DNA of 64,000 nucleotides from Owenweeksia hongkongensis DSM 17368 (GTDB lineage Bacteria > Bacteroidota > Bacteroidia > Flavobacteriales > Schleiferiaceae). The notes under the pieces were generated by a model. It had not been told where the DNA came from and ran no database searches. It was given only the letters and a program-made list of their open reading frames with translations. The position numbers and the translations under genes are program-made. This document shows positions 1 through 64,000 of this stretch, piece after piece. How positions within the stretch are numbered: the first letter of the stretch is position 1; each line of letters opens with the position of its first letter. The DNA is taken from contig NC_016599.1 in assembly GCF_000236705.1 (NCBI RefSeq), positions 2,666,001 through 2,730,000 of the forward strand, in the 5' to 3' direction.

Positions 1-617
1 GAACAATTGCGGTAAGCGGAAGTGCGGACATGAATATTGTGGCGGATCATGTAGCTATACAAATTGTGGCTGACCACACAGATGCAAATGCCCGTGAAGC
101 TTACAAAATGACGACCGAAGAAATGAGCAAGGCGATTGCTTATTTGAAAAAACGAGATGACATTGAAAATATTAAAACCACACAAGTAATGCTCTACCCT
201 CGTATTCGAGATTATAAGAGTGGAGCTAAAGAATACAATGCGCGTCAAACATTAAATTTTGAGTTGAAGAAACTGGAGAACTATGACGAGGTAATGCTGA
301 GCCTTATAGATATGGGCATAAATGGAGTGGGCAATGTGCAGTTTAAAAGTACAGAGGAGGAAAACTACGAAGAAGTATTGATGCGCAAAGCAGTGCAGGA
401 TGCTCGCAAAAAAGCCGTTATTTTGGCCTCAGAGTTGGGTCAGGAAGTTGGCGCAGCCAAGGTGATTGATGAGCAGGGAAATGCAGGGCCGTATCCAATG
501 GCGGAGTATAAAATGGCTTTTTCTTCTGATTCATCCGCAGGAGGGGGAGGTCCATCGGTATCTCCGGGAACCTTGAAAATCACCAAAACCGTACAGATAC
601 AATTTGAACTAAAGTAA
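1..617 (+). CDS. SIMPL-domain (DUF541) protein, 5' end outside window
   Basis: The frame is open from the left edge. The codons before the first ATG (position 30) read TIAVSGSAD, the usual opening strand of the SIMPL domain, so that ATG is internal and the true start lies upstream. About 204 residues are visible and cover nearly the whole domain. It has the family pattern of short strands and helices, a glycine/serine-rich linker near the end (GGGGPSVSPG) and a closing beta strand. SIMPL proteins of Gram-negative bacteria are mostly exported envelope proteins; their biochemical role is poorly defined. The signal peptide would be in the missing part. The gene ends 9 nt before the enoyl-CoA hydratase, so cotranscription is possible. 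Confidence 0.85.
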   Translation, partial: TIAVSGSADMNIVADHVAIQIVADHTDANAREAYKMTTEEMSKAIAYLKKRDDIENIKTTQVMLYPRIRDYKSGAKEYNARQTLNFELKKLENYDEVMLSLIDMGINGVGNVQFKSTEEENYEEVLMRKAVQDARKKAVILASELGQEVGAAKVIDEQGNAGPYPMAEYKMAFSSDSSAGGGGPSVSPGTLKITKTVQIQFELK

Positions 618-626
618 AAGTAAACC

Positions 627-1400
627 ATGGCTTACGAAAACGTAGTAGTTAATCACGAGGAGCAGTACTCCATTATTACAATCAACCGCCCCAAGCAGAT
701 GAATGCGCTGAATAAGCAAACCATCGAAGAGCTTCATGATGCTCTAACTAAGCTTAACGCAGATGAAAATGTGCGTGCAGTAATCATCACCGGAAGTGGA
801 GAAAAGGCTTTTGTGGCGGGAGCGGATATTAAGGAGTTTGCCAATTTTAACATAAGTGAAGGAACCGAACTAGCTGCCCGCGGACATGAGTTGCTTTTTG
901 ACTTTGTAGAAAATTTTAACAAGCCTGTGATTGCAGCTGTTAATGGTTTTGCCCTTGGCGGTGGATTAGAATTGGCTATGGCTTGTCATATTCGTGTGGC
1001 TTCGTACAATGCTAAATTAGGTTTGCCAGAAACAGGTCTTGGGCTAATCCCGGGATATGGTGGTACTCAGCGTTTGGCAAGATTGATTGGCCATGGTAGG
1101 GCTATTGAAATGATTACCACAGCACAAATGATTGATGCCGAAAGAGCGCATGAAATGGGCTTGGTAAATCATCTTTACACAGCTGATGAGTTGATGACCG
1201 AGGCTGTGAATTTGGTAAAGAAAATGCTTAAGAATTCGCCTAACGCTTTGAAGAGCGCTATTAGAAGTGTAAATGCCGGCTACCGCACAGGTATTGACGG
1301 CTACAAAGTAGAGATTGAAGAATTTGGAAAGTGCTTTGGCACTAAGGATTTTGTAGAAGGCACCACTGCATTTTTAGAAAAGAGAAAACCCTCTTTTTAA
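627..1400 (+). CDS. enoyl-CoA hydratase/isomerase family (crotonase)
   Basis: A 257-residue crotonase-fold protein of normal length for short-chain enoyl-CoA hydratases, which add water to trans-2-enoyl-CoA in beta-oxidation. Visible motifs are the oxyanion-hole strand AGADIKEF (about residues 64-71), GFALGGGLELA (107-117) and LPETGLGLIPGYGGTQRL (133-150). Both catalytic glutamates expected for a hydratase are present, Glu115 and Glu135, so a true hydratase is favoured over an isomerase or decarboxylase of the same fold. ATG at 627 is the natural start. The stop overlaps the next start (TAATG), which suggests translational coupling with the hydrolase. The actual substrate (crotonyl-, methacrylyl- or 3-hydroxyadipyl-type CoA) cannot be read from the sequence. 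Confidence 0.93.
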   Translation: MAYENVVVNHEEQYSIITINRPKQMNALNKQTIEELHDALTKLNADENVRAVIITGSGEKAFVAGADIKEFANFNISEGTELAARGHELLFDFVENFNKPVIAAVNGFALGGGLELAMACHIRVASYNAKLGLPETGLGLIPGYGGTQRLARLIGHGRAIEMITTAQMIDAERAHEMGLVNHLYTADELMTEAVNLVKKMLKNSPNALKSAIRSVNAGYRTGIDGYKVEIEEFGKCFGTKDFVEGTTAFLEKRKPSF

Positions 1401-2062
1401 TGCTTCAGGAACCCCACTACATTACAATACAAAAAACGGCTCGCTATTACCTTAGCGGGCCGTTGTCACATAATTATAAGCACATTTGTTTTGTGCTGCA
1501 CGGCTATGGCCAATTGGTGCCTTATTTTATCCGCCATTTTGAAGAACTGGAAATGAAGGATGTACTTTTTATTGCCCCCGAAGGTTTGCACCGTTTTTAC
1601 CTTAATGGAAGCAAAGGAAGAGTTGGCACAAGCTGGATGACTAAGGAAGATCGGCTGAATGATATTGCCGATTACTGTAAATATCTGGATCAACTTTATG
1701 AGCACTTTGGTGAGCAAATAGCTTCTGCAAAAAGTGTGGGCCTATTCGCTTTTTCGCAAGGTGTGGCTACAGCGTGTAGGTGGCTTACGGCATCTGAGCA
1801 TAAGTTCGATTACTTGGTAAATTATGCCGGGGCATTTCCTCCTGATTTAGATCATAAAAGTGCTATTGCCAAAATGCGAAACATACCTGTGCATATGCTG
1901 GTTGGGGATGCTGATGAATATATATCCTTGGAAAAGTTTGGCGAACATATTAGGCAATTGGAAGCACAAGGTTTTGAGGTGGAACAAGAAACTTTTGAAG
2001 GTGAACACAAGCTTTATAAACCAGTGCTTGAGGGTTTGTTTAAAAAGCTCCTTACTCCTTAA
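1400..2062 (+). CDS. alpha/beta hydrolase (phospholipase/carboxylesterase-like)
   Basis: A 220-residue alpha/beta hydrolase. The oxyanion region is LHGYGQ (about 33-38). The nucleophile elbow is FAFSQG (116-121, Ser119), a GxSxG relative with Ala in the first position. The acid is in VGDADE (Asp170 or Asp172) and the late histidine is His203 in EGEHK. The length and spacing resemble the phospholipase/carboxylesterase family that cleaves short acyl esters. No signal peptide is visible, so it should be cytoplasmic. Its start overlaps the hydratase stop by one base. Its 3' end overlaps the convergent S4-domain gene by 11 bp, with no terminator between them. The substrate is unknown. Confidence 0.8.
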   Translation: MLQEPHYITIQKTARYYLSGPLSHNYKHICFVLHGYGQLVPYFIRHFEELEMKDVLFIAPEGLHRFYLNGSKGRVGTSWMTKEDRLNDIADYCKYLDQLYEHFGEQIASAKSVGLFAFSQGVATACRWLTASEHKFDYLVNYAGAFPPDLDHKSAIAKMRNIPVHMLVGDADEYISLEKFGEHIRQLEAQGFEVEQETFEGEHKLYKPVLEGLFKKLLTP

Positions 2063-2414
2063 AATCATCTAAATCACGTCTTTCCTTTTTTGTAGGACGT
2101 CCTGTACCTTTCCTGCGATCATAGCTGCGCATTAGTTGAATGAACTCTTTTTTATTCAGTTCTTCTTCAGCGGTTACATCTTTTATAAAATCAGGCACAA
2201 GTTTGGCTCCCACTCTCGACTTTGGGATATCCAAAACTTTGAGGCCATACTCTATTCCTTCTATCCTGAAATGTATAGTATCGCCAACTTTTACATCGCG
2301 AGATGGTTTTGCGGTATCACCATTTATAGAAACCTTATCCTTTCGTATTTCATCGGTAGCAAGAGAGCGCGTTTTGTACTTGCGTACACTCCAAAGAAAT
2401 TTATCAATCCTCAT
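2052..2414 (-). CDS. RNA-binding S4 domain protein (Hsp15/HslR-like)
   Basis: A 120-residue basic protein. Residues 1-60 form an S4 RNA-binding domain (MRIDKFLWSVRKYKTR at the start, then a KDKVSINGD turn and VKVGDTIHFRI). The tail at about 95-115 is rich in Lys and Arg. This is the layout of HslR/Hsp15, which in E. coli binds 50S subunits carrying a stalled nascent chain. Function here is inferred from the family. It is convergent with the hydrolase at its 3' end and divergent from the LytTR regulator at its 5' end. ATG at 2412-2414 is well placed at the first S4 residue. Confidence 0.88.
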   Translation of the reverse strand: MRIDKFLWSVRKYKTRSLATDEIRKDKVSINGDTAKPSRDVKVGDTIHFRIEGIEYGLKVLDIPKSRVGAKLVPDFIKDVTAEEELNKKEFIQLMRSYDRRKGTGRPTKKERRDLDDFKE

Positions 2415-2555
2415 TTTACTGCTTTTACAATGCCCAAGATTAATGAAAATGTATTAACATTGTGAATACTTGTTTACATTAGCAAGTAAGAAAACCCTTA
2501 ACAATTAAAAATTGACTCGGTCTCAGCTTACGTTTTGGTTGGGATAAAACTCTAC

Positions 2556-3248
2556 ATGAAGCCACTAAAGTGCATAATCGTTGATGACGATCCGCTTTCG
2601 CGTGAAGCGCTTCGTCACAGCATTGGAAGACACTCCGACCTTCGGCTTGAAGGGAGTTATCACAATGCTTTAGAAGCAAAAATGGCTCTAGCCAAAAAAG
2701 ACCTTGATCTAGTTTTTCTTGATATAGAAATGCCGGAAATGACGGGTTTTGAGCTTTTGAATTCGTATAAAAATATTCCACAGGTTGTTTTAGTTACCTC
2801 AAATAAGGACCATGCATTTGAAGCCTTCAGGTATGACGTTACCGACTTCATTTCTAAACCTATCGATCATAGTCGTTTTGAGCAAGCTGTGGAGCGTGTA
2901 CTTAGGTATTCTCAAAGCATGCCTCAGCGTGTGGAGGAGCATAACTTAGTGATAAAGTCAGATGGTGTTTTGGTAAAAATAAATGCTGGAGACATTGATT
3001 ATGTAGAGGCGATGGGGGATTATATAAAAGTTGTACTTGCTGATTCAAATTATGTGGTGCACAGCACTATGAAAGCTTTTATTACTCAACTGCCCGATGC
3101 CTTTTTGCGTGTTCACAAATCATACATCGTAAATCTGGATAAGGTGCTAGAAATTGATGATAGCTATCTTGTGGGTGAATACTTTAACCTTCCGGTAAGT
3201 AGGTCTTACAAAAACGATGTAAAAACTAAATTCAAGGAGTATTTATAA
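2556..3248 (+). CDS. LytTR-family response regulator
   Basis: A receiver plus LytTR DNA-binding protein of about 230 residues. The frame can be read from a TTG at 2535, but the ATG at 2556 (MKPLKCIIVDDDPLS) is the proper receiver start. Visible residues are the acidic pocket DDD at 10-12, phospho-acceptor Asp56 in FLDIEMPEM, and Lys101 in ISKPID. The LytTR domain spans about 130-230 (VKINAGDIDYVEAMGDYIKV, then FLRVHKSYIVN). LytTR regulators bind short direct repeats as dimers. The adjacent convergent gene is a membrane histidine kinase and the two stops overlap by 6 bp, so they may be partners. A convergent arrangement is unusual for a two-component pair, and that kinase is not of the LytS type, so the pairing is inference. 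Confidence 0.92.
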   Translation: MKPLKCIIVDDDPLSREALRHSIGRHSDLRLEGSYHNALEAKMALAKKDLDLVFLDIEMPEMTGFELLNSYKNIPQVVLVTSNKDHAFEAFRYDVTDFISKPIDHSRFEQAVERVLRYSQSMPQRVEEHNLVIKSDGVLVKINAGDIDYVEAMGDYIKVVLADSNYVVHSTMKAFITQLPDAFLRVHKSYIVNLDKVLEIDDSYLVGEYFNLPVSRSYKNDVKTKFKEYL

Positions 3249-4562
3249 CCTATAAAGCTCAATGTAAAATTGAGTTCCTTGGTTAGGAGTACTGTCAATA
3301 TCAATTTTTCCACCCATTATTTCCACTTGGTTTTTGGTGATAAACATACCTACTCCTTTACTATCTACATTCTTTTTGCCATGAAATGTTTTATACATTT
3401 TAAATACATCTTTACCATGTCGGTCTAGGTCTATTCCAATACCATTGTCACTAAAAGTAAGCATTACTAATCCATCATCCACATAAGATGAAATCTCAAT
3501 GATTGGCTTAGTATCCGGTTGCGCATATTTTATGGAGTTTGAAATCATATTTAGGAAAATGCTTTCTAAAAATAGTCGTGAGTAAATTATTTCAGGAAAC
3601 CCGGAAAAGTCTGCATTTATCACTGCTCCACTTTCTTTTATTTGAGATGCGAGTTGTTTTTTTACATTTTCTAAATGCACTGCTAATTCGAGTGGCTCAA
3701 GGTCTTTCACAAGCTCTCTGTAGTCCATTAGTATTTCTGAGAAATCATCTACCATATCAAACATTACCTGTGAGCCGTCTTTAAAGTTTTTTAAAAGCTC
3801 TGCCTTATCCTCAGGCGTTTCCATTCTGTCAAAGAGGTTCATAATCATCTTAAGCCCTGCCATTGGAGAACGCAAATTGTGAGACACCATTCTGGCCATA
3901 GATTCGAGGTGTTCATTTCTGTGCCGCAAAGCCTCATTGTTGTTTATCAGTTGACGGCTTTTTAAATGCGAATCAGCACGTTCTCTCTCATAGCTTTTCT
4001 TGAAGTAATTTAGAACTACAGAAATCAAAATCACCAGGCTCATGAGACGATAAAAACCTGGGAAGGGAAATGTAAGCTCTTCAAAAAGCTCAGGGTTAGT
4101 GAGAATATAATTAGGGAAATTGTAGGCCAAATACTGTACTACCACAACATTTACAACGGTAAGTATCATAAACCCCAAGTGATCTCTAACCTTGAGTATA
4201 GTGAGGTTTACAACTATTATGAGCACAAAGAAATAGTTTGCAGTGTGGGTGGAAGAAATACTCCAGCACCAGGCTACATCATTAAACAATAGGGTAAGTA
4301 AAACAAACACTTTGCTGGATAGAATGTAGCGCCCTTTGTAATGTGCGTTATAAAAAATATAGAGAAATATAAGCGAGAGTATAGAAAGCGAAAGCCTTAC
4401 CCATAAGGTAGACTCATAAAAACTAGCCAAAGCCGTTGTGGCGGTGCTCAACAAAAAGAAAACAAGTGTAGCTGCGTTGAAAATCTTGTTTTCAAGCAAG
4501 TCTTTACCGGAGACGTAATCGGTAAAGTTAAAGCGAGATTTGAGTTTATGGTTCAATGACAT
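3243..4562 (-). CDS. membrane sensor histidine kinase
   Basis: A 439-residue kinase. The N-terminal half (about residues 28-187) is a run of hydrophobic helices, probably six, with no large periplasmic loop, so it may sense something in the membrane. A short coiled stretch follows (190-222). The HisKA box is MARMVSHNLRSPMAGLK with phospho-His228. The ATPase domain has an N box (NSIKYAQ), a G1 box (DNGIGI) and a G2 box (GVGMFITK), followed by EIMGGKIDIDS. All catalytic motifs look intact. It is convergent with the LytTR regulator. The 5' region runs into a 230 bp gap before the tRNA gene. Confidence 0.92.
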   Translation of the reverse strand: MSLNHKLKSRFNFTDYVSGKDLLENKIFNAATLVFFLLSTATTALASFYESTLWVRLSLSILSLIFLYIFYNAHYKGRYILSSKVFVLLTLLFNDVAWCWSISSTHTANYFFVLIIVVNLTILKVRDHLGFMILTVVNVVVVQYLAYNFPNYILTNPELFEELTFPFPGFYRLMSLVILISVVLNYFKKSYERERADSHLKSRQLINNNEALRHRNEHLESMARMVSHNLRSPMAGLKMIMNLFDRMETPEDKAELLKNFKDGSQVMFDMVDDFSEILMDYRELVKDLEPLELAVHLENVKKQLASQIKESGAVINADFSGFPEIIYSRLFLESIFLNMISNSIKYAQPDTKPIIEISSYVDDGLVMLTFSDNGIGIDLDRHGKDVFKMYKTFHGKKNVDSKGVGMFITKNQVEIMGGKIDIDSTPNQGTQFYIELYRL

Positions 4563-4755
4563 TGTAAGTGTTGAATGTCACAAATGTAAAATTATTCGGA
4601 TATGAATGTCGTAGATGAAGGTAAGTGCTGCAAATCGATGAGTTGAGGGGGGGGCACCCACAAAAAAAATAAATGGCTTGATAATTTTTAAGGAAACAAT
4701 GAATGCTTAGTTTCAGGAAAAGGCATAACTAATTCTCTTGTCAAAATAATGCGCA
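4563..4755. other. intergenic region between kinase and tRNA-Asn
   Basis: There is no plausible gene here. It is the upstream region of the reverse-strand kinase. The one striking element is a run of eight G residues at 4647-4654, rare in this AT-rich background, lying about 85 bp upstream of the kinase start. I could not place a convincing promoter. Confidence 0.5.
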
Positions 4756-4790
4756 TAAAAAAACCCGACACTTTCGTATCGGGTTTTTAA
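4756..4790 (-). terminator. intrinsic terminator of tRNA-Asn
   Basis: On the reverse strand a 7-bp stem (CCCGATA pairing with TGTCGGG, one G-U) closes a CGAAAG loop, with A5 before it and T7 after it. It lies directly downstream of the tRNA gene. The flanking A and T runs could let it act in both directions. Confidence 0.85.
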
Positions 4791-4792
4791 AG

Positions 4793-4866
4793 CTCCTCCT
4801 CTTGGGCTCGAACCAAGGACCCTCTGATTAACAGTCAGATGCTCTAACCAACTGAGCTAAGGAGGA
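4793..4866 (-). tRNA. tRNA-Asn (anticodon GTT)
   Basis: The reverse strand folds into a standard cloverleaf. The acceptor stem pairs TCCTCCT with AGGAGGA and the discriminator base is G. The D arm is TAGCTCAGTTGGTTAGAGC. The anticodon stem TCTGA/TCAGA encloses loop CTGTTAA (anticodon GTT, Asn). The T arm has GGTTCGAGCC. CCA is not encoded, as is common in Bacteroidota, so it would be added after transcription. Confidence 0.97.
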
Positions 4867-4974
4867 ATATTTCCGCAAGGTTAAGGAAGTGTACCTTCCT
4901 CGTTTTTGCGGGTGCAATATTAGTACCTTTCATTCAATTACACAATATTTGCAGAAATTATTCAAATAAAAATT

Positions 4975-5895
4975 ATGAGTTTACTTATTGTAGGTACCGT
5001 AGCCTTTGATGAATTGATTACTCCCTTTGGCGAATCGGGCAAAATATTAGGCGGTTCCGGCACTTACGCTGGGCTTTCTGCTTCCAATTTTATGGATGAC
5101 ATCAACATTGTTTCCGTTGTTGGAGAAGATTTTCCGGAAGAGCATTTGGCAAACTTTCGTAAAAAAGGAATCTCTACGGAAGGAATCAATGTGGTAAAAG
5201 GCGGTAAAACGTTCTTTTGGAAAGGGAAGTACCACAACGATATGAACACTCGTGATACCTTAGATACACAACTTAATGTGTTGGCGGATTTTGATCCGGT
5301 AATTCCAGAAAGCTTTAGAAAGAGTGACTTCCTGATGTTGGGTAACCTTACTCCAGCTGTGCAGATGAATGTACTTGACCAAATGGAGGAACGTCCTAAG
5401 TTGGTGATTTTGGATACCATGAACTTTTGGATGGATATTGCTATGGACGAGCTAAAAGCTGTGCTCAAGAAGATTGATGTTCTTACGATAAATGATGAAG
5501 AAGCACGCCAGCTTAGTGGTGAGTATTCATTGGTAAGGGCTGCTCAAAAGATTTTTGAAATGGGTCCAAAATATTTAATCATCAAGAAAGGTGAGCATGG
5601 AGCGCTCTTGTTCGGGGAAGGTGAAGTATTCTTTGCACCAGCATTGCCCTTGGAGGAAGTATTTGATCCAACCGGAGCAGGAGATACTTTTGCCGGTGGA
5701 TTTATCGGTCACTTGGCGCACACTCGCGATATTTCTTTTGACAATATGAAGCGTGCGGTAATTTTTGGTTCTGCATTGGCATCTTTTTGTGTGGAGAAAT
5801 TTGGGACAGAGCGCATAGCAGCCATTACTCCTGAAGAAATGAATGAACGCGTAAGCCAATTTATTGAACTTACTCAGTTTGAAATAGAGCTATAA
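4975..5895 (+). CDS. PfkB-family sugar/nucleoside kinase
   Basis: A 306-residue ribokinase-fold kinase. The N-terminal GGSGTYAGLSA (about 27-37) is the family substrate-site glycine motif. DPTGAGDTFAGGFIGHL (231-247) is PfkB signature 2 and carries catalytic Asp237 and the anion hole. PfkB enzymes phosphorylate sugars, nucleosides or fructose-6-phosphate with ATP; the sequence does not fix the substrate. FWKGKYHNDMNTRDT (about 82-95) looks like a lid. It stands alone between the divergent tRNA gene and its own terminator, so it is probably a single-gene transcript. Confidence 0.9.
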   Translation: MSLLIVGTVAFDELITPFGESGKILGGSGTYAGLSASNFMDDINIVSVVGEDFPEEHLANFRKKGISTEGINVVKGGKTFFWKGKYHNDMNTRDTLDTQLNVLADFDPVIPESFRKSDFLMLGNLTPAVQMNVLDQMEERPKLVILDTMNFWMDIAMDELKAVLKKIDVLTINDEEARQLSGEYSLVRAAQKIFEMGPKYLIIKKGEHGALLFGEGEVFFAPALPLEEVFDPTGAGDTFAGGFIGHLAHTRDISFDNMKRAVIFGSALASFCVEKFGTERIAAITPEEMNERVSQFIELTQFEIEL

Positions 5896-5919
5896 AAGCC
5901 TATAAACACTACGTTTTTA

Positions 5920-5950
5920 GAAATCCCGGAAATTTTTTCGGGATTTTTTT
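5920..5950 (+). terminator. intrinsic terminator after the PfkB kinase
   Basis: An 8-bp stem (AAATCCCG/CGGGATTT) with a ten-base loop is followed by a run of seven T, about 25 nt after the kinase stop. Confidence 0.85.
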
Positions 5951-6061
5951 GTGCCCTACCCAACCTTTCTCCAACCTCTATCGTGTACCCATATAGTTGC
6001 GAAAACATTATACCCTAATGTCTCAGAATGTCGCAAACCCTGTGGTTAATTGTTCGGTTGT

Positions 6062-6105
6062 ACCGGGAGGGCTGATTTTGGTTAAATTAGTCATCCCGGT
6101 TTTTA
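6062..6105 (+). promoter_or_regulatory. hairpin with T-run just upstream of the sigma factor gene
   Basis: ACCGGGA (6062-6068) is perfectly complementary to TCCCGGT (6094-6100). Pairing continues imperfectly inward, and five T plus an AT run follow. The structure ends about 10 nt before the sigma factor ATG. The previous gene already has its own terminator, so this may be a leader attenuator or a structured leader. It could also be a leftover terminator. Confidence 0.4.
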
Positions 6106-6111
6106 TAATAT

Positions 6112-6672
6112 ATGGACGTTGAAAAGGAACTGTTAGAAGCTTGCATTAAGCAGGAGCGTAGGGCTCAGTTTGAGCTGTATAAGCGCTGCTACAGTATTTT
6201 AATGTCGGTATGCATGAGGTACGAGCGCAATAAGGAGGACGCTGAGTTTATGCTCAATCAAGTATTTCACAAGATACTTACCCACCTCGATCGCTATGAC
6301 GACAAAGCTCCATTTGAAGCTTGGATTAGACGAATTGCCATCAATACTCAAATTGATGAGTTTAGAAAAAACAGCCGCAGTAAGTTGGATTATTATGAGC
6401 AGCCCATGGATATGGCGCCACTCACGGTGATGGATTACAACGAGGCCGACAAAAAGTTTGATGCTGAGGAGCTGGAGACGATGATAAGGATGCTGCCTCC
6501 TGTTAGCCAAAAGGTGTTTAACCTATACGTGATTGACGGATATAATCACAAAGAAATAGCTGACCAGCTTGACATGAGCGAAGGGACGAGCAAATGGCAC
6601 CTGAGCAGCGCTCGTAAGAAGTTGAAAGCAATGATGAAGAAAATACTGAATAACGTAGCGGTATTGTTATGA
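6112..6672 (+). CDS. ECF-type sigma-70 factor
   Basis: A 186-residue sigma factor of the extracytoplasmic-function class. Region 2 covers about residues 18-80 (YKRCYSILMSVCMRYERN, then FEAWIRRIAINTQIDEFRKN). Region 4 covers about 130-178 (VSQKVFNLYVIDGYNHKEIA, then a helix-turn-helix with SEGTSKWHLSSARKKL). Regions 1 and 3 are absent, as expected. The stop overlaps the next start by 4 nt (ATGA), so sigma and downstream protein are translationally coupled. That is typical when the second gene encodes the sigma's regulator. A hairpin sits immediately upstream. Confidence 0.93.
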   Translation: MDVEKELLEACIKQERRAQFELYKRCYSILMSVCMRYERNKEDAEFMLNQVFHKILTHLDRYDDKAPFEAWIRRIAINTQIDEFRKNSRSKLDYYEQPMDMAPLTVMDYNEADKKFDAEELETMIRMLPPVSQKVFNLYVIDGYNHKEIADQLDMSEGTSKWHLSSARKKLKAMMKKILNNVAVLL

Positions 6673-7880
6673 CGGAGAAGGAGATTGAAAAACTATTTAA
6701 GAGTAAGCTCGATAATCGTGAGTTTGCGTTTAATCCTGCCAATTGGGAGGCTATGGAGGCAATTCTCGATAGCACACCTAAGCCTGCTGGAGCCTTTTAT
6801 TGGCGCTCGGTTATGGCAGTATTATTATTTGGTGTGGCTGTATGGAGCCTTATCACATTTGCTCCAGTTGCAGCTGAAAGTAATGTGGTAAACAATAGCG
6901 AGGTTACGGCTCCACTAGAAGAAGTGGATCAGGCTCAAGAGGCAAATACCGCCCTTAAGGAAACCCAACTGGAAGAAAATTTAGCAGAAAACGAACTGCA
7001 GAAAGGAAAACCGGAGAAAGCTGTGGCGCCCACGTCTGCTGGAGTTGCTGAGCGAAACACGGTTATCAATCAAGAGGTGCAGCCAGCACCAACTGAAGTA
7101 GCTACTGCTGAAGATTCTTATGTAGATGAAGTTGTTGCTGATGAGTTTTCTTTGGTTGACCCTGTTTCTACAATTCCTCTTTCTAAAAAAGGTTTTGTCT
7201 TTAATAATGAGCTTCCACAGGCTTTAGTGGAGATTACCTCAGGAAACAACTTTACTCCAGAGGCTTTCAAAAAGTTCGATTCAAAGAGTTCATTTTATCT
7301 GGAAGTATCACCTGTATTCTCTGGCTCATATAATGCAAATAACGTTGGAGTAGGCTGGCATGCTGGCCTTGGTTGGGAAAGAGCGATTGGCGAGAAGTTT
7401 CAGTTTATTATTGGACTCGGCTATACAGTACAAAACGGTGTAGGTATTGAGAATAATAGTGACAGTGTGTTCTACAATTTTGGTAAAGAATTAGTGGAAA
7501 CACAAGAAATAAACAGGCGACTGGATTATGTGGAGCTTCCTGTAAGCATTAGCTACAAGCTTAATCAAAGAAATATGGTAGAGCTTGGAATGTATACTGG
7601 GTATTTGGTAAACGTTTCCCGTGATGTGGATAAGGAAATTTCAAAGTTTAAAACTGAAACACAATACGAGTCAACCAAAGAAAATGGCTACCAAAAGGAG
7701 TTTAAGCGAATGGATTACGGTTTGTCATTAGGGTATAGGTATAGACTTACTCCCGCATTAAGTGTGGGTTTACATTACAATCTTGGCTTAGTGGACATCA
7801 CTAAAAACACGCAAGGAGATTACCTACAAAGGCACACCAACCAGAATACCAGAGTAGTATTTCGATACAGATTTTTATGA
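6669..7880 (+). CDS. anti-sigma-like protein with one TM helix and outer-membrane beta-barrel domain
   Basis: A 403-residue three-part protein. Residues 1-44 are a charged cytoplasmic segment with the EKEIEKLFKSKL and FNPANWEAME motifs common in proteins encoded beside Bacteroidota ECF sigma factors. A single transmembrane helix lies at about 45-64 (YWRSVMAVLLFGVAVWS). Residues 65-205 are a Glu/Ala/Pro-rich low-complexity linker. Residues 208-403 show alternating amphipathic strands like the outer-membrane beta-barrel family (PF13568-like), ending in FRYRFL. If both ends insert, it would span inner membrane, periplasm and outer membrane. I infer that it regulates the coupled sigma factor. The next gene also overlaps by 4 nt. 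Confidence 0.75.
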   Translation: MTEKEIEKLFKSKLDNREFAFNPANWEAMEAILDSTPKPAGAFYWRSVMAVLLFGVAVWSLITFAPVAAESNVVNNSEVTAPLEEVDQAQEANTALKETQLEENLAENELQKGKPEKAVAPTSAGVAERNTVINQEVQPAPTEVATAEDSYVDEVVADEFSLVDPVSTIPLSKKGFVFNNELPQALVEITSGNNFTPEAFKKFDSKSSFYLEVSPVFSGSYNANNVGVGWHAGLGWERAIGEKFQFIIGLGYTVQNGVGIENNSDSVFYNFGKELVETQEINRRLDYVELPVSISYKLNQRNMVELGMYTGYLVNVSRDVDKEISKFKTETQYESTKENGYQKEFKRMDYGLSLGYRYRLTPALSVGLHYNLGLVDITKNTQGDYLQRHTNQNTRVVFRYRFL

Positions 7881-9004
7881 TGAAGGGGAGGATAATATGG
7901 ATGTTGGCGCTGATAGCTGGTTTAGCTACAGCATGTAGTAAGGATAGCTCTGATCTGGCTTCAGGTAGCGGCTACCAGGACGAGTATCGCTTTTATGCCA
8001 AGGCAAAAATTAACGGTTTGCCAATCGATTTTAATGCTGGTGAAAATGGGTATGGATTGGAAACAGATTACACTCTTGAGGATAGTGTAATTATAATGAC
8101 TGGTAAGTTGGCCAAAGAAAATCAACCCTTAAAAAATACTATACTACTGAACATAAGAGGAAATAAAAAGGTGGCGGACGAGTCCAGCTTTAGAGTAGAA
8201 CAGTCACTTTACCCAGGTCTGTTTTCGTACCGTGACCTTTCCGGATATATCACCGTTGCGGGTTCCTATGATTTGAAATTCCTTGGAGATACTTCCTATT
8301 CGCAACTGGGGTATAATTGGACATTTGAAAACGGAGGCAATTCTTCGCTTCGCAGCCCTGCTCCAATTCGGGTGTCGGTGTCAGAGTTTGACCCCTTTAA
8401 AGTGACGTTGAAGACGGACTATTATGGCTGCATCAGTGAGGTTACACACTGGGTTAATATTCAGAACAACTGTGATGCAACCATTAAGATTTCAGAGATT
8501 TCAAACTATGGTTTCAAGGTAAAGGCTATTTCCCGCCAAGGAAATGTTCTGAATGTAGACTGGGCTTTGGATGGTCAGGAAGTAGATCCTGATTTTGTTG
8601 GAGCCATTAGCTCAAGCTTGTATGGCACACATACTTTGAGGGCCGAAATTTATTTTGAGGAAGGCTGCTCTAAAGTGGTGGAAAGAACTTTTGACGCTTT
8701 CAACACCACACCATGCCTTACTGACTTTTGGTATGAAAAAAACAAGTCAACTACTTATGATTCTGAGCAACTTGGAGCGGTGGAGCTCGAGTACTATGAT
8801 GAAAATGGAAAGAAGTTCACCACTTTTTATTCAGGTACAAATGGTGATTTTGAAATAGTTTCGCTAAGCCCCTATTTAGAAAATGAAAAAGGGCAGCAAA
8901 CTACCCGTTTCTTTTTTGAGGCGAATGCAATTTTAAAAAGTGAGGACGGCACTTCAGTAGAGCTTACCGAATGTTTTGGGAGTTTTGCAGTGGCGCACCC
9001 TTAG
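7877..9004 (+). CDS. lipoprotein of unknown function, third gene of the sigma operon
   Basis: A 375-residue protein with a lipoprotein signal peptide (hydrophobic 5-18, lipobox LATAC with Cys20). The following SKDSSD resembles the acidic surface-export signals of some Bacteroidota lipoproteins. The rest looks beta-rich with several cysteines (for example near YYGCISEV, NNCDAT, EGCSKV, TPCLTD and TECFGS), perhaps paired in the oxidising periplasm. No known family is recognised. Coupling by a 4-nt overlap to the barrel protein makes it part of the same three-gene unit, so it may be cargo, sensor or effector of that system. Its 3' end overlaps the convergent biotin-carrier gene by 4 bp. Confidence 0.8.
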   Translation: MMKGRIIWMLALIAGLATACSKDSSDLASGSGYQDEYRFYAKAKINGLPIDFNAGENGYGLETDYTLEDSVIIMTGKLAKENQPLKNTILLNIRGNKKVADESSFRVEQSLYPGLFSYRDLSGYITVAGSYDLKFLGDTSYSQLGYNWTFENGGNSSLRSPAPIRVSVSEFDPFKVTLKTDYYGCISEVTHWVNIQNNCDATIKISEISNYGFKVKAISRQGNVLNVDWALDGQEVDPDFVGAISSSLYGTHTLRAEIYFEEGCSKVVERTFDAFNTTPCLTDFWYEKNKSTTYDSEQLGAVELEYYDENGKKFTTFYSGTNGDFEIVSLSPYLENEKGQQTTRFFFEANAILKSEDGTSVELTECFGSFAVAHP

Positions 9005-9507
9005 GATTCAAACTCCACCAAAATTTGGTTTTTTTCTACAGCTTTACCTTTTTCAGCGTGAATAGCTTTCACCACAGCATCGCCTTCGGCCTTCAGCACA
9101 TTTTCCATTTTCATAGCTTCCAATACTACTAGCTTGTCGCCTTTGGTTACCGTGTCTCCAGCAGAAACAATAATGTCTAAAACCATTCCGGGCATAGGTG
9201 CCTTAAGGTCATTGGCTTTGCTGGAAGCTAAATCAGCCATTCCAAGTTCTTCCAAGAGAAGGTCAAAACGGTCTTTTGCGCTAAGCTCATACATAGAGTC
9301 ATTTACCCTTATGGTAAAGGTTTTGGCAGCATAGTCGGCCTTTACTACATCCACACGGTAGCTTTTGCTGTTGCGTAAAATGTGAAAACCGTCTCCATCT
9401 TTGGCTAAATCCAAGTCATACGATTCTCCATTTACGGTGCCTGTTTGTGGTTTTTCCTTTACTGGCTCTACCTGATACTGCTGTTCTCCAATGTTTATTA
9501 TCTGCAT
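9001..9507 (-). CDS. biotin carboxyl carrier protein of an acyl-CoA carboxylase
   Basis: A 168-residue protein whose C-terminal 70 residues are a biotinyl domain: APMPGMV at 103-109 and the biotinylation motif EAMKMEN with Lys133. The N-terminal 90 residues match the linker domain of stand-alone biotin carriers encoded with propionyl- or methylcrotonyl-type CoA carboxylases in Bacteroidota. It is longer than a minimal biotinyl domain and lacks the Pro/Ala-rich linker of classical AccB. The carboxyltransferase and biotin carboxylase subunits are not next to it here, so its partners must be elsewhere. The start at 9507 is divergent from the M1-like gene, only about 60 bp away. Confidence 0.88.
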   Translation of the reverse strand: MQIINIGEQQYQVEPVKEKPQTGTVNGESYDLDLAKDGDGFHILRNSKSYRVDVVKADYAAKTFTIRVNDSMYELSAKDRFDLLLEELGMADLASSKANDLKAPMPGMVLDIIVSAGDTVTKGDKLVVLEAMKMENVLKAEGDAVVKAIHAEKGKAVEKNQILVEFES

Positions 9508-9566
9508 GTGCTCTTCTTTGAATAATGCCTTTATTTTTGACGCTTCAATTTATAGGAAAAGGCAAA

Positions 9567-11279
9567 ATGCAAAGATGGCTCTTTTTTATTTTCTGCATAA
9601 TGGGAAGTGTGTTGATGGCGCAACCCTCAGATATTGTTTCTATTCACCTTTCAATTTGGAAGGACGGGGCTTTCGCTTCTGCTAATCCAAATGTAATTCA
9701 AGCTTCCGCTGAAGTTACTTTCAAAGCGAGCAAATCTCCTAGCCAAGCGGTTTTGCTCACCAAAGGCTTAGCTGTAAGTAATGTAGAATTACGCGAAGGA
9801 AGGATAAAAGGAAAGCTAAAATGGAACCAGCGCAATGACAGCCTTTTTATTCAATTACGTGCAGGTAAAAGGTCAACGAGCACGGTAAAAATTGATTACC
9901 AAATAAGCCTGACTGATGAAAACAACTTGGCTTACATTCAAAAATCAGAAGACGTTTTTGCGCTTAACGCGATGAATGCCACCACAGAAATGGGCATGGG
10001 TATTCCGGGAATGTGGTTTCCCTCAGCAAGTGGCGATCGCTTTAAAATGAAGCTGGACATTACCACCAAAGCGGACGAGAATATTGGTTTTAGCGGAAGC
10101 GAGGAATACAAAGTAAAGCTGCCAAACGGCTTGCTTGCACACTTTTGGAAAAGCGATAAAGAGATTTTGCCGGAAGACTTTTACTTAATAATTGGAACCT
10201 TCAACGAGTATGACGCTGAAGAATTGGAGGAGGAGTTTGAGCTAAGTACCATTGCCCTGAAGGAAATGAAGTATGAAAAAGCGAAGCGGAAAGTGATGCC
10301 TTATATTTCATTATACGGTTTTACCGAAGGCGCTATTTCTGACAGTGAATATGCAATTGTAGACAGCTTGAGTGCACAGGATTTTTCAGCATATTTTTTG
10401 AGTAAAGATGATTTACCAACTATCTTAAAAGAGCAATATCAAATAGAAGCTGCTTTAGCCTTTTATATAGAAAATCGAGATTTTAAAAAGGCATCAGACA
10501 GACATTGGGGTGCTTATTCAAAACTAAAAGGAGCGGATTGGACAAACCAAATTATGCTCAAAAAATGGAAGGATAGAGATAGTTTGACTGTGGAGCATTA
10601 TGATAAGATGCTGGCCTATCGTGTGGTGAATTATCAAAAGAGCAATCCTGAATTGATGGCCGAAATCCCATCACAACAACTGGATACAGCTTTTGTAAAA
10701 CCTTTAACGCAAAGCAGAGTTTTGCCCATGGTGAGCTTCAGCTATCGTTATGTTTCGGGAGATACAGCCCTTTACGTAAAGTATGTACAAGACACAGCAA
10801 AGAGCAATGTTTATGCTTTTCCTGTAAGGGTGATAGTGCGCAGTGGCGACCTGATAGATACCGCTTTTAAGCTTGTGGATCAGGTGAGCGGAGAGCTTAA
10901 AATCACCTTTCCAAAAGTGCCCAATTTGGCAAAAGTTGAGGTGGGTGATTTCTTTCCAGGAACATTGTCGGATAAACGCCCTGATACGTACAATTTGTTT
11001 CAGCTGAGTAAGGCCGAAAGTGAAGAGGAGCGTGAGGAAGCACTTATTGGTTTGTTCAAGACATCAAACCCAAATTTGTTTTCTACCGCACTTGGCATAG
11101 CAATGGATGATGATCAAGCGCGCTTGCGTGCGTTAGCGCTGGATTATGCGGATAACCTAAATGCAGCGGGCCAGCAAAAACTGAAAGACACGATTATAGC
11201 TTTGAGTGAAAACGACTCCAATGCTGAGGTGCGCAAAAAGGCTAAAATATTGGTAAAGAAATATTATGGACCAAAGTAA
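9567..11279 (+). CDS. M1-aminopeptidase-like protein lacking the zinc motif
   Basis: The frame opens at 9525, but the ATG at 9567 (MQRWLFFIFCIMGSVLMAQ) gives a clean signal peptide and is preferred; it yields about 570 residues. The N-terminal 200 residues resemble the saddle domain of M1 peptidases (GMWFPSASGDRFKMKLDI in the usual place). The C-terminal part has an Ig-like stretch and HEAT-like helices (about 500-570). In the middle, where HExxH and a downstream Glu should be, I find no HExxH anywhere, and the region is shorter than a real catalytic domain. So I read it as a secreted non-catalytic relative. The family call is moderate because I cannot align it. Confidence 0.6.
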   Translation: MQRWLFFIFCIMGSVLMAQPSDIVSIHLSIWKDGAFASANPNVIQASAEVTFKASKSPSQAVLLTKGLAVSNVELREGRIKGKLKWNQRNDSLFIQLRAGKRSTSTVKIDYQISLTDENNLAYIQKSEDVFALNAMNATTEMGMGIPGMWFPSASGDRFKMKLDITTKADENIGFSGSEEYKVKLPNGLLAHFWKSDKEILPEDFYLIIGTFNEYDAEELEEEFELSTIALKEMKYEKAKRKVMPYISLYGFTEGAISDSEYAIVDSLSAQDFSAYFLSKDDLPTILKEQYQIEAALAFYIENRDFKKASDRHWGAYSKLKGADWTNQIMLKKWKDRDSLTVEHYDKMLAYRVVNYQKSNPELMAEIPSQQLDTAFVKPLTQSRVLPMVSFSYRYVSGDTALYVKYVQDTAKSNVYAFPVRVIVRSGDLIDTAFKLVDQVSGELKITFPKVPNLAKVEVGDFFPGTLSDKRPDTYNLFQLSKAESEEEREEALIGLFKTSNPNLFSTALGIAMDDDQARLRALALDYADNLNAAGQQKLKDTIIALSENDSNAEVRKKAKILVKKYYGPK

Positions 11280-11290
11280 ATCACTTTGGT

Positions 11291-11298
11291 TAAATTTG
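11291..11298 (+). promoter_or_regulatory. candidate -7 element (TAAATTTG) for rseP
   Basis: TAAATTTG fits the Bacteroidota -7 consensus TAnnTTTG and would start transcription about 55-60 nt before the rseP ATG. No good -33 TTG is seen at the usual distance, so the call is tentative. Confidence 0.35.
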
Positions 11299-11360
11299 CC
11301 CGCTTTAATAATGAATACCCCCGGAATGCGTTAACACTCGCTACCGACTAAAATATACGA

Positions 11361-12680
11361 ATGGACATTTTTATACAAGCTTCTCAATTTATACTTAGCC
11401 TTTCTCTACTCATCATTTTGCACGAGATGGGGCACTTTATTCCTGCCAAACTTTTCAAGACAAGAGTTGAGAAATTCTACCTCTTTTTTGACCCGTGGTT
11501 TTCTTTGGTAAAGAAGAAAATTGGCGGTACCGAATATGGTATTGGTTGGCTTCCTCTAGGTGGTTATGTAAAAATAGCCGGAATGATAGACGAGAGCATG
11601 GACAAGGAGCAAATGAAGCAAGAGCCTCAGCCTTGGGAGTTTCGCTCTAAGCCGGCTTGGCAGCGCCTAATTATCATGATTGGTGGCGTTACCGTAAATG
11701 TAATCCTGGCCATCATCATTTATGCGGGTATGATGATGTATTATGGCGAAAGCTATTTACCAAACGAAAACCTGACCTATGGAGTAGCGGCAGACTCTAC
11801 TGCACGTGAGATTGGAATAAGAAATGGAGACAAAATTCTTTCGGTAGACGGAGTTAAGATTGAACGTTTTTCTCAAATTCCAATTGAAATTCTGCTTTCT
11901 GATAATGGCTTGATCACCGTGGAGCGCAATGGCTCAATCAAAGAAATTCAGATAACTGAAGAGGATAAAAGAGACTTGATAAAATCACAAAGCACATTGG
12001 TTTCTCCAAGAGTTCCTTATGTGGTTGGTGGTTTTACCGATTCATCTGTAGCCAAAACAGCTGGCTTGATGGAGGGTGATAGCATATATGGCCTTGACGG
12101 AAAAAAGGTAGCCTTTTTTGATGAGTATATCGGCATGATTCCTGGGTACGCAGGGCAAACAATGACGCTAAACTATGTGCGAAATGGTGAGGAAGGATCT
12201 GTAGAAATGATTGTTCCTGAGAGTGGTCGCATTGGAGTTTATGCGATGCCATTCACACACTTTTACGATTTAGAAACAAAACATTACGGTTTCTTTGAAG
12301 CAATTCCTGCCGGCCTTAATAAGTCGTACACGGTGCTTAGCGATTACATCCGTCAGTTTAAATTAATCTTGAACCCAAAAACAGAAGCCTACAAGGAGGT
12401 TGGTGGTTTCTTAATGATTGCCGATCAGTTTGACACCCAATGGAACTGGCAACGCTTTTGGTCTTTCACAGCCTTTTTGAGCATTATGTTGGCCTTCCTT
12501 AATATACTTCCCATTCCTGCGCTTGATGGTGGTCATGTAGTATTTGTACTTTGGGAAATGATATCTGGCCGCAAGCCTTCTGAAAAAGTATTGGAGTATG
12601 CTCAGATGGTAGGTTTTATCATTCTGCTAGGTTTGATTGTACTGGCCAATGGAAATGACATTTTGAAGTTATTCGGGTAA
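11361..12680 (+). CDS. rseP: RseP-type site-2 intramembrane metalloprotease
   Basis: A 439-residue M50 protease. HEMGHF at residues 21-26 in the first membrane helix carries His21, Glu22 and His25. The second motif LDGGH (388-392) lies in a C-terminal helix and supplies the Asp ligand. Between them are further membrane segments and a periplasmic region with two PDZ-like parts (around 135-205 and 215-290), as in RseP. Family members cut membrane-bound anti-sigma factors and leftover signal peptides. A substrate could be a single-TM protein such as the one at 6669-7880, but that is only inference. The start ATG at 11361 sits right at the first helix. A terminator follows. Confidence 0.93.
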   Translation: MDIFIQASQFILSLSLLIILHEMGHFIPAKLFKTRVEKFYLFFDPWFSLVKKKIGGTEYGIGWLPLGGYVKIAGMIDESMDKEQMKQEPQPWEFRSKPAWQRLIIMIGGVTVNVILAIIIYAGMMMYYGESYLPNENLTYGVAADSTAREIGIRNGDKILSVDGVKIERFSQIPIEILLSDNGLITVERNGSIKEIQITEEDKRDLIKSQSTLVSPRVPYVVGGFTDSSVAKTAGLMEGDSIYGLDGKKVAFFDEYIGMIPGYAGQTMTLNYVRNGEEGSVEMIVPESGRIGVYAMPFTHFYDLETKHYGFFEAIPAGLNKSYTVLSDYIRQFKLILNPKTEAYKEVGGFLMIADQFDTQWNWQRFWSFTAFLSIMLAFLNILPIPALDGGHVVFVLWEMISGRKPSEKVLEYAQMVGFIILLGLIVLANGNDILKLFG

Positions 12681-12703
12681 GCCGATCTAGATAAAAGTTT
12701 TAA

Positions 12704-12741
12704 ACGCGGGATGGAATTAAGTTTCTGTCCCGCTTTTTTAT
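12704..12741 (+). terminator. intrinsic terminator after rseP
   Basis: GCGGGA (12706-12711) pairs with TCCCGC (12728-12733), with imperfect inner pairing, and six T follow. It lies about 25 nt after the rseP stop. Confidence 0.75.
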
Positions 12742-12750
12742 AGACTAAGA

Positions 12751-12783
12751 AGCCCTGACAGGTTTCCAAAACCTGTCAGGGCT
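12751..12783. repeat. perfect 15-bp inverted repeat (REP-like)
   Basis: AGCCCTGACAGGTTT at 12751-12765 and its exact complement at 12769-12783 are separated only by CCA. There is no T-run after it and a separate terminator lies just upstream, so it is not needed for rseP termination. Motifs of the CCTGACAGGTTT type recur between genes in many Bacteroidota, so I read this as one copy of a dispersed palindromic repeat. Only one copy is visible here. Confidence 0.7.
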
Positions 12784-12889
12784 GTGAAACAGAACAAAAT
12801 CGCAGGAGTAGGGAATGGAGCTTTTATTTTTAAAACATACTCTTTTCCGGCAGCCTCTAGCGTTAAGCCAGTGGACTTCATGTAAAAGT

Positions 12890-13417
12890 CTATTCCTCCT
12901 CGTCTTTACCATCATCGCCTCGCTGGCGTTTAATGAATTCTTCCACTACGGCACTTACGTCTACTCTATCAACTGTTTGCTTCCCTCTTACCAACTCAAT
13001 CTTTCCAATATTGGATGCCTTTGGCAGCGGTATTTGAATACTGCCTTTTTGAATGGGCTTTGTTTCAGAATCTTCGCCTTCGCAAGAGCGAACTACTAAA
13101 GGGTCGGGCATAAAGAAGTTGGCTAACCGCTCTCCCTTGGTGTCCATTACCTGCACATTTAAATTACCTCGTTGGTATGGAAACTTACCCTTCACCTCCT
13201 CCAGTTTCGAGTTTTGATCTACTACAATTTTTCCTTTTTCTACGCTTAAGGTCATCACATAGTATGAATTTCCGGAGCGAGTAAAATAGTCCGTGGAATA
13301 AGGTGCGGTGTTTTTCTCTACTTTATCCCTTTGCTGGTCAGGGGTTTCTTGAGCAAAGGCTGTGGCGCATATAAGTACAAAAAGTACCATTAAGCTTAAT
13401 TTATATAAAGTTTTCAT
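12890..13417 (-). CDS. secreted protein of unknown function
   Basis: A 175-residue protein with a clear signal peptide (MKTLYKLSLMVLFVLICATAFA, cleavage near 22). The mature part is about 150 residues, beta-rich (SYYVMTLSVEKGKIVVD, then IGKIELVRGK), and ends in an acidic tail (DDGKDEEE). It starts 6 nt after the stop of the M64-like peptidase gene, so both lie in one operon. It could be a partner, inhibitor or accessory of that peptidase. No known domain is recognised. Confidence 0.75.
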   Translation of the reverse strand: MKTLYKLSLMVLFVLICATAFAQETPDQQRDKVEKNTAPYSTDYFTRSGNSYYVMTLSVEKGKIVVDQNSKLEEVKGKFPYQRGNLNVQVMDTKGERLANFFMPDPLVVRSCEGEDSETKPIQKGSIQIPLPKASNIGKIELVRGKQTVDRVDVSAVVEEFIKRQRGDDGKDEEE

Positions 13418-13423
13418 ACCTAA

Positions 13424-14494
13424 TTAATTTATTGCGTTATCTAAAATGGCGTGGTTTATCCGGTACTGGCAAGGGCAATCGTAGGTGGTGTGATTTAGGC
13501 CAGTTGCCTTCATCTGGCAATTGTTTACACAGAGTTTAAACCAACCACTAGAGTCCATTTCCACCGCATCGGCATCTGATTTACAACTACCGTAATTTCC
13601 GCCAGCAGCTTGCGCTGAAGCTAACGATGGCCAATTGTTTGGGTAATCAGCCTCTTCCCAGTGGGAGCCTCCTCCATATTCATCTGCAAGGTCAAACCAG
13701 GCGTGCCCACATTCGTGAAGAATGGTTCCACGGTTTTGCATTTCAGTAGAAAATAACCCTCCACTGGCATAATCCCTAAGATTATTTTGATGCATCAAAA
13801 CCCGGCCTTCGGCCCACGAAATGTTGGCATTATTGCTTGGCACCTGATGAGTTCCATCAGTAGATATTCGGTCGTAGTCGGTGGCGGTCCCTTTCAATGG
13901 ATTTATGTAAAAGTTGAATTGACGCCTCCAAAAGCGAAGTTTGGGCTCATCAAAAAATGACTCCAAAATAGCTCCCCGGCAATGGGTATAGAAGTCATTC
14001 ATGTTAGAGATGTCATTATCAGGAATAAACACTAAATCAAATACATCATCAGGGTCGCCTTGAGTATATATGGGAGCAGCCATGTTTGCCACCGGATACG
14101 GTCTGGTAGCAAAGGTTACCCTAAAGTTTTTGGTTTGTTCGGGTGTCACCACTTCAAAACGATAGGTTACCAACTTATTGTTCCCATACCCTGAAGGTTT
14201 AGAAAAGCTCAAGTCTCCAGCAGGACTTGTCCATGAGTTAATTTCCACCTCACTTCCTGCAGAAGTAATACTTCCTGAAGAATTGATAGTGGAAACAGTT
14301 TCATAAAGTTTGGCCGAATTAATATCACCATCAGTAACCTTGGTTAGCGTATAGGTTACCGCTTGGCTTCCGGTAGGGTAAATTGGCTCATGTAGGGCCA
14401 AGGTTATCGGGGATTTCTCGCAAGAAGAGAAAAGCATTGAAATCGCTACAGCAGGTGCAAGTAGCCATGCAGGATTAAATTTGTGAAGTCGCAT
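13424..14494 (-). CDS. M64-type (IgA peptidase-like) metallopeptidase lipoprotein
   Basis: A 356-residue protein. A hydrophobic signal ends in a lipobox-like FSSC (Cys25). An Ig-like N-terminal part (about 30-130) is followed by the catalytic domain. HECGHAWFDLADEYGGG (260-276) contains the zinc motif HExxH (His260, Glu261, His264) in the extended form of family M64, where a downstream residue of LADEYG helps. DLVFIPDNDISNMNDFY (153-169) is the typical M64 leading strand. M64 enzymes are secreted endopeptidases first described cutting IgA; in a free-living bacterium the target is unknown. It is the first gene of a two-gene unit with the small secreted protein downstream. Confidence 0.8.
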   Translation of the reverse strand: MRLHKFNPAWLLAPAVAISMLFSSCEKSPITLALHEPIYPTGSQAVTYTLTKVTDGDINSAKLYETVSTINSSGSITSAGSEVEINSWTSPAGDLSFSKPSGYGNNKLVTYRFEVVTPEQTKNFRVTFATRPYPVANMAAPIYTQGDPDDVFDLVFIPDNDISNMNDFYTHCRGAILESFFDEPKLRFWRRQFNFYINPLKGTATDYDRISTDGTHQVPSNNANISWAEGRVLMHQNNLRDYASGGLFSTEMQNRGTILHECGHAWFDLADEYGGGSHWEEADYPNNWPSLASAQAAGGNYGSCKSDADAVEMDSSGWFKLCVNNCQMKATGLNHTTYDCPCQYRINHAILDNAIN

Positions 14495-14889
14495 TGTAAG
14501 ATTGGTTTAGTAAAGTAATTGTATGTAAAACTGTGCAGTAAGTATCGAGGTGTTCTTAGGTTTTACTTAAAAGAACATCAAAGGCGAGCATGGCAAAGCA
14601 GCTTTTGTAACCTCTTAAAGTCAGGAGTTTTAGTTGAGCGTGCTTGCGAAAGTTAATGCAAAGAGGCACAAGGACATTGGTTACATATTCAAATGTACAA
14701 AGAGCTGTGACTTAAAACGTGAGGCTTGGCTGGTACTTAGTAATTGGTAAGATAAAGTCCATAAATGGACGATAATATCCAGAAAAGGTCAAACCGAAGG
14801 ATGAAGATCCAGACAAAAAAGGTATAGGAAATAAAGGTTTACATGCGAAAGTTTTAAACTTCTAACTCTGCTCAGGGTTATTGCCTGCA
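14495..14889. other. 395-bp intergenic region between divergent genes
   Basis: No gene is supported. It is the shared upstream region of the M64-like gene (reverse) and the exonuclease gene (forward). A short perfect palindrome GTCCATAAATGGAC lies at 14757-14770. I saw no convincing -7/-33 pair, repeat family or RNA fold. Confidence 0.5.
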
Positions 14890-15915
14890 ATGTCACTCCT
14901 TACTTTTAATAAAAATGGAATTTATTGCAAGCTGGCCGATGTATATATCGACCCATGGAAGCCTGTAAAACGGGCCCTGATAACCCATGCACATGCAGAT
15001 CACTCAAGGAGCGGGCATCAAAGTTATCTGGCTCATAAGGATAGTGAAACAGTAATGCGATTGAGACTGGGTGCAGATATCAATTTAGAAACCGTAGAAT
15101 TTGGAGAAGTAAAGACTATCAATGGTGTGAAGTTCTCTTTTCACCCGGCAGGGCATATCCCCGGCTCTGCGCAAATACGTGCGGAGTATAAGGGCGAAAT
15201 ATGGGTGGTAAGTGGGGATTACAAAGTGCAGAAGGATGGAATTTCTACCCCGTTTGAGCCGGTGGCTTGTCAGCACTTTATAACCGAAAGCACCTTTGGC
15301 CTGCCAATTTATAAATGGGAGGAGCAGCCTGTTGTAATGGATGAAATCAATCAATGGTGGCAATCCTGCAAAGAAAAAAGAAAGGTAGCTGTGATTGGAG
15401 CATACTCATTGGGCAAAGCACAGCGTATCATTAATCATGTAGATCAAGGCATTGGAAGGATATTTACACATGGCGCGGTGGAAAATACCAATCAGGCGCT
15501 GCGAGAAGGTGGGATGGAAATAGCGCCCACCACCTATGTGAGCGATGAATTCGCAAAGAAGGATTTTGCTGGAAACTTGGTGGTATGTCCACCCGGGGCG
15601 CTTGGCAGCGCTTGGATGAAAAGGCTTGGCCCTGCTGAAACAGCATTCGGAAGTGGGTGGATGGCTTTGCGAGGAGCAAGACGTAGACGGGCGGCAGACA
15701 GGGGTTTTGTGCTAAGCGACCATGCTGATTGGGATGGTTTGAATACGGCTGTAATAGCCACTGGTGCTGAAAATATTTACGTAACGCATGGCTATCAAGC
15801 CGCCTATACGCGCTGGCTTGTGGAAGAGTACGGGCTGAATGCGGTGGCTGTGAAAACTCTTTATGAAGGAGAAGGTGCTGAAGAGCAGGAAGGAAAAGAA
15901 GTGAAAAAAGCATGA
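14890..15915 (+). CDS. ligase-associated DNA exonuclease (MBL/beta-CASP fold)
   Basis: A protein of about 341 residues. The frame is open from a TTG at 14881, but the ATG at 14890 (MSLLTFNKNGIYC) is preferred. Metallo-beta-lactamase motifs are clear: THAHADHS supplies the HxHxDH ligands, HPAGHIPGSAQ the next His, SGDYK the bridging Asp, and VLSDHADWDGL the late histidine. The family is described as the exonuclease of a bacterial repair module with an ATP-dependent ligase, a DExH helicase and a PdeM-like phosphoesterase. Here it overlaps the ligase start by 4 nt (ATGA), which confirms the pairing, but helicase and phosphoesterase do not follow. Confidence 0.9.
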   Translation: MSLLTFNKNGIYCKLADVYIDPWKPVKRALITHAHADHSRSGHQSYLAHKDSETVMRLRLGADINLETVEFGEVKTINGVKFSFHPAGHIPGSAQIRAEYKGEIWVVSGDYKVQKDGISTPFEPVACQHFITESTFGLPIYKWEEQPVVMDEINQWWQSCKEKRKVAVIGAYSLGKAQRIINHVDQGIGRIFTHGAVENTNQALREGGMEIAPTTYVSDEFAKKDFAGNLVVCPPGALGSAWMKRLGPAETAFGSGWMALRGARRRRAADRGFVLSDHADWDGLNTAVIATGAENIYVTHGYQAAYTRWLVEEYGLNAVAVKTLYEGEGAEEQEGKEVKKA

Positions 15916-17504
15916 AACAGTTCGCAAACCTTTTTATGCAGTTGGACCAAACCAACAAGACAAACACAAAAGTGGCTGCTTTGGTAGATTATTTTGATAA
16001 AGCGCCCGATGAAGAAAAAGTGTGGGCCATCGCCATTATGAGCCACAGAAGGCCAAAGCGCCCTGTTAGTACACGTGATTTGCGAGAATGGTGTCAGGAA
16101 GAAACGGGTTTGCCTGAATGGCTCTTTGACGAAACCTACCATGTGGTGGGCGACCTTGCTGAAACCATTGCCAAGCTATTACCTAAAGTTGAAAACACTG
16201 AAGACAGAGGTTTACTATACTGGGTTAATTTTCTGATAGAACTACGCGGAAAACCGCAAGAGGAAAAGAAAAAGCAAATACTGGCAGCATGGAGGGAGCT
16301 GGAAACATTTGAGCGTTTTGTCTTTAACAAATTGATAACAGGTGGGTTTAGAATGGGGGTGAGCCAAAAGCTTATGACCCGCGCCCTTTCCCAACATCTA
16401 GACAAGGATCCGGCTGAGATGGCCCACCGCCTGATGGGAAACTGGGACCCTGCAGCGGTTACTTTTTATGACTTGCTTTTGGATGATAGCGTGGAAGCAG
16501 ATACTTCCAAACCTTATCCTTTCTTTTTGGCCTACCAGCTTGAAGATGGTCCCGAAAGTTTAGGGTCACCACATGATTGGTTTGCAGAATATAAATGGGA
16601 TGGAATCCGCGGCCAATTGATTTTTAGAAATGGAGAAGTGTTTTTATGGAGCCGAGGTGAAGAACTCGTAACGGATCAATACCCTGAACTAAAAGAGGTA
16701 GTTGAACTTTTGCCTGAAGGCACCGTACTGGATGGAGAAGTGCTTGTGTATAAAGACGGGCAAATACAAGGATTCAGCCTTTTGCAAAAACGAATAGGGC
16801 GCAAAACAGTGGGTGCAAAAATGCTGAAGGATGCACCTGTGGTGTTGCGCTGCTATGATATTTTGGAATGGGAGGGAAGAGACTTGAGACATGAGACACA
16901 AGAGTTTAGACGGGAGATTTTGGAAAGAGTGTTTACTGGTTTGCCGGACAATAATCTGCTTCAGCTTTCGGAGCTCATTAACTTTAATAGTTGGGAAGAG
17001 TTGATCGCTTTACGCGAAGATGCCCGTAGCCAGTATAGTGAAGGACTTATGCTAAAAGCAAAAAAAGGGACCTATGGAGTGGGCCGGAAAAAAGGCGATT
17101 GGTGGAAATGGAAGGTGGACGCCCTCACCATAGATGCTGTGATGATATATGCGATGAGAGGTCATGGAAGAAGAGCAAATTTATACACCGACTACACTTT
17201 TGCTGTTTGGGATGGCGACAAGTTGGTTCCTTTTGCAAAAGCGTATTCAGGTCTTACTGATGAAGAATTTAATAAGGTAGACAGCTTTGTGAAGCGCAAC
17301 ACTTTGGAGCGCTTTGGCCCGGTGCGAAGTGTAAAGCCAGAATTGGTTTTTGAAATTGCCTTTGAAGGAATTCAAAAATCCACGCGTCATAAGTCAGGTA
17401 TAGCCTTGCGCTTTCCACGTATGAAAAGGTGGAGAAAAGATAAACCTTCCAAAGAAGCTAATACACTTGCTGATTTACAGGAGATGCTCCGTTTATATGG
17501 GTAA
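15912..17504 (+). CDS. ATP-dependent DNA ligase
   Basis: A 530-residue ligase. Residues 1-200 form the N-terminal DNA-binding domain. EYKWDGIRGQ (226-235) is motif I with the adenylated Lys228. VLDGEVLVY is motif III/IIIa, EGLMLKAK motif IV, and WWKWK motif V (the lysine that contacts ATP phosphates). An OB-fold domain follows, ending in RFPRMKRWRKDK. The length and domain set match the bacterial LigB/LigC-like ligases of the ligase-associated repair module. The main replicative NAD+ ligase should be elsewhere. It is coupled to the exonuclease upstream. Confidence 0.94.
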   Translation: MKQFANLFMQLDQTNKTNTKVAALVDYFDKAPDEEKVWAIAIMSHRRPKRPVSTRDLREWCQEETGLPEWLFDETYHVVGDLAETIAKLLPKVENTEDRGLLYWVNFLIELRGKPQEEKKKQILAAWRELETFERFVFNKLITGGFRMGVSQKLMTRALSQHLDKDPAEMAHRLMGNWDPAAVTFYDLLLDDSVEADTSKPYPFFLAYQLEDGPESLGSPHDWFAEYKWDGIRGQLIFRNGEVFLWSRGEELVTDQYPELKEVVELLPEGTVLDGEVLVYKDGQIQGFSLLQKRIGRKTVGAKMLKDAPVVLRCYDILEWEGRDLRHETQEFRREILERVFTGLPDNNLLQLSELINFNSWEELIALREDARSQYSEGLMLKAKKGTYGVGRKKGDWWKWKVDALTIDAVMIYAMRGHGRRANLYTDYTFAVWDGDKLVPFAKAYSGLTDEEFNKVDSFVKRNTLERFGPVRSVKPELVFEIAFEGIQKSTRHKSGIALRFPRMKRWRKDKPSKEANTLADLQEMLRLYG

Positions 17505-17597
17505 TAATGAATTGTATTTGACCAAGAGGATGTGCTTTTCCGGCTAAAATATCTGGAATAACTATATCTTTCCGCCTTAATTTAAAAGCTGAAAAGC

Positions 17598-18344
17598 ATG
17601 CGCATAATTACCATCTTCATTTTTACACTTCTTGTAGCTACTGGTTGTGGTCCAAGCTCTAACCTTATGAGTTCATGGAGCGGGGAGAGCGAAGAAGCAA
17701 AAAAGTATCATAAGCTATACGTGATGGCTATGTTTCCCAATATGGAAACTCGCGTGGCGGTAGAAAATGCTATGGTAGATGCTTTGGTGGCAAAAGGCGT
17801 AAGAGCAATGGTGAGTTATGATGAGTTTCCAATGGCCGGAAAGGCAAAGGAACTTATGGGAATGGCTCGCGATAGTGCAATGCTTGAAAGTGTAAAGCAA
17901 AGTTTCAAAGAAAAAGTTATCAGAAAAGAGGCTGATGGTATTTTTATGATCAGTGCTTTTGATATACAAAAGACGAAAGAATACCATCAAGGAGGGCCGA
18001 GCATTACCATTGCAGCTCCGGTGTATGGCAATAGCTATCCTTACCCTGGGTATGGCGGTAGTTCCTCTCCCTATGCGTATGGTAGCTATTATGACTACTA
18101 TGCTTACAATGTAGCGACAGCGCACTCAGAAGGGTATTACACAACCTCTTCCACTTATTATTTACAGAACAACTTGTTTGATGTAGCCTCGGAGCAATTG
18201 ATTTATTCTTCACAGAGTAAAACAATTGATTACAAAGATTTGAACGATGAAAGCGCCAAACTAAGTGGTTTGATTGTAGAAGATATTACCGCTAAGAATG
18301 TGCTGGTTACCAAGAATGTAAAAACAAAGAAGACGGAGGACTAA
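17598..18344 (+). CDS. lipoprotein of unknown function
   Basis: A 248-residue protein with a short signal and lipobox VATGC (Cys17). The mature part starts with an alpha/beta segment (KKYHKLYVMAMFPNMETRV) resembling Bacteroidota lipoproteins whose fold binds small molecules or other envelope proteins. A Gly/Tyr/Ser-rich insert follows (about 135-180, SSSPYAYGSYYDYYAYNVA). The end is a charged stretch (KNVKTKKTED). No catalytic motif is seen. The 3' end overlaps the convergent acetyltransferase by 4 bp. A TATCTTTC at about 17564 is one base off a -7 element. Confidence 0.72.
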   Translation: MRIITIFIFTLLVATGCGPSSNLMSSWSGESEEAKKYHKLYVMAMFPNMETRVAVENAMVDALVAKGVRAMVSYDEFPMAGKAKELMGMARDSAMLESVKQSFKEKVIRKEADGIFMISAFDIQKTKEYHQGGPSITIAAPVYGNSYPYPGYGGSSSPYAYGSYYDYYAYNVATAHSEGYYTTSSTYYLQNNLFDVASEQLIYSSQSKTIDYKDLNDESAKLSGLIVEDITAKNVLVTKNVKTKKTED

Positions 18345-18778
18345 AGCTTCATTTTCATGTAATGTAAGTGAAGTCCTGGAGCCCAGTAGTTTTCTTTGAT
18401 CTCAAGAACTTTAAAGCCCATTTTTTCATAAAATACTGATGTGTGCTGACTAGTGCGCACTACTAATGTATGTGCAGTTCTTATGGTTTTAAGATGGTTA
18501 ATTCTGTGTTGGGTAATTTGTGTTCCATAGCCTAAACCATGATACGAGGGGTGAATCATGCCCCAGGAGAGTACTGCTTCGGTTTTTCCTTTTTCATAAT
18601 TGAGCCCCCCACAGCCTATAATTTTTCCACTGCTTTCGAGAACGAAGTAATCTTCGCGTTCATTATCCAAATAGTTTGAGAATAGAGCTTCCTCTGATTT
18701 GTCAAAATAAGGAGGAGTGTTCAATCGAATAAGCTCGATGAGGTGTGGTTTGTCGGAGGGGAGATATGGGCGGATCAT
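18341..18778 (-). CDS. GNAT-family N-acetyltransferase
   Basis: A 145-residue single-domain GNAT enzyme. The acetyl-CoA loop is HGLGYGTQI (motif A, Q/RxxGxG/A type), preceded by the central strand EAVLSWGMIHPSYH, and a late strand FYEKMGFKVLEIK. GNAT proteins move acetyl groups from acetyl-CoA to amines, but the acceptor cannot be told. The gene stands alone, overlapping the lipoprotein gene at the 3' end and divergent from the GldM-C protein at the 5' end. Confidence 0.85.
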   Translation of the reverse strand: MIRPYLPSDKPHLIELIRLNTPPYFDKSEEALFSNYLDNEREDYFVLESSGKIIGCGGLNYEKGKTEAVLSWGMIHPSYHGLGYGTQITQHRINHLKTIRTAHTLVVRTSQHTSVFYEKMGFKVLEIKENYWAPGLHLHYMKMKL

Positions 18779-18837
18779 TCTACTACATGCTTTATTTGTA
18801 AATTACTCAACTAAAGTAATTTAAACCAAACCAACCA

Positions 18838-19572
18838 ATGATTTTAAAAAGAAGGTTAATTCAAATCTCAATTCTTGCACTCTTATTAGTTTTTAGCCAG
18901 TGTAAAAATACGAAGCAAGAAACTTCATCAAACCAACCTGCAATTGAAGCTGTGAGCCAAATAGACACAGTTTACATCCATGACACAGTAGTGAGACACC
19001 AACCGCAGGAGTTTCTTCAGCTAGAGAGGATGCGTGTATTGTACGTTGGTGTTGATAATCCTATTAGTGTACATGTGGCTGGGCTGAGTCCAGCGGATAT
19101 TGAAGTAAAAGGTTTGGAAGGTGTTTCCGTTAAAGAAGTTTCAGTGGGAAGGTATGTGGCAACGGCTGCAAAACCGGGAGAAGCCCAGATCAGTGTAGAA
19201 GGCCCCGGGCTAGGACGGATTCACATCTTTCGGGTCAAGCGCATACCTGATCCTGTAGTAAGACTTAGTAATAAAACAGGAGGACTTATGGGCAATGGAG
19301 AGTTTAAGGCTCAAGGAGGAGTAGCAGCCTTCCTTGACAATTTTGATTTTGACGCCACCTGTGCTGTCGTTGAATTTAGATTGACTTACATAGCTAAGCG
19401 AAGTGAGCCTATTACAGTTACGAATGCTGGCCCAAGATACACCAACAAAACACGTGAGTTGGTGAATCGTGCCAAACCTGGGGATACCTACATTTTTACA
19501 TACATAAAAGCCAAGTGCCCGGGTGATGAGGTAGTGCGGAATATTAACAGTATGGCTTTTATGATTCGTTAA
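18838..19572 (+). CDS. stand-alone GldM C-terminal-domain lipoprotein
   Basis: A 244-residue protein with a lipoprotein-like signal (hydrophobic 10-20, FSQC with Cys22) and a short linker. From about residue 65 it resembles the last two periplasmic domains of GldM. The features are MRVLYVGVDNPISVHV (65-80), FRVKRIPDPVVRL (131-143), GEFKAQGGVAAFLDNFDFDA (154-173), AKPGDTYIF (212-220) and KAKCPGDEVVRNINSMAF (224-241). GldM is part of the type IX secretion/gliding motor and normally has an inner-membrane helix plus four periplasmic domains. Here helix and first two domains are replaced by a lipid anchor. It might bind a GldK/GldN-like ring or compete with GldM; that is inference. No gld gene is nearby. 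Confidence 0.85.
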   Translation: MILKRRLIQISILALLLVFSQCKNTKQETSSNQPAIEAVSQIDTVYIHDTVVRHQPQEFLQLERMRVLYVGVDNPISVHVAGLSPADIEVKGLEGVSVKEVSVGRYVATAAKPGEAQISVEGPGLGRIHIFRVKRIPDPVVRLSNKTGGLMGNGEFKAQGGVAAFLDNFDFDATCAVVEFRLTYIAKRSEPITVTNAGPRYTNKTRELVNRAKPGDTYIFTYIKAKCPGDEVVRNINSMAFMIR

Positions 19573-19734
19573 AGGACTTTACTCTCAGCACAAATCAGCT
19601 TAGGCTAAATGGCTAGCATTTTATTTTCGCAGCACCCCACCTTTTGCTTGTGGTAATCGTATTCGAGTTTAGGACACCATCCTCAGTTCTCACCGTGATA
19701 GAGGCGTTTTTCAAAACTTCATTCTTTTCTTTTT

Positions 19735-20175
19735 ATGAAACCAAAAGGTGTTTTTAAGCTGGGCGCGCTTGCTTGTTTGGCAGGAGTCATTCTGTCTGGA
19801 TGTTGCCGATCTATGAACTGTGATTGTAACTTTCCGAGTGTGGGCGTTTTTTACGAAAGTGATAGCCTGAGTTGTCCAACTTCATTTGGCGACCAAATAG
19901 TAGTTACAGCATATAATCAAACTACCAATGATGTGGTTGCAGAGCCATCGGCCTTTTACTCTTATGAATGTGTTGTAGAAATATACTATCGACCAAATAC
20001 CTATTGGGTAATTACTTCGGATACTCTGCAGTTTGCGGACACACTTAGAGTGCGTGATATAAACCTATATGATCCGGAAAATAAGTGTTGTGACTGTGGG
20101 CCTCAAATTGCCAATATTACGCTTGAATTGGGCGATGAGGTTTCATCAGGGAATACCACAGTGCGGAGGTTTTAA
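19735..20175 (+). CDS. small cysteine-rich lipoprotein, function unknown
   Basis: A 146-residue protein with signal peptide and lipobox LSGC (Cys23), followed by CRSMNCDCN. Further cysteines (SCPTSFG, YECVVE, KCCDCGP) suggest several disulfides. The rest is beta-rich. It lies 162 bp after the GldM-C gene on the same strand, too far to claim an operon. No family is recognised. Confidence 0.7.
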   Translation: MKPKGVFKLGALACLAGVILSGCCRSMNCDCNFPSVGVFYESDSLSCPTSFGDQIVVTAYNQTTNDVVAEPSAFYSYECVVEIYYRPNTYWVITSDTLQFADTLRVRDINLYDPENKCCDCGPQIANITLELGDEVSSGNTTVRRF

Positions 20176-20277
20176 GCACAAGAATGGCCCCCAAAAGGCT
20201 TTAATGAATTTACTTGAAGAGAATACTGGCTTTTGACTGAAAACAAGATTTCATCAACATTGGTAATAACCAAGGAG

Positions 20278-20649
20278 CTAATTGCACTCTGCCTTTTTCA
20301 GAAATAGTTGCATCCATATCAGTCGAGATAGTCTAAAGTTTATTTTGCTGAACAGTAAAGCCGTTATTCCCATGGCGAATACTGTGGGTAAATTTTCAAG
20401 ATCAAGGATAAACTTAGAGACTACGGCTACAGTTAGCATTTGGGCTACTATCAGGCCATAGCTTACATACATGGCGCCAAAAAAGAAACCAGGTTCTTTG
20501 GTAAATTTATATCCGCAATTATTGCAATTATCACGCATTTTTGGAATTTCAAAGAGTGTGACGATTGTACTTTTTTCAAATACCTTAGATTTTTGACAGC
20601 AGGGACATGTTCCGGATAGTATCGTATTTAAGCCGCTCATTGGTTTCAA
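20278..20649 (-). CDS. DUF983 membrane protein with zinc-ribbon
   Basis: A 123-residue protein of the DUF983 family. A CPCC pair near residue 15 and CNNCGYKF near 42 form a likely zinc ribbon. KEPGFFFGAMYVSYG is the family signature that begins the first of two membrane helices (about 55-105). The role is unknown. It is divergent from the AraC-type regulator. ATG at 20647-20649 is the first good start. Confidence 0.85.
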   Translation of the reverse strand: MKPMSGLNTILSGTCPCCQKSKVFEKSTIVTLFEIPKMRDNCNNCGYKFTKEPGFFFGAMYVSYGLIVAQMLTVAVVSKFILDLENLPTVFAMGITALLFSKINFRLSRLIWMQLFLKKAECN

Positions 20650-20680
20650 ATTTATAGGACAAAGTTCGTGTGTAGATTAT

Positions 20681-21613
20681 TTGATATGTTATACTATTGT
20701 CTCCAATATTTGTATTATTAGGACATTAAAAAAGAGTGTGGACGAGGTGAAGGTTTTACATATTGATCAGTTTGAAGAACAGGGTGGGACCCTAAATTTT
20801 TACTGCAATGACTTTAAGAGTCATCTTAATGACCATTTTCATTCTATTACTCATGCCCATAAACATGACTTTTTTCTTACCGTAGTTTTTACTGCGGGCA
20901 GCGGAACGCACGAAATTGACTTCGCAAAATTTCCGATAAGGCCAGGGAGTGTGTTTATGATGTCGCCAGGGCAAGTGCACAGTTGGACTTTTACTGATGA
21001 TATAGATGGCTTCATCTTTTTTCATTCACAAGAATTTTTTGATAAACACTATGCGGCTAGGTCTATCTATCAATTTCCATTTTTCTATTCTACTCAAAAC
21101 TCTCCAGGTTTGCAGTTAGGATCAAAGCAGGTTGAAAAACTCATGGGCTATTTTGAAGAACTGCTTAAAGAGAGCGAAAACCAGAATGCTTTAGCATATC
21201 AAAAGCTGGTAACATTGGTCGATCTTATTTATTTGGATTTAAGTAATTGGTATCTACAAGAGCCGACACATGCTGCAATTGGTGCTGGAGGCTATTCCGC
21301 GAAGTTGAGAGAGCTTGGGCGGTTTATTGATGAGAATTTTGTGGAGAACAAATCTGCGGCCTTTTATGCAGATAAGATGAATATTACAACAAAGCACCTC
21401 AATAGAATTGTGAAAACCACGCTTGACCAAACCACATCCAGCCTTATTTTGAACCGTGTGATATTGGAAGCAAAGCGTAGAATAGTGTACGAAAATGGTG
21501 ACCTATCTCAAATAGCCTATAGCTTCGGTTATGAAGATTATGCCTATTTCTCAAAGTTGTTTAAAGCTCGTACTGGATTTACACCAAAGGGATTTAGGGC
21601 GAAGTATAAGTGA
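20681..21613 (+). CDS. AraC-family transcription regulator
   Basis: Up to 310 residues. The N-terminal half is a cupin-type sensor domain (FHSITHAHKHDFFLTVVFTA, then RPGSVFMMSPGQVHSW). The C-terminal 100 residues carry two helix-turn-helix motifs (AAFYADKMNITTKHLNRIVK, then LSQIAYSFGYEDYAYFSKLF) and the AraC signature end TGFTPKGFRAKY. The start is uncertain. The open frame begins with TTG at 20681, no in-frame ATG is near, and GTG at 20738 or 20747 fits better with the cupin domain. The target is unknown; the divergent DUF983 gene is one candidate. The stop codon lies inside a small hairpin and directly at the end of a broken gene on the other strand. Confidence 0.85.
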   Translation: MICYTIVSNICIIRTLKKSVDEVKVLHIDQFEEQGGTLNFYCNDFKSHLNDHFHSITHAHKHDFFLTVVFTAGSGTHEIDFAKFPIRPGSVFMMSPGQVHSWTFTDDIDGFIFFHSQEFFDKHYAARSIYQFPFFYSTQNSPGLQLGSKQVEKLMGYFEELLKESENQNALAYQKLVTLVDLIYLDLSNWYLQEPTHAAIGAGGYSAKLRELGRFIDENFVENKSAAFYADKMNITTKHLNRIVKTTLDQTTSSLILNRVILEAKRRIVYENGDLSQIAYSFGYEDYAYFSKLFKARTGFTPKGFRAKYK

Positions 21614-22003
21614 GTTTTCACTTATAAACTTCTCGAGGTCTGTTTTTAGCCTGGGAGATTTGACCTTTGAGCGGGATGATTTGATTTCTGAAGAAGCAGG
21701 TTTTACCGTTTGATTTATCGGTGGATTGCGATGGTTTATTTTGGCATTTATAAAATTTTGCTCAGTTGCTAATTGGGCAGAATCAGCTTCAGATGGATCA
21801 TCACCCCTTAGTTTTAAAACCTCATTTCTCAAAGAATCAATCTCTTGCGAAAAGGCCTCTTGTCTTTTCATCAGAGCATTCATCTTTTCCAAGAGCGCAT
21901 TGAGTTGATCTTGATTTTCTGGCATGGGTGGTTTCTGAGTAGTGGGGTTGAGTGAGTTTTGATGAAGAGGGAAGTGCTTGCGGTAATTGGTATCCGACTG
22001 CAT
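21551..22003 (-). pseudogene. 5' remnant of a DUF2339 membrane-protein gene
   Basis: The frame has 150 codons. From MPENQDQLNALLEKMNALMK (ATG at 21923-21925, probably the original start) it shows the coiled-coil N-terminus typical of Bacteroidota DUF2339 proteins. It then has the SPRLKTDLEKFISEN segment that in intact proteins leads into the first membrane helix (KFIGEN followed by hydrophobic residues). Here the match stops after ISEN, and the last 18 or so codons are only the complement of the AraC gene end. The many membrane helices of the family are missing. It looks cut off by a rearrangement whose junction is the AraC stop. The family call is by memory of the motif. Confidence 0.6.
21605..21628. 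repeat. 8-bp inverted repeat at the AraC stop / gene-fragment junction
   Basis: ATAAGTGA and TCACTTAT form a perfect 8-bp stem around GTTT, spanning the AraC stop codon. No T-run follows, so it is at best a weak terminator. It coincides with the point where similarity of the reverse-strand fragment to DUF2339 ends. Confidence 0.5.
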
Positions 22004-22135
22004 TAGTTTTTGTTGATTGGCGAAAGATAAAAGATTTTATAAAATGAAGGGCAGGCCAAAAATTGACTGTTTTTTGAATACGCTCTGCAAAAGCGTGCGT
22101 ACTGGAGTTTACATGATTTAAGTTAACCACCAGTT

Positions 22136-22165
22136 TTGTTGGGTAGCTCTAAAAAGCTAAATTTG
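22136..22165 (+). promoter_or_regulatory. promoter candidate TTG-N19-TAAATTTG
   Basis: TTG at 22136-22138 and TAAATTTG at 22158-22165, 19 nt apart, fit the Bacteroidota housekeeping promoter (TTG, 17-23 nt, TAnnTTTG). The start would be about 55 nt before the ATG at 22225. It would drive the two-gene unit 22225-25506. Confidence 0.55.
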
Positions 22166-22224
22166 AATAGGGTCTTCTTATTGACTTTAAAGTAGGTTAT
22201 ATATTCAACACCAAACCAACCTCT

Positions 22225-23505
22225 ATGAAACCGAGATGGCATTTATCATGGTATGTTTTTGCGATTTTGTTAATCACGGCTATTCCTCTAATGATGGTTG
22301 CGCAGGGAAGGACTGTGAAATTTTCGGCATCAGATAAATTTGCACTTACCGTTACAAACCAAACCCCTGCAACACTCACCTTATTTCTTGAAGAAGATAC
22401 AAATGGCTTTAAACTTCGGCAATATCAATCCAAAGAAATTCGGATGAAGTCTAAAAGGCGGAAACATACGGGCGTGACGGTAGTCTATTTGCAGCAAGAC
22501 TACTTGAAAGACATCAGGGATAACAATGTTGTCTTACAAAACATTATAGGCAATAGCGGTAAGGGGAAGCAATTTATAAAGGAGTACAGTTTTTTTTATC
22601 CAAATATGCCACAGATTGAGTTGCTAATGGCGGAGTATGGCTTAAGGAATTCAGATGGCATAAAGTTCAGAATACAAGAGATAATGAAGCTGGAGGAGAT
22701 GTATAAAAGTCAGTATAAATTGAATGATAATAAGATTCTTGATACCCTAAGTTATAAGTCGTTCATCAGTAAACAAACTATAACTCCAAAAACACAATTA
22801 ACCCTAGGCTTCCCCTTCGCCAGAGTAAATTATAATGAGATTTGGGAAAAAGGATACGATGGGTCGGGAATTGCTTATGACGTTCAATTGTCTTACATGA
22901 TTTTAGGTGACTATAAACTTTTGAAAAGTAAAACGTTATGGAGTATAAGTGCGTTTGTAAACTGGAACTCTGATAATTATGGGTTGAACCAAGAGGGGCA
23001 CTCCTATTATGCGGGAGCTTATATTACGGAAAACTCTATTGATGGAACGGATCTAAAAGAAATTGTAAAACCAGACTATGTCAATTTAAATATTCAAAAA
23101 CTTAGTGCAGGAGCTTTTTTAAAGTTTTATATGAAACCTTTCTATGTGGATGTAGGTGGCGGGTGGAATGCATACACAAATGCACAACTAAGGTTTAATG
23201 CTGAGCAGGACCAGGCAATAAACCAAACACATGCGGGTCTCAATTTAAGGAGAGAAAAGTTTAATAAAATGCTTGAATTTACGGGGCCACCAATCTATGG
23301 TGTTTTAAATTTTGGGATTATTATCGAAAACCTTTTTATTATTCAGCTAACTACGGAATATAAGAATGAATCGATTGTAAAAATAGTAGAGCAAGGCGAT
23401 TTATATTATAGCATGGACTCAGGGTCAACTAAGGAGTCTGTTTCTTTCGAAAGGGAGAAGGTAATGCCGATAAATTTCAGAATAAAGTTTGGGCTCACAT
23501 TTTAA
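22225..23505 (+). CDS. exported protein of unknown function, likely outer-membrane
   Basis: A 426-residue protein with an N-terminal signal (hydrophobic about 10-27, ending AQG). The middle is helical and charged (QIELLMAEYGLRNSDGIKF). The C-terminal half (about 185-426) is beta-rich with alternating aromatic residues (LSYMILGDYKLLKSKTLWSI, PFYVDVGGGWNAYTNAQL) and ends in MPINFRIKFGLTF with a terminal Phe, as barrels do. So it may be an outer-membrane barrel with a periplasmic N-domain. It is followed after 24 nt by the RCC1-repeat protein, with which it probably works. No family is recognised. Confidence 0.7.
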   Translation: MKPRWHLSWYVFAILLITAIPLMMVAQGRTVKFSASDKFALTVTNQTPATLTLFLEEDTNGFKLRQYQSKEIRMKSKRRKHTGVTVVYLQQDYLKDIRDNNVVLQNIIGNSGKGKQFIKEYSFFYPNMPQIELLMAEYGLRNSDGIKFRIQEIMKLEEMYKSQYKLNDNKILDTLSYKSFISKQTITPKTQLTLGFPFARVNYNEIWEKGYDGSGIAYDVQLSYMILGDYKLLKSKTLWSISAFVNWNSDNYGLNQEGHSYYAGAYITENSIDGTDLKEIVKPDYVNLNIQKLSAGAFLKFYMKPFYVDVGGGWNAYTNAQLRFNAEQDQAINQTHAGLNLRREKFNKMLEFTGPPIYGVLNFGIIIENLFIIQLTTEYKNESIVKIVEQGDLYYSMDSGSTKESVSFEREKVMPINFRIKFGLTF

Positions 23506-23529
23506 TCACAAAACTCTTTAATCCTAAAG

Positions 23530-25506
23530 ATGAAAAAGCTAGTTATTATTTTATCAATAATGTCACAAGTTAGTATTGGACAGGATATTACGACTGTAAT
23601 AGGGTGGGGAGATAATACAAATGGTCAGATTTCAGTTCCTACAAGTTTAGAAAACGTAAAGGAAGTAGCCTGTGGAGGGTCTTTTAGTTTGGCTCTTTTA
23701 CAAAATGGAGGAGTGATTGGCTGGGGATCGAATGCAAGTGGGCAGATAGCCAGCTTAAATCGATTTTATAATATTGATAAGATTGCAGCAGGTTTTAACC
23801 ATTCATTACTTTTAACAAAATCTGGTGATTTGTATGAACTAGGAGGCTTTGGTCTCAGGGATGGAGTAATTAGGCCAGATGATTTGAATGATGCTGTTGA
23901 TATCTCAGCAGGTTATGGTTTTAGCTTAGCTCTCTTAAAAAATGGAGAAGTAAAAGGCTGGGGGCTGGATAATTTTGGGCAGGCCTCCGTTCCAAAAGGG
24001 CTAGGGGGTGTTGTAGAAATATCTGCAGGTTATAATGTTGCTGCAGCACTAAAGCAAAATGGAGAAGTAGAGACCTGGGGTAAGATAAGCCCAGATTGGG
24101 TAAGAAGCATCCCAGAGGAGTGTTTTCCAATTAAAAAGATATATGCAGGCATGGAGTGCTTGACAATTTTAGGAACAAATGGAATGCTGTATAGTAATTG
24201 TTCTGAACCGCAATCATATCCTTTATCAAATAGAGAAAACTCAATTGTTAAGATATTTTCGAGCAAGGGGGGACACGGTTTTATGCAAAGAAAAGATGGT
24301 GAAATAGTGGGGTGGGGCTCCAATGAGTATGGTCAATTAGATTTGCCAGAAAGGGGCAAGAGTGCTGTTTCAATTGCCACTGGAAGCTGGCATTCGTTAG
24401 CTATTATAAAGCTGAGTCAAGATGAGGCATTTGAGTATTATCTTCAGCTTGCGATGGAAGGGAACCAAGAGTATTGGGACAGGATTCTAACCATGTATAA
24501 TCCAAAAAGCCCAACGCAACGTGAATACTCAGAATTGTTGGCTAATATTAGATTGTTGCGAATTAGGAGTTATACTATTCTTAAAGAACAATACTTCGAT
24601 GTGCTGAATAAATTTTGGGGTGGGCAGGGAACATTTCCAATTTCCGAAAAAAGAGTTTACCCGTGTGAGAAGAATGGAGCTTCTTTAACTGCCATTGCTA
24701 ATATTGTGTATACAGCCGAAAAAAAGTTAGAACCAGATGCCGTTGTGGTAGCTTTTCTCAAATTTGAGCAGGACTGGGCAATTGAAATGTACAAACAACA
24801 GCAGCAGCTTAATAAGGCTATGAGAGAAGTTATTTTCAATTGGGCATTTCGGCCGTCATGGATGTACCCAAATGTAGATGCAAATGGAAACATTGATATG
24901 TCGGCCAATGAGATTGAAAGAATGTTGGATAATAACGAAGAGGTGTCGCAAAAAACATACGAGGTGATTTCAGGCGCTGGAGAGATAATTGCAACTCTGA
25001 AAGATAGTGAGGAGTTGTGGCAAACTTACAAGTCTGTGAAAGGCAGGTTTCTAAAATACCTAGAAAGATCTTCATATACTCTCAAAGAGGCGGGCGTTCT
25101 AAAGGCCCAGCTTGGCCTCTACTGTGATCCTGAAGAAATGGTAAGGGTATACGATATGTGGTTTGAAAAGGAATACCTAAATAACCGAACTTTAGTACGG
25201 TATTATCCCTCCCTTCTGTCAAAGTATCAGTCTGAAGGAAGAAATATTGATGCAATCAAATTATTACTTGATTCAAAAACCGCCACCGAAGAAGAAATAA
25301 CAAACATGCTGGTTGCCTCTGTTAACGCTGGGCGTGTTTATGCAGTGCATTTATTGCTTTCAAGAGGAGCTAATCCTGATTTAAAAGGAAAAAAAGGGAT
25401 TTCGGCAAGAGAGGAGCTACAACGAGACCCGATGGGTCCGATACAAAATGAGATAAGGGCTTTGTTCAAACAATATGAGCCTTATGCTAGAAGAGGCATC
25501 TATTAA
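23530..25506 (+). CDS. secreted RCC1-repeat protein with C-terminal ankyrin segment
   Basis: A 658-residue protein with a signal peptide (MKKLVIILSIMSQVSIGQ). Residues about 20-300 hold roughly six RCC1-type blades (VIGWGDNTNGQISVP, ACGGSFSLALLQNGGVIGWG, SAGYGFSLALLKNGEVKGWG, IVGWGSNEYGQLDLP). They should form an incomplete or six- to seven-bladed propeller for protein binding. The next 280 residues are helical with no known domain. The end (about 590-640) resembles ankyrin repeats (VYAVHLLLSRGANPDLKGKK). RCC1 repeats in bacteria are usually surface or secreted binding modules. It is in one operon with the exported protein upstream. The ankyrin call is weaker than the RCC1 call. Confidence 0.8.
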   Translation: MKKLVIILSIMSQVSIGQDITTVIGWGDNTNGQISVPTSLENVKEVACGGSFSLALLQNGGVIGWGSNASGQIASLNRFYNIDKIAAGFNHSLLLTKSGDLYELGGFGLRDGVIRPDDLNDAVDISAGYGFSLALLKNGEVKGWGLDNFGQASVPKGLGGVVEISAGYNVAAALKQNGEVETWGKISPDWVRSIPEECFPIKKIYAGMECLTILGTNGMLYSNCSEPQSYPLSNRENSIVKIFSSKGGHGFMQRKDGEIVGWGSNEYGQLDLPERGKSAVSIATGSWHSLAIIKLSQDEAFEYYLQLAMEGNQEYWDRILTMYNPKSPTQREYSELLANIRLLRIRSYTILKEQYFDVLNKFWGGQGTFPISEKRVYPCEKNGASLTAIANIVYTAEKKLEPDAVVVAFLKFEQDWAIEMYKQQQQLNKAMREVIFNWAFRPSWMYPNVDANGNIDMSANEIERMLDNNEEVSQKTYEVISGAGEIIATLKDSEELWQTYKSVKGRFLKYLERSSYTLKEAGVLKAQLGLYCDPEEMVRVYDMWFEKEYLNNRTLVRYYPSLLSKYQSEGRNIDAIKLLLDSKTATEEEITNMLVASVNAGRVYAVHLLLSRGANPDLKGKKGISAREELQRDPMGPIQNEIRALFKQYEPYARRGIY

Positions 25507-25541
25507 AAACGGAAGATTTCGTTTCTAGTCTTGGTTTTATT

Positions 25542-26402
25542 TCACTGATCTTTTGAGTGTTTTCTGTTTTTCACTCTACCCCACCCCCAAGCCCCAGCAA
25601 ACAGCAACCCAGCAAAAGTGGCCATAGCACCGGCAATGCTGCCATCCAAAATGAGTGCTAGGTAATAACCTCCCACGGCAGTGAGTATTCCCAGAAGGGC
25701 AGTCAGCCAAAGCATTTTCTTAAGGCTTTCGGTAAGTAGGTAAGCGGTGGCAGGTGGAGCGATAAGTAGAGCTACTACTAAAATTGCACCCACAGATTCA
25801 AAAGAAACAACGGTGGTGAGGCTCACTAATCCCATAAAACCAAAGTGCCAAAAGGCAGTGGAGATACCCAAAGCCTTGGCGTAATCCGCATTAAAGGTGG
25901 TTAAGGCCAAGCCTTTGTCGCCTTTTACTAAAGCGATAATAATAATGAGTAAAACCGTTCCGCTAATCCACAAAGCTCGTGGGCCAATGTTGGTTCCATT
26001 GCCTAGCAAAATTGGGTCGAGCGGCACATAAGCGATTTCGCCATACAGCACACATTCCTGGTCAAGGTCTACCTGCCCGGTTAAGCTGGAAATAAGAATT
26101 ACGCCAAAGGCAAAAAGAGAAGTGAAGGTTACGCCAATCGAAGCGTCTTCCTGTAGGTTTGCTTTTTTGTGAAGTATCTCAATTAAAATAGTGGTAAGCA
26201 CACCAATAGCTGCTGCTCCTGCCAGCATTACAAAGTTTCCTCGCGAACCAGAGATTAAAAAGGCAATCACAATTCCCGGTAATACGGCATGGGAGATGGC
26301 ATCGCCTACCATCGCCATTTTTCGTAGGATGAGGTAGCAGCCGAGGAGGCCGCAGCTTACGGCTATTACTGATGCTGTTAGTATGATGTAGAATGCTGCC
26401 AC
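25542..26402 (-). CDS. metal ABC transporter permease (ABC-3 family)
   Basis: A 286-residue membrane protein with about eight helices and the ABC-3 family features (GLLGCYLILRKMAMVGDAIS at the start, then HAVLPGIVIAFLISG). It belongs to the ZnuB/MntB/TroD group that moves Zn2+, Mn2+ or Fe2+ across the inner membrane. It is the last gene of the reverse-strand metal operon, about 75 bp after the first permease. Having two different permease genes is common in TroCD-type systems, where they form a heterodimer. The metal cannot be read from this subunit. Start ATG at 26402. Confidence 0.9.
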   Translation of the reverse strand: MAAFYIILTASVIAVSCGLLGCYLILRKMAMVGDAISHAVLPGIVIAFLISGSRGNFVMLAGAAAIGVLTTILIEILHKKANLQEDASIGVTFTSLFAFGVILISSLTGQVDLDQECVLYGEIAYVPLDPILLGNGTNIGPRALWISGTVLLIIIIALVKGDKGLALTTFNADYAKALGISTAFWHFGFMGLVSLTTVVSFESVGAILVVALLIAPPATAYLLTESLKKMLWLTALLGILTAVGGYYLALILDGSIAGAMATFAGLLFAGAWGWGRVKNRKHSKDQ

Positions 26403-26477
26403 GCTACGATGTTAAAAGTTAAAAAGTTATATGTTAAAGGTTTCATTAGTTGGAATTGTGGTATTTCAGCGCTGTAA

Positions 26478-27803
26478 TTAAGTCCCCCTATAGGGGGATT
26501 TAGGGGGCGAGCTACCTTCGTAAGGTATCGGGCTTTCATGCGGATCCTTGTCCGGGTAACCGAGTTCACGTAAAAGTTCTTCTTCTATTTCAGGACTAAT
26601 AATATGTTCAATGGTTTCGGCATTGGGGTGAATGTGATCGGCCTTGAGGCGCATACGCTGCGTGAGATACATTTCCCAAAGTCGGTGGAGGCGAACCACG
26701 CGCTTAGCTTCGGTAAGGCCTGCTTCGCTCAGGCGAAAACCTTCAGCTTGGCGCAAAATCAAAAAGCGCTTTTTCAATAGGCGTAACCCCTTCTTAAGTT
26801 CATCCGAATTAAATTGTCGTATTTCCTGAAGGTCTTCCTCATCAATCACCGGGAAGTCTGCGTCTCGTCTTTCGCTGAGGTGGTAAATAGCTTTCAGGAT
26901 GTTTTCAGTTAAGATCTTTTCACGGTTTTCACGCTGGCGCTTCATCTTGCTCCATAGTCCTCGCTTGGGCGCAAACACCAAAGAGATCACCGCTATAGCG
27001 GAAAGGCTCATCACAATCCATGGTCCGGTGGGCATATTGGGTGCGGTAAAGCTGATGTATGAACCTACAAACCCGGAGAGCATTCCGGCAAAACCGGCAA
27101 TGAAAAGCATCTTCACCAGATTTTCTGTCCAGGAGCGTGCGGCAGCAGCTGGAGTAATAATCAAAGCAGCCATCAATACTACACCCACGGCTTGTATTCC
27201 GGTGGCTATAGCCAAAACGGTGATGGACGAAAGCACAAACTGCAAGCTCTTTACAGGTAGCCCCGAAATTTGGGCAAATTCTGCGTTAAAGCTCATCAGC
27301 TTAAATTCTTTAAAAAGTAAAAACACCGTTACCAAAAGTATGCTGGCTACCACGGAGTACGCTACCAAGTCATCTTTGGTCATAGAGGCGGCCTTCCCGA
27401 AAAGGAATTGATCGAGCCCGGCTTGATTGCCTGCACCGGAATGTTGAATGTGGGTGAGGAGTAAAATACCAACCCCAAAAAATACGCTTAGTACCAAGCC
27501 AATGGCCGTATCGGGTTTTAATTTGGAATGTTTGGTGATAGCCTCAATGAGGAGCATGGCAGCCCATCCGCTAATAAGCGCACCAAACATAAGTATGTAG
27601 GGGCTTTTGCTTTGGGTAACCATAAATGAAATGGCGATACCCGGCAAAATGGCGTGAGCTATGGCATCCCCGATAAGGGAGCGCTTGCGCAAAAAAGCAA
27701 AACTTCCTACCATAGCAGCGCTCATGCCAATAAACATGGTGCCGAAGGTTACAACCCGCACGTTGGGGTTGCTAAAGCTCAAAAATTCAAGAAGCTCCTT
27801 CAT
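26478..27803 (-). CDS. metal ABC permease fused to a DtxR-like domain
   Basis: A 441-residue fusion. Residues 1-285 are an ABC-3 permease (RKRSLIGDAIAHAILPGIA near 40; MAALIITPAAAARSWT late). After a basic linker (KMKRQRENREKIL), residues about 295-430 resemble the DtxR/MntR repressor. A winged-helix part (ENILKAIYHLSERRDADFPV) is followed by the dimer/metal part (RVVRLHRLWEMYLTQRM, HPNAETIEHIISPEIEEELL, GYPDKDPHESPIP). This could sense cytoplasmic metal at the transporter itself. The last ten or so residues (SPPKSPYRGT) are encoded by an inserted repeat that also supplies the stop. The 5' end overlaps the ATPase gene by 17 bp. Confidence 0.9.
   Translation of the reverse strand: MKELLEFLSFSNPNVRVVTFGTMFIGMSAAMVGSFAFLRKRSLIGDAIAHAILPGIAISFMVTQSKSPYILMFGALISGWAAMLLIEAITKHSKLKPDTAIGLVLSVFFGVGILLLTHIQHSGAGNQAGLDQFLFGKAASMTKDDLVAYSVVASILLVTVFLLFKEFKLMSFNAEFAQISGLPVKSLQFVLSSITVLAIATGIQAVGVVLMAALIITPAAAARSWTENLVKMLFIAGFAGMLSGFVGSYISFTAPNMPTGPWIVMSLSAIAVISLVFAPKRGLWSKMKRQRENREKILTENILKAIYHLSERRDADFPVIDEEDLQEIRQFNSDELKKGLRLLKKRFLILRQAEGFRLSEAGLTEAKRVVRLHRLWEMYLTQRMRLKADHIHPNAETIEHIISPEIEEELLRELGYPDKDPHESPIPYEGSSPPKSPYRGT
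26481..26509. repeat. CCCCCTA/TAGGGGG repeat forming the permease C-terminus
   Basis: AGTCCCCCTATAGGGGGATT followed by TAGGGGGC contains a CCCCCTATAGGGGG palindrome plus one more TAGGGGG unit. Elements of this form recur in many Bacteroidota genomes between genes. Here it lies at the very end of the permease-DtxR gene and is translated into its last residues. Confidence 0.6.
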
Positions 27804-28617
27804 CGCCTGGTCCTTCTTTTTCTTTAAACTCGCTTTCGCGCATAGGGAAATCTTTCTTCGCCATCAGGTCTCCAATTCGTGACAAAACTGTTAGGCGTCC
27901 ACCATAAGCTTCCTGTAAAAGTTCGGTTTCAAACACTTCTTGCTTGGGGCCGCTGGCCACCAATCTGGTGTTCAGCAAAACGATCCAATCAAAATATTCA
28001 TAAGCTGTTTGCAAATCGTGATGTACGATTACCACTGTCTTTCCTTCCTTTTTCATTTCAGAAAGCAGGGTTAAAATGGACTCTTCCGTGGCGGCATCTA
28101 CCCCTACAAAGGGTTCGTCCATTAGGTATAAATCGGCTTGTTGAGCTAAGGAGCGTGCAATGAAAACTCTTTGCTGTTGTCCACCCGAAAGTTGCGAAAT
28201 CTGACGGTTGGCATAGGGCAGCATATTTACTTTTTCTAACGCTTCCGTTGCAATGTCCTTATCCTTTTTGGTTAGTCTTTTAAAGAGGTTGCTTTTGCGG
28301 TAACGCCCCATCATAACCACATCCATCACATTGGCGGGAAAGTCCCAATCTACCGTTTCACGCTGAGGTACGTAGCTTACCCTTTCGCGGACTTCGTCCA
28401 ACTTTTTGCCAAACATGTTTACATAGCCGCTGTCGGGTTTCATCAGGCCCATCATGTTGCGAAGCAGTGTGGTTTTTCCCGAACCATTTGGGCCAACAAT
28501 CCCAATGAGTTGGCCTTGAGGCAAACTAAAGTCAATGTCCCACAATACAGGCTTGCGGTTGTAGCTTGCAGTGAGGTTGTGTACCTCTATCGCGGTTTTT
28601 TCGGGTCTGATGTCCAT
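27787..28617 (-). CDS. metal ABC transporter ATP-binding protein
   Basis: A 276-residue ABC ATPase. Walker A is GPNGSGKTT (42-50), the Q-loop is in SYVPQRETVDW, the signature is LSGGQQQRVFIARSL, Walker B is LYLMDEPFVGVD, and the switch His is in VIVHHDL. The DW after the Q-loop and the MDVVMMGRY segment are typical of Mn/Zn/Fe chelate-type ABC-3 systems (MntA/TroB/ZnuC). It energises the two permeases downstream. The gene lies 116 bp after the binding-protein gene; that gap is filled by an inverted repeat. Confidence 0.94.
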   Translation of the reverse strand: MDIRPEKTAIEVHNLTASYNRKPVLWDIDFSLPQGQLIGIVGPNGSGKTTLLRNMMGLMKPDSGYVNMFGKKLDEVRERVSYVPQRETVDWDFPANVMDVVMMGRYRKSNLFKRLTKKDKDIATEALEKVNMLPYANRQISQLSGGQQQRVFIARSLAQQADLYLMDEPFVGVDAATEESILTLLSEMKKEGKTVVIVHHDLQTAYEYFDWIVLLNTRLVASGPKQEVFETELLQEAYGGRLTVLSRIGDLMAKKDFPMRESEFKEKEGPGDEGAS

Positions 28618-28661
28618 TCTAATTTTTTTCAGTTTAGAGCTTATTCATGCTCTTTGTGTGT

Positions 28662-28728
28662 TCTCGACTCCGCTCGAACAGACCGTAGACGAGGTTTTGT
28701 CGGTTGGTCAGGTCGAGCGGAGTCGAGA
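28662..28728. repeat. intergenic inverted repeat with 16-bp perfect arms
   Basis: TCTCGACTCCGCTCGA at 28662-28677 is the exact complement of TCGAGCGGAGTCGAGA at 28713-28728, with a 35-nt spacer. Motifs of the type CTCGACTCCGCTCGA are known as dispersed intergenic repeats in Flavobacteriales. It sits inside the metal operon, between binding protein and ATPase, so its hairpin may affect relative expression or mRNA stability. Confidence 0.7.
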
Positions 28729-28733
28729 CCCAG

Positions 28734-29639
28734 TTACTTCAACGCCTCCGTTATCACCTTCACATTGTGATCAAACATTCCAACATACGTTCCCTCAGGT
28801 GTGCCAGCAGCGCCCAGTGCATCTGAGTATAATTCGCCTCCGAGTTTTACGTCATGTCCACTTTCACGGCAGCCTTCTATCACCGCTTCAATAGATTTTT
28901 TGGGCACCGAGCTTTCCACAAAAATGGCTTTGATCTTTTTTTCTGTGATGTATTTTACCAGTTCCGAAACATCTTGCAATCCGTACTCTGCGGTAGTACT
29001 GATGCCTTGCAAGCCGCGCACTTCCATACTGTATTGTTTCCCAAAATATTTGAAAGCATCATGTGCGGTGATCATTATCCGCTGGTCCGCAGGGATTTGA
29101 TTTAATTGATCCACAATTCGGCCATGGAGATAATAAAGTTCTTTAGCATAATCCTGTCGGTTTGCTTCTATTGAATCTGCGTAAGCAGGAAAGGTTTCTT
29201 GTAGCTTTTTAGAAAGGCCATTTACACCACGCACCCACACAGTAACATCAAACCAGATGTGCGGATCTTCAGCACCTTGAAAGTCGGTGCTATTTATAAG
29301 TAAGTTTTTTGGAACAAAATCAGCAATGGCAAATGTGGGTTTGGTTTTACCAAGTTTTTCAAATATTTCGCCCATTTTGCCTTCAAGGTGAAGCCCATTA
29401 TAAACCACCACATCGGCATTTGTTAGTGCAGCGATATCGCCTTGTGTAGCTTTATATAAATGTGGGTCAACCCCGGCTCCCATTAGTGAAGTTACCTTAA
29501 TTGTATCACCTACAAGGTTTTGCACAGCATCGCCAATTATGCTCGTGGTGCACACAATGTGCGGTCGGTGGTCCTTTTTCGTTTCGGTACAGGAAATAGC
29601 AAATACGGCTAAGACGCAGAATAGAATTATTTTTTTCAT
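28734..29639 (-). CDS. metal ABC transporter substrate-binding lipoprotein (TroA/ZnuA-like)
   Basis: About 301 residues from the ATG at 29637-29639. The frame is open nine codons further up, but MKKIILFCVLAVFAISC is the true lipoprotein signal, lipid on Cys17. Likely ligands are His in GVDPHLYKA, His in YNGLHLEG, His in MITAHDAFKYFG and Asp in GELYSDALG. This His/His/His/Asp set resembles TroA. PsaA/MntC-type Mn proteins have Glu at the third position, and the long His-rich loop of many ZnuA proteins is absent. Zn or Mn are both possible. Its start overlaps the repressor stop by 4 nt, so it is cotranscribed with its probable regulator. Confidence 0.92.
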   Translation of the reverse strand: MKKIILFCVLAVFAISCTETKKDHRPHIVCTTSIIGDAVQNLVGDTIKVTSLMGAGVDPHLYKATQGDIAALTNADVVVYNGLHLEGKMGEIFEKLGKTKPTFAIADFVPKNLLINSTDFQGAEDPHIWFDVTVWVRGVNGLSKKLQETFPAYADSIEANRQDYAKELYYLHGRIVDQLNQIPADQRIMITAHDAFKYFGKQYSMEVRGLQGISTTAEYGLQDVSELVKYITEKKIKAIFVESSVPKKSIEAVIEGCRESGHDVKLGGELYSDALGAAGTPEGTYVGMFDHNVKVITEALK

Positions 29640-30295
29640 AGTTGCTTTACAAATAGATTGGTACATACGGCAGCGCTTAGGCTAGTCTCGGATGTTGAGT
29701 TTATTTTTACACGCATTGACCCGTCAAATTCTTCTTTCTCCTCTACCATTAGTTTTGCGCCTAAGCCAATGCCCAGCTTTTCGAGATATCGAAGAAATTC
29801 AGGTGAGGTATCTTTTACACCTCTTATTATTACTTCAGAATTTGTTTCACACTCTTCTAAAGTAGTCTCTGTCCTTTTCGGGAAATTACCCGCATCATCT
29901 GGAATAGGATCACCATGGGGGTCATACTTCGGGTTACCCAAATAAGAATCTAGTCTATCGGTAAGTTTTACAGACTGGATGTGCTCTAGCTGCTCAGCCA
30001 CCTCATGCACTTCTTCCCATCCAAAACCGAGTTTGTCTACCAAAAAAACTTCCCACAATCGGTGCTTACGAACAGTTTTAATGGCGATTTCTTTGCCTTT
30101 GGCGGTAAGCTTTACGCCTTGGTACTTTTTGTAAATGAGTAAATCTTTATCACTCAATTTCTTGAGCATATCGCTCACAGAAGCCGCTTTGGTTTCAAGC
30201 CTTTCAGCAATGGCATTGGTAGTGGCGCCTTTTTCAGATCCTTGAGATAGGAAATGTATGGCTTTCAGGTAATTCTCTTCGGTAAATGTGTACAT
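29636..30295 (-). CDS. DtxR/MntR-family metal-dependent repressor
   Basis: About 219 residues from the ATG at 30293-30295 (MYTFTEENYLKAIHFLSQ). The frame runs seven codons further up, into the operator region, so the internal start is preferred. The winged helix spans about 1-65 (TNAIAERLETKAASVSDMLK). The dimer/metal domain spans about 70-140 (RKHRLWEVFLVDKLGFGWEE, HEVAEQLEHIQS). A C-terminal FeoA/SH3-like domain covers about 150-219. This three-domain build is that of DtxR/IdeR and longer MntR proteins. It heads the metal operon. Two matching palindromes lie just upstream, one in its own promoter and one in that of the TonB receptor. Confidence 0.93.
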   Translation of the reverse strand: MYTFTEENYLKAIHFLSQGSEKGATTNAIAERLETKAASVSDMLKKLSDKDLLIYKKYQGVKLTAKGKEIAIKTVRKHRLWEVFLVDKLGFGWEEVHEVAEQLEHIQSVKLTDRLDSYLGNPKYDPHGDPIPDDAGNFPKRTETTLEECETNSEVIIRGVKDTSPEFLRYLEKLGIGLGAKLMVEEKEEFDGSMRVKINSTSETSLSAAVCTNLFVKQL

Positions 30296-30308
30296 CAAAA
30301 AACAATTG

Positions 30309-30323
30309 CTAGGCAAATCTAAG
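30309..30323 (-). promoter_or_regulatory. candidate operator 1 overlapping -7 element of the repressor/metal operon
   Basis: Read on the reverse strand the sequence is CTTAGATTTGCCTAG. TTAG and CTAG/CTAA half-sites flank ATTTGC. It includes TAGATTTG, a match to the -7 consensus TAnnTTTG, 14 nt before the repressor ATG. It shares the pattern TTAGRTTTGYCTAR with operator 2. DtxR-family sites (TTAGG...CCTAA) look alike. Binding is inferred. Confidence 0.6.
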
Positions 30324-30332
30324 ATAAAATGT

Positions 30333-30362
30333 TTGATAGCTAATATTTAATATTTAGGTTTG
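30333..30362 (+). promoter_or_regulatory. promoter of the TonB receptor gene
   Basis: TTG at 30333-30335 and TAGGTTTG at 30355-30362 are separated by 19 nt and fit TTG-N17-23-TAnnTTTG. The transcript would begin near 30368, leaving a leader of only about 10 nt before the ATG at 30378. The -7 box lies wholly within operator 2. Confidence 0.55.
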
Positions 30363-30368
30363 TCTAAA
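30353..30368 (+). promoter_or_regulatory. candidate operator 2 overlapping -7 element of the TonB receptor
   Basis: TTTAGGTTTGTCTAAA has perfect outer arms (TTTAG/CTAAA) and contains the -7 box TAGGTTTG. Aligned to operator 1 the shared core is TTAGRTTTGYCTAR. A repressor bound here would block the receptor promoter. Confidence 0.6.
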
Positions 30369-30377
30369 AATTAATCA

Positions 30378-32669
30378 ATGCGCAATCTTATTTTTAGATT
30401 TAGCTTTATCGTAATTGCTTTGCTTCATAGTTTAGTAAGCTTTGCTCGGGTATCTGTTTCGGGTGTCGTTACTGTAAATGGGGCACCCATGGGAGAAGTG
30501 GCGATAGAGGTGCAAGACAGCAAAGTAGGAAGCGTTACCGATGCTCAAGGCAGATTTCAGTTGGTGATTGCACAACCGGGAACGTATCAAATTCGAGCTT
30601 CATTTATTGGTTGTCGCCCTGAGGTTCAAAAAATCACCTTACGGGAAAGTGAGCAAAGGGAGGTGAACTTTGAGCTTCATGAGATTGAAACAGGATTAGA
30701 TGAAGTAGTGGTTTCGGGTACAATGAAAGCTGTAAGTCGCTCGGAAAGTCCAGTGCCTGTTGAGGTTTATAATGCTGCTTTCTTTAAGAAAAATCCAACA
30801 CCAAACCTTTTTGAAGGTCTTCAAAATATAAATGGTGTTCGGCCACAATTGAATTGTAATGTGTGCAATACAGGTGATATTCATATTAATGGACTGGAAG
30901 GATCGTACACCATGATTTTGATTGATGGAATGCCCGTGGTGAGCGGTTTGTCTACGGTGTATGGTTTGAGTGGAATTCCAAACTCGATAATTGAACGGAT
31001 AGAAGTGGTAAAGGGACCTGCATCTTCATTATACGGCTCCGAGGCGGTGGGTGGGCTTATTAACGTGATTACTAAAAGCCCCGAAAAAGCACCTGTGTTT
31101 TCAGCAGACTTTATGACTACGAGTTACCTTGAACATAGTCTGGATATGGCTTTTAAAAATAAGGTTGGGGCGAAAACGAACGTCCTTACGGCTTTGAGCT
31201 TTTATAAATACGATAACCCGGTAGATCTTAATGGGGACAATTTCACGGACGTGACATTACAAGACAAAATTTCGATTTTTCAAAAGTGGGATTTTGGCAA
31301 AGTAGGCAGAGTATTCACATTAGGAGGGAGGTATTTTTATGAAAATCGATGGGGAGGTGAAATGCAATGGCAGCCTGAGGATAGAGGGGGTGATGAAGTT
31401 TATGGAGAAAGTATTATCACCAATAGAGTTGAGGTGTTTGGAAAATATCAATTGCCCATTGAAGAAGACGTTTTTGTAGATGTGTCTTTCAATTCACATA
31501 ATCAAAATTCATACTATGGTGATGTGCCGTATATGGCAAATCAAAAAGTAGGTTACGCGCAAGCGTACTGGAATAGAGCGATAGGGGTACATGATGTGCT
31601 TGGCGGTGTGACATCGAGATATACATATTATGATGACAGTACACCTGCCACTGAGCTAGACTCAATCAATCAACCAAATGAGGTGATTTTACCAGGCTTT
31701 TTTATTCAGGATGAAATCTTTTTGTCTGAACAGCACAAGCTATTGCTAGGCATGAGGTATGACTACCATCGGGATCATGGCAGTATTTTTACACCACGAG
31801 TAGCGTATAAGTGGAGCATTAATAAGAAGAATATTTTTAGGCTAAATGCGGGGTCTGGCTTTAGGGTTGTAAATCTTTTCACCGAAGAGCATGCCGCTCT
31901 TACTGGTGCTCGAGAGGTGGAGGTACAAGAGGAGCTGAGGCCTGAAAGAAGCTATAATGTAAACCTCAATTATGAAAAGAGAATGGTGCTTGGTGCCCAA
32001 GCGTTTGTGACATTGGATGCATCCGCTTGGTATACCTACTTTACCAATCAAATTCTTCCTGATTACGATTCAGATCCTAACAAAATAATCTATGATAATT
32101 TAGATGGAAACTCGGTTAGCCGTGGTGTTTCACTTAATGCGGATGTGGTTTTGCCTAAAGGTTGGGATGCTCGATTTGGAGGGTCATTTATAGATGTGTC
32201 AGTTACGGAAAAGGATGAAAATGGTATTATGAATACATATCGCCCAATTCTTACCGAAAGGTGGACAACGACTTGGGCTTTGGGTTATAAAATAGCTTCT
32301 ATAAATCTCAAAGTAGACTATACAGGGAATCTTTATGGACCGATGCGTTTGCCTTTACTTGGTGAATTGGATTCACGTGATGAATACTCTCCTTGGTGGA
32401 GTATTCAGAATATTCAGCTTACCTGGAGTAAGTTGGGTTCTCGCTGGGAATTTTATGGAGGGGTTAAGAATATTCTAAACTTTCGCCCTGCAGATAATAG
32501 CATTGCGAGAGCGAATGACCCATTTGATAAAAATGTAGTGTTTGATGCCAGCGGAAATGTGGTACCAACAGCGGAAAACCCTGAGGCTTTAACTTTCGAT
32601 CCTTCCTACGTGTACGCACCAAACCAAGGAGTAAGAGCTTTCTTGGGAGTGCGTTGTACTTTCAATTAG
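30378..32669 (+). CDS. TonB-dependent outer-membrane receptor of the metal locus
   Basis: A 763-residue receptor. A signal peptide (1-23) is followed by a carboxypeptidase-regulatory-like domain (about 24-110, VSGVVTVNGAPMGEVAIEVQ), a plug domain (about 120-235, NPTPNLFEGLQNINGVRP, INGLEGSYTMILIDGMPVVS, ERIEVVKGPASSLYGSEAVG) and a 22-strand barrel to the C-terminal FLGVRCTFN. The plug has a CNVC pair (in LNCNVCNTGD) that could bind metal or form a disulfide. It is divergent from the metal repressor and its promoter carries the shared operator, so it probably imports a metal or metal complex across the outer membrane. The ligand is not known. Confidence 0.9.
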   Translation: MRNLIFRFSFIVIALLHSLVSFARVSVSGVVTVNGAPMGEVAIEVQDSKVGSVTDAQGRFQLVIAQPGTYQIRASFIGCRPEVQKITLRESEQREVNFELHEIETGLDEVVVSGTMKAVSRSESPVPVEVYNAAFFKKNPTPNLFEGLQNINGVRPQLNCNVCNTGDIHINGLEGSYTMILIDGMPVVSGLSTVYGLSGIPNSIIERIEVVKGPASSLYGSEAVGGLINVITKSPEKAPVFSADFMTTSYLEHSLDMAFKNKVGAKTNVLTALSFYKYDNPVDLNGDNFTDVTLQDKISIFQKWDFGKVGRVFTLGGRYFYENRWGGEMQWQPEDRGGDEVYGESIITNRVEVFGKYQLPIEEDVFVDVSFNSHNQNSYYGDVPYMANQKVGYAQAYWNRAIGVHDVLGGVTSRYTYYDDSTPATELDSINQPNEVILPGFFIQDEIFLSEQHKLLLGMRYDYHRDHGSIFTPRVAYKWSINKKNIFRLNAGSGFRVVNLFTEEHAALTGAREVEVQEELRPERSYNVNLNYEKRMVLGAQAFVTLDASAWYTYFTNQILPDYDSDPNKIIYDNLDGNSVSRGVSLNADVVLPKGWDARFGGSFIDVSVTEKDENGIMNTYRPILTERWTTTWALGYKIASINLKVDYTGNLYGPMRLPLLGELDSRDEYSPWWSIQNIQLTWSKLGSRWEFYGGVKNILNFRPADNSIARANDPFDKNVVFDASGNVVPTAENPEALTFDPSYVYAPNQGVRAFLGVRCTFN

Positions 32670-32737
32670 AAACCCGGCTTGTGAACTAATTGGCTAAAAT
32701 TCAGTTTAGTATTTATTAACCAATAAAAACGACAATT

Positions 32738-32896
32738 ATGTTACGATGGGTTTTAATCTTTCTAGTAGTGGCAGTCATAGCTGCCATTTTTGGATTTGGG
32801 GGTATAGCAGCAGGAGCAGCAGGTATCGCTAAAATCATTTTTTACATATTCATTGTTCTCTTTGTGATTTCATTATTAATGAAATTGCTGAGGTAG
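32738..32896 (+). CDS. DUF1328 small membrane protein
   Basis: A 52-residue peptide, easily missed because of its size. It begins [20 protein letters not shown], continues [18 protein letters not shown], and ends LLMKLLR. The two helices with [16 protein letters not shown] between them are the DUF1328 (UPF0391) signature. The function is unknown; members are often linked to stress conditions. It is a single gene with a strong terminator right behind it. Confidence 0.9.
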
Positions 32897-32910
32897 CAAA
32901 TTGAGAGCTA

Positions 32911-32956
32911 AACAACAAAGGCCGGTGATTATCTACCGGCCTTTGTTGTTTTTTAT
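32911..32956. terminator. strong bidirectional terminator
   Basis: AACAACAAAGGCCGGT (32911-32926) and its exact complement (32935-32950) form a 16-bp stem with an eight-base loop, followed by T6. It serves the DUF1328 gene and, with the A-rich left side, the convergent gene at 32969-33268. Confidence 0.9.
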
Positions 32957-32968
32957 AAAAAGAAAAAA

Positions 32969-33268
32969 TTAGTGCATCCTTATCTTTTGAGCCATTTTTT
33001 GCGAAAGAGAGCTATAGGCTCCGTAGGCATCAATGAGCATTCCTTTGTTTCCGTCAATTGTGGTTACAGCATACACTACAGACATATCATCAGGATTGGA
33101 CATCCCTTCAAAGCGATGAAATTCATCAATATGAAAATCTTCTGGCTCGTAAGTTTTGTTGATTGCTTTGCAAACTATTGCCTCTGGCTTAAAGGTAAAA
33201 TCTAATTCATATCCCTTTTTTTGAAGCGCATTTGTAGCTTCAGAAAGTGTTCCGTACTGATTATCCAT
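32969..33268 (-). CDS. small conserved Bacteroidota protein (often misnamed PRPP synthetase)
   Basis: A 99-residue protein with the pattern TLSEATNALQKKGY, FHIDEFHRFEGMSNPDDMSV, VVYAVTTIDGNKGMLIDAYG. This is a conserved short family of Bacteroidota that databases often label phosphoribosylpyrophosphate synthetase. It is far too short for that enzyme and has none of its PRPP or ATP loops, so the label should not be carried over. No signal peptide is seen. The function is unknown. It ends at the strong terminator and is transcribed alone. Confidence 0.8.
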   Translation of the reverse strand: MDNQYGTLSEATNALQKKGYELDFTFKPEAIVCKAINKTYEPEDFHIDEFHRFEGMSNPDDMSVVYAVTTIDGNKGMLIDAYGAYSSLSQKMAQKIRMH

Positions 33269-33326
33269 GGTAATAAATTTTACTAAAGATAACTAGTAGA
33301 TACTTACATTGTTGTAGGAAAAGCCG

Positions 33327-34094
33327 TTAATTTTTTGGAAAAGGGTAGTCTTTTAGTTCCATTGTTTCACCATCAAATTCTCCATAGGTAAAGTACTGAA
33401 TCCAATCCCCAAGGTTTATGTAGTGGCTGTCTGGCTTAAGCTCAATATTTAATGGTAGATGGCGGTGGCCAAATATGAAATAGTCGAAATGTTCCTTTTT
33501 TAAAACTTCTTTGCAGTAAATCACAAGCCACTCGTTTTCCTCGCCAAGAAATACAGCATCGTCATCTCCGGTTTTTGCACGGCTCTTTTTGCTAAAATAA
33601 TCTGCAAGACCAATCCCAAAATTGGGGTGCAGCCGAGCGAATGACCATTGCAGGAAGGGATTTGAAAACACCTTTTTTATAAGCTTATATCCATGGTCGC
33701 CAGGGCCGAGTCCGTCTCCATGACCTATTAAGAACTTTTTTCCATCCCATTCTCGTTCAATGGGTTTGCGGTATAGAGTGACACCAATTTCCCGAGGTAA
33801 GTAGTCAAAAATCCACATATCATGGTTGCCGGTAAACATATGTACAGGAATCCCGGAATCCACTATTTCTGCCAGTTTCCCTAATACACGAACAAAGCCA
33901 CGGGGAACGGCTTTTTTGTACTCAAACCAAAAGTCAAAAAGATCGCCAACAATAAAGATTTCGGCAGCATCATGGCGGATCTCTTCTAACCATTTTACAA
34001 AATGACGTTCACGCTTTAGGCTTTCCTCATGGTTTGGTGCTCCTAAATGGAGGTCGGAAGCGAAGTAGATTTTTTTGCCGTTTTCCAGTTGCAT
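33327..34094 (-). CDS. lpxH: UDP-2,3-diacylglucosamine diphosphatase (LpxH-like)
   Basis: A 255-residue calcineurin-like phosphoesterase. Metal motifs are FASDLHLG (Asp14, His16), VGDLFDFWFEY (Asp51), FTGNHDMW (Asn90, His91), LIGHGDGLG (His125) and IFGHRHLPL (two late His). The GDLFDFWFEY and GDGLGPGDHGYK segments match the LpxH group, which cleaves UDP-2,3-diacylglucosamine to lipid X in lipid A synthesis at the membrane. Bacteroidota LpxH proteins have this form. No other lpx gene is near. Start ATG at 34094. Confidence 0.88.
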   Translation of the reverse strand: MQLENGKKIYFASDLHLGAPNHEESLKRERHFVKWLEEIRHDAAEIFIVGDLFDFWFEYKKAVPRGFVRVLGKLAEIVDSGIPVHMFTGNHDMWIFDYLPREIGVTLYRKPIEREWDGKKFLIGHGDGLGPGDHGYKLIKKVFSNPFLQWSFARLHPNFGIGLADYFSKKSRAKTGDDDAVFLGEENEWLVIYCKEVLKKEHFDYFIFGHRHLPLNIELKPDSHYINLGDWIQYFTYGEFDGETMELKDYPFPKN

Positions 34095-34124
34095 GGGGCG
34101 AAGATAATTAAGAAATGATATTAT

Positions 34125-34739
34125 CTATAAGTGGTCTGTACTTACGAGAGATGGTCTGTCTGGAGTATAGGGAGTTTTTGATGAATCGGGATTTTTAGGT
34201 AGCAACCAGTAAAATGGATCCAAACCAATTCGAATACCTAAAATGAACGGATTTTTGTTCACAGCGTTGAAGTCAGTTTTGCCTACCACAAGCTGGATGT
34301 CCAAAGCTTTGTACTCGTAGGACGCCCCAATTTCAACAGCTAGTTCAGAACCTTTATAAGTGGTAGATTCATCTTTAAATAACAGTTGGATGGTAGATGT
34401 GGTGAGCTTATAAGAAGCTGGTCCTGCCTTGGCAAATGCGCTAAACCTTGATTTGCCAATAGGCTGATGAAAGCCAAATAAAATCGCTTGTTCGACATAT
34501 TTATTGGAGCGAGCACCTCCAAATAACATCACATTTTCACCAGCCGATGATAATGCTCTATAGCTTAAAGAAAACCGTTTGGCAATCTTTAATTCTCCTA
34601 ATGCCTGCAGACCAATGCCTGGTTTGCTAGTGATAAGGGCTCCTCCGAGAATGCCAAGTTGAATATCTTCTTGATAGACTTGAGAGTGCATGAAGTACGA
34701 TAGAAGTGAGAGAGATAGTATAGCAGTAAGTTTTTTCAT
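34125..34739 (-). CDS. secreted protein, possible small outer-membrane barrel
   Basis: A 204-residue protein with a signal peptide (MKKLTAILSLSLLSYFMHSQ). The mature part alternates hydrophobic strands and turns (RFSLSYRALSSAGENVMLFG, RFSAFAKAGPASYKLTTSTI, ALDIQLVVGKTDFN), as in small eight-stranded barrels. A Pro/Ser-rich tail follows (PKNPDSSKTPYTPDRPSLV). No family is recognised. It lies 30 bp upstream of lpxH on the same strand, so the two may be cotranscribed. Confidence 0.7.
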   Translation of the reverse strand: MKKLTAILSLSLLSYFMHSQVYQEDIQLGILGGALITSKPGIGLQALGELKIAKRFSLSYRALSSAGENVMLFGGARSNKYVEQAILFGFHQPIGKSRFSAFAKAGPASYKLTTSTIQLLFKDESTTYKGSELAVEIGASYEYKALDIQLVVGKTDFNAVNKNPFILGIRIGLDPFYWLLPKNPDSSKTPYTPDRPSLVSTDHL

Positions 34740-34802
34740 TTGAGTAAAATTAGTTATTGTTTGTTAACGCGGTTTATTGTTTTTTCTGAAATAAGCAGGT
34801 AC

Positions 34803-34833
34803 AAAAAAGCCCCGCAAATGCGAGGCTCTTAAT
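34803..34833 (-). terminator. terminator after superoxide dismutase
   Basis: GCCCCGC and GCGAGGC form a 7-bp stem with one mismatch around an AAAT loop. On the reverse strand it is followed by a T-run. It lies about 20 nt after the dismutase stop. Confidence 0.7.
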
Positions 34834-34851
34834 TATTTCTAGCGAAAGTTA

Positions 34852-35460
34852 CTATTTCGCTTCAGCAAATCTGCGATTTACTTCATCCCAGTTTATCACA
34901 TTAAAAAATGCAGAGATATAATCCGGACGTTTGTTCTGATACTTTAAGTAGTATGCGTGTTCCCACACGTCAAGACCCAAGATTGGAGTTCCTTTTTTCT
35001 CAGCAACATCCATCAATGGGTTATCTTGATTTGGAGAAGAAGTAACCTCAAGTTTTCCTTCACCATTTACGATAAGCCAAGCCCAACCTGAGCCAAAACG
35101 GGTAGCGGCTGCATTGCTAAATTCAGTTTTAAAGTTTTCGTAAGAACCAAAAGCATCGTCAATTGCAGCACCTACATCACCAGTAGGGTCGCCACCAGCA
35201 TCAGGGCCCATGATGCTCCAGAACAAGCTATGGTTATAATATCCACCACCATTGTTGCGCACACCACCTGAATGCTTAGAAACATTTTTTAGGATATCCT
35301 CGATTGACTGCTTTTCAAGCTCAGTGCCTTCAATTGCATCATTCAATTTGGTAGTGTATCCAGCGTGATGTTTATCATGGTGAATTTCCATGGTTTGAGC
35401 ATCAATATATGGTTCTAATGCTGACTTAGAATAAGGTAGATCTGGAAGTTCAAAAGACAT
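34852..35460 (-). CDS. superoxide dismutase, Fe/Mn family (Mn-type signature)
   Basis: A 202-residue dismutase that turns superoxide into oxygen and hydrogen peroxide. Metal ligands are His27 in [11 protein letters not shown], His in [10 protein letters not shown], and Asp and His in DVWEHAYYL. The segment SSPNQDNPL carries the Gln (NQD) typical of Mn-dependent forms, where Fe forms usually have a Gln in an earlier position instead. So it is probably Mn-type or cambialistic, though motif reading alone is not proof. No signal peptide is seen, so it is cytoplasmic. A -7 element (TACTTTTG, reverse strand 35501-35508) lies 40 nt upstream. Confidence 0.95.
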
Positions 35461-35500
35461 AAATATTTGATTTTGAATGTTAATATTAAATTCGGTTTCC

Positions 35501-35508
35501 CAAAAGTA
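35501..35508 (-). promoter_or_regulatory. candidate -7 element (TACTTTTG) of superoxide dismutase
   Basis: Reverse-strand TACTTTTG fits TAnnTTTG and would give a leader of about 35 nt. No clear -33 TTG was found at the right distance. Confidence 0.4.
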
Positions 35509-35571
35509 ACAATGCTTTTCTACATAAGTTTACGCTTATTAGATTTTATAATGATCTCATAACAGCTTTGT

Positions 35572-38500
35572 ATGTATGCCCCTAATTTTGAGGGGCGAAC
35601 ATGCAGGCGTGAAATACTTTTAAAATTGTCAAAGTTTAAAATTTACAATGCCTCTGCTGGGGCAGGAAAAACATATACTCTGGTAAAAGAGTTTTTGAGA
35701 ATTTGCCTCACAGGTGAAAATGCAAACCAGTATCGTCAAATTTTGGCTATTACCTTTACCAATAAGGCAGCCAATGAAATGAAAGAACGAATCGTGCAAA
35801 AGCTAGAAACTTTTGCCAATGAACAGGAGTCAATACAGGACCCTATATTTTTGCAACTAGCTGAAGATTTGCAAGTTTCGCATGTAAGGTTGAGTTATGT
35901 AGCACAGGCCGCGCTAAAGTCGATTCTCCATAATTACTCGGCTTTTTCTGTTTCTACCATTGATAAATTTACCAATCGCCTAATCCGTAGTTTTTCACAG
36001 GATTTAAAGTTGAGCAGTAATTATGAAGTGGAGCTGGACACGGACGAGCTGCTTCGGGAAGCAGTAGATAGAATGTTAGCAGATTTGCAGGAGGGAGATG
36101 CTACTTCCAAGGTTTTGTTGGAGTTTATTAATGATAAATTATCTGAGGGAAAATCACCAAGGCCAGAGCAAAGCTTGCTTGCGATGGGTAGGAACCTCTT
36201 TGATGAGGCCGCCTATCCTTATCTAAAACACTTGAAGGGTTTTGGAAAGGAAGAAATAATGAAAGCTGCGGGAAAGCTGCGAAAGGAAAAAAAGGATTGG
36301 GAGGATAAATGGAGTGATGAAGCGCAGGAGATGATGACCTTGATCCATAGCCAAGGGATTGAGCGGATGGACTTCAGTAGCGGCACGGTATATAATTACA
36401 TTTTAAAATTTGTAGAAAAGGATTCTAGCAAATGGCCAATAAATAAAACCCTTGAAAAAGTGGTTTTTGATGGAGCTCCGTTTTATGCAAAAACTAAGGC
36501 CAAAAACCTTGCTCCAAGGTTCAGTCCAATAGAAGATGAGTTAAGAGCGAAGCTGGATAAGTTGGTTAAGGAGGTTGTTGAGGTTTTCCCCCGTTATCAT
36601 TTAATAACCAAAATTTTAAAGGATGTTTATTCACTGGCTGTATTGGCAGAAATTGATAAAAATCTTCAAGAGGTAAAAGAGGAGGAGAACAAGTTGCCGA
36701 TTGGGGAATTCAATAAGTTAATTAGTGATAAACTAGAAAATGAACCCACGGCTTATCTCTTTGAAAAGTTGGGTGATAGGTATCAATACTTCTTTATTGA
36801 TGAATTTCAGGACACATCAGTACTTCAATGGCGAAACCTACTTCCACTTATAAATAATGCATTGTCATCCAGTGGCTCAGCAATGATAGTAGGAGATGCC
36901 AAGCAGTCTATTTATCGCTGGCGCGGTGGAGAAGTTGGTCAGTTTATCGACTTGAGCAATGACGTTGATCCGAGTAACAAAGTATTGCTCAATGGTGAAG
37001 AAATGGAATTGTATTCTCGTGAAACACTAAACCTGGGCTCCAATTTCCGAAGCAGAAAAAATGTGGTGGAGTTCAATAATGACTTCTTTACCAATTCTGC
37101 GGACTTGATGCAGGAAGAGGTTTTTAAAGACATTTACTCTGCAAGCAATCAAAATGTAGAAAGACAAGATGGTGGCTACGTTTGCTTAAAGCAAATAGAA
37201 TACGATAAGGAAACCTATGAGCAGCAGCAATGTGAGGAGAGTTTGGCGGTAATTCAGGATGCTATTTCTCGTGGCTATAAATTGAATGATATTACCATCA
37301 TTACTAGGAAAAAGGATTATTTAGCTGCGCTTGCTGAATTCTTGTTGGATAAAGGAATTAAAGTAATTAGTCCGGATAGTTTACTGTTAGAGCAATCACA
37401 AGAAGTAAGATCTCTAGTTTCATTTCTTAAATTTTTATGCCGACCAGATGATTTTGCATCACGCTGGGATTTCCTCAGTTCGCTTTGGGCTTTGGATGTT
37501 ATTAAAGAAGAGTACAAGGAAGAACATCAGTTTATTAGTTCTCATGTAAAGTCAAATCCTGTAGAACTCAATTCAGCACTGTCTGAAATAATTCCTAACT
37601 ATAGTTACCCAGAGCTCCTTCAGCAAGGCTTGTTAGATAAAGTTTATTTGTTGGCTAAGTGGTTTAAATTAGACGTTCAGGGAAATCCGTTCTTGCACAC
37701 TTTTGTAGACAAAGTTTCTGACTTTCAAAACAATAAAAAGGGTGGTGAAGCTGAATTTTGCAGACATTGGGATGATAAAGGATCAAGGCAAAGTATAGCC
37801 TTGCCGGATGGTGTGGATGCTGTAAATCTTATGACGGTCCACAAAAGTAAAGGTTTGGAATTTCCGATCACCATAGTGTCTTTTGCAGACTGGCTTTCTA
37901 CAAGCGAACCGAATGGAAGTAGTGCTTGGGTGAACCTAGAATCTCATGATATGGCTGGTTTGCCGGTGGCAAGAGTGTCCTTGTCGGAAAACGCAAATGC
38001 TCATAAAGACTACCAGAATCTTTATCAAAGGAATAAAGGCTTGGTGTATTTGGACAATCTAAACTTGGCTTACGTAGCCTTTACCAGAGCTGTGGATGAG
38101 CTGTATGTTTTTGGAAGCAAGGGTAAGCCCAAAGAGAGCTCAAACCTCACTATCTATATTTCACAATACTTTAAAAATAAGGGTGTTGAGGACTTGTTGT
38201 TGGAGGTGGGCGAAAGGTCTCAGAAGCGCCACGAAGATGTAAAAGACAATGCCTTGATGTGGAAGAACTATGAAGCTGTTTCCTGGCAAGATAGGTTGCG
38301 AATTACGATTGATGCTCCTCTGGACTGGACTTCTGGAGAAAGTGAAGGAACGTCTTATGGGAAGAAAGTTCATGGCGTTTTTGCCAAGCTGGATGGGAAA
38401 ACCTCGATTGAAGAAATTATAGACAATGAAGTAATATTGGGCAGGTTGTCAAATGAGGAGTCAGAACCGTTGAAGACTTTAATAGATTCAGTTTTAGCTA

Positions 38501-38769
38501 ACCCTGAGGTGATGCCTTATTTTGCAGAAGGAGTGGAGATGCTGAATGAGAAGGATATTTTACTTCCTAAAAAGGGAAGTTTGAGACCGGACAGGCTCTC
38601 TGTGGTAGATGGTGTGGTTCATATTATTGATTACAAAACAGGGGTTTCCGATCCCAATCATCAAAAACAGCTTGACGCTTATAGTGATGTGTTGCTTGAA
38701 ATGGGCTTTAAGGTGGGAGATAAAGTGTTGATTTACCTAAATGAAAATCCTGAGGTGGTGAAGTGGTAA
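35572..38769 (+). CDS. AddA/RecB-like UvrD helicase with C-terminal nuclease domain
   Basis: A 1065-residue protein. Walker A is in ASAGAGKTYTL (27-37), motif Ia in AITFTNKAANEMKERI, motif II is FFIDEFQDTSVLQW, motif III VVGDAKQSIYRWRGG, and motifs V/VI are MTVHKSKGLEFP and NLAYVAFTRAVDELYV. The last 60 residues have the RecB-nuclease pattern RPDRLSV...HIIDYKTG...QLDAY, so it is helicase plus nuclease, as in AddA. Such enzymes process double-strand breaks for recombination. The AddB-like partner usually lies next to it in Bacteroidota but is not seen here. The start is uncertain: ATG 35572 gives an unusual N-terminus, and TTG at 35626 would begin near SKFKIYNAS. Confidence 0.93.
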   Translation: MYAPNFEGRTCRREILLKLSKFKIYNASAGAGKTYTLVKEFLRICLTGENANQYRQILAITFTNKAANEMKERIVQKLETFANEQESIQDPIFLQLAEDLQVSHVRLSYVAQAALKSILHNYSAFSVSTIDKFTNRLIRSFSQDLKLSSNYEVELDTDELLREAVDRMLADLQEGDATSKVLLEFINDKLSEGKSPRPEQSLLAMGRNLFDEAAYPYLKHLKGFGKEEIMKAAGKLRKEKKDWEDKWSDEAQEMMTLIHSQGIERMDFSSGTVYNYILKFVEKDSSKWPINKTLEKVVFDGAPFYAKTKAKNLAPRFSPIEDELRAKLDKLVKEVVEVFPRYHLITKILKDVYSLAVLAEIDKNLQEVKEEENKLPIGEFNKLISDKLENEPTAYLFEKLGDRYQYFFIDEFQDTSVLQWRNLLPLINNALSSSGSAMIVGDAKQSIYRWRGGEVGQFIDLSNDVDPSNKVLLNGEEMELYSRETLNLGSNFRSRKNVVEFNNDFFTNSADLMQEEVFKDIYSASNQNVERQDGGYVCLKQIEYDKETYEQQQCEESLAVIQDAISRGYKLNDITIITRKKDYLAALAEFLLDKGIKVISPDSLLLEQSQEVRSLVSFLKFLCRPDDFASRWDFLSSLWALDVIKEEYKEEHQFISSHVKSNPVELNSALSEIIPNYSYPELLQQGLLDKVYLLAKWFKLDVQGNPFLHTFVDKVSDFQNNKKGGEAEFCRHWDDKGSRQSIALPDGVDAVNLMTVHKSKGLEFPITIVSFADWLSTSEPNGSSAWVNLESHDMAGLPVARVSLSENANAHKDYQNLYQRNKGLVYLDNLNLAYVAFTRAVDELYVFGSKGKPKESSNLTIYISQYFKNKGVEDLLLEVGERSQKRHEDVKDNALMWKNYEAVSWQDRLRITIDAPLDWTSGESEGTSYGKKVHGVFAKLDGKTSIEEIIDNEVILGRLSNEESEPLKTLIDSVLANPEVMPYFAEGVEMLNEKDILLPKKGSLRPDRLSVVDGVVHIIDYKTGVSDPNHQKQLDAYSDVLLEMGFKVGDKVLIYLNENPEVVKW

Positions 38770-38785
38770 TCGATAACTGAAAAAG

Positions 38786-38793
38786 TATCTTTG
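38786..38793 (+). promoter_or_regulatory. candidate -7 element (TATCTTTG) of kbl
   Basis: TATCTTTG matches TAnnTTTG, about 25 nt before the kbl ATG. The -33 element is not clear. Confidence 0.4.
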
Positions 38794-38818
38794 CTCTTCC
38801 AAATTCAAAAAAGAAATT

Positions 38819-40009
38819 ATGTACGGCAAATTAAAAGAGCACTTACAAGAAGAACTTGAAGCGATAAAAGCTGACGGTCTTTTTAAGTCGGAGCGTATTA
38901 TTGAAGGCGAGCAAGGAGCTGAAATTGATGTAAATGGTAAGAAGGTTTTAAACTTTTGCGCCAATAATTATCTGGGTCTTTCTTCTCACCCAAGAGTGAT
39001 TGAGGCAGCCAAAAAAGCTTTGGATACTCACGGTTTTGGAATGTCTTCGGTGCGTTTTATTTGTGGTACTCAAGATATCCATAAAGAGTTGGAGCAAAAG
39101 ATTGCGGACTTTTTAGGCACAGAAGATACTATCCTTTATGCAGCAGCTTTTGATGCAAACGGAGGTGTTTTTGAGCCATTGCTTACCGCTGAAGATGCTA
39201 TTATTTCTGATTCTTTAAATCACGCTTCTATTATTGATGGGGTTCGATTGTGCAAGGCTCAGCGCTACCGTTACAATAATAATGACATGGCCGATCTTGA
39301 GGCTAAGCTAATTGAAGCTAAAGACACATCGCGTTTCAAAATCATTGTTACCGATGGGGTTTTCTCAATGGACGGATACGTAGCTCAGCTGGATAAAATT
39401 TGTGACTTGGCCGAAAAATATGATGCATTGGTGATGGTGGACGAATGTCACGCCAGCGGATTTATTGGTAAAACAGGCCGTGGAACTCACGAGTTGAAAA
39501 ATGTGATGGGTCGCATTGACATCATCACGGGTACTTTGGGTAAAGCGCTTGGTGGAGCAATGGGTGGTTTTACTTCAGGTAGAAAAGAGATTGTTGAGCT
39601 ATTGCGTCAGCGTTCACGTCCATATTTGTTTTCAAATTCATTGGCACCTGCAATAGTTGGCGCCTCTAATGCAGTGTTTGATCTTTTGAGCGAAAGCACA
39701 GATTTGAGAGACAAGCTTGAGAACAATGTAAATTACTTTAAGAAAGGAATAAAAGCGGCTGGTTTTGATATAAAAGATGGAGATTCTGCCATCGTTCCAA
39801 TTATGCTTTACGATGCAGCCTTGAGCCAGGAGTTTGCCAATAAACTTTTGGAAGAAGGCATTTATGTAATTGGATTCTTCTATCCGGTAGTTCCTAAGGG
39901 TCAAGCCCGAATCCGTGTACAGCTATCTGCGGCACACGAAACTGCGCATCTCGACAAAGCTATTGCTGCCTTTACTAAAGTAGGTAAGGAGCTTGGTGTA
40001 ATAAAATAA
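38819..40009 (+). CDS. kbl: glycine C-acetyltransferase (2-amino-3-ketobutyrate CoA ligase)
   Basis: A 396-residue PLP enzyme of the alpha-oxoamine synthase family. Residues seen are [12 protein letters not shown] (49-60), [11 protein letters not shown] (131-141), [19 protein letters not shown] (207-225) and the PLP-lysine motif [14 protein letters not shown] with Lys242. Length and motifs fit Kbl, which splits 2-amino-3-ketobutyrate with CoA into glycine and acetyl-CoA in threonine breakdown. BioF and HemA relatives are less likely given [16 protein letters not shown]. Threonine dehydrogenase is not adjacent here. The oxygenase gene follows after about 20-40 nt. Confidence 0.94.
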
Positions 40010-40029
40010 TTCCTCAATCAAAATGAGAA

Positions 40030-40671
40030 TTGACCTATAATGGAAGTGTGATCTGGTCGGACAGCAGTATCGACCAGATCGCAGATTCCTTGGCAGATAA
40101 TGACTTCTGTGTAATTGAAGATTTTTTAGCTGCCGAAGATGTTATGCGCCTCAAAGCGGTGATGAATCATCATCGTGAGCAAGAGGCATTTCAGAAGGCC
40201 GGAATTGGCCAGCTACAAAATTTTCAGGTAGATCGCGACATTCGAGGTGATCGTATTAAATGGATTGATAAAGAGGAAGCATTGAGTCCTACAAAGATGT
40301 TTCTTGAAAAGATTGAATCCTTTATGCGAGAGCTCAATCGTTGCTTATTTCTTAGTCTTAAGGATTACGAAACACATTTTGCTATTTACCCTAAAGGCAC
40401 TTTCTACGAAGCCCATATTGATCAATTTCAAAGCTCGGGAGCGCGTAAAATTTCTTTTGCCTTTTATCTCAATGAAAATTGGAAAGCTGGTGATGGTGGA
40501 GAGCTGCGCATTCACAAGAATGATGGGTATTTAGACATTGAGCCCATAGCGGGCCGAATTGCAATATTCCGAAGTGATACAGTTTTACATGAAGTTATGT
40601 CTACGGAAGTTGACCGGTATAGTATTACGGGTTGGATGTTGGATAGACCTGTAGGGGTGACATTTGTATAA
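40030..40671 (+). CDS. 2OG-Fe(II) oxygenase (prolyl 4-hydroxylase-like)
   Basis: About 213 residues. The iron triad is His129 and Asp131 (EAHIDQF) plus His187 (VLHEVM). The 2-oxoglutarate arginine is Arg197 (DRYSITGW). The core strands KISFAFYLN and GELRIHKNDG are as in the P4Hc/SM-20 group. Related bacterial enzymes hydroxylate proline or arginine residues of ribosomal or elongation proteins. The start is not an ATG: the frame can begin at TTG 40030 or GTG 40048. Nearby ATGs at 40023 and 40041 lead to early stops in other frames. It follows kbl closely and may share its transcript. Confidence 0.85.
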   Translation: MTYNGSVIWSDSSIDQIADSLADNDFCVIEDFLAAEDVMRLKAVMNHHREQEAFQKAGIGQLQNFQVDRDIRGDRIKWIDKEEALSPTKMFLEKIESFMRELNRCLFLSLKDYETHFAIYPKGTFYEAHIDQFQSSGARKISFAFYLNENWKAGDGGELRIHKNDGYLDIEPIAGRIAIFRSDTVLHEVMSTEVDRYSITGWMLDRPVGVTFV

Positions 40672-40778
40672 ATTAACCCACAGACAACACTTTTTTTGAT
40701 TTCGTATTATCTAAGTGAGTTACTTTGCCGAAACTTTTCGAATCCAAATGAGTTGGATTTGTTTAAAGCAAAGTAATC

Positions 40779-42173
40779 ATGAGAAACAAATATTTCGATC
40801 TTATCGATCAAACGTTTGAATGGCCACAAAAAGAGTTTGAGCTTGATGATGACCAAACCTTAATGTGGAATGGTGTTTATTTGATGGACATCATAAAGCA
40901 ATATGGAACGCCTTTGAAGGTTTCATATTTGCCAAAAATCAGTGAACAGATACAGCGTGCCAAGCGCATGTTTAATGTTGCTATCGCCAAGTCTGGCTAT
41001 GAGGGTGAATACAATTACTGCTATTGTACAAAGAGTTCACACTTTTCATTTGTGCTTGAGGAAGCTTTGAAGAATGATATTCATATTGAGACCTCAAGTG
41101 CTTTTGATATCAATATTGTAGAATCACTTTTTGAAAGTGGAAAAATTAGCAAGGAGCAGTACATCGTGTGCAATGGTTTTAAAAGGAACCAGTATGTGGA
41201 GAACATTGCTCGCTTGATAAATAGTGGTTATACAAACGTTATTCCAGTGGTGGATAATAAGAACGAACTTGATTTGTTTGACCAAAGTTTTAAGAATCCA
41301 ACTAAGATAGGTATCCGAATTGCTTCTGAAGAAGAACCAAAGTTTGAGTTTTATACCTCTCGTTTAGGACTTGGTTACAAGGATATTGTTCCTTTTTACA
41401 AGAATAAGATTCAGAACAATAAGAAGTTTGAGCTGAAGATGCTTCACTTTTTTATTAATACCGGTATCAACGATACGGCTTATTATTGGAGTGAATTGTT
41501 GAAGTGCGTGAACGTGTATGTGGAGCTTAAGAAAATATGCCCAACACTGGATTCATTGAATATTGGTGGAGGTTTCCCTATTAAAAATAGTTTGAGCTTT
41601 AACTATGATTACGACTACATCGCGGAGCAAATAATTGAGCAAATAAAAATGATGTGTAACAGCAATGGAGTGCAGGAACCACACATTTTTACTGAATTTG
41701 GTTCATTTACAGTAGGAGAAAGTGGAGCGACCTTCTTTTCGATTATTGACCAAAAGAAGCAGAATGACCGTGAAAATTGGAACATGATTGATGGTTCGTT
41801 TATGACGGCTTTACCTGATGCATGGGCTATTAATAAGCGCTTTATCCTGTTGGCGGTAAACCGATGGGAGAAGCCATACGAGCGAGTTTTGCTAGGTGGG
41901 CTTACTTGTGATAGCGATGATTATTACAACAGTGAGCAGCATTCCAATGCGATTTACTTGCCAAAGTATGATTCTGAGGAAAGGCAAATTGTAGGCTTCT
42001 TTCATACGGGTGCTTATCAAGAAAGTGTGGGTGGCTATGGAGGAATTCAGCACTGCTTAACACCGGCCCCAAAACACGTGGTGATAGACCGTGATGAGGA
42101 TGGCGAAGTGCGTACAAGATTGTTTGCTAAAGAACAGAGTTACAAATCGATGATGAAAATTTTAGGGTACTGA
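40779..42173 (+). CDS. speA: arginine decarboxylase-type PLP enzyme
   Basis: A 464-residue fold-III PLP decarboxylase. YCYCTKSSHFSFVLEEAL (80-97) carries the presumed PLP lysine Lys85. HIETSSAFDI, KIGIRIA, LHFFINTGIND, LNIGGGFPIKNS and GESGATFFSI follow the usual order of the alanine-racemase-like barrel, and VGGYGGIQHCLTPAPKH closes the active site. Length and context (a deoxyhypusine-synthase homologue next, agmatinase 6 kb on) support biosynthetic arginine decarboxylase making agmatine. It is shorter than the E. coli SpeA of about 650 residues and belongs to the shorter Bacteroidota form. Other decarboxylases of this fold remain possible. Confidence 0.82.
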   Translation: MRNKYFDLIDQTFEWPQKEFELDDDQTLMWNGVYLMDIIKQYGTPLKVSYLPKISEQIQRAKRMFNVAIAKSGYEGEYNYCYCTKSSHFSFVLEEALKNDIHIETSSAFDINIVESLFESGKISKEQYIVCNGFKRNQYVENIARLINSGYTNVIPVVDNKNELDLFDQSFKNPTKIGIRIASEEEPKFEFYTSRLGLGYKDIVPFYKNKIQNNKKFELKMLHFFINTGINDTAYYWSELLKCVNVYVELKKICPTLDSLNIGGGFPIKNSLSFNYDYDYIAEQIIEQIKMMCNSNGVQEPHIFTEFGSFTVGESGATFFSIIDQKKQNDRENWNMIDGSFMTALPDAWAINKRFILLAVNRWEKPYERVLLGGLTCDSDDYYNSEQHSNAIYLPKYDSEERQIVGFFHTGAYQESVGGYGGIQHCLTPAPKHVVIDRDEDGEVRTRLFAKEQSYKSMMKILGY

Positions 42174-42220
42174 TAATTTTCATTTGATATATCAAAAGGA
42201 TTTAAAATATTGCAATAGAA

Positions 42221-43201
42221 ATGAGCAAAGAAAGAAACACGATATCGAAGTTTATTGAAGAGCATTATTTGCACTTCAATGCAGCGGCACTTATGGATGC
42301 TGCCAAAGGTTATGAAAAGCACCTGGAAGAAGGTGGTAAAATGATGATTACCCTTGCCGGAGCTATGAGTACGGCAGAGTTGGGTAAAAGTCTCGCTGAA
42401 ATGATTCGTCAGGATAAGGTGGATATTATTTCCTGTACGGGGGCAAACCTTGAGGAAGATATAATGAACCTTGTGGCACACAATAGCTACAAGCGTGTTC
42501 CGCATTATCGCGACTTAAGCCCACAAGAAGAAAGAGAGCTTTTGGATGGTGGCTTTAACCGTGTTACCGATACTTGCATTCCTGAAGAGGAGGCGTTTAG
42601 AAGACTGCAAAAGCACATTGAAAAAATATGGAAAGACGCGGAAGCTGCTGGCGAGCGTTTTCTTCCACATGAGTATATGTACAAAATGCTGCTAAGCGGT
42701 GACTTGGAGCAATACTATGAGATCGATCCAAAGAATAGCTGGATGCTGGCTGCGGCCGAAAAGAACTTGCCAATTATCTGCCCTGGATGGGAAGACAGTA
42801 CCATGGGAAACATTTTTGCTTCCTATTGCATGAAGGGCGAACTGAAGCCTACTACCATGAAAAGTGGAATTGAATACATGACATGGTTGGCAGATTGGTA
42901 TGTGAAAAATTCTGAAGGTAAAGGAGTTGGCTTTTTCCAGATAGGTGGCGGTATAGCGGGCGATTTCCCGATTTGTGTGGTGCCTATGCTTTATCAGGAT
43001 TTAGAGATGGAAGATATACCATTTTGGAGTTACTTTTGCCAAATCTCAGATTCAACCACCAGCTACGGATCTTATTCTGGAGCGGTGCCAAATGAGAAAA
43101 TTACTTGGGGAAAACTGGATATTGACACCCCAAAGTTTATTGTAGAATCGGACGCTACTATAGTGGCGCCATTAATCTTTGCGTGGCTTTTAAATTATTA
43201 A
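42221..43201 (+). CDS. deoxyhypusine synthase-like polyamine enzyme
   Basis: A 326-residue NAD-dependent enzyme of the deoxyhypusine synthase family. MMITLAGAMSTAELGKSLA, DIISCTGANLEEDIM, PIICPGWEDSTMGN, GFFQIGGGIAGDFP and SGAVPNEKITWGKLDID match the family. The active lysine (WGK) is Lys298. Bacteria have no eIF5A to modify, and bacterial members are linked to homospermidine-type or related polyamine synthesis from putrescine or agmatine-derived units. It follows the decarboxylase by 47 nt, so they form one unit. The small acidic protein follows after 19 nt. Confidence 0.9.
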   Translation: MSKERNTISKFIEEHYLHFNAAALMDAAKGYEKHLEEGGKMMITLAGAMSTAELGKSLAEMIRQDKVDIISCTGANLEEDIMNLVAHNSYKRVPHYRDLSPQEERELLDGGFNRVTDTCIPEEEAFRRLQKHIEKIWKDAEAAGERFLPHEYMYKMLLSGDLEQYYEIDPKNSWMLAAAEKNLPIICPGWEDSTMGNIFASYCMKGELKPTTMKSGIEYMTWLADWYVKNSEGKGVGFFQIGGGIAGDFPICVVPMLYQDLEMEDIPFWSYFCQISDSTTSYGSYSGAVPNEKITWGKLDIDTPKFIVESDATIVAPLIFAWLLNY

Positions 43202-43220
43202 ATCAGATAAAAGGGGCGTT

Positions 43221-43538
43221 ATGAAACCAACACCATCGAGCGACAAGAAGCGAGTGATCGTGGATTACAAGAATGTAACTCAGGATATTCTTGAGCTATT
43301 TACAGATCGTTATCCTTATGGATACGAAGATGAGGACATCATCAAGTTTAAAAATGCCAAAGGCGAAACTGTAAGAGCAGTGCCCTTTGAAACCAAGGAC
43401 ACCAAATACCTAGTAAAGGTAAGTGTGGAAATGGATGCTAAAATTGAGGCTTACATGGATGATGATGAAGACGATGATGATACTGTAGCTGGTGATGATG
43501 CTAATTTAGAGGCTCCTGAGGAAGCAGACGAAGACTAA
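43221..43538 (+). CDS. small acidic protein cotranscribed with polyamine genes
   Basis: A 105-residue protein. Residues 1-75 are a compact domain (RVIVDYKNVTQDILELFTDR, EDEDIIKFKNAKGETVRAVP, TKYLVKVSVEMDAKIEAYM). The end is almost all acidic (DDDEDDDDTVAGDD, EAPEEADED). Similar short proteins follow polyamine genes in related bacteria, but I cannot confirm that here. The acidic tail could bind cations such as polyamines; that is speculation. No signal peptide is seen. A terminator follows 25 nt after the stop. Confidence 0.75.
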   Translation: MKPTPSSDKKRVIVDYKNVTQDILELFTDRYPYGYEDEDIIKFKNAKGETVRAVPFETKDTKYLVKVSVEMDAKIEAYMDDDEDDDDTVAGDDANLEAPEEADED

Positions 43539-43561
43539 GCAAGAGCAATGTAGTATAAAGC

Positions 43562-43595
43562 AAAAGCCCCAAATTTCGGGGCTTTGTTGTTTTTG
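43562..43595 (+). terminator. terminator of the polyamine operon
   Basis: AAAGCCCC and GGGGCTTT form an 8-bp stem with a seven-base loop, followed by GTTGTTTTTG. It lies between convergent genes and could serve both. Confidence 0.85.
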
Positions 43596-43610
43596 TATCA
43601 AGTAGGAAAA

Positions 43611-44171
43611 TTAAAATCTCTTCTTATAAGCATGACAGTACGGAGTGGTTCCTTTTTTGTCATAATAGTCTTGATGGTGGTCATCCATTTCAGGGTAAAA
43701 CTCACCAGCCTTGGTTATTTCAGTTGCTACTTTATAACCTTTTGCTTCAAGCTCTTTTACCAGTTTTTCGGCAATTTGCTTTTGCTCATCATTTAGGTAA
43801 AACAAACCTGAACGATACTGGGTGCCAATATCCGGGCCTTGTCCGTTTACCTGAGTTGGGTCATGAGTTTCAAAAAACAAACGAGCCAAGGTTTCAAAAT
43901 CTGTTTTTGACGGATCGTAAACAACCTCTACCGTTTCCGCGTGGCCTGTAGTTCCAGTACACACTTCACGATAAGTAGGATTGGCAACATGGCCACCTGT
44001 GTATCCCACTGTAGTGGAAATTACACCGTCAGCTTTTTGCATATAATATTCAGTTCCCCAGTAGCATCCTGAGGCAAAAAGAGCTCTTTCCATAGTTTTG
44101 GGCTTATTGTTTTGTGCAAAGGCACCGATGCTTAGCATCAGCGCCAATGTTGTTATTATCCAATTTTTCAT
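43611..44171 (-). CDS. msrA: peptide methionine sulfoxide reductase A, exported
   Basis: A 186-residue protein with a signal peptide (1-20, LALMLSIGAFAQ), so it acts in the periplasm. The catalytic motif is ASGCYWGTEYY with Cys36; the usual form is GCFWG. Other family parts are GVISTTVGYTGGHVANPTYR, GHAETVEVVYDP, DPTQVNGQGPDIGTQYRSG and EFYPEMDDHHQDYY. It reduces methionine-S-sulfoxide in oxidised proteins. No resolving cysteine of the long C-terminal kind is seen apart from the late YCHAY, which may serve. It is transcribed alone. Confidence 0.94.
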   Translation of the reverse strand: MKNWIITTLALMLSIGAFAQNNKPKTMERALFASGCYWGTEYYMQKADGVISTTVGYTGGHVANPTYREVCTGTTGHAETVEVVYDPSKTDFETLARLFFETHDPTQVNGQGPDIGTQYRSGLFYLNDEQKQIAEKLVKELEAKGYKVATEITKAGEFYPEMDDHHQDYYDKKGTTPYCHAYKKRF

Positions 44172-44270
44172 TGTCTTTAAGTTTTGATGTCACGATGATT
44201 TCGCGGATTACTGCGAAAAAACCTGTGATATCAATTACGCAAAAGACACGCCAAAGGTTCTGTGTTAGAA

Positions 44271-44386
44271 GTCACCCTGAGTTTTCAATGAAGCTTTTTG
44301 CGCAATTGAAAGTATCGAAGGGTGGTTCCGAAGTCAAAAACAGTCTTAGGTACTTTCCTCCCTTTGGTCAGAAAACTCAGACTGAC
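44271..44386. repeat. imperfect inverted-repeat element of about 116 bp
   Basis: GTCACCCTGAGTTTT (44271-44285) and AAAACTCAGACTGAC (44372-44386) are inverted copies with 13 of 15 matches. The inner part (ATCGAAGGGTGG) resembles the GTCACCCTGAG...CGAAGGGTG repeats seen between genes in many Flavobacteriales. It lies between the msrA start and the asd end. It carries no gene and could be a small non-autonomous element. Confidence 0.5.
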
Positions 44387-44401
44387 ATTGGTCTTAAAAC
44401 C

Positions 44402-45394
44402 TTACGCCATTACCTTCTTACTAATCAAATACTCCGCAATCTGCACAGCATTGGTAGCAGCCCCTTTCCTCAGGTTATCAGCCACTATCCAGCAGTTCAG
44501 AGTGTTTATTTGCGACAAATCTCTACGAATACGCCCCACAAATACATCGTCCTTTCCTTTAGAATATAACGGCATCGGGTAGGTGTTAGTTTCCAGCATA
44601 TCCTGCACGGTGATTCCATCACAGTTTGCCAATAACTTTCTTACATCACCAGTGTTGAATTCGTTTTCAAACTCAATATTCACACTTTCAGAATGTCCGC
44701 CAACTACGGGAACACGCACAGCTGTAGCGGTAACATGAACATTATCATCACCAAGAATTTTCTTGGTTTCGTTGGTCAGTTTCATTTCCTCTTTGGTGTA
44801 GCCGTTTTCTAAAAACACATCGCAATGAGGGATGCAGTTTCTGTCAATTTCATAAGGATAAGCCATATCGCCTTTTTGACCAGTGCGCTCATTTTCCATT
44901 TGAGCAACAGCTTTTACACCAGTTCCGGTAATGCTTTGGTATGTGCTTACCACCACTCTTTTTATAGAATATTTTTCGTGAAGTGGTTTAAGAACCATCA
45001 CCAATTGGATGGTTGAGCAATTTGGGTTGGCGATAATTTTATCATCTTCCGTAAGGCTGTCACCATTTATTTCAGGTACAATAAGTTTCTTGTCTGGGTC
45101 CATTCTCCAGGCCGAAGAATTGTCGATAACGGTAGTTCCAACAGCGGCAAATTGGGGGGCAAACTCTAATGAAGTATCGCCACCGGCTGAGAAAAGAGCT
45201 ATGTCAGGTTTGGATGCGATTGCCTGTTTCATGGAGATTACCTTCACCTGTTTACCCTTAAAGGAAACTTCTTTACCTACAGACTTTTCTGAGGCAACCA
45301 ATAGTAATTCGTCCATCTGGACATTTCTTTGCTCAAGTACTTTGAGCATCTCCTGGCCTACCATTCCGGTGGCTCCAACTACAGCAATACGCAT
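44402..45394 (-). CDS. asd: aspartate-semialdehyde dehydrogenase
   Basis: A 330-residue enzyme. The NADP site is VVGATGMVGQEML (5-17), SAGGDTSLEFAP is at 69-80, DNSSAWRMD at 91-99, and the active cysteine is Cys126 in NPNCSTIQ. The later PVVGGHSESVNIEF supplies the catalytic His. It reduces aspartyl phosphate to aspartate semialdehyde for lysine, threonine and methionine synthesis. Length and motifs are those of the bacterial form. It is divergent from the lamin-tail protein, with a -7 box inside a short palindrome in the shared promoter. Confidence 0.96.
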   Translation of the reverse strand: MRIAVVGATGMVGQEMLKVLEQRNVQMDELLLVASEKSVGKEVSFKGKQVKVISMKQAIASKPDIALFSAGGDTSLEFAPQFAAVGTTVIDNSSAWRMDPDKKLIVPEINGDSLTEDDKIIANPNCSTIQLVMVLKPLHEKYSIKRVVVSTYQSITGTGVKAVAQMENERTGQKGDMAYPYEIDRNCIPHCDVFLENGYTKEEMKLTNETKKILGDDNVHVTATAVRVPVVGGHSESVNIEFENEFNTGDVRKLLANCDGITVQDMLETNTYPMPLYSKGKDDVFVGRIRRDLSQINTLNCWIVADNLRKGAATNAVQIAEYLISKKVMA

Positions 45395-45435
45395 AGGTTC
45401 TAAAAAATTAATCTTAAATTAATCAACTGATTTTA

Positions 45436-45455
45436 AGAGCTCAAAGTTAAGCTCT
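45436..45455 (-). promoter_or_regulatory. -7 element of asd within a palindrome
   Basis: On the reverse strand AGAGCT, TAACTTTG and AGCTCT follow each other. TAACTTTG (45442-45449) fits TAnnTTTG and is framed by a perfect 6-bp inverted repeat. A TTG 15 nt upstream is slightly close for -33. A regulator bound to the palindrome would cover the promoter. Confidence 0.4.
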
Positions 45456-45466
45456 AAATTCAATCA

Positions 45467-48070
45467 ATGAGAACTGCGCTGATAATATTATTGCTCCCTG
45501 TTTTCTGCTTTTCGCAGATTACCGTTTCTGATGATTTTTCGGATGGTGATTTTATGCAGAACCCGAATTGGGTAGGTGACACCGGAAAATTTATTGTGAA
45601 CCCCAATTTTCAACTTCAGTTGAATGACAATGCTGCGGGTAGTACTTATTTAAGCTCAGTTTCAGAAGTTATCGATAATGCTATCTGGGAGTTTTATGTC
45701 AAAATGGATTTCAATCCATCTTCAAGTAACTATTCCAAAATATGCCTGGTTGCAGACAATGCAGATATAAGTGGTCCTTTCTATGGTTACTATGTGAGGC
45801 TGGGAGGGAGTTCTGATGATCGAATTAGTTTGTATAGACAGGATGGAGCTAGCTCTTTATTGGTTGCCGAAAGTGGTGATGATTGGTTGGATATTGCTGC
45901 TGTCGAAGTTTCGGTCAAAGTTACTCGCGATAGTTTAGGTTTTTGGGTGCTTAGCGCGGATACATCCGGAGCCACGAATTATGTGGCGTTAGATTCGGCT
46001 TCAGATGCTACTTATATCAGGAGTCAGTATTTTGGTGTAGAATGTATTTATACCAGCACCAAGTCAGATAAATTCTATTTTGATGACTTCTCAATTTCAG
46101 GAAATGCCTATAATGATAATCAACCCGCTGCCATTGTTGGTTTGACAATTTTAGACTCTTCTTCTTTGCGCTTGGAGTTTTCTGAGGCAATGGATAGTTC
46201 CAGCGCTTCTGACATCTCAAATTACCAAGGGAGCGGAAATTTAGGTTTGCCTGTTTCTGCAGTTTTCAACCAGTCAAATTTCACTAAAGTTGACCTTGCG
46301 TTTAGTTCTGTTTTCCAAATAAATAAACAATATTATCTAAATGTAAATGACGTCACGGATTTGTTTGGAAATACAACTCATGATACGCTTCCCTTTATCC
46401 GTTTTCAGGCTGTCGAAAATCAAATCGTAATTACTGAGTTAATGCCTGATCCAAGTCCTGTGGTGGGTGTTCCACCAAACGCATTGCCCGAGAGGGAATA
46501 TTTGGAACTATATAATAACAGTAGTTTATCTATTGATTTGAAAGATTGGGTTTTACGTTTGGGAAGTGCAGATGAACTATTGCCAAATTTCATTTTGGAT
46601 TCGGGAGAGTTTGTGGTGGTCACTAAAGACATTGGAGTTGCTGAATTTCCTCAAGGAATTCCTGTTTTAGGATTGGATATGTCTTCAACCGCACTTACCA
46701 ATAGTGGAACAAGTGTTTCTTTAATGTCTCCAAAGGGAGTGTTTGTAAATAGTGTGACATACACAGATGATTGGTATAATGATGCAAACAAGGAAAATGG
46801 TGGGTGGTCGATAGAGCTGATTGATATTGATAATCCTTGCGGTGTTAAGGAGAATTGGACGGCATCTGTGAATCCTATTGGAGGAACACCTGGCGCTAAA
46901 AATAGTGTGGCAGGAGTGAATCCGGACACCATTCCTCCAGCAATTACTCGAGTAGCTATTTTGGGAGATAGCAGCATCGGGGTTTACTTTTCAGAGAGAG
47001 TAGACCAGCTACAATTGACAGATATTTCAAATTATATGATTTCTCCTAGTATCGCTATCCAAAGTGTGGAGCCGGATTCTATAAGTTACTCTAGTACTGT
47101 TATTAGGTTTGGAGAAAAAATTAAGGAAGAGACGCTTTATAGGTTGTGGATGAGTAGTTTGCTATTTGATTGTACTGGAAATACTATGATGAATGACACT
47201 GCTATATTTGCTATTCCTTCTATCCCAAAGGAGGGGGAAGTGTTAATTAATGAAGTTTTGTTTAATCCCTATCCAGAAGGTTCTGATTTTGTGGAACTTT
47301 ATAATTACTCTGAAAAAGTATTTGACCTTAATAAGCTTCTTTTGGGTACTTGGAACCCAGTAACAAAATCCGTGGAAAATGTTGAGCTGATTTCAAACGA
47401 AAGTTACCTGTTTGGGCCTGGTGAATATGTTGCAATTTCTGTTGATGTGGATTTTTTAAATGAGAATTATAAAATAGAAAATAAGCGGGCCCTATTAAAA
47501 TCCGATGCTGTGCCCAGTATGCCAGATGCAGAGGGTAGTGTTGCCCTTGTTAGCAGCGATTTGTCTACTATCTGTGATTATTTGGAGTATGACGATAAAA
47601 TGCATCTTTCTGTTTTGCAAAGTGAAGAAGGTGTGAGTTTGGAACGTATCAGTTTTGCAAAATCAAGCCAAGATGAAGATAATTGGCACAGTGCAGCCGA
47701 AGGGGTGGGCTTTGCAACTCCTGGCTATTTAAATAGCATGGCTTATCAAAGCATTTTTAAAGGAACAGTGTCGCTTGATCCAAAAGTTTTTTCTCCAAAT
47801 CAGGATGGGTATCGCGATATTTTGAATATCAATTACAGCTTTGAGCAGCCTGGAAATGTGGTGACGGTAAATGTTCGGAATAGTGGCGGTACTTTGGTTA
47901 AAGAGCTTGAGGAAAACACCAACGTGGGTCAGGAGGGATTCTTTACCTGGGATGGCACAGACAATAACTCACAACTCCTAAATTCAGGGATTTATATTAT
48001 TGTGCTGGAGTACTTTAACCCGAATGGCGACAGGCAGATTTTTAAAGAGACATGTGTGTTGAGTCTCTGA
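45467..48070 (+). CDS. large secreted lamin-tail-domain protein
   Basis: An 867-residue protein with signal peptide MRTALIILLLPVFCFSQ. Residues about 20-205 look like a laminin-G/concanavalin-type domain. About 215-310 and 490-590 are Ig-like (SLRLEFSEAMDSSS; SIGVYFSERVDQLQ). Two lamin-tail domains lie near 320-480 (NQIVITELMPDPSP, EYLELYNNSS) and 590-740 (EVLINEVLFNPYPEG, DFVELYNYSE). The last 100 residues are FlgD-like (VFSPNQDGYRDILNI, FTWDGTDNNSQLLNSGIY), often seen in type IX cargo of the gliding-associated kind. The extreme end (FKETCVLSL) is not a typical sorting signal. It is probably a surface or secreted binding protein. Confidence 0.85.
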   Translation: MRTALIILLLPVFCFSQITVSDDFSDGDFMQNPNWVGDTGKFIVNPNFQLQLNDNAAGSTYLSSVSEVIDNAIWEFYVKMDFNPSSSNYSKICLVADNADISGPFYGYYVRLGGSSDDRISLYRQDGASSLLVAESGDDWLDIAAVEVSVKVTRDSLGFWVLSADTSGATNYVALDSASDATYIRSQYFGVECIYTSTKSDKFYFDDFSISGNAYNDNQPAAIVGLTILDSSSLRLEFSEAMDSSSASDISNYQGSGNLGLPVSAVFNQSNFTKVDLAFSSVFQINKQYYLNVNDVTDLFGNTTHDTLPFIRFQAVENQIVITELMPDPSPVVGVPPNALPEREYLELYNNSSLSIDLKDWVLRLGSADELLPNFILDSGEFVVVTKDIGVAEFPQGIPVLGLDMSSTALTNSGTSVSLMSPKGVFVNSVTYTDDWYNDANKENGGWSIELIDIDNPCGVKENWTASVNPIGGTPGAKNSVAGVNPDTIPPAITRVAILGDSSIGVYFSERVDQLQLTDISNYMISPSIAIQSVEPDSISYSSTVIRFGEKIKEETLYRLWMSSLLFDCTGNTMMNDTAIFAIPSIPKEGEVLINEVLFNPYPEGSDFVELYNYSEKVFDLNKLLLGTWNPVTKSVENVELISNESYLFGPGEYVAISVDVDFLNENYKIENKRALLKSDAVPSMPDAEGSVALVSSDLSTICDYLEYDDKMHLSVLQSEEGVSLERISFAKSSQDEDNWHSAAEGVGFATPGYLNSMAYQSIFKGTVSLDPKVFSPNQDGYRDILNINYSFEQPGNVVTVNVRNSGGTLVKELEENTNVGQEGFFTWDGTDNNSQLLNSGIYIIVLEYFNPNGDRQIFKETCVLSL

Positions 48071-48103
48071 ATATTTTCCAATTCTAGGTAGGATATTCCT
48101 GCT

Positions 48104-48111
48104 TACTTTTG
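48104..48111 (+). promoter_or_regulatory. candidate -7 element (TACTTTTG) of the agmatinase gene
   Basis: TACTTTTG fits TAnnTTTG and is 25 nt before the ATG at 48137. It suggests a separate promoter from the lamin-tail gene. No good -33 was seen. Confidence 0.35.
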
Positions 48112-48136
48112 AGGCATCAAAAACACAGCATTGATC

Positions 48137-49162
48137 ATGACCAAGCAAGAAAAAATTTCAGCCTTTGATCCCAACGGATTAGCAACTAGTGACCAGCTTT
48201 TTGGCTTGCCGTTTAGCTATGAAGAGAGTGAAACTGTAGTCATTCCGATTCCATGGGAAGTTACCGTGAGCTATAGTGCTGGAACTGCATCGGGGCCAAA
48301 AGCCATTGCAGAGGCTTCGCTACAGGTAGATTTGTACGATGCTTTTTTGAAGGATGCCTGGAAGCGCGGAATTTTCATGATGGAGCAAGATCATAAATGG
48401 GAAGCCACGAGCAATCAGTATCGTCATTTGGCTGAAAAGCACATTGACAATTTAGAAAGTGAAAGGGTAGATGAAGAACTTTTGCATAGTGTGAATGGAG
48501 CGTGTGCAGGAATGGTGGCGCGTGTGAAGGAGCTGTGTGCGAATGCCCTGAATGATGGAAAAAGGGTTGCGCTTTTGGGAGGTGATCATAGCACGCCATT
48601 AGGATACATGCAAGCTTTAGCCGAAAGGCATGCCGACTTCGCGATACTGCAAATTGATGCCCACGCAGATCTACGAGATGCTTATGAAGGCTTTGAGTAT
48701 TCTCATGCTTCCATAATGTTTAATGCGCTTAAAATACCTCAGGTAAGTAAACTGGTGCAAATTGGTATTAGAGATTATTGCGAGGCAGAGAACGACATCA
48801 TTGAACAGTCAAAAGGTCGCGTTACTACATATTTTGACCGTGATTTAAAAGCCGCTCGATTTAACGGGAAAACGTGGAAAGAGCAGTGCGAGGAAATCGT
48901 GGCGCAGCTTCCTGAAAAGGTGTATTTGAGTTTTGATATTGATGGCTTGGATCCTAAGCTTTGTCCAAATACAGGAACACCCGTAGCAGGTGGTTTTGAA
49001 GTAGAAGAGGTGCTTTTTCTTTTGGAAACTTTAGTGAAATCCGGTAAGAAAATAATCGGACTGGACCTTAATGAAGTAGCTCCCGGAGAGGACGAATGGG
49101 ATGCTAACGTAGGGGCGAGATTGCTCTACAGGCTTTGTAATATTATGGCAGTGGGGGGTTGA
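48137..49162 (+). CDS. agmatinase/ureohydrolase family protein
   Basis: About 341 residues from the ATG at 48137 (MTKQEKISAFDPNG); the frame also opens at a TTG two codons earlier. The binuclear Mn site is complete: GGDHSTPLGYM, QIDAHADLRDAYEGFEYSHAS and SFDIDGLDPKLCPNTGTPVAGG, then GLDLNEVAPG. Family members hydrolyse agmatine, arginine or related guanidino compounds to urea and an amine. With the arginine decarboxylase 6 kb upstream, agmatine to putrescine is the likely step. The C-terminal side is convergent with topB. Confidence 0.88.
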   Translation: MTKQEKISAFDPNGLATSDQLFGLPFSYEESETVVIPIPWEVTVSYSAGTASGPKAIAEASLQVDLYDAFLKDAWKRGIFMMEQDHKWEATSNQYRHLAEKHIDNLESERVDEELLHSVNGACAGMVARVKELCANALNDGKRVALLGGDHSTPLGYMQALAERHADFAILQIDAHADLRDAYEGFEYSHASIMFNALKIPQVSKLVQIGIRDYCEAENDIIEQSKGRVTTYFDRDLKAARFNGKTWKEQCEEIVAQLPEKVYLSFDIDGLDPKLCPNTGTPVAGGFEVEEVLFLLETLVKSGKKIIGLDLNEVAPGEDEWDANVGARLLYRLCNIMAVGG

Positions 49163-49197
49163 TTTTACGCAAAAGGCCAAAGGGGTGCGGTTTTTCC

Positions 49198-49236
49198 TCA
49201 ACGCAAAGTCGCTAAGTACGCAGAGTAAATCGCAGA
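49198..49236. repeat. short imperfect tandem repeat (CGCAAAGT-like units)
   Basis: Four related units of about 9 nt follow one another: CGCAAAGT, CGCTAAGTA, CGCAGAGTA and, after a short spacer, CGCAGAGA. Such tracts recur between genes in Bacteroidota. It lies between the convergent agmatinase and topB genes and codes for nothing credible. Confidence 0.5.
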
Positions 49237-49261
49237 GATCAACTCATGAAAATTCTAACGC

Positions 49262-51577
49262 TTATCCTGAGATAATCTCCAGCACCAATTCTTTCGTCAA
49301 GGGCTTACCGTTGGCTTTGACCTTAATGTCTTCAAAGTTGAAACGAAAGTCGCAACCTTCTTTCCAGCGGTCACAACCATAGGCGGTTTTTCCCTTTATC
49401 AAAGTTCCCTTCTTGCATTTTGGGCAACTGGGCATTCCTCCATCTTTTTTGGGAGAGGCCGGGGTTTTGTTTTCAAACTCTAATTCGAATGAATCGGTGA
49501 GCTTCAAAATGCCTTCCACTTTTTCACCATTCAAAACGAATCCTTTGATTTTTGTAGTAGCTTTTTTGTCAATCAATCGCCTTACTTGAGCCTCGGTAAG
49601 TTTCTTTTTTAAGAAGTGGAAAGGCAGACGGAAATCACATCCGTCCTTCCATCTGCTGCAACCGTAGCTAGACTTTCCTTTGAGGACTTTTCCTTCACTA
49701 CATTTTGGGCAATTCCTGTTAGAGCTTGTTTTTTTTGGGGTGCTTTTTTTTGCCTTCTTATACTCAGTCTGTGTTTCCGAGGCATGTGCCAATCTTGGTC
49801 TTCTGTTTTCCATGCGCACTTCATACACCAGTTCGTTCACCATTTTCTTCATATTATATATGAATTGCCTGGCGCTAAACTCACCTTCTTCAATTTCCTT
49901 GAGCTGTTTTTCCCACTGGCCGGTAAGCTCTGCCGACTTCAATAATTCATTTTGAACGGTGCTGATAAGTTGGATTCCCATCTCGGTGGGGATCACTTGC
50001 TTTTTTCTTCGCTGGGTGTAGTTTCTCCTAAAAAGTGTCTCAATAATACTGGCACGGGTTGATGGTCTTCCGATGCCGTTGGCCTTCATCAAATCGCGAA
50101 GCTCGTCATCATCTACTTGCTTGCCGGCCGTTTCCATGGCTCGTAGCAAAGAAGCTTCGGTGTAGTAGCTCGGTGCCTTGGTACTTTTCTCTATAAACGA
50201 GGGTTGATGAGGTCCTTTTTCCCCTTTCGCGAAAGCGGGCAAAATACCGTCATCGTCAGTATCATTTTTGTCGCCATCATCTGTATCCTTCTTATTGGTG
50301 TCAAAAAGTATGCGCCAGCCTTGTTTCAAAATCTCCTTTCCACGGGCTATAAACTCTACCGTTTCAACCTTAGCGGTAACCACCGTTTTGGCCACCTTAC
50401 AATCCGGGTAAAAAACAGCGATGAACCTGCGAACAATGATGTCATACACGTTTTGGCTAATCCCGTCCAGAGGTTTTTGCTCACCCGTTGGAATAATCGC
50501 GTGGTGATCGGTTACTTTTTTGTCATTAAAAACCTTGGTGGATTTTGGAATTTTCTTGCCCAATAAAGGTTGGGTAAATGAAGAGTAGTTGGTTAACCCT
50601 TGAAGAATACCGGGAATTTTGGGATACATATCATTGGGTAGAAATGTGGTGTCAACCCTCGGGTAAGTTACCACTTTCATTTCATAAAGCTTCTGCACAG
50701 TTTTGAGCGTGGCATCGGCACTCATCCCAAACTTATTGTTGCAATATACCTGAAGGCTAGTAAGATCGAACAACTTGGGAGCGTATTCTTTGCCCTCTTT
50801 TCTTTCTATATCTGTAATCTCGAGATCCTTTCCGCTAACCTGATTTAGCAGTTTTTCCCCATCCTCTTTTGTAAAGAATTTACCTTCGGTATTGTTGAAA
50901 ATCGTTTCGCGATATAAAGTCTGAAGTTCCCAGTAAGGCTGGGGCTTAAAGTTTTCAATTTCGTGATGGCGATTGACCAGCATGGCGAGGGTAGGGGTTT
51001 GCACCCTCCCGATGGAAAGCACCTGCTTGGGCGCCCCATATTTTAAAGTAAAAAGCCGGGTGGCATTCATGCCGAGAAGCCAATCGCCAATGGCGCGTGA
51101 GCTGCCGGCATAGTATAGATTGTCAAACTCCGTGGCGGGTCGCAGTTGTTTAAAACCATCTTCAATGGCTTCTTTGGTAAGTGATGAAATCCAAAGCCTT
51201 TGCACCTCGCCTTTATAGCCAGCTTGCTGAATCACCCAACGTTGTATCAACTCTCCCTCCTGCCCGGCATCACCACAGTTTATCACCACGCTAGCTTTGT
51301 CAAAAAGTCCTTTGATGACTTTAAACTGCTTTTTCACTCCGGGGTCTTGCATCACCTTAGTTTCAAAGCGCTCCGGAAGCATGGGGAGGGTGTTCAAATC
51401 CCAGCGTTTCCAGTGGGGTTTGTAATCTTCTGGTGGAAGCAAAGTGCAAAAGTGGCCAAAAGTCCAGGTTACCTGATAGCCATTGCCTTCAAAATAGCCA
51501 TCATGCTTGGTGTTGGCACCAATCACTTGAGCAATTTCGCGGGCTACGCTGGGCTTTTCGGCTATGCAGACTTTCAC
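49262..51577 (-). CDS. topB: DNA topoisomerase III
   Basis: A 771-residue type IA topoisomerase. The Toprim domain starts MKVCIAEKPSVAREIA (Glu7) and has NCGDAGQEGELIQRW, the form seen in Bacteroidota TopB in place of DxDRE. The breakage tyrosine lies in KVVTYPRVDTTFLP (near residue 315). Two C-terminal zinc-finger repeats follow (CPKCSEGKVLKGKSSYGC, then CPKCKKGTLIKGKTAYGC), each with a late Cys in DGCDF/EGCDF. TopB separates linked DNA molecules. Plasmid or ICE-borne TopB exists, but there are no transfer genes around, so this is likely the chromosomal copy. Confidence 0.94.
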   Translation of the reverse strand: MKVCIAEKPSVAREIAQVIGANTKHDGYFEGNGYQVTWTFGHFCTLLPPEDYKPHWKRWDLNTLPMLPERFETKVMQDPGVKKQFKVIKGLFDKASVVINCGDAGQEGELIQRWVIQQAGYKGEVQRLWISSLTKEAIEDGFKQLRPATEFDNLYYAGSSRAIGDWLLGMNATRLFTLKYGAPKQVLSIGRVQTPTLAMLVNRHHEIENFKPQPYWELQTLYRETIFNNTEGKFFTKEDGEKLLNQVSGKDLEITDIERKEGKEYAPKLFDLTSLQVYCNNKFGMSADATLKTVQKLYEMKVVTYPRVDTTFLPNDMYPKIPGILQGLTNYSSFTQPLLGKKIPKSTKVFNDKKVTDHHAIIPTGEQKPLDGISQNVYDIIVRRFIAVFYPDCKVAKTVVTAKVETVEFIARGKEILKQGWRILFDTNKKDTDDGDKNDTDDDGILPAFAKGEKGPHQPSFIEKSTKAPSYYTEASLLRAMETAGKQVDDDELRDLMKANGIGRPSTRASIIETLFRRNYTQRRKKQVIPTEMGIQLISTVQNELLKSAELTGQWEKQLKEIEEGEFSARQFIYNMKKMVNELVYEVRMENRRPRLAHASETQTEYKKAKKSTPKKTSSNRNCPKCSEGKVLKGKSSYGCSRWKDGCDFRLPFHFLKKKLTEAQVRRLIDKKATTKIKGFVLNGEKVEGILKLTDSFELEFENKTPASPKKDGGMPSCPKCKKGTLIKGKTAYGCDRWKEGCDFRFNFEDIKVKANGKPLTKELVLEIISG

Positions 51578-51657
51578 TTTTTAGACTAAAATTTTGGGGT
51601 GCGTGATGTGCTGCGCAAGATAGAAATTGTTTGCGGGAGGTGTTGCTGTTTGTTGGG

Positions 51658-51718
51658 AACGGTTTAGCTATGAATAGTAGCGGATTTATATTCACCTACT
51701 TTTCAGAATACTTAAACC
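51658..51718. repeat. cassette flank A: imperfect hairpin just behind the AT-rich gene
   Basis: GGTTTA (51661-51666) and TAAACC (51713-51718) form a perfect outer stem. GTAG and CTAC (51677-51680, 51696-51699) form an inner one, with internal loops between. The stretch 51658-51696 resembles 52481-52516 on the other side of the gene (AACG, TTT, TAT, then TTTATAT and CC in order, roughly two thirds identical). It ends 2 bp from the stop of the gene at 51720. Its origin is inferred. Confidence 0.45.
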
Positions 51719-51719
51719 T

Positions 51720-52457
51720 TTATTTTTTAAATATATTTTTCAATTTGGCACCTAAACCGCTATTATTTATAGCTGTTGTTGTAACCAGTGATTTCTTTTC
51801 TTTTATTATTTCTAACCTTTTTAGCTGTTCAGATTTAGCTTTAATTAATCCTACAGTTTTATGTCGATTAAATTGAGGTTCAGTAATTTTTGATAGTTCT
51901 AATGCGGAAATAGCGAATTCAGAGGCTTCTTGTTTTCTGTCCAATTTGTGACATAAATTAGCCATTAAGTCAGCATAATAGAATTTGTCACTATTCATCA
52001 TTAAGTCTCCACCTGTTTTGTCAAATCTTACAGTCGCTATTTCATAAGCATCATCATATTTTTCCGATTGCTCTGATTCAAGAATTACTTGACATAATTT
52101 CAAATCAGCTAGTCCAGTTGTCCCGCTTCTATTTTTTGAATAATAATGTTCAACTACAATTCGAAAGTGTTTTTCTGCTTTATTGTAAGAATTATTCTTT
52201 AGGTAGTATTCTCCTAATTGCTCATTTCCGAAAATAGTGCTTGATTTTTCTTCAGGGTAATCGCTAATAACTCTTTCCATAAATTCTATTCCCTTTTCTT
52301 GAAGAGTTTTTATGTCAGAGTCCAATAAATAACTAGCCTGAATTCTTAAATATTGAGCTTTGTGGTAATTCCCACGAGAACGTTTTAAACGAGCTTCAAA
52401 TTCAGATTCAATTTGGTCGTTCCATTTTGTATTTCTATACCAATCTTCTTTACTCAT
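51720..52457 (-). CDS. AT-rich TPR-like protein of unknown function (possible cassette gene)
   Basis: A 245-residue, highly charged, mostly helical protein with no signal peptide. It begins MSKEDWYRNTKWNDQIESEF, with a KRSRGNYHKAQYLRIQASYLL stretch. Helix pairs that look like tetratricopeptide repeats follow (NEQLGEYYLKNNSYNKAEKHF; YYADLMANLCHKLDRKQEAS). Codon use is clearly more AT-rich than in topB or the downstream lipoprotein, which suggests recent arrival. Both sides carry related sequence blocks that fold into imperfect hairpins. I do not recognise its function. A TPR-like protein could be an immunity or scaffold protein. Confidence 0.75.
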   Translation of the reverse strand: MSKEDWYRNTKWNDQIESEFEARLKRSRGNYHKAQYLRIQASYLLDSDIKTLQEKGIEFMERVISDYPEEKSSTIFGNEQLGEYYLKNNSYNKAEKHFRIVVEHYYSKNRSGTTGLADLKLCQVILESEQSEKYDDAYEIATVRFDKTGGDLMMNSDKFYYADLMANLCHKLDRKQEASEFAISALELSKITEPQFNRHKTVGLIKAKSEQLKRLEIIKEKKSLVTTTAINNSGLGAKLKNIFKK

Positions 52458-52480
52458 TATTTTTTTCGCTCATTGGTTAC

Positions 52481-52561
52481 AACGTTTGTGTATAAGTAAG
52501 TGTGTTTATATACGCCAATAGCACCTTTTCACTAAGTCTCAGTGCTGGCGGTAGTTCACAC
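52481..52561. repeat. cassette flank B: related block with long imperfect hairpin
   Basis: The block begins AACGTTTGTGTATAAGTAAG. From 52500 it folds as GTGTG / CACAC (52500-52504 with 52557-52561), then TAC / GTA, GCCA / TGGC and GCAC / GTGC around a 17-nt loop, with small bulges. There is no T-run, so it is not a standard terminator. The bulged symmetrical stem recalls integron attC sites, but the core GTTRRRY/RYYYAAC boxes are not clear. It is the upstream side of the AT-rich gene. Confidence 0.45.
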
Positions 52562-52612
52562 GTAATTAGTAGGCAATATAGAAAGATATTTTTTGCAGAA
52601 AATAAGTTTGGT

Positions 52613-53533
52613 CTATTGGGCTTCACTTAGTGTTTTAACTTCTTCCAGCCATTGTTGCCAGCGTATTTCCTGGCTTCCATAATCATCTATATAAGGCCCA
52701 AAAACGAACTGAAGTTTGGAGTTACCGTCTTCAGTATCCATTACAAGCAGTTTTTCTACTGTATGGCGGCCATTCATATCATAGTCTATTTGTAGGTATA
52801 GGTTTCCAAAAAGGGTCATTACATAGCCGTGGGCTTTTTCGCCTGGTACGTCAAGGTTTAGTTTTACACGAGAGCCGTTTGTCCAAGGAGCGTTAAAAAA
52901 GGCCTCTTCGCCAAATCGTTTTCCTAAACTTTGGGCATACTCTGTTTTGGTAAAAGCTTCCCAAATTTTTTCTTTAGAGGCGTTTATTTCAGCTTCCAAA
53001 AACACAAAAGGGGTAGATCCAATTTCGGCTGCTTCTTTATCTGTAAGAAAGTCTACTTCATTATACCAGGAAGTGCCGTTACCGCCATTCAAATACCTAA
53101 AACCAACCACTGTATCTGTATCCACTATTACAGCTTGGATTACAATTACCAATTCGGTTTGGCGGGTTTGCGGAGAATAGTAATGTGCCAATTTGGGCAG
53201 AGTGATGTCCACAGGTTTTGCGGTGGGATATTCGGCTGGGTCAAAATACATAAGGGAGGTTCCGTTTCGTGTTTCATCTTTGGTAGGCATTCTACCATTC
53301 ACTACCGGGATCTTGGCAAGATCAACCACATTTACCGGTGGAAAGCCACGCAAATTATCCGGGCAATACCATCCACCATAAGGGTGAATACTTGCATTGG
53401 TTTGTTCTACGGTTTGAAGCTCAGCATCCGTTGCTTGCTCAGGTTGATTTGCTTTGTCTTGCTGTGCACAGGCTGTTATAAATCCGCAAGAAACTATAAG
53501 CAGCGATAACATGATTTTTCCTTTTTTCATCAC
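52613..53533 (-). CDS. lipoprotein with C-terminal SRPBCC-like domain
   Basis: A 306-residue protein. The signal ends in a lipobox-like FITAC (Cys22, or 21 if the second Met is the start). A conserved-looking middle region has HPYGGWYCPDNLRGFPPVN near 50-70 and GGNGTSWYNEVDFL near 150. The last 130 residues resemble the SRPBCC/Bet v1 fold of the Aha1-like group (EINASKEKIWEAFTKTEYAQ, then WTNGSRVKLNLD), which makes a hydrophobic pocket. An SRPBCC domain on an exported lipoprotein is unusual because these are mostly cytoplasmic. The function is unknown. Confidence 0.72.
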   Translation of the reverse strand: MMKKGKIMLSLLIVSCGFITACAQQDKANQPEQATDAELQTVEQTNASIHPYGGWYCPDNLRGFPPVNVVDLAKIPVVNGRMPTKDETRNGTSLMYFDPAEYPTAKPVDITLPKLAHYYSPQTRQTELVIVIQAVIVDTDTVVGFRYLNGGNGTSWYNEVDFLTDKEAAEIGSTPFVFLEAEINASKEKIWEAFTKTEYAQSLGKRFGEEAFFNAPWTNGSRVKLNLDVPGEKAHGYVMTLFGNLYLQIDYDMNGRHTVEKLLVMDTEDGNSKLQFVFGPYIDDYGSQEIRWQQWLEEVKTLSEAQ

Positions 53534-53923
53534 TTGATTTTTTGAGGAATGCCATTGGGCACACCGGGTTATGTTTTACTACAGTGAAGTTGCAGCAAGC
53601 CATCGAGACAAAGCATTACCTAATGTAAAACAATGCAAACGGAATGTAAAAATTACAGGCGGTAGTGTTCTACTGTGGTATTTACCGCTAGAAAGATTGC
53701 TAGGTATTTTGCACAAATTGTGATTCGCTGCTCGTTTTGTAGGAAAAATCCCCAAATGTTAATTCTCGTTTTTTTGATTCGTCTGAAAATCAATGCGCTT
53801 AAAATCAGATGGTAGATATGTGTCACTTTCGTTAGTAATATTTTAGGCCTGATTTATGCAGTAGTTTTCTTACAAGCAGGTTGACTCCCCAGGCTTGCTT
53901 TTATAAAATAACATAAAATTGAA
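53534..53923. other. 390-bp intergenic region between divergent genes
   Basis: No gene is supported on either strand. It is the upstream region of the lipoprotein (reverse) and of the gene at 53924 (forward). It is AT-rich. A short imperfect repeat GCGGTA...TACCGC lies near 53671-53694. I found no convincing full promoter, RNA fold or repeat family member. Confidence 0.45.
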
Positions 53924-54706
53924 ATGACTAATATCGCTGCATTCAAGTCTTACGCAGACTCTCCAAACTATCCCCAAAATATTTCTGAATTAACGCCTGC
54001 CCAATGGATTCATTACTTGATGCTTCTGTCGAGGTACAGCAATCAAGAAATATCTATTCAGGATTTTAAAGTAGAATGGTTGGCTTATCTCACTCGAATG
54101 AGTTCTTTTGGTGCAAGCCGAATGAGAGTGGAAGAAATGATTAATTCTGAGGAGTATAGTCTAGATGGCTTTGTGCAACACTTAGATGGAGTTATAGAAA
54201 TAAACACTTTTACGGTAACAAATAATTTACCACAGTACACGTGGAATAACATTAGATACACTGGCCCTCAAGATTTGTGTTTCAATTTATCTTTTGGTCA
54301 GTTTTTGACTGCATATTATGTCTTTCAAGATTATGCGCTTACCCAAAACCCAATTGCTCTAAAGTACCTTTTTGCCGTGTTATATAGTGATGGAAGCCCA
54401 CTTTATCAAAGAGTAGAGGCACTGGAAGATATTCCAAATTACGTGGCTTTGTCGGCTTACTATTTTTTCAAATCGGTGGTTTCACACATTCATGAGAATC
54501 CTGTATATGTGGCTGGAGAAGATCTTCCGTTGTATAGAGTTCTTAAAGAGGCGGCTAAGAAATCCGATGTTTCCAACTTTGGAATGGAGGAAGCTTTATA
54601 TGATATCGCATATCAAAGTGGTGTTACAATAGATCGGGATAATCTAAAAAACCAAAACTTGTATGAAGTACTGCGCTATGTTTGGTTTAGAATAAAAGCG
54701 GATTAA
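53924..54706 (+). CDS. conserved hypothetical protein, cytoplasmic
   Basis: A 260-residue protein with no signal peptide and no membrane helix. It appears helical, with conserved-looking aromatic stretches (ELTPAQWIHYLMLLSRYSN, LCFNLSFGQFLTAYYVFQDY, NYVALSAYYFFKSVVSHIHE). The layout resembles phage- or secretion-associated helical proteins but I cannot name a family. It is isolated, with a very strong terminator behind it, so it is expressed as a single gene. Confidence 0.72.
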   Translation: MTNIAAFKSYADSPNYPQNISELTPAQWIHYLMLLSRYSNQEISIQDFKVEWLAYLTRMSSFGASRMRVEEMINSEEYSLDGFVQHLDGVIEINTFTVTNNLPQYTWNNIRYTGPQDLCFNLSFGQFLTAYYVFQDYALTQNPIALKYLFAVLYSDGSPLYQRVEALEDIPNYVALSAYYFFKSVVSHIHENPVYVAGEDLPLYRVLKEAAKKSDVSNFGMEEALYDIAYQSGVTIDRDNLKNQNLYEVLRYVWFRIKAD

Positions 54707-54723
54707 GTATTTACAGGTTTGTA

Positions 54724-54766
54724 CAAAACAACAAAGCCCCGCTGATGCGGGGCTTTGTTGTTTTGC
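54724..54766. terminator. very strong bidirectional terminator
   Basis: A perfect 19-bp stem (54724-54742 with 54747-54765) closes a four-base TGAT loop. Both sides carry GCCCCGC at the core and AAACAACAAA/TTTGTTGTTT outside, so it should work for both convergent genes. Confidence 0.92.
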
Positions 54767-54777
54767 AACATATTGAC

Positions 54778-55590
54778 TTACATCAAAAAAGTAAAGGTGT
54801 AACCACTAATAGTTACGGTGGCGACTCTGTCACAGACTCCGTTTCCATAGTCAAACAGGCGATCTGGAAGCGGTGGAACTTGCAGGTTAAATGAACCACT
54901 AACAATGTAACTACAACCAGCTTCTACACGAAGTGGGTCGATTATAGTAATGTCGTAGTCAATTCCAGAAGCGGTTTTTCCATCTGCCACACCTGTAATT
55001 TCTACTGCATTGTCATGCGGATTTAAGTTTCCAAAGCCATCAGTCCATACACGGGTTTGAGTGCTGTTCCATGTTATCGTATCTTGATTTGGATTGATAA
55101 TAGATAAAGCGGTGTTGATGTCCAAATACGGATCTCCATCATTATTTAAGCCTTGAAAAGTCATTGATTTAGAACCTATAACTAAGTGATCATTTACCGT
55201 ATACCCATTAGAAGTTACAGAAGTAACCGAACCAGCATCAAATGGATTATCTTCTAGTGTAACAATCAATTTTCCACGCCTATTTTTACCATCAGAACCT
55301 AAACAATTTGTGGCTCCAAAATCAAGCGTGACCTCTGTTGTAGATCCTGTGGTGTCAATAGTGTAGGTAATACAGCTGAGCCACGAGGTTGTTTTCTTTG
55401 AAGGGTTACCTTCCATACTCATTTGCCCAAGGTTGGTGATTTCATCGTCTATGCTCATCGTCATGGCGATGTCATCTGTGGTTTCAGCCTCTGGCTTTTC
55501 AGGGCTAGTATCAGCTTGTGTGTCGTCTTTTTGGCATGAGGCCAACCCCGCAATAAGAAGTGCGGAGAGTAGAAATTTTGGTGTTTTCAT
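54778..55590 (-). CDS. lipoprotein of unknown function
   Basis: A 270-residue lipoprotein with lipobox LASC (Cys19) followed by QKDDTQAD, an acidic start like known surface-lipoprotein export signals of Bacteroidota. The mature part is beta-rich with TTSWLSCITYTIDTTGSTTE, DFGATNCLGSDGKNRRGKLI and NGVCDRVATVTISGYTFTFL. Two or three cysteines could pair. It looks like the Bacteroidota lipoproteins that carry a repeated sandwich fold, but I name no family. It is divergent from the exonuclease gene. Confidence 0.75.
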   Translation of the reverse strand: MKTPKFLLSALLIAGLASCQKDDTQADTSPEKPEAETTDDIAMTMSIDDEITNLGQMSMEGNPSKKTTSWLSCITYTIDTTGSTTEVTLDFGATNCLGSDGKNRRGKLIVTLEDNPFDAGSVTSVTSNGYTVNDHLVIGSKSMTFQGLNNDGDPYLDINTALSIINPNQDTITWNSTQTRVWTDGFGNLNPHDNAVEITGVADGKTASGIDYDITIIDPLRVEAGCSYIVSGSFNLQVPPLPDRLFDYGNGVCDRVATVTISGYTFTFLM

Positions 55591-55753
55591 GATTGTTTAC
55601 TTTAGTAATACTTACGCAAGTTTAATACAATTTATTGTGTAAATGGTTTGAATTTCAGTGCTGTAGCGTTTGGTTAGATGTGAAAATCAAACAGTTGTAA
55701 TTTCTAATTGCTTGAAATATCATAACTTCCATTAACACTAAAAACTCATAATT

Positions 55754-56476
55754 ATGCCTCTCTACAAAACAGACCCCTTCAAAATTTTATTTCTGGATAT
55801 TGAAACAGTGAGCCAGGTAGAAGATTTCAATAAGCTGGATGAAAATTGGCAACACCTTTGGGATGGAAAAACTCAATACCAAAGACAGGATGAAACTCCT
55901 GAAGAATATTACCCCAAGCGTGCTGCGGTGATGGCAGAGTTTGGAAAGGTGATTTGTATTTCATGCGGTTTTCTCAAAGAAATAGAAGGACACCGTACAT
56001 TTCGCGTTCGATCCTTTTATGGTGATGATGAAAAAAAGGTTCTCGAAGATTTCGCAGAAATGCTCTGCAAGCACTTTGACAAAGATTATTTGCTATGCGC
56101 TCACAATGGTAAGGAGTTTGACTTTCCCTACCTTTCGCGAAGAATGATTGTGCACGGAATACATTTGCCAAATTCGCTAAATACAAGCGGACTAAAACCG
56201 TGGGAAGTGCCACATTTGGATACCATGGAAATGTGGAAATTTGGCGATTGGAAAAGTTACACAAGTATTAAGCTGCTTTCGGCTTTGTTGGACATTCCTA
56301 CCCCCAAAGATGACATTGACGGCAGTATGGTGGGAGATGTGTATTGGAAAGAGAAAGATTTGGAACGCATAGTTACCTATTGCCAAAAGGACGCGGTAAC
56401 CGTGGCGCGTGTATTTTTAAAAATGGAAGGTCTGGGAGAGCTCCCGGAAGATGAAATAGTTATAAATAATGACTGA
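55754..56476 (+). CDS. 3'-5' exonuclease, RNase H-like (PolB exonuclease type)
   Basis: A 240-residue DEDDy-type exonuclease. Motif I is FLDIETVS (Asp15, Glu17), motif II is in LCAHNGKEFDFPYLSRRM, and motif III is YCQKDAVTVARVF with the Tyr and Asp. It is close to the 3'-5' exonuclease domain of family-B polymerases as a stand-alone protein, common in Bacteroidota, and probably acts in DNA repair or RNA trimming. Its stop overlaps the ABC ATPase start by 8 bp, so they are cotranscribed, though no functional link is obvious. Confidence 0.9.
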   Translation: MPLYKTDPFKILFLDIETVSQVEDFNKLDENWQHLWDGKTQYQRQDETPEEYYPKRAAVMAEFGKVICISCGFLKEIEGHRTFRVRSFYGDDEKKVLEDFAEMLCKHFDKDYLLCAHNGKEFDFPYLSRRMIVHGIHLPNSLNTSGLKPWEVPHLDTMEMWKFGDWKSYTSIKLLSALLDIPTPKDDIDGSMVGDVYWKEKDLERIVTYCQKDAVTVARVFLKMEGLGELPEDEIVINND

Positions 56477-58136
56477 TAGCCCTTTACTTCGCGTAAAAGA
56501 ATTGAACATAAAAGCGGGAAAATTACCGCTTGTACATAATCTGAATTTTGACCTTTTCAGAGGAAAAACACTGGGTATTGTAGGTGAATCCGGTTCAGGA
56601 AAATCACTGACCAGTTTGGCTATCATGGGGCTTTTGCCCAAATCTCTTACCGTTTCCGGGCAAATTATTTACACAAAGAAGAACCTTCTTGAAATCCAGG
56701 AGAATGCGTATTCAGCACTTCGCGGAAAGGACATTGCTATGATTTTTCAGGAGCCTATGACAGCTCTCAATCCAACCATGAAATGTGGAAAACAAGTGAT
56801 GGAAATAATGCTTCGTCATTTGAAAATTGGAAAGGAAGAAGCGAAAACAAGAACTTTAGAACTCTTCAATAAGGTGGACCTTCCAAGGCCGGAGGCAATA
56901 ATAGATAGCTATCCGCATCAAATAAGCGGTGGACAAAAGCAGCGCGTGATGATTGCCATGGCTATTGCTTGCAAGCCAAAAATACTGATAGCGGATGAGC
57001 CAACTACTGCACTGGACGCTACCGTGCAACAAGGAATTTTAGACCTTTTGAATGCTCTGCGTGATGAATACGGTATGGGTATGATTTTTATAAGCCATGA
57101 CCTGGGTGTGGTAAAAAATGTGGCGGATGATATTTTGGTGATGTACAAGGGGGAAACCATGGAATACGGTAAGTCTGAAGAAGTTTTTCATCATCCTAAA
57201 AACCCTTACACCCGCGGCCTTTTGGCATGTAAGCCAAGCCCCGGAACTTCTTTTGAAAGGCTTCCGGTGGTGAGTGATTTTTTAGAGGGAAATAGACCTA
57301 AGTTAAAGTTGCAAACCCCTGAAGGGCGTGAGCATAAGTTGGAGGAGCTGCTTAAGCAAAAACCACTTTTGCAGGTAAAGGATGTAAACAAATACTTTAA
57401 GGGGAAGAGCGGCATGTTTACGAAAAGTAGCACTGTAACTGCTCTGGATAAAGTGGAATTAAAGATTTACCCCGGAGAAACTTTGGGCTTGGTGGGAGAG
57501 TCAGGGTCAGGAAAAACTACATTGGGAAGAATACTTTGTGGCTTGGAAAAGGCCAGCACCGGTTCTGTTTTTTACAAAGGAAAAGATATAAGTAAAGCCA
57601 CCACAAGTGATTGGCGAACTTTGCACCGCGATATTCAAATCATTTTTCAGGATCCGTTTTCAGCTTTAAACCCAAGGATAAAAATTGGAGACGCAATAGT
57701 AGAAGCTATGGCGTTGCGAAAGGATATTAAAAGTAAAGATAGAAAGGCCGAGGCCGAGAGTCTTTTGGTAAAAGTGGGGTTGACTGCTGAGCAGTATGAC
57801 CGCTACCCACACGAGTTTTCGGGTGGACAAAGGCAAAGAATTGGTATTGCACGAGCCTTGGCTGTGCAGCCCAAGTTTATTGTTTGTGATGAGTCAGTGA
57901 GCGCGTTGGATGTTTCGGTACAGGCGCAAGTGCTCAACCTTTTAAATGACCTAAAAGACGAATTCAATTTTACTTACCTCTTCATTTCTCATGACCTTTC
58001 TGTGGTCAAGTATTTTTCTGATAGAATAGTGGTGCTCAAAGATGGACAACTTGTGGAGGAAGGCGCGGCCGATGCGCTTTATGATAATCCGCAAACGGAG
58101 TATACCAAGAAATTGATTGCGTCTACGTTTAATTAG
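56469..58136 (+). CDS. fused oligopeptide-type ABC ATPase (two ATP-binding domains)
   Basis: A 555-residue fusion of two ABC domains. The first has Walker A GESGSGKSLTSL, signature ISGGQKQRVMIAMAI and Walker B ILIADEPTTALD. The second has GESGSGKTTLGR, FSGGQRQRIGIARAL and FIVCDESVSALD. The peptide-transporter C-terminal element is visible after the first domain (HPKNPYTRGLLACKPSPG) and the second (NPQTEYTKKLIASTF). This is the DppD-DppF or YejF type, normally working with two permeases and a binding protein for peptides; none lies near. Everything needed for ATP hydrolysis is intact. Confidence 0.92.
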   Translation: MTDSPLLRVKELNIKAGKLPLVHNLNFDLFRGKTLGIVGESGSGKSLTSLAIMGLLPKSLTVSGQIIYTKKNLLEIQENAYSALRGKDIAMIFQEPMTALNPTMKCGKQVMEIMLRHLKIGKEEAKTRTLELFNKVDLPRPEAIIDSYPHQISGGQKQRVMIAMAIACKPKILIADEPTTALDATVQQGILDLLNALRDEYGMGMIFISHDLGVVKNVADDILVMYKGETMEYGKSEEVFHHPKNPYTRGLLACKPSPGTSFERLPVVSDFLEGNRPKLKLQTPEGREHKLEELLKQKPLLQVKDVNKYFKGKSGMFTKSSTVTALDKVELKIYPGETLGLVGESGSGKTTLGRILCGLEKASTGSVFYKGKDISKATTSDWRTLHRDIQIIFQDPFSALNPRIKIGDAIVEAMALRKDIKSKDRKAEAESLLVKVGLTAEQYDRYPHEFSGGQRQRIGIARALAVQPKFIVCDESVSALDVSVQAQVLNLLNDLKDEFNFTYLFISHDLSVVKYFSDRIVVLKDGQLVEEGAADALYDNPQTEYTKKLIASTFN

Positions 58137-58139
58137 TTT

Positions 58140-59636
58140 TTAGTTCTGTGGATAAAAGAAATGTATTGAATCTGCAGAGATAAGTATTGAGCGACTTGAA
58201 AGCGAAGAATCTATTTGTTGATTAGGTGCAACCAAAATGCAAATAGTTTTCTCCAGACTTTGCAACAACTCCACTTCATCCAAGGTTGGTAGGCGATCAT
58301 AAGCAGTACAATGTGTATAGAAAATCATATCGGCAAATAGCATAGATGGTGTGTTGAAGATTACCGAGTTTTCCGGAATATTATTTTTTACTTCGAGAGC
58401 AAATTCCCGGTATTTCTCAGAGCGCTCAATAGTTAGTTGTGGTTCACTTTCGTTTACATAGGTCACAAAAAACTTTATTGAGATAATGGCTACTATAAGA
58501 AGGAAGACAAACTTTCGTTTGCGAGCGGCCCACAACCATTCGATAAACGGTGCAGCTAAAAAAGCGGCATAGGGAATTAATATTATGGTAAAGGCCTTAA
58601 GCTTAGTGGCCGCAATGGTATAAAAAATAAGGACGGCAAAAAATGAAACTGCTGCGGTGATGAGTATGGGGCGGTGCTCCCTGCGCAAAGACCGGGCGAT
58701 GGATAAAGTGCCCAAAGCAAGTAATACAAGAACAAGAAACTGTTCTGCCCATACTACAAAATGGTAATTCCAGGCATGGTAGTGTTCTTCTACAGTGTGT
58801 GAGAAATGCAGACTATTGTATTCCCATTCCTTTATAAATAGATCTGGAAAGCGTAGGTATGAATAGAGTTGCCAAGGAACAAAAACGAGTAATGAGCTAA
58901 GGCCAGAAAGAAATAGATCCCTCCAGCTTTTAAGCGTAAAATTCTTTGTGAGCAGCAAGAATAGCCCAAAACTGAATAGCACCAATGAGCCTGCCAACCA
59001 TTTAGTGAGCATGGCTGCTCCGCAAGCAAGCCCTATTGCTAAGGCATATTTTAGTTTAGGTGCTTTTGTATAAGAGATGAATGCCCAAAAAGCTAAGCTC
59101 GTGTAGCTTGCAAAAGCCAAGTCATTATGATCCATACCTTGGCGCCCATTAACGAGCAATAATAGCATGGGGGAGGTAAATACGATGAGCATAAGCCAAT
59201 GTGAGGCCTTGGGAAAATAGAGTTTTGTTGCTTTATAAACAGCTAATCCCATAACTAGAAACATCACTACACTTGCACTCCTCATGCCCTGTAGTGAGGT
59301 GCCAAAAACTTTCATTCCTAGGGCCATTTGCCAAGTAAAGAGGGGTTGCTTATGAAGCCAAGTATATGTGGCGTACCAAGCTTGATATGGCCATGAAGTA
59401 ATGTAATTTGTTGGCATCAGTTTTAGATGGAATGGATCCGTCATTGCATTAAGTGCAACTACAGCGTGATAGCGCTCATCCCAGGGATGAAGATAGTCGT
59501 CAAGAAATATGGAGTGAATGGCGACTAAAATTCCTCCGCCTAAGATGGTGAAAAAAGAAAAATTATAAGATTGCCGATACCATAAAAGACCACCAATCAT
59601 GAAAAGTAATATGCTGCAAAATAAAAGTATGTTCAT
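58140..59636 (-). CDS. GT-C family glycosyltransferase-like membrane protein (PMT/GT39)
   Basis: A 498-residue protein with about ten membrane helices. The first periplasmic loop has DDYLHPWDERYHAVVALNAM, with acidic residues at the place of the catalytic DE of GT39/ArnT enzymes. Later come helices and a soluble C-terminal part (about 410-498). Such enzymes move sugars from a lipid carrier to proteins or lipid A. The target is unknown. It is the last gene of a five-gene reverse-strand run with two other GT-C-like genes and the CoA-transferase subunits, and is 3 bp from the convergent ABC gene. Confidence 0.78.
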   Translation of the reverse strand: MNILLFCSILLFMIGGLLWYRQSYNFSFFTILGGGILVAIHSIFLDDYLHPWDERYHAVVALNAMTDPFHLKLMPTNYITSWPYQAWYATYTWLHKQPLFTWQMALGMKVFGTSLQGMRSASVVMFLVMGLAVYKATKLYFPKASHWLMLIVFTSPMLLLLVNGRQGMDHNDLAFASYTSLAFWAFISYTKAPKLKYALAIGLACGAAMLTKWLAGSLVLFSFGLFLLLTKNFTLKSWRDLFLSGLSSLLVFVPWQLYSYLRFPDLFIKEWEYNSLHFSHTVEEHYHAWNYHFVVWAEQFLVLVLLALGTLSIARSLRREHRPILITAAVSFFAVLIFYTIAATKLKAFTIILIPYAAFLAAPFIEWLWAARKRKFVFLLIVAIISIKFFVTYVNESEPQLTIERSEKYREFALEVKNNIPENSVIFNTPSMLFADMIFYTHCTAYDRLPTLDEVELLQSLEKTICILVAPNQQIDSSLSSRSILISADSIHFFYPQN

Positions 59637-59660
59637 GAGTGGAGAGACAAGTTTTTTATA

Positions 59661-60998
59661 TCAAAATCCTTCATTTCTTTTGGCTTTATCGTAGTCTGGT
59701 GGATCTAAAAGTTCAGGGTAGTTTTTTACAAAATTGTCTTCGGTAATCTGTTCCCAAAATAATGCTTTTGACATACTATCGGGGTGTATCAGCCCTTTAG
59801 AATAAAGAATATTGAAGTGCAGTGATAAAATGCTGGCGACCACAATTAGTGTGTAGGTAAGCGTAGAAGGTAAAATGCCTTTTTTGGCGACAGCCGCCAA
59901 TAAGGAGGCTATGGAAAGCCCCATAAAAGGCAGGTACTCTATCAATGCACGAGCTCCAAAACTGCCGCCATACCACCAGCACCACCAGCTAAAAGTAATC
60001 CATAACCCTACAAAAAGGGTAATAAGCGAGGCTGTGGCTGTTGTTCTGTTTTTCTTGAATAGAAAGTAAAATCCGGGTAAAGCCAGAAACAGCAGAGGGC
60101 TATAGATGAACCAACCCTTGCGGTAGCTGAAGAGGCCTTTCCAGAGCTTGGGATCAGAAAAGAAGAAGCCTTCTTCATTGTAGCTGTAAAAAAACCAGTG
60201 TCCTGTCATGTGTTTCCAATAGACAAACTGAGGAACCCAAAGTAAAATGGCAAGTAGACCGGCTATTAAAGCATGCTTTAGGATTATAAGAGGATCATGT
60301 TGCTTTCTTTGAAAAAATAAGGAGATAAGAGGAAATAGAAGTAGGACAATATTAGTAGGGCGCAGCAATACCAAAAGACCAGCAAGCAACCCTAAGCCTA
60401 TCGCTAAGCTCATGCTTTGGCGGATGCGGTATTTATAAAAGAAATAAAGGAGAGCTGAAAACAGTGCGAAGCCATAAGCATGACTCATAGGTTCAACAAA
60501 GGTATAATGCGGCAAGTTGGTGCCTATAAATAGGGCGACTGTGACCACCGAAGCTATGAATGAGGAAACATAAAACTGAAGCCAATTGCCCAAATACCAG
60601 AGTCCGATTAGGGCAAAAACCAGACTAGAGGCTAGCAAGCCGATTTTATATGGTTTGCTAAAAGCATCAGCCGAGTGGGTATCATTATACAATGCATACC
60701 CGTGAGCTGCAAGAAAAAATGGAGCGTAACATATAGATGCTCCGTAAGTCATTTTAACTGGCAGGGTTGTGCCATCAATTACAGCATGTTTAAAGTGTGC
60801 TTTATGCCACAAGGAATCCTGGTCCTCAAAATGAAAGTCTTGATAAATAAAGGTGGCAGGTAGGTATGTGTAATATTGGCTTATATCCCAATCAATCACG
60901 GGTTTACTATTCCAAATGCTTAATCGCAGAAAACTTATGGCCGAAATAATGCAAAGGAGAGAATAGGTGATATAAAAAACTCGTGAGTTTTTCTTCAT
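59661..60998 (-). CDS. multi-helix membrane protein, GT-C-like
   Basis: A 445-residue protein with about ten membrane helices. The first loop has VIDWDISQYYTYLPATFIYQ with acidic residues as in GT-C transferases. Aromatic-rich loops follow (PHYTFVEPMSHAYGFALF; RKGWFIYSPLLFLALPGFYF). A short soluble tail ends PPDYDKAKRNEGF. It is probably a lipid-linked sugar or mannosyl transferase, but no family is certain. Its start overlaps the stop of scoB by 1 bp (TAATG), so it is translationally coupled to the CoA-transferase. Confidence 0.7.
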   Translation of the reverse strand: MKKNSRVFYITYSLLCIISAISFLRLSIWNSKPVIDWDISQYYTYLPATFIYQDFHFEDQDSLWHKAHFKHAVIDGTTLPVKMTYGASICYAPFFLAAHGYALYNDTHSADAFSKPYKIGLLASSLVFALIGLWYLGNWLQFYVSSFIASVVTVALFIGTNLPHYTFVEPMSHAYGFALFSALLYFFYKYRIRQSMSLAIGLGLLAGLLVLLRPTNIVLLLFPLISLFFQRKQHDPLIILKHALIAGLLAILLWVPQFVYWKHMTGHWFFYSYNEEGFFFSDPKLWKGLFSYRKGWFIYSPLLFLALPGFYFLFKKNRTTATASLITLFVGLWITFSWWCWWYGGSFGARALIEYLPFMGLSIASLLAAVAKKGILPSTLTYTLIVVASILSLHFNILYSKGLIHPDSMSKALFWEQITEDNFVKNYPELLDPPDYDKAKRNEGF

Positions 60999-61657
60999 TA
61001 GCCAAGTTGCATTTCAGGAATATCTCCTTCCACGATAAGTTTTCCTTCTGTTGCTTTTATAACCTGGTCTACGGTAACTCCCGGTGCTACTTCTTTTAGC
61101 TCAAAACCTCTTTCAGTAACATCAATTACGGCAAGGTCGGTTACTATTTTCTTTACACAGCGCACTCCGGTAAGGGGTAAAGTACAGCTTGGTAAAAGCT
61201 TGGATTCGCCAGCACGATTAGTATGCATCATAGCCACGATAATGTTTTCCGCAGAAGCTACAAGGTCCATAGCTCCACCCATGCCTTTCACCATTTTGCC
61301 AGGTATTTTCCAGTTAGCAATATCTCCATCTTGAGAAACTTCCATAGCTCCAAGTACCGTCATGTGCACATGCTGTCCGCGAATCATTCCAAAGCTCGTG
61401 GCTGAGTCAAAATACACTGCTCCAGGCAAAGCGGTAATGGTTTGCTTACCAGCATTTATAAGATCAGCGTCTACTTCATCTTCGTAGGGAAATGGTCCCA
61501 TTCCAAGAATTCCATTTTCGGATTGAAACTCTACAGAAATGCCTTCAGGAATATAGTTTGCCACTAATGTGGGAATGCCAATTCCAAGGTTTACATAATA
61601 TCCATCTTGCATTTCTTGTGCAATGCGTTGCGCGATTCCGTTTTTATCAAGTGCCAT
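60998..61657 (-). CDS. scoB: 3-oxoacid CoA-transferase subunit B
   Basis: A 219-residue beta subunit of a succinyl-CoA:3-ketoacid CoA-transferase. [20 protein letters not shown] (20-39) is the opening motif. [15 protein letters not shown] (41-55) contains the catalytic Glu47. It also has [15 protein letters not shown] and the late [14 protein letters not shown]. It activates acetoacetate or other 3-oxo acids with CoA from succinyl-CoA. The A subunit (63461-64000) is on the same strand but separated by one GT-C-like gene, which is unusual because they are normally adjacent. Confidence 0.94.
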
Positions 61658-61666
61658 ATTGTGTAT

Positions 61667-63445
61667 TTAATCAAGTTTAAAAATAGTGCATTCTGCAGCT
61701 TTCACGCTTATTTTGGGTACTCGGTAGTTCCAAATATAAACGTGGGCCAAGGTAGCAGATGCAGGAATATTGTACCAAGTAAAAGTAAATTTTGTATCAC
61801 CCGTTTGATTCCAATTGAGTTTTAAAGGAGTGATTTCTATTTGTTCGGTGGCTATTATTTCTCCAATCGAATCTTTTAGCTCAATGGTTGTATAGAGTAA
61901 ATGTGGTGCAGAAGGAGCTGCAATATTTACCGAAAAAGAAAACAGAAGGTTTTTGTTTTTGAGTGTGTTTAGCCCAATATCTCCAAATTCATAGCGCTGG
62001 TTTTCAATTTTGTCTGGATGTGAAATCTGGTAATTATATACGGGAGTCAATATTTTCGGAGATTTTCGCTTTAAAAGTGAGGTACTGTTTCGCTTATCGC
62101 TGGATATAATTTTATAATCCTTAGCGGGAAACTGGCCGAGCGAATCTGAAATCAAAACTATATCTGCGGAGGTGTTGGTGATGTTCCAAGCATATTGCAA
62201 ATCGTTCAGCTGAGTTCCATTTTTCATATTGAGATAATCGTACACATGCTTGTTAAAAAGTACATTGCTCTCAAGGGTTAAAAGTTGATTAGTATCCTTT
62301 TGAAGTTTTACAAGGTCATCATAAAAATCATCTGAAAATTGCTGGAGAGCCCAATCGTCCAAAGAGGCGCGGTATAGGTTATAGCGTGGTACTTGGGTTA
62401 TGGGTATTAGTAATAGAGGAACGCTGAATAAGTATGCCTTGTTCCAATAGGATTGGAGAAAATCTAGGCTAAAAAATAGTGAAGCTACCAATAGAAAATA
62501 CCAATGGATGGTGGTGCGCTCACGTGGTAGGTTTACATCTAAAAACCAAAACTGCACTAAGGTGGCTAGTATATTTAATGTAAGAAGCGTGCCAATTATG
62601 AAGTAAGGATTTTGGGCTTTTTTCGTGCCTATTTTACTTATGATTGTTCCTATTGCAGTTGCAATTATTAGAGCAATTATTAATAAGTCCCAAGCTGAAG
62701 AAATATTGCCATGTAGTGCCGCTAACAGGGAGTGAAAACTGTCGCGGATGTTAGTTTGAAAGCCAAAGTATAATTGATTGTAAGCTTTTAATTGTAACCC
62801 CATAAGAATTGGGATTATAAGTACACTGGCTCTAATGAGAATATTTACAAACCATTTAAATCTGGGCGTTTGCGTATAAGTAAAGTAGGCAAACAGTAGA
62901 ATCCATATAAAATAACTATTCACCAAATTGAGATTGGAAAAAAGCGCTAAAGTCATAAAGAGCCAAGTTTGCCAATCAAGTAGAAGTTTTTTGCTCTCTA
63001 CAGCTTTTATAAAGTGCCAAATAGCAGCGGTAAAAAAGGCTATAGAAAGACCGTATCCACGAGTGTATCCAAATAGTTCGAGTAGGTAGGGGGTGGCAAT
63101 AAGACAGATCCAAAAGCCCCAACGAATCCAGATATTTTTCAGAAGCTTCCCTATTTTGAAACTATAGAAGGAAAATAGACCAAGGGCAAGCACATTGGGA
63201 ATCCTTAGTGCCCACTCCTCAATGCTGATCAACTTAAAGCAAATCCAGGTAAGTAGTGAGTTTACAGGGTGATTATTAGCTGACCAAAATATGGTGTCAA
63301 AAGGAAGGAACCTATCCGTATAAATGAAATATAGAAAGGTATAAGCCTCATCATTTATTAGCGGGTTGAGATACGCCCTAGCACTTACATAAATAACCGC
63401 AATCAGGGCAAAAAGGACGAAGAGGACTTTCTCGACTTTGGCCAT
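61667..63445 (-). CDS. large membrane protein (GT-C-like) inserted between scoA and scoB
   Basis: A 592-residue protein with about ten to eleven membrane helices in the first 390 residues and a soluble beta-rich domain after that (IIATEQIEITPLKLNWNQTG; FTWYNIPASATLAHVYIWNY). LNPLINDEAYTFLYFIYTDR lies in the first loop, with Asp-Glu as in GT39-like active sites, and NNHPVNSLLTW follows. It is probably a polyprenyl-linked sugar transferase for glycoproteins or surface polymer. Spacing to its neighbours is 9 bp (scoB) and 15 bp (scoA), so it is fully within that transcript. Confidence 0.72.
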   Translation of the reverse strand: MAKVEKVLFVLFALIAVIYVSARAYLNPLINDEAYTFLYFIYTDRFLPFDTIFWSANNHPVNSLLTWICFKLISIEEWALRIPNVLALGLFSFYSFKIGKLLKNIWIRWGFWICLIATPYLLELFGYTRGYGLSIAFFTAAIWHFIKAVESKKLLLDWQTWLFMTLALFSNLNLVNSYFIWILLFAYFTYTQTPRFKWFVNILIRASVLIIPILMGLQLKAYNQLYFGFQTNIRDSFHSLLAALHGNISSAWDLLIIALIIATAIGTIISKIGTKKAQNPYFIIGTLLTLNILATLVQFWFLDVNLPRERTTIHWYFLLVASLFFSLDFLQSYWNKAYLFSVPLLLIPITQVPRYNLYRASLDDWALQQFSDDFYDDLVKLQKDTNQLLTLESNVLFNKHVYDYLNMKNGTQLNDLQYAWNITNTSADIVLISDSLGQFPAKDYKIISSDKRNSTSLLKRKSPKILTPVYNYQISHPDKIENQRYEFGDIGLNTLKNKNLLFSFSVNIAAPSAPHLLYTTIELKDSIGEIIATEQIEITPLKLNWNQTGDTKFTFTWYNIPASATLAHVYIWNYRVPKISVKAAECTIFKLD

Positions 63446-63460
63446 TGTGTAAAAAAAAGC

Positions 63461-64000
63461 TTAAACCGCCTTTTGCCTTACAGTCCTTTGTTCTATGCGT
63501 TTTTCAAACTTTTCACCTTGGTAAATGCGCTGCACAAAAATACCTGGGGTGTGAATTTCATTTGGATCAAGCTCACCAGCAGGCACTAGCTCTTCCACTT
63601 CGGCCACGGTGATTTTACCTCCCATTGCCATCAAGGGGTTAAAATTTCGTGAAGTTCCTTTAAAGATTAGGTTTCCTGCTTCGTCACCTTTCCAGGCTTT
63701 TACAAAGGCAAAATCAGCTTCAAAGGCGTGTTCTAAAATGTGTGGCTTTCCATTAAACCAGCGAACTTCTTTGCCCAAAGCTACTTCGGTACCATAGCCT
63801 GCAGGAGTAAAGAAAGCAGGAATTCCAGCTCCAGCAGCTCGGCACCTTTCTGCCAATGTTCCTTGCGGGATTAGCTCTACCTCAAGTTCACCGCTAAGCA
63901 TCTGTTTTTCAAAAAGATCATTCTCACCTACATAAGAAGAAATCATTTTTTTGATTTGACGTGTCTGGAGTAAAAGACCTAAGCCAAAATCATCAACACC
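63461..64000 (-). CDS. scoA: 3-oxoacid CoA-transferase subunit A, 5' end outside window
   Basis: The frame stays open to the right edge. Upstream of the first internal Met (63946) it reads [18 protein letters not shown], the normal lead-in to [17 protein letters not shown], so the gene begins beyond 64000 and about 50 residues are missing. The visible part has [55 protein letters not shown] and the end [10 protein letters not shown]. It is the partner of scoB at 60998-61657. Together they use succinyl-CoA to activate 3-oxo acids. Confidence 0.94.

Follow-up and report, generated by a model that had tools for sequence, protein, structure and literature searches.

An exported GldM tip protein without the motor part in Owenweeksia hongkongensis, probably acquired by horizontal transfer

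RESULTS

The locus and its genomic setting

The window, by which we mean the whole stretch of 64,000 nucleotides analysed here, contains the gene for a 244-aa protein whose features are collected in Table 1.

Table 1. Features of the gene and its product, with positions in the window.
Feature	Positions	Strand	Basis or remark
CDS, exported GldM D3-D4 protein without TM, D1 and D2	18838..19572	+	ATG start, 244 aa
Signal peptide, residues 1-22 (KRR, hydrophobic core, FSQC); Cys22 the candidate lipidated residue	18838..18903	+	sequence; helix 2-21 in the model
Linker, residues 23-57	18904..19008	+	pLDDT < 50 for residues 21-54
D3-like Ig domain, residues 58-136	19009..19245	+	GldM_3rd match
D4-like domain, residues 137-244	19246..19569	+	GldM_4th match
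Cys175, first cysteine of the Saprospiraceae-type D4 pair	19360..19362	+	in 84/84 donors
Cys227, second cysteine of the D4 pair (in KCPGD)	19516..19518	+	pair co-varies

Owenweeksia hongkongensis UST20020801 is motile and non-flagellated, according to the part of its description available (PMC3570807). Profile searches found an ordinary, complete GldM in the host genome, encoded beside GldN and approximately 470 kb from the 244-aa gene; genes for a PorP/SprF-like protein, GldK and GldL, named by eye, adjoin these two in the usual order. The 244-aa gene itself sits outside any gldKLMN cluster. The first-pass annotation of this DNA had stated that no gld gene lies nearby and this was confirmed, none of the other ORFs among the nine around the gene in the window belonging to a gld-like family. 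The genes flanking it encode a lipoprotein with a weak, sub-threshold match to DUF4136, a GNAT acetyltransferase, read from the opposite strand, and a lipoprotein of 146 aa. The last of these (window 19735-20175) lies directly downstream, is cysteine-rich, has no family above cut-off and is 67% identical at the orthologous locus. By profile the host has one GldN; a second GldN, of the type found in the donors described below, was sought and discarded, as the search at E ≤ 0.001 gave that one GldN. Adjacent pairs of GldN genes, which we take to be gldN/gldO-like, were seen at G078:C1:1300221-1301896 and G172:C80:2808-4483, in the same family as the window genome.

A metagenome genome of the same genus contains one orthologue of the protein (L034, from genome G001), 89% identical and flanked by the same genes, the gene being present in two of the four genomes of the genus examined. 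It was not found in the same-genus genomes G002 and G003 (G003 is 92% complete); instead, short exported proteins of G002 gave two weak GldM_4th matches. The ligase encoded upstream of the locus was found in five of the 11 genomes searched (E ≤ 1e-30), one of the five being the orthologous locus in G001. Judged by eye, the other four ligase flanks (L177-L180) have only the ligase in common with the window, so that no empty insertion site can be read from them. Comparison of window 14881-20175 with the orthologous locus L114 gave an uneven synonymous distance (NG86), being 0.39-0.46 for the exonuclease, ligase and 244-aa genes, 2.0 for the GNAT gene, 0.98 for the 146-aa lipoprotein gene and not computable for the DUF4136-like gene. 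The value for gldM, which lies elsewhere, was 1.3. Mosaic recombination is one possible cause.

Domain content and fold

Two Pfam families match the protein, GldM_3rd at residues 63-123 with 42.8 bits (cut-off 25.2) and GldM_4th at residues 137-243 with 70.8 bits (cut-off 24.6). The PorM/GldM model TIGR03517 aligned over profile positions 326-520 of 524 only, and its score of 66.2 lies under the equivalog cut-off of 180. Searching the PDB by sequence gave five matches at E < 1e-8, all of them PorM/GldM, with a best E of 1e-10. The AlphaFold2 model had a mean pLDDT of 80.3, with values of at least 84 in each ten-residue block from residue 71 on. When this model was submitted to Foldseek the top seven matches were PorM/GldM (best E 3.1e-14) and the first match to anything else came at E 1.1e-5. 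VIA-align gave Z scores of 15.1-17.9 for PorM/GldM versus 8.5 for the next entry. The ORF is GldM D3 plus D4 without the motor part, and the match is far above chance. Both the profile matches and the structural comparison with GldM D3-D4 agree with the first-pass annotation, which had recognised by eye that only the last two domains of GldM are kept.

The motor helix, D1 and D2 of GldM are absent, as judged from the TIGR03517 span and from the reading frame upstream. It had been feared that an in-frame motor region upstream was overlooked. This is excluded, as the open frame is only six codons longer upstream (250 versus 244), and the 5′ neighbour is the GNAT gene on the opposite strand. The protein has D3, D4 and the fold in common with GldM/PorM, but where these have a TM helix, D1 and D2 it has a signal peptide and a linker.

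The N-terminus and the probable location of the protein

The N-terminus has a positive n-region, a hydrophobic core and then a cysteine, as in a lipoprotein. The lipobox, FSQC, places Q immediately before Cys22, at -1, and F at -3; Cys22 is the sole candidate cysteine. Q at -1 occurred in just two of 111 lipoprotein-like ORFs picked by script from the loci collected in this analysis, these two being the 244-aa protein and its orthologue. Cys22 is retained in the orthologue; a short hydrophobic core precedes it and a polar, low-confidence linker comes after it. From the sequence, lipidation at Cys22 is probable, though not certain, the lipobox being atypical.

Without lipidation the N-terminus would either act as a type I signal peptide and be cleaved off or persist as an uncleaved helix, giving a soluble periplasmic or an inner-membrane protein with possible pairing through D3 with the host GldM. 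The residues at -1 and -3, the former confined to the two Owenweeksia-type proteins, point in this direction, as does the lack of a convincing lipobox in most of the 47 short relatives described below. However, both orthologues have the cysteine, where the short hydrophobic core ends and a polar linker begins, and canonical-looking lipoboxes are found in other D3-D4 proteins. We therefore consider an unlipidated protein unlikely, while still giving it appreciable weight. The first-pass proposal that the membrane helix had been swapped for a lipobox holds in so far as an export signal replaces the motor part; the lipid anchor remains the less certain half of it because the lipobox is atypical.

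The residues from the cysteine onwards are C-K-N-T-K-Q-E in the 244-aa protein and C-K-S-K-K-Q-E in the orthologue. The optimum for surface export in C. canimorsus is C-X-K-(D/E)2-X and the signal varies between species, as reported in the accessible part of PMC5080379. Subject to this variation, the residues of both Owenweeksia-type proteins do not match the C. canimorsus motif and so, if the protein is lipidated, a periplasm-facing position is more likely. We infer that the protein resides in the outer membrane and is directed towards the periplasm. The ring has its own outer-membrane lipoprotein, GldK/PorK, which would be comparable in this respect, but GldK makes the ring whereas the Owenweeksia protein would at most dock on it. 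The fold of GldK is FGE-like and unrelated to that of D3-D4.

Origin of the D3-D4 region

Of 109 loci encoding a relative 80 were kept, comprising the one orthologue, 70 GldMs with the usual N-terminus and nine that were cut or broken. The donor loci, as we call those with a Saprospiraceae-type GldM, were retrieved with patterns derived from the query and are thus the most query-like ones. By title, 69 of the 79 non-orthologue loci belong to the Saprospiraceae group and ten are given as Chitinophagales or only as Bacteroidota or bacterium; across all 79 the Saprospiraceae-type GldM is 43-57% identical (best segment) to the Owenweeksia protein. Among the matches listed for an even sample of the class, the best had 42-48% identity and came from five genomes of one family, the GldMs of which fall among the named Saprospiraceae ones in the trees. 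Among those listed for an even sample of the donors' order, the best was a full GldM with 55% identity. The Saprospiraceae type was assigned by tree in both samples.

A careful tree placed the two Owenweeksia-type proteins nested in the Saprospiraceae-type GldMs with support of 100/99. D4 of the 244-aa protein shows a mean identity of 58% to 84 donors versus 20% to the host GldM. It also contains the pair of cysteines listed in Table 1, which is present in all 93 rows of Saprospiraceae-type GldM (90 distinct, some of them cut fragments) and in both Owenweeksia-type proteins, in none of the 37 other rows (36 distinct: 33 GldM and three short proteins), and is absent from the host's own GldM. 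Being a shared derived character, the pair supports transfer between orders.

Since the host's own gldM encodes the same domains in the same genome, the 244-aa gene could be conceived of as a duplicated and shortened copy of it. However, a clade with the GldM of the host's family was rejected by the AU test (p 1.25e-5), the groups for which were named once the similarity results had been seen, and both the low identity of the D4 domains and the missing cysteine pair argue against such a copy. Duplication within the genome is rejected under the model used and we give it almost no credence. The placement in the tree together with the cysteine pair makes horizontal transfer likely, and there is good support from these comparisons for the entry of the 244-aa protein into the Owenweeksia lineage from a Saprospiraceae-type source.

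It would perhaps have been transferred as a lipoprotein already, given that the order of the best donors has D3-D4 proteins which look like lipoproteins and share this cysteine pair. The pair was found in four of the nine short frames from this order, which include a piece of a broken gldM (L188), and all four are lipoprotein-like (L181, L182 twice and L187). Elsewhere in the class it was found in none of 40 aligned short proteins, one of which has a single cysteine of the two. The L181, L182 and L187 proteins consist, like the Owenweeksia protein, of a signal peptide with a cysteine, a linker and D3-D4 with the cysteine pair, but their lipoboxes are more usual than FSQC. The short genes of L181 and L182 also adjoin a hydrolase-like gene, with a tandem in L182, whereas the Owenweeksia gene is without such a context. 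One clade of the Owenweeksia pair, the L181 protein and one of the two L182 proteins was not rejected (AU test, p 0.337). The exact kinship is left undecided by the trees, the bootstrap of one of the two trees with L181/L182 not having settled.

In these two loci from the donors' family (L181:2461-4982 and L182:2169-4906) the gene beside the lipoprotein-like D3-D4 genes, named hydrolase-like by eye, is conserved. Upstream, L181 has another lipoprotein-like gene, which contains a D3-like stretch.

Constraint on the protein

The dN/dS ratio between the two orthologues, calculated by NG86, was 0.15 overall, with 0.29 for residues 1-57 (signal and linker), 0.16 for D3 and 0.075 for D4; the value for gldM itself was 0.045. 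A position was counted as donor-invariant when its column showed conservation of 95% or more among the donors. Of such positions, 31 of 32 are kept in D4 (host GldM 8 of 32) and, within D3, three of seven in the first strand region (residues 58-70) and all 12 in the rest. The strongest constraint is on D4, the tip domain that contacts PorN in PorM. A solo gene with a patchy distribution in the genus might be a non-functional leftover of a transferred gldM. The frame is nevertheless intact, with its signal peptide, in two genomes and the dN/dS ratios given above, particularly that of D4, run counter to such decay; we regard a leftover as very improbable.

Other GldM tips without a motor part

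The genomes rescanned for similar proteins, 104 in number, were picked for having at least two matches among the class-sample matches listed, and thus the 30 genomes of the 104 reported below do not represent a rate for the class. Genomes G612, G628, G707, G714, G720, G727 and G767 and the window's own genus lay outside the rescan. Short frames numbering 47 were translated, with nine left out as lying at an edge, very short or broken. By a simple script 43 of the 47, in 30 genomes, have an N-terminal, hydrophobic, export-like stretch; 11 of the 47 appeared lipobox-like by script and eight of these were convincing by eye. The survey of orthologues and neighbours proposed with the first-pass annotation has given one close orthologue and this set of short relatives. 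Short D3-D4 or D4-only proteins such as those of L133, L137, L146, L155 and L160 resemble the Owenweeksia protein in being motor-less, with an export-like N-terminus and a GldM_4th match, but they are much more diverged and, for several, the gene row includes an ECF sigma factor or GldL_N-like protein. Exported proteins of 136-160 aa at L144, L149, L151, L168 and L175 contain little beyond GldM D4.

At six of 40 loci, from five genomes (L146, L155, L156, L161, L172 and L174), a related protein of 514-556 aa is encoded upstream of the short gene, directly adjoining it in five and with one gene between them in L156. A single hydrophobic stretch and an invariant block, YREFH...GI-M-YDSAG, characterise this protein; two of the six members, when scanned, had no Pfam match above cut-off. 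An ECF sigma factor gene precedes it in four of the loci, giving an operon-like row, and was identified by Pfam in L146 and by BLAST similarity in L155, L156 and L172; the contig begins at this point in L161 and an opposite-strand gene occupies it in L174.

Two further loci, from two families (L133:2160-7501 and L137:380-8500), encode in the same order a polytopic membrane protein, one or two lipoprotein-like D3-D4 proteins and a SpoIIE phosphatase, the row starting with a long protein of which 821-841 aa are seen before it is cut by the retrieved stretch. The polytopic protein (326-342 aa, motif FKIQHYPGA) has a sub-threshold GldL_N match in L133 (19.8 bits, cut-off 24) and none in L137, and its approximately eight hydrophobic stretches are not those of an ordinary two-helix GldL. 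Four short exported GldM-tip genes lie in tandem at L160:3315-6093, and tandem pairs are present at L137, L154, L161, L162 and L182 and, by eye, at L185. The ECF and GldL_N-like/SpoIIE contexts give the best hint, from gene order, as to what the class may do, though the Owenweeksia gene is without those neighbours. The first-pass suggestion of an independent system thus finds an echo in the rows of other genomes but not in the Owenweeksia locus, where no such partner stands beside the gene. Beyond what that annotation contained, such proteins form a broad class, and it is likely from the sequences that the D3-D4 region descends from a Saprospiraceae-type GldM rather than from that of the host.

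DISCUSSION

In models of the type IX secretion system (T9SS), GldM is treated as one motor shaft, with D4 as the tip in contact with GldN. Reasoning by analogy, the explanation that we put forward, tentatively and with the docking itself a guess, is a transferred, exported, motor-less GldM tip which docks on the GldK/GldN ring. The protein would be the tip of a Saprospiraceae-type GldM, gained by horizontal transfer and exported. It comprises a signal peptide, D3-D4 and, joining the two, approximately 35 residues of flexible linker. As in GldM, its D4 would bind within the cleft that separates GldN subunits, at the side of the GldK/GldN ring or track which faces the periplasm. Tethered to the outer membrane by its linker, D4 could fill free ring sites and the motor-less protein might then serve as a passive cap, tether or brake, tuning the number of sites engaged by GldLM motors.

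The available parts of PMC12421860 describe, for P. gingivalis, a 33-fold ring versus 18 motors, a cross-link between PorM S460 and PorN A241 and an AlphaFold2 model; given these numbers, unoccupied sites exist. For PorN, two-hybrid tests show D4 of PorM to be sufficient by itself, while PorK binding by PorM needs D2-D3 too (PMC5790014, from the portion accessible). AF3 places D4 between PorN copies with weak confidence and the predicted D4-PorN surface is little conserved, as stated in the part of PMC12635249 at hand. Docking is conceivable in this host as it has GldM and one GldN, by profile, and GldK and GldL, by eye. Between host and donors GldN shows 34.5% mean identity over 75 comparisons, with 47 of 72 invariant columns in common, and is more alike than D4, which makes cross-type docking conceivable.

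Several observations argue against docking on the ring. The D4 domain is foreign to the host GldN, and the loop by the cross-link site (PorM S460 corresponds to K187 by PDB sequence alignment) is of donor type, the host GldM differing there. Competition for the ring or bridging to it, as the first-pass annotation envisaged, is made less simple by a D4 of foreign type (20% identity) in a genome with one GldN. GldM swaps a strand in its dimer at the first-strand region of D3, and this region is the least conserved part of D3 in the 244-aa protein, with the three of seven positions noted above. The atypical lipobox, the lack of T9SS neighbours and the presence of the gene in two of the four genus genomes examined (one of the two without it being 92% complete) also count against docking, as does the location of some similar proteins elsewhere in signalling-like rows and not with T9SS genes.

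These last proteins suggest that GldM D3-D4 may have found a second use in the periplasm, where it would bind or sense together with a partner that does not belong to the T9SS; the protein of Owenweeksia would then be a solo member of the class. Such reuse would be consistent with the 43 short export-like proteins with a GldM_4th match in 30 of the 104 rescanned genomes, with the six loci where the related 514-556-aa protein is encoded just upstream (one gene between in L156) and an ECF sigma factor in four of them, with the two loci where SpoIIE phosphatases accompany a polytopic membrane protein that is GldL_N-like in one of them, and with the tandem arrays of up to four copies. However, divergence from GldM is far greater in those proteins than in that of Owenweeksia, where nearly all of the donor-invariant D4 positions are kept, and no such partner gene lies beside the Owenweeksia gene. 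We hold docking on the ring and reuse with another partner to be equally likely, each a genuine possibility falling short of an even chance.

In the titles and available parts of the open-licence papers searched, no description of motor-less GldM tip proteins was found. ‘Extra orthologues of porM’ in F. johnsoniae are mentioned without detail in the available text of PMC5790014, and that of PMC8986121 contains nothing on a motor-less GldM. The ‘truncated GldM’ of PMC7463736, considered as a precedent, refers to an expression construct in the part of that paper available. Taken as a whole, the Owenweeksia protein is a real, constrained, motor-less GldM tip which was probably acquired by horizontal transfer.

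The commonness of motor-less tips suggests that the GldM tip has a life of its own. It is an unlikely but far-reaching extension of this that such tips form an independent, recurrent and mobile class in the Bacteroidota, acting on GldN or other D4-binding sites and tuning or reporting the state of secretion or of the gliding track. If this were true, the Owenweeksia protein would be a horizontally moved ring regulator, the tips in the ECF rows would inform transcription of the occupancy of ring sites, and the rows with GldL_N-like proteins, lipidated D3-D4 proteins and SpoIIE would constitute a second, T9SS-like module. Motor-less tips bear on the question of whether these proteins are regulators of secretion and gliding or recruits to signalling. 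A tip that is exported and kept under constraint but has no motor, and that has apparently passed from one order to another, lends itself naturally to separation-of-function work and could reveal whether occupation or control of the ring requires anything beyond the tip.
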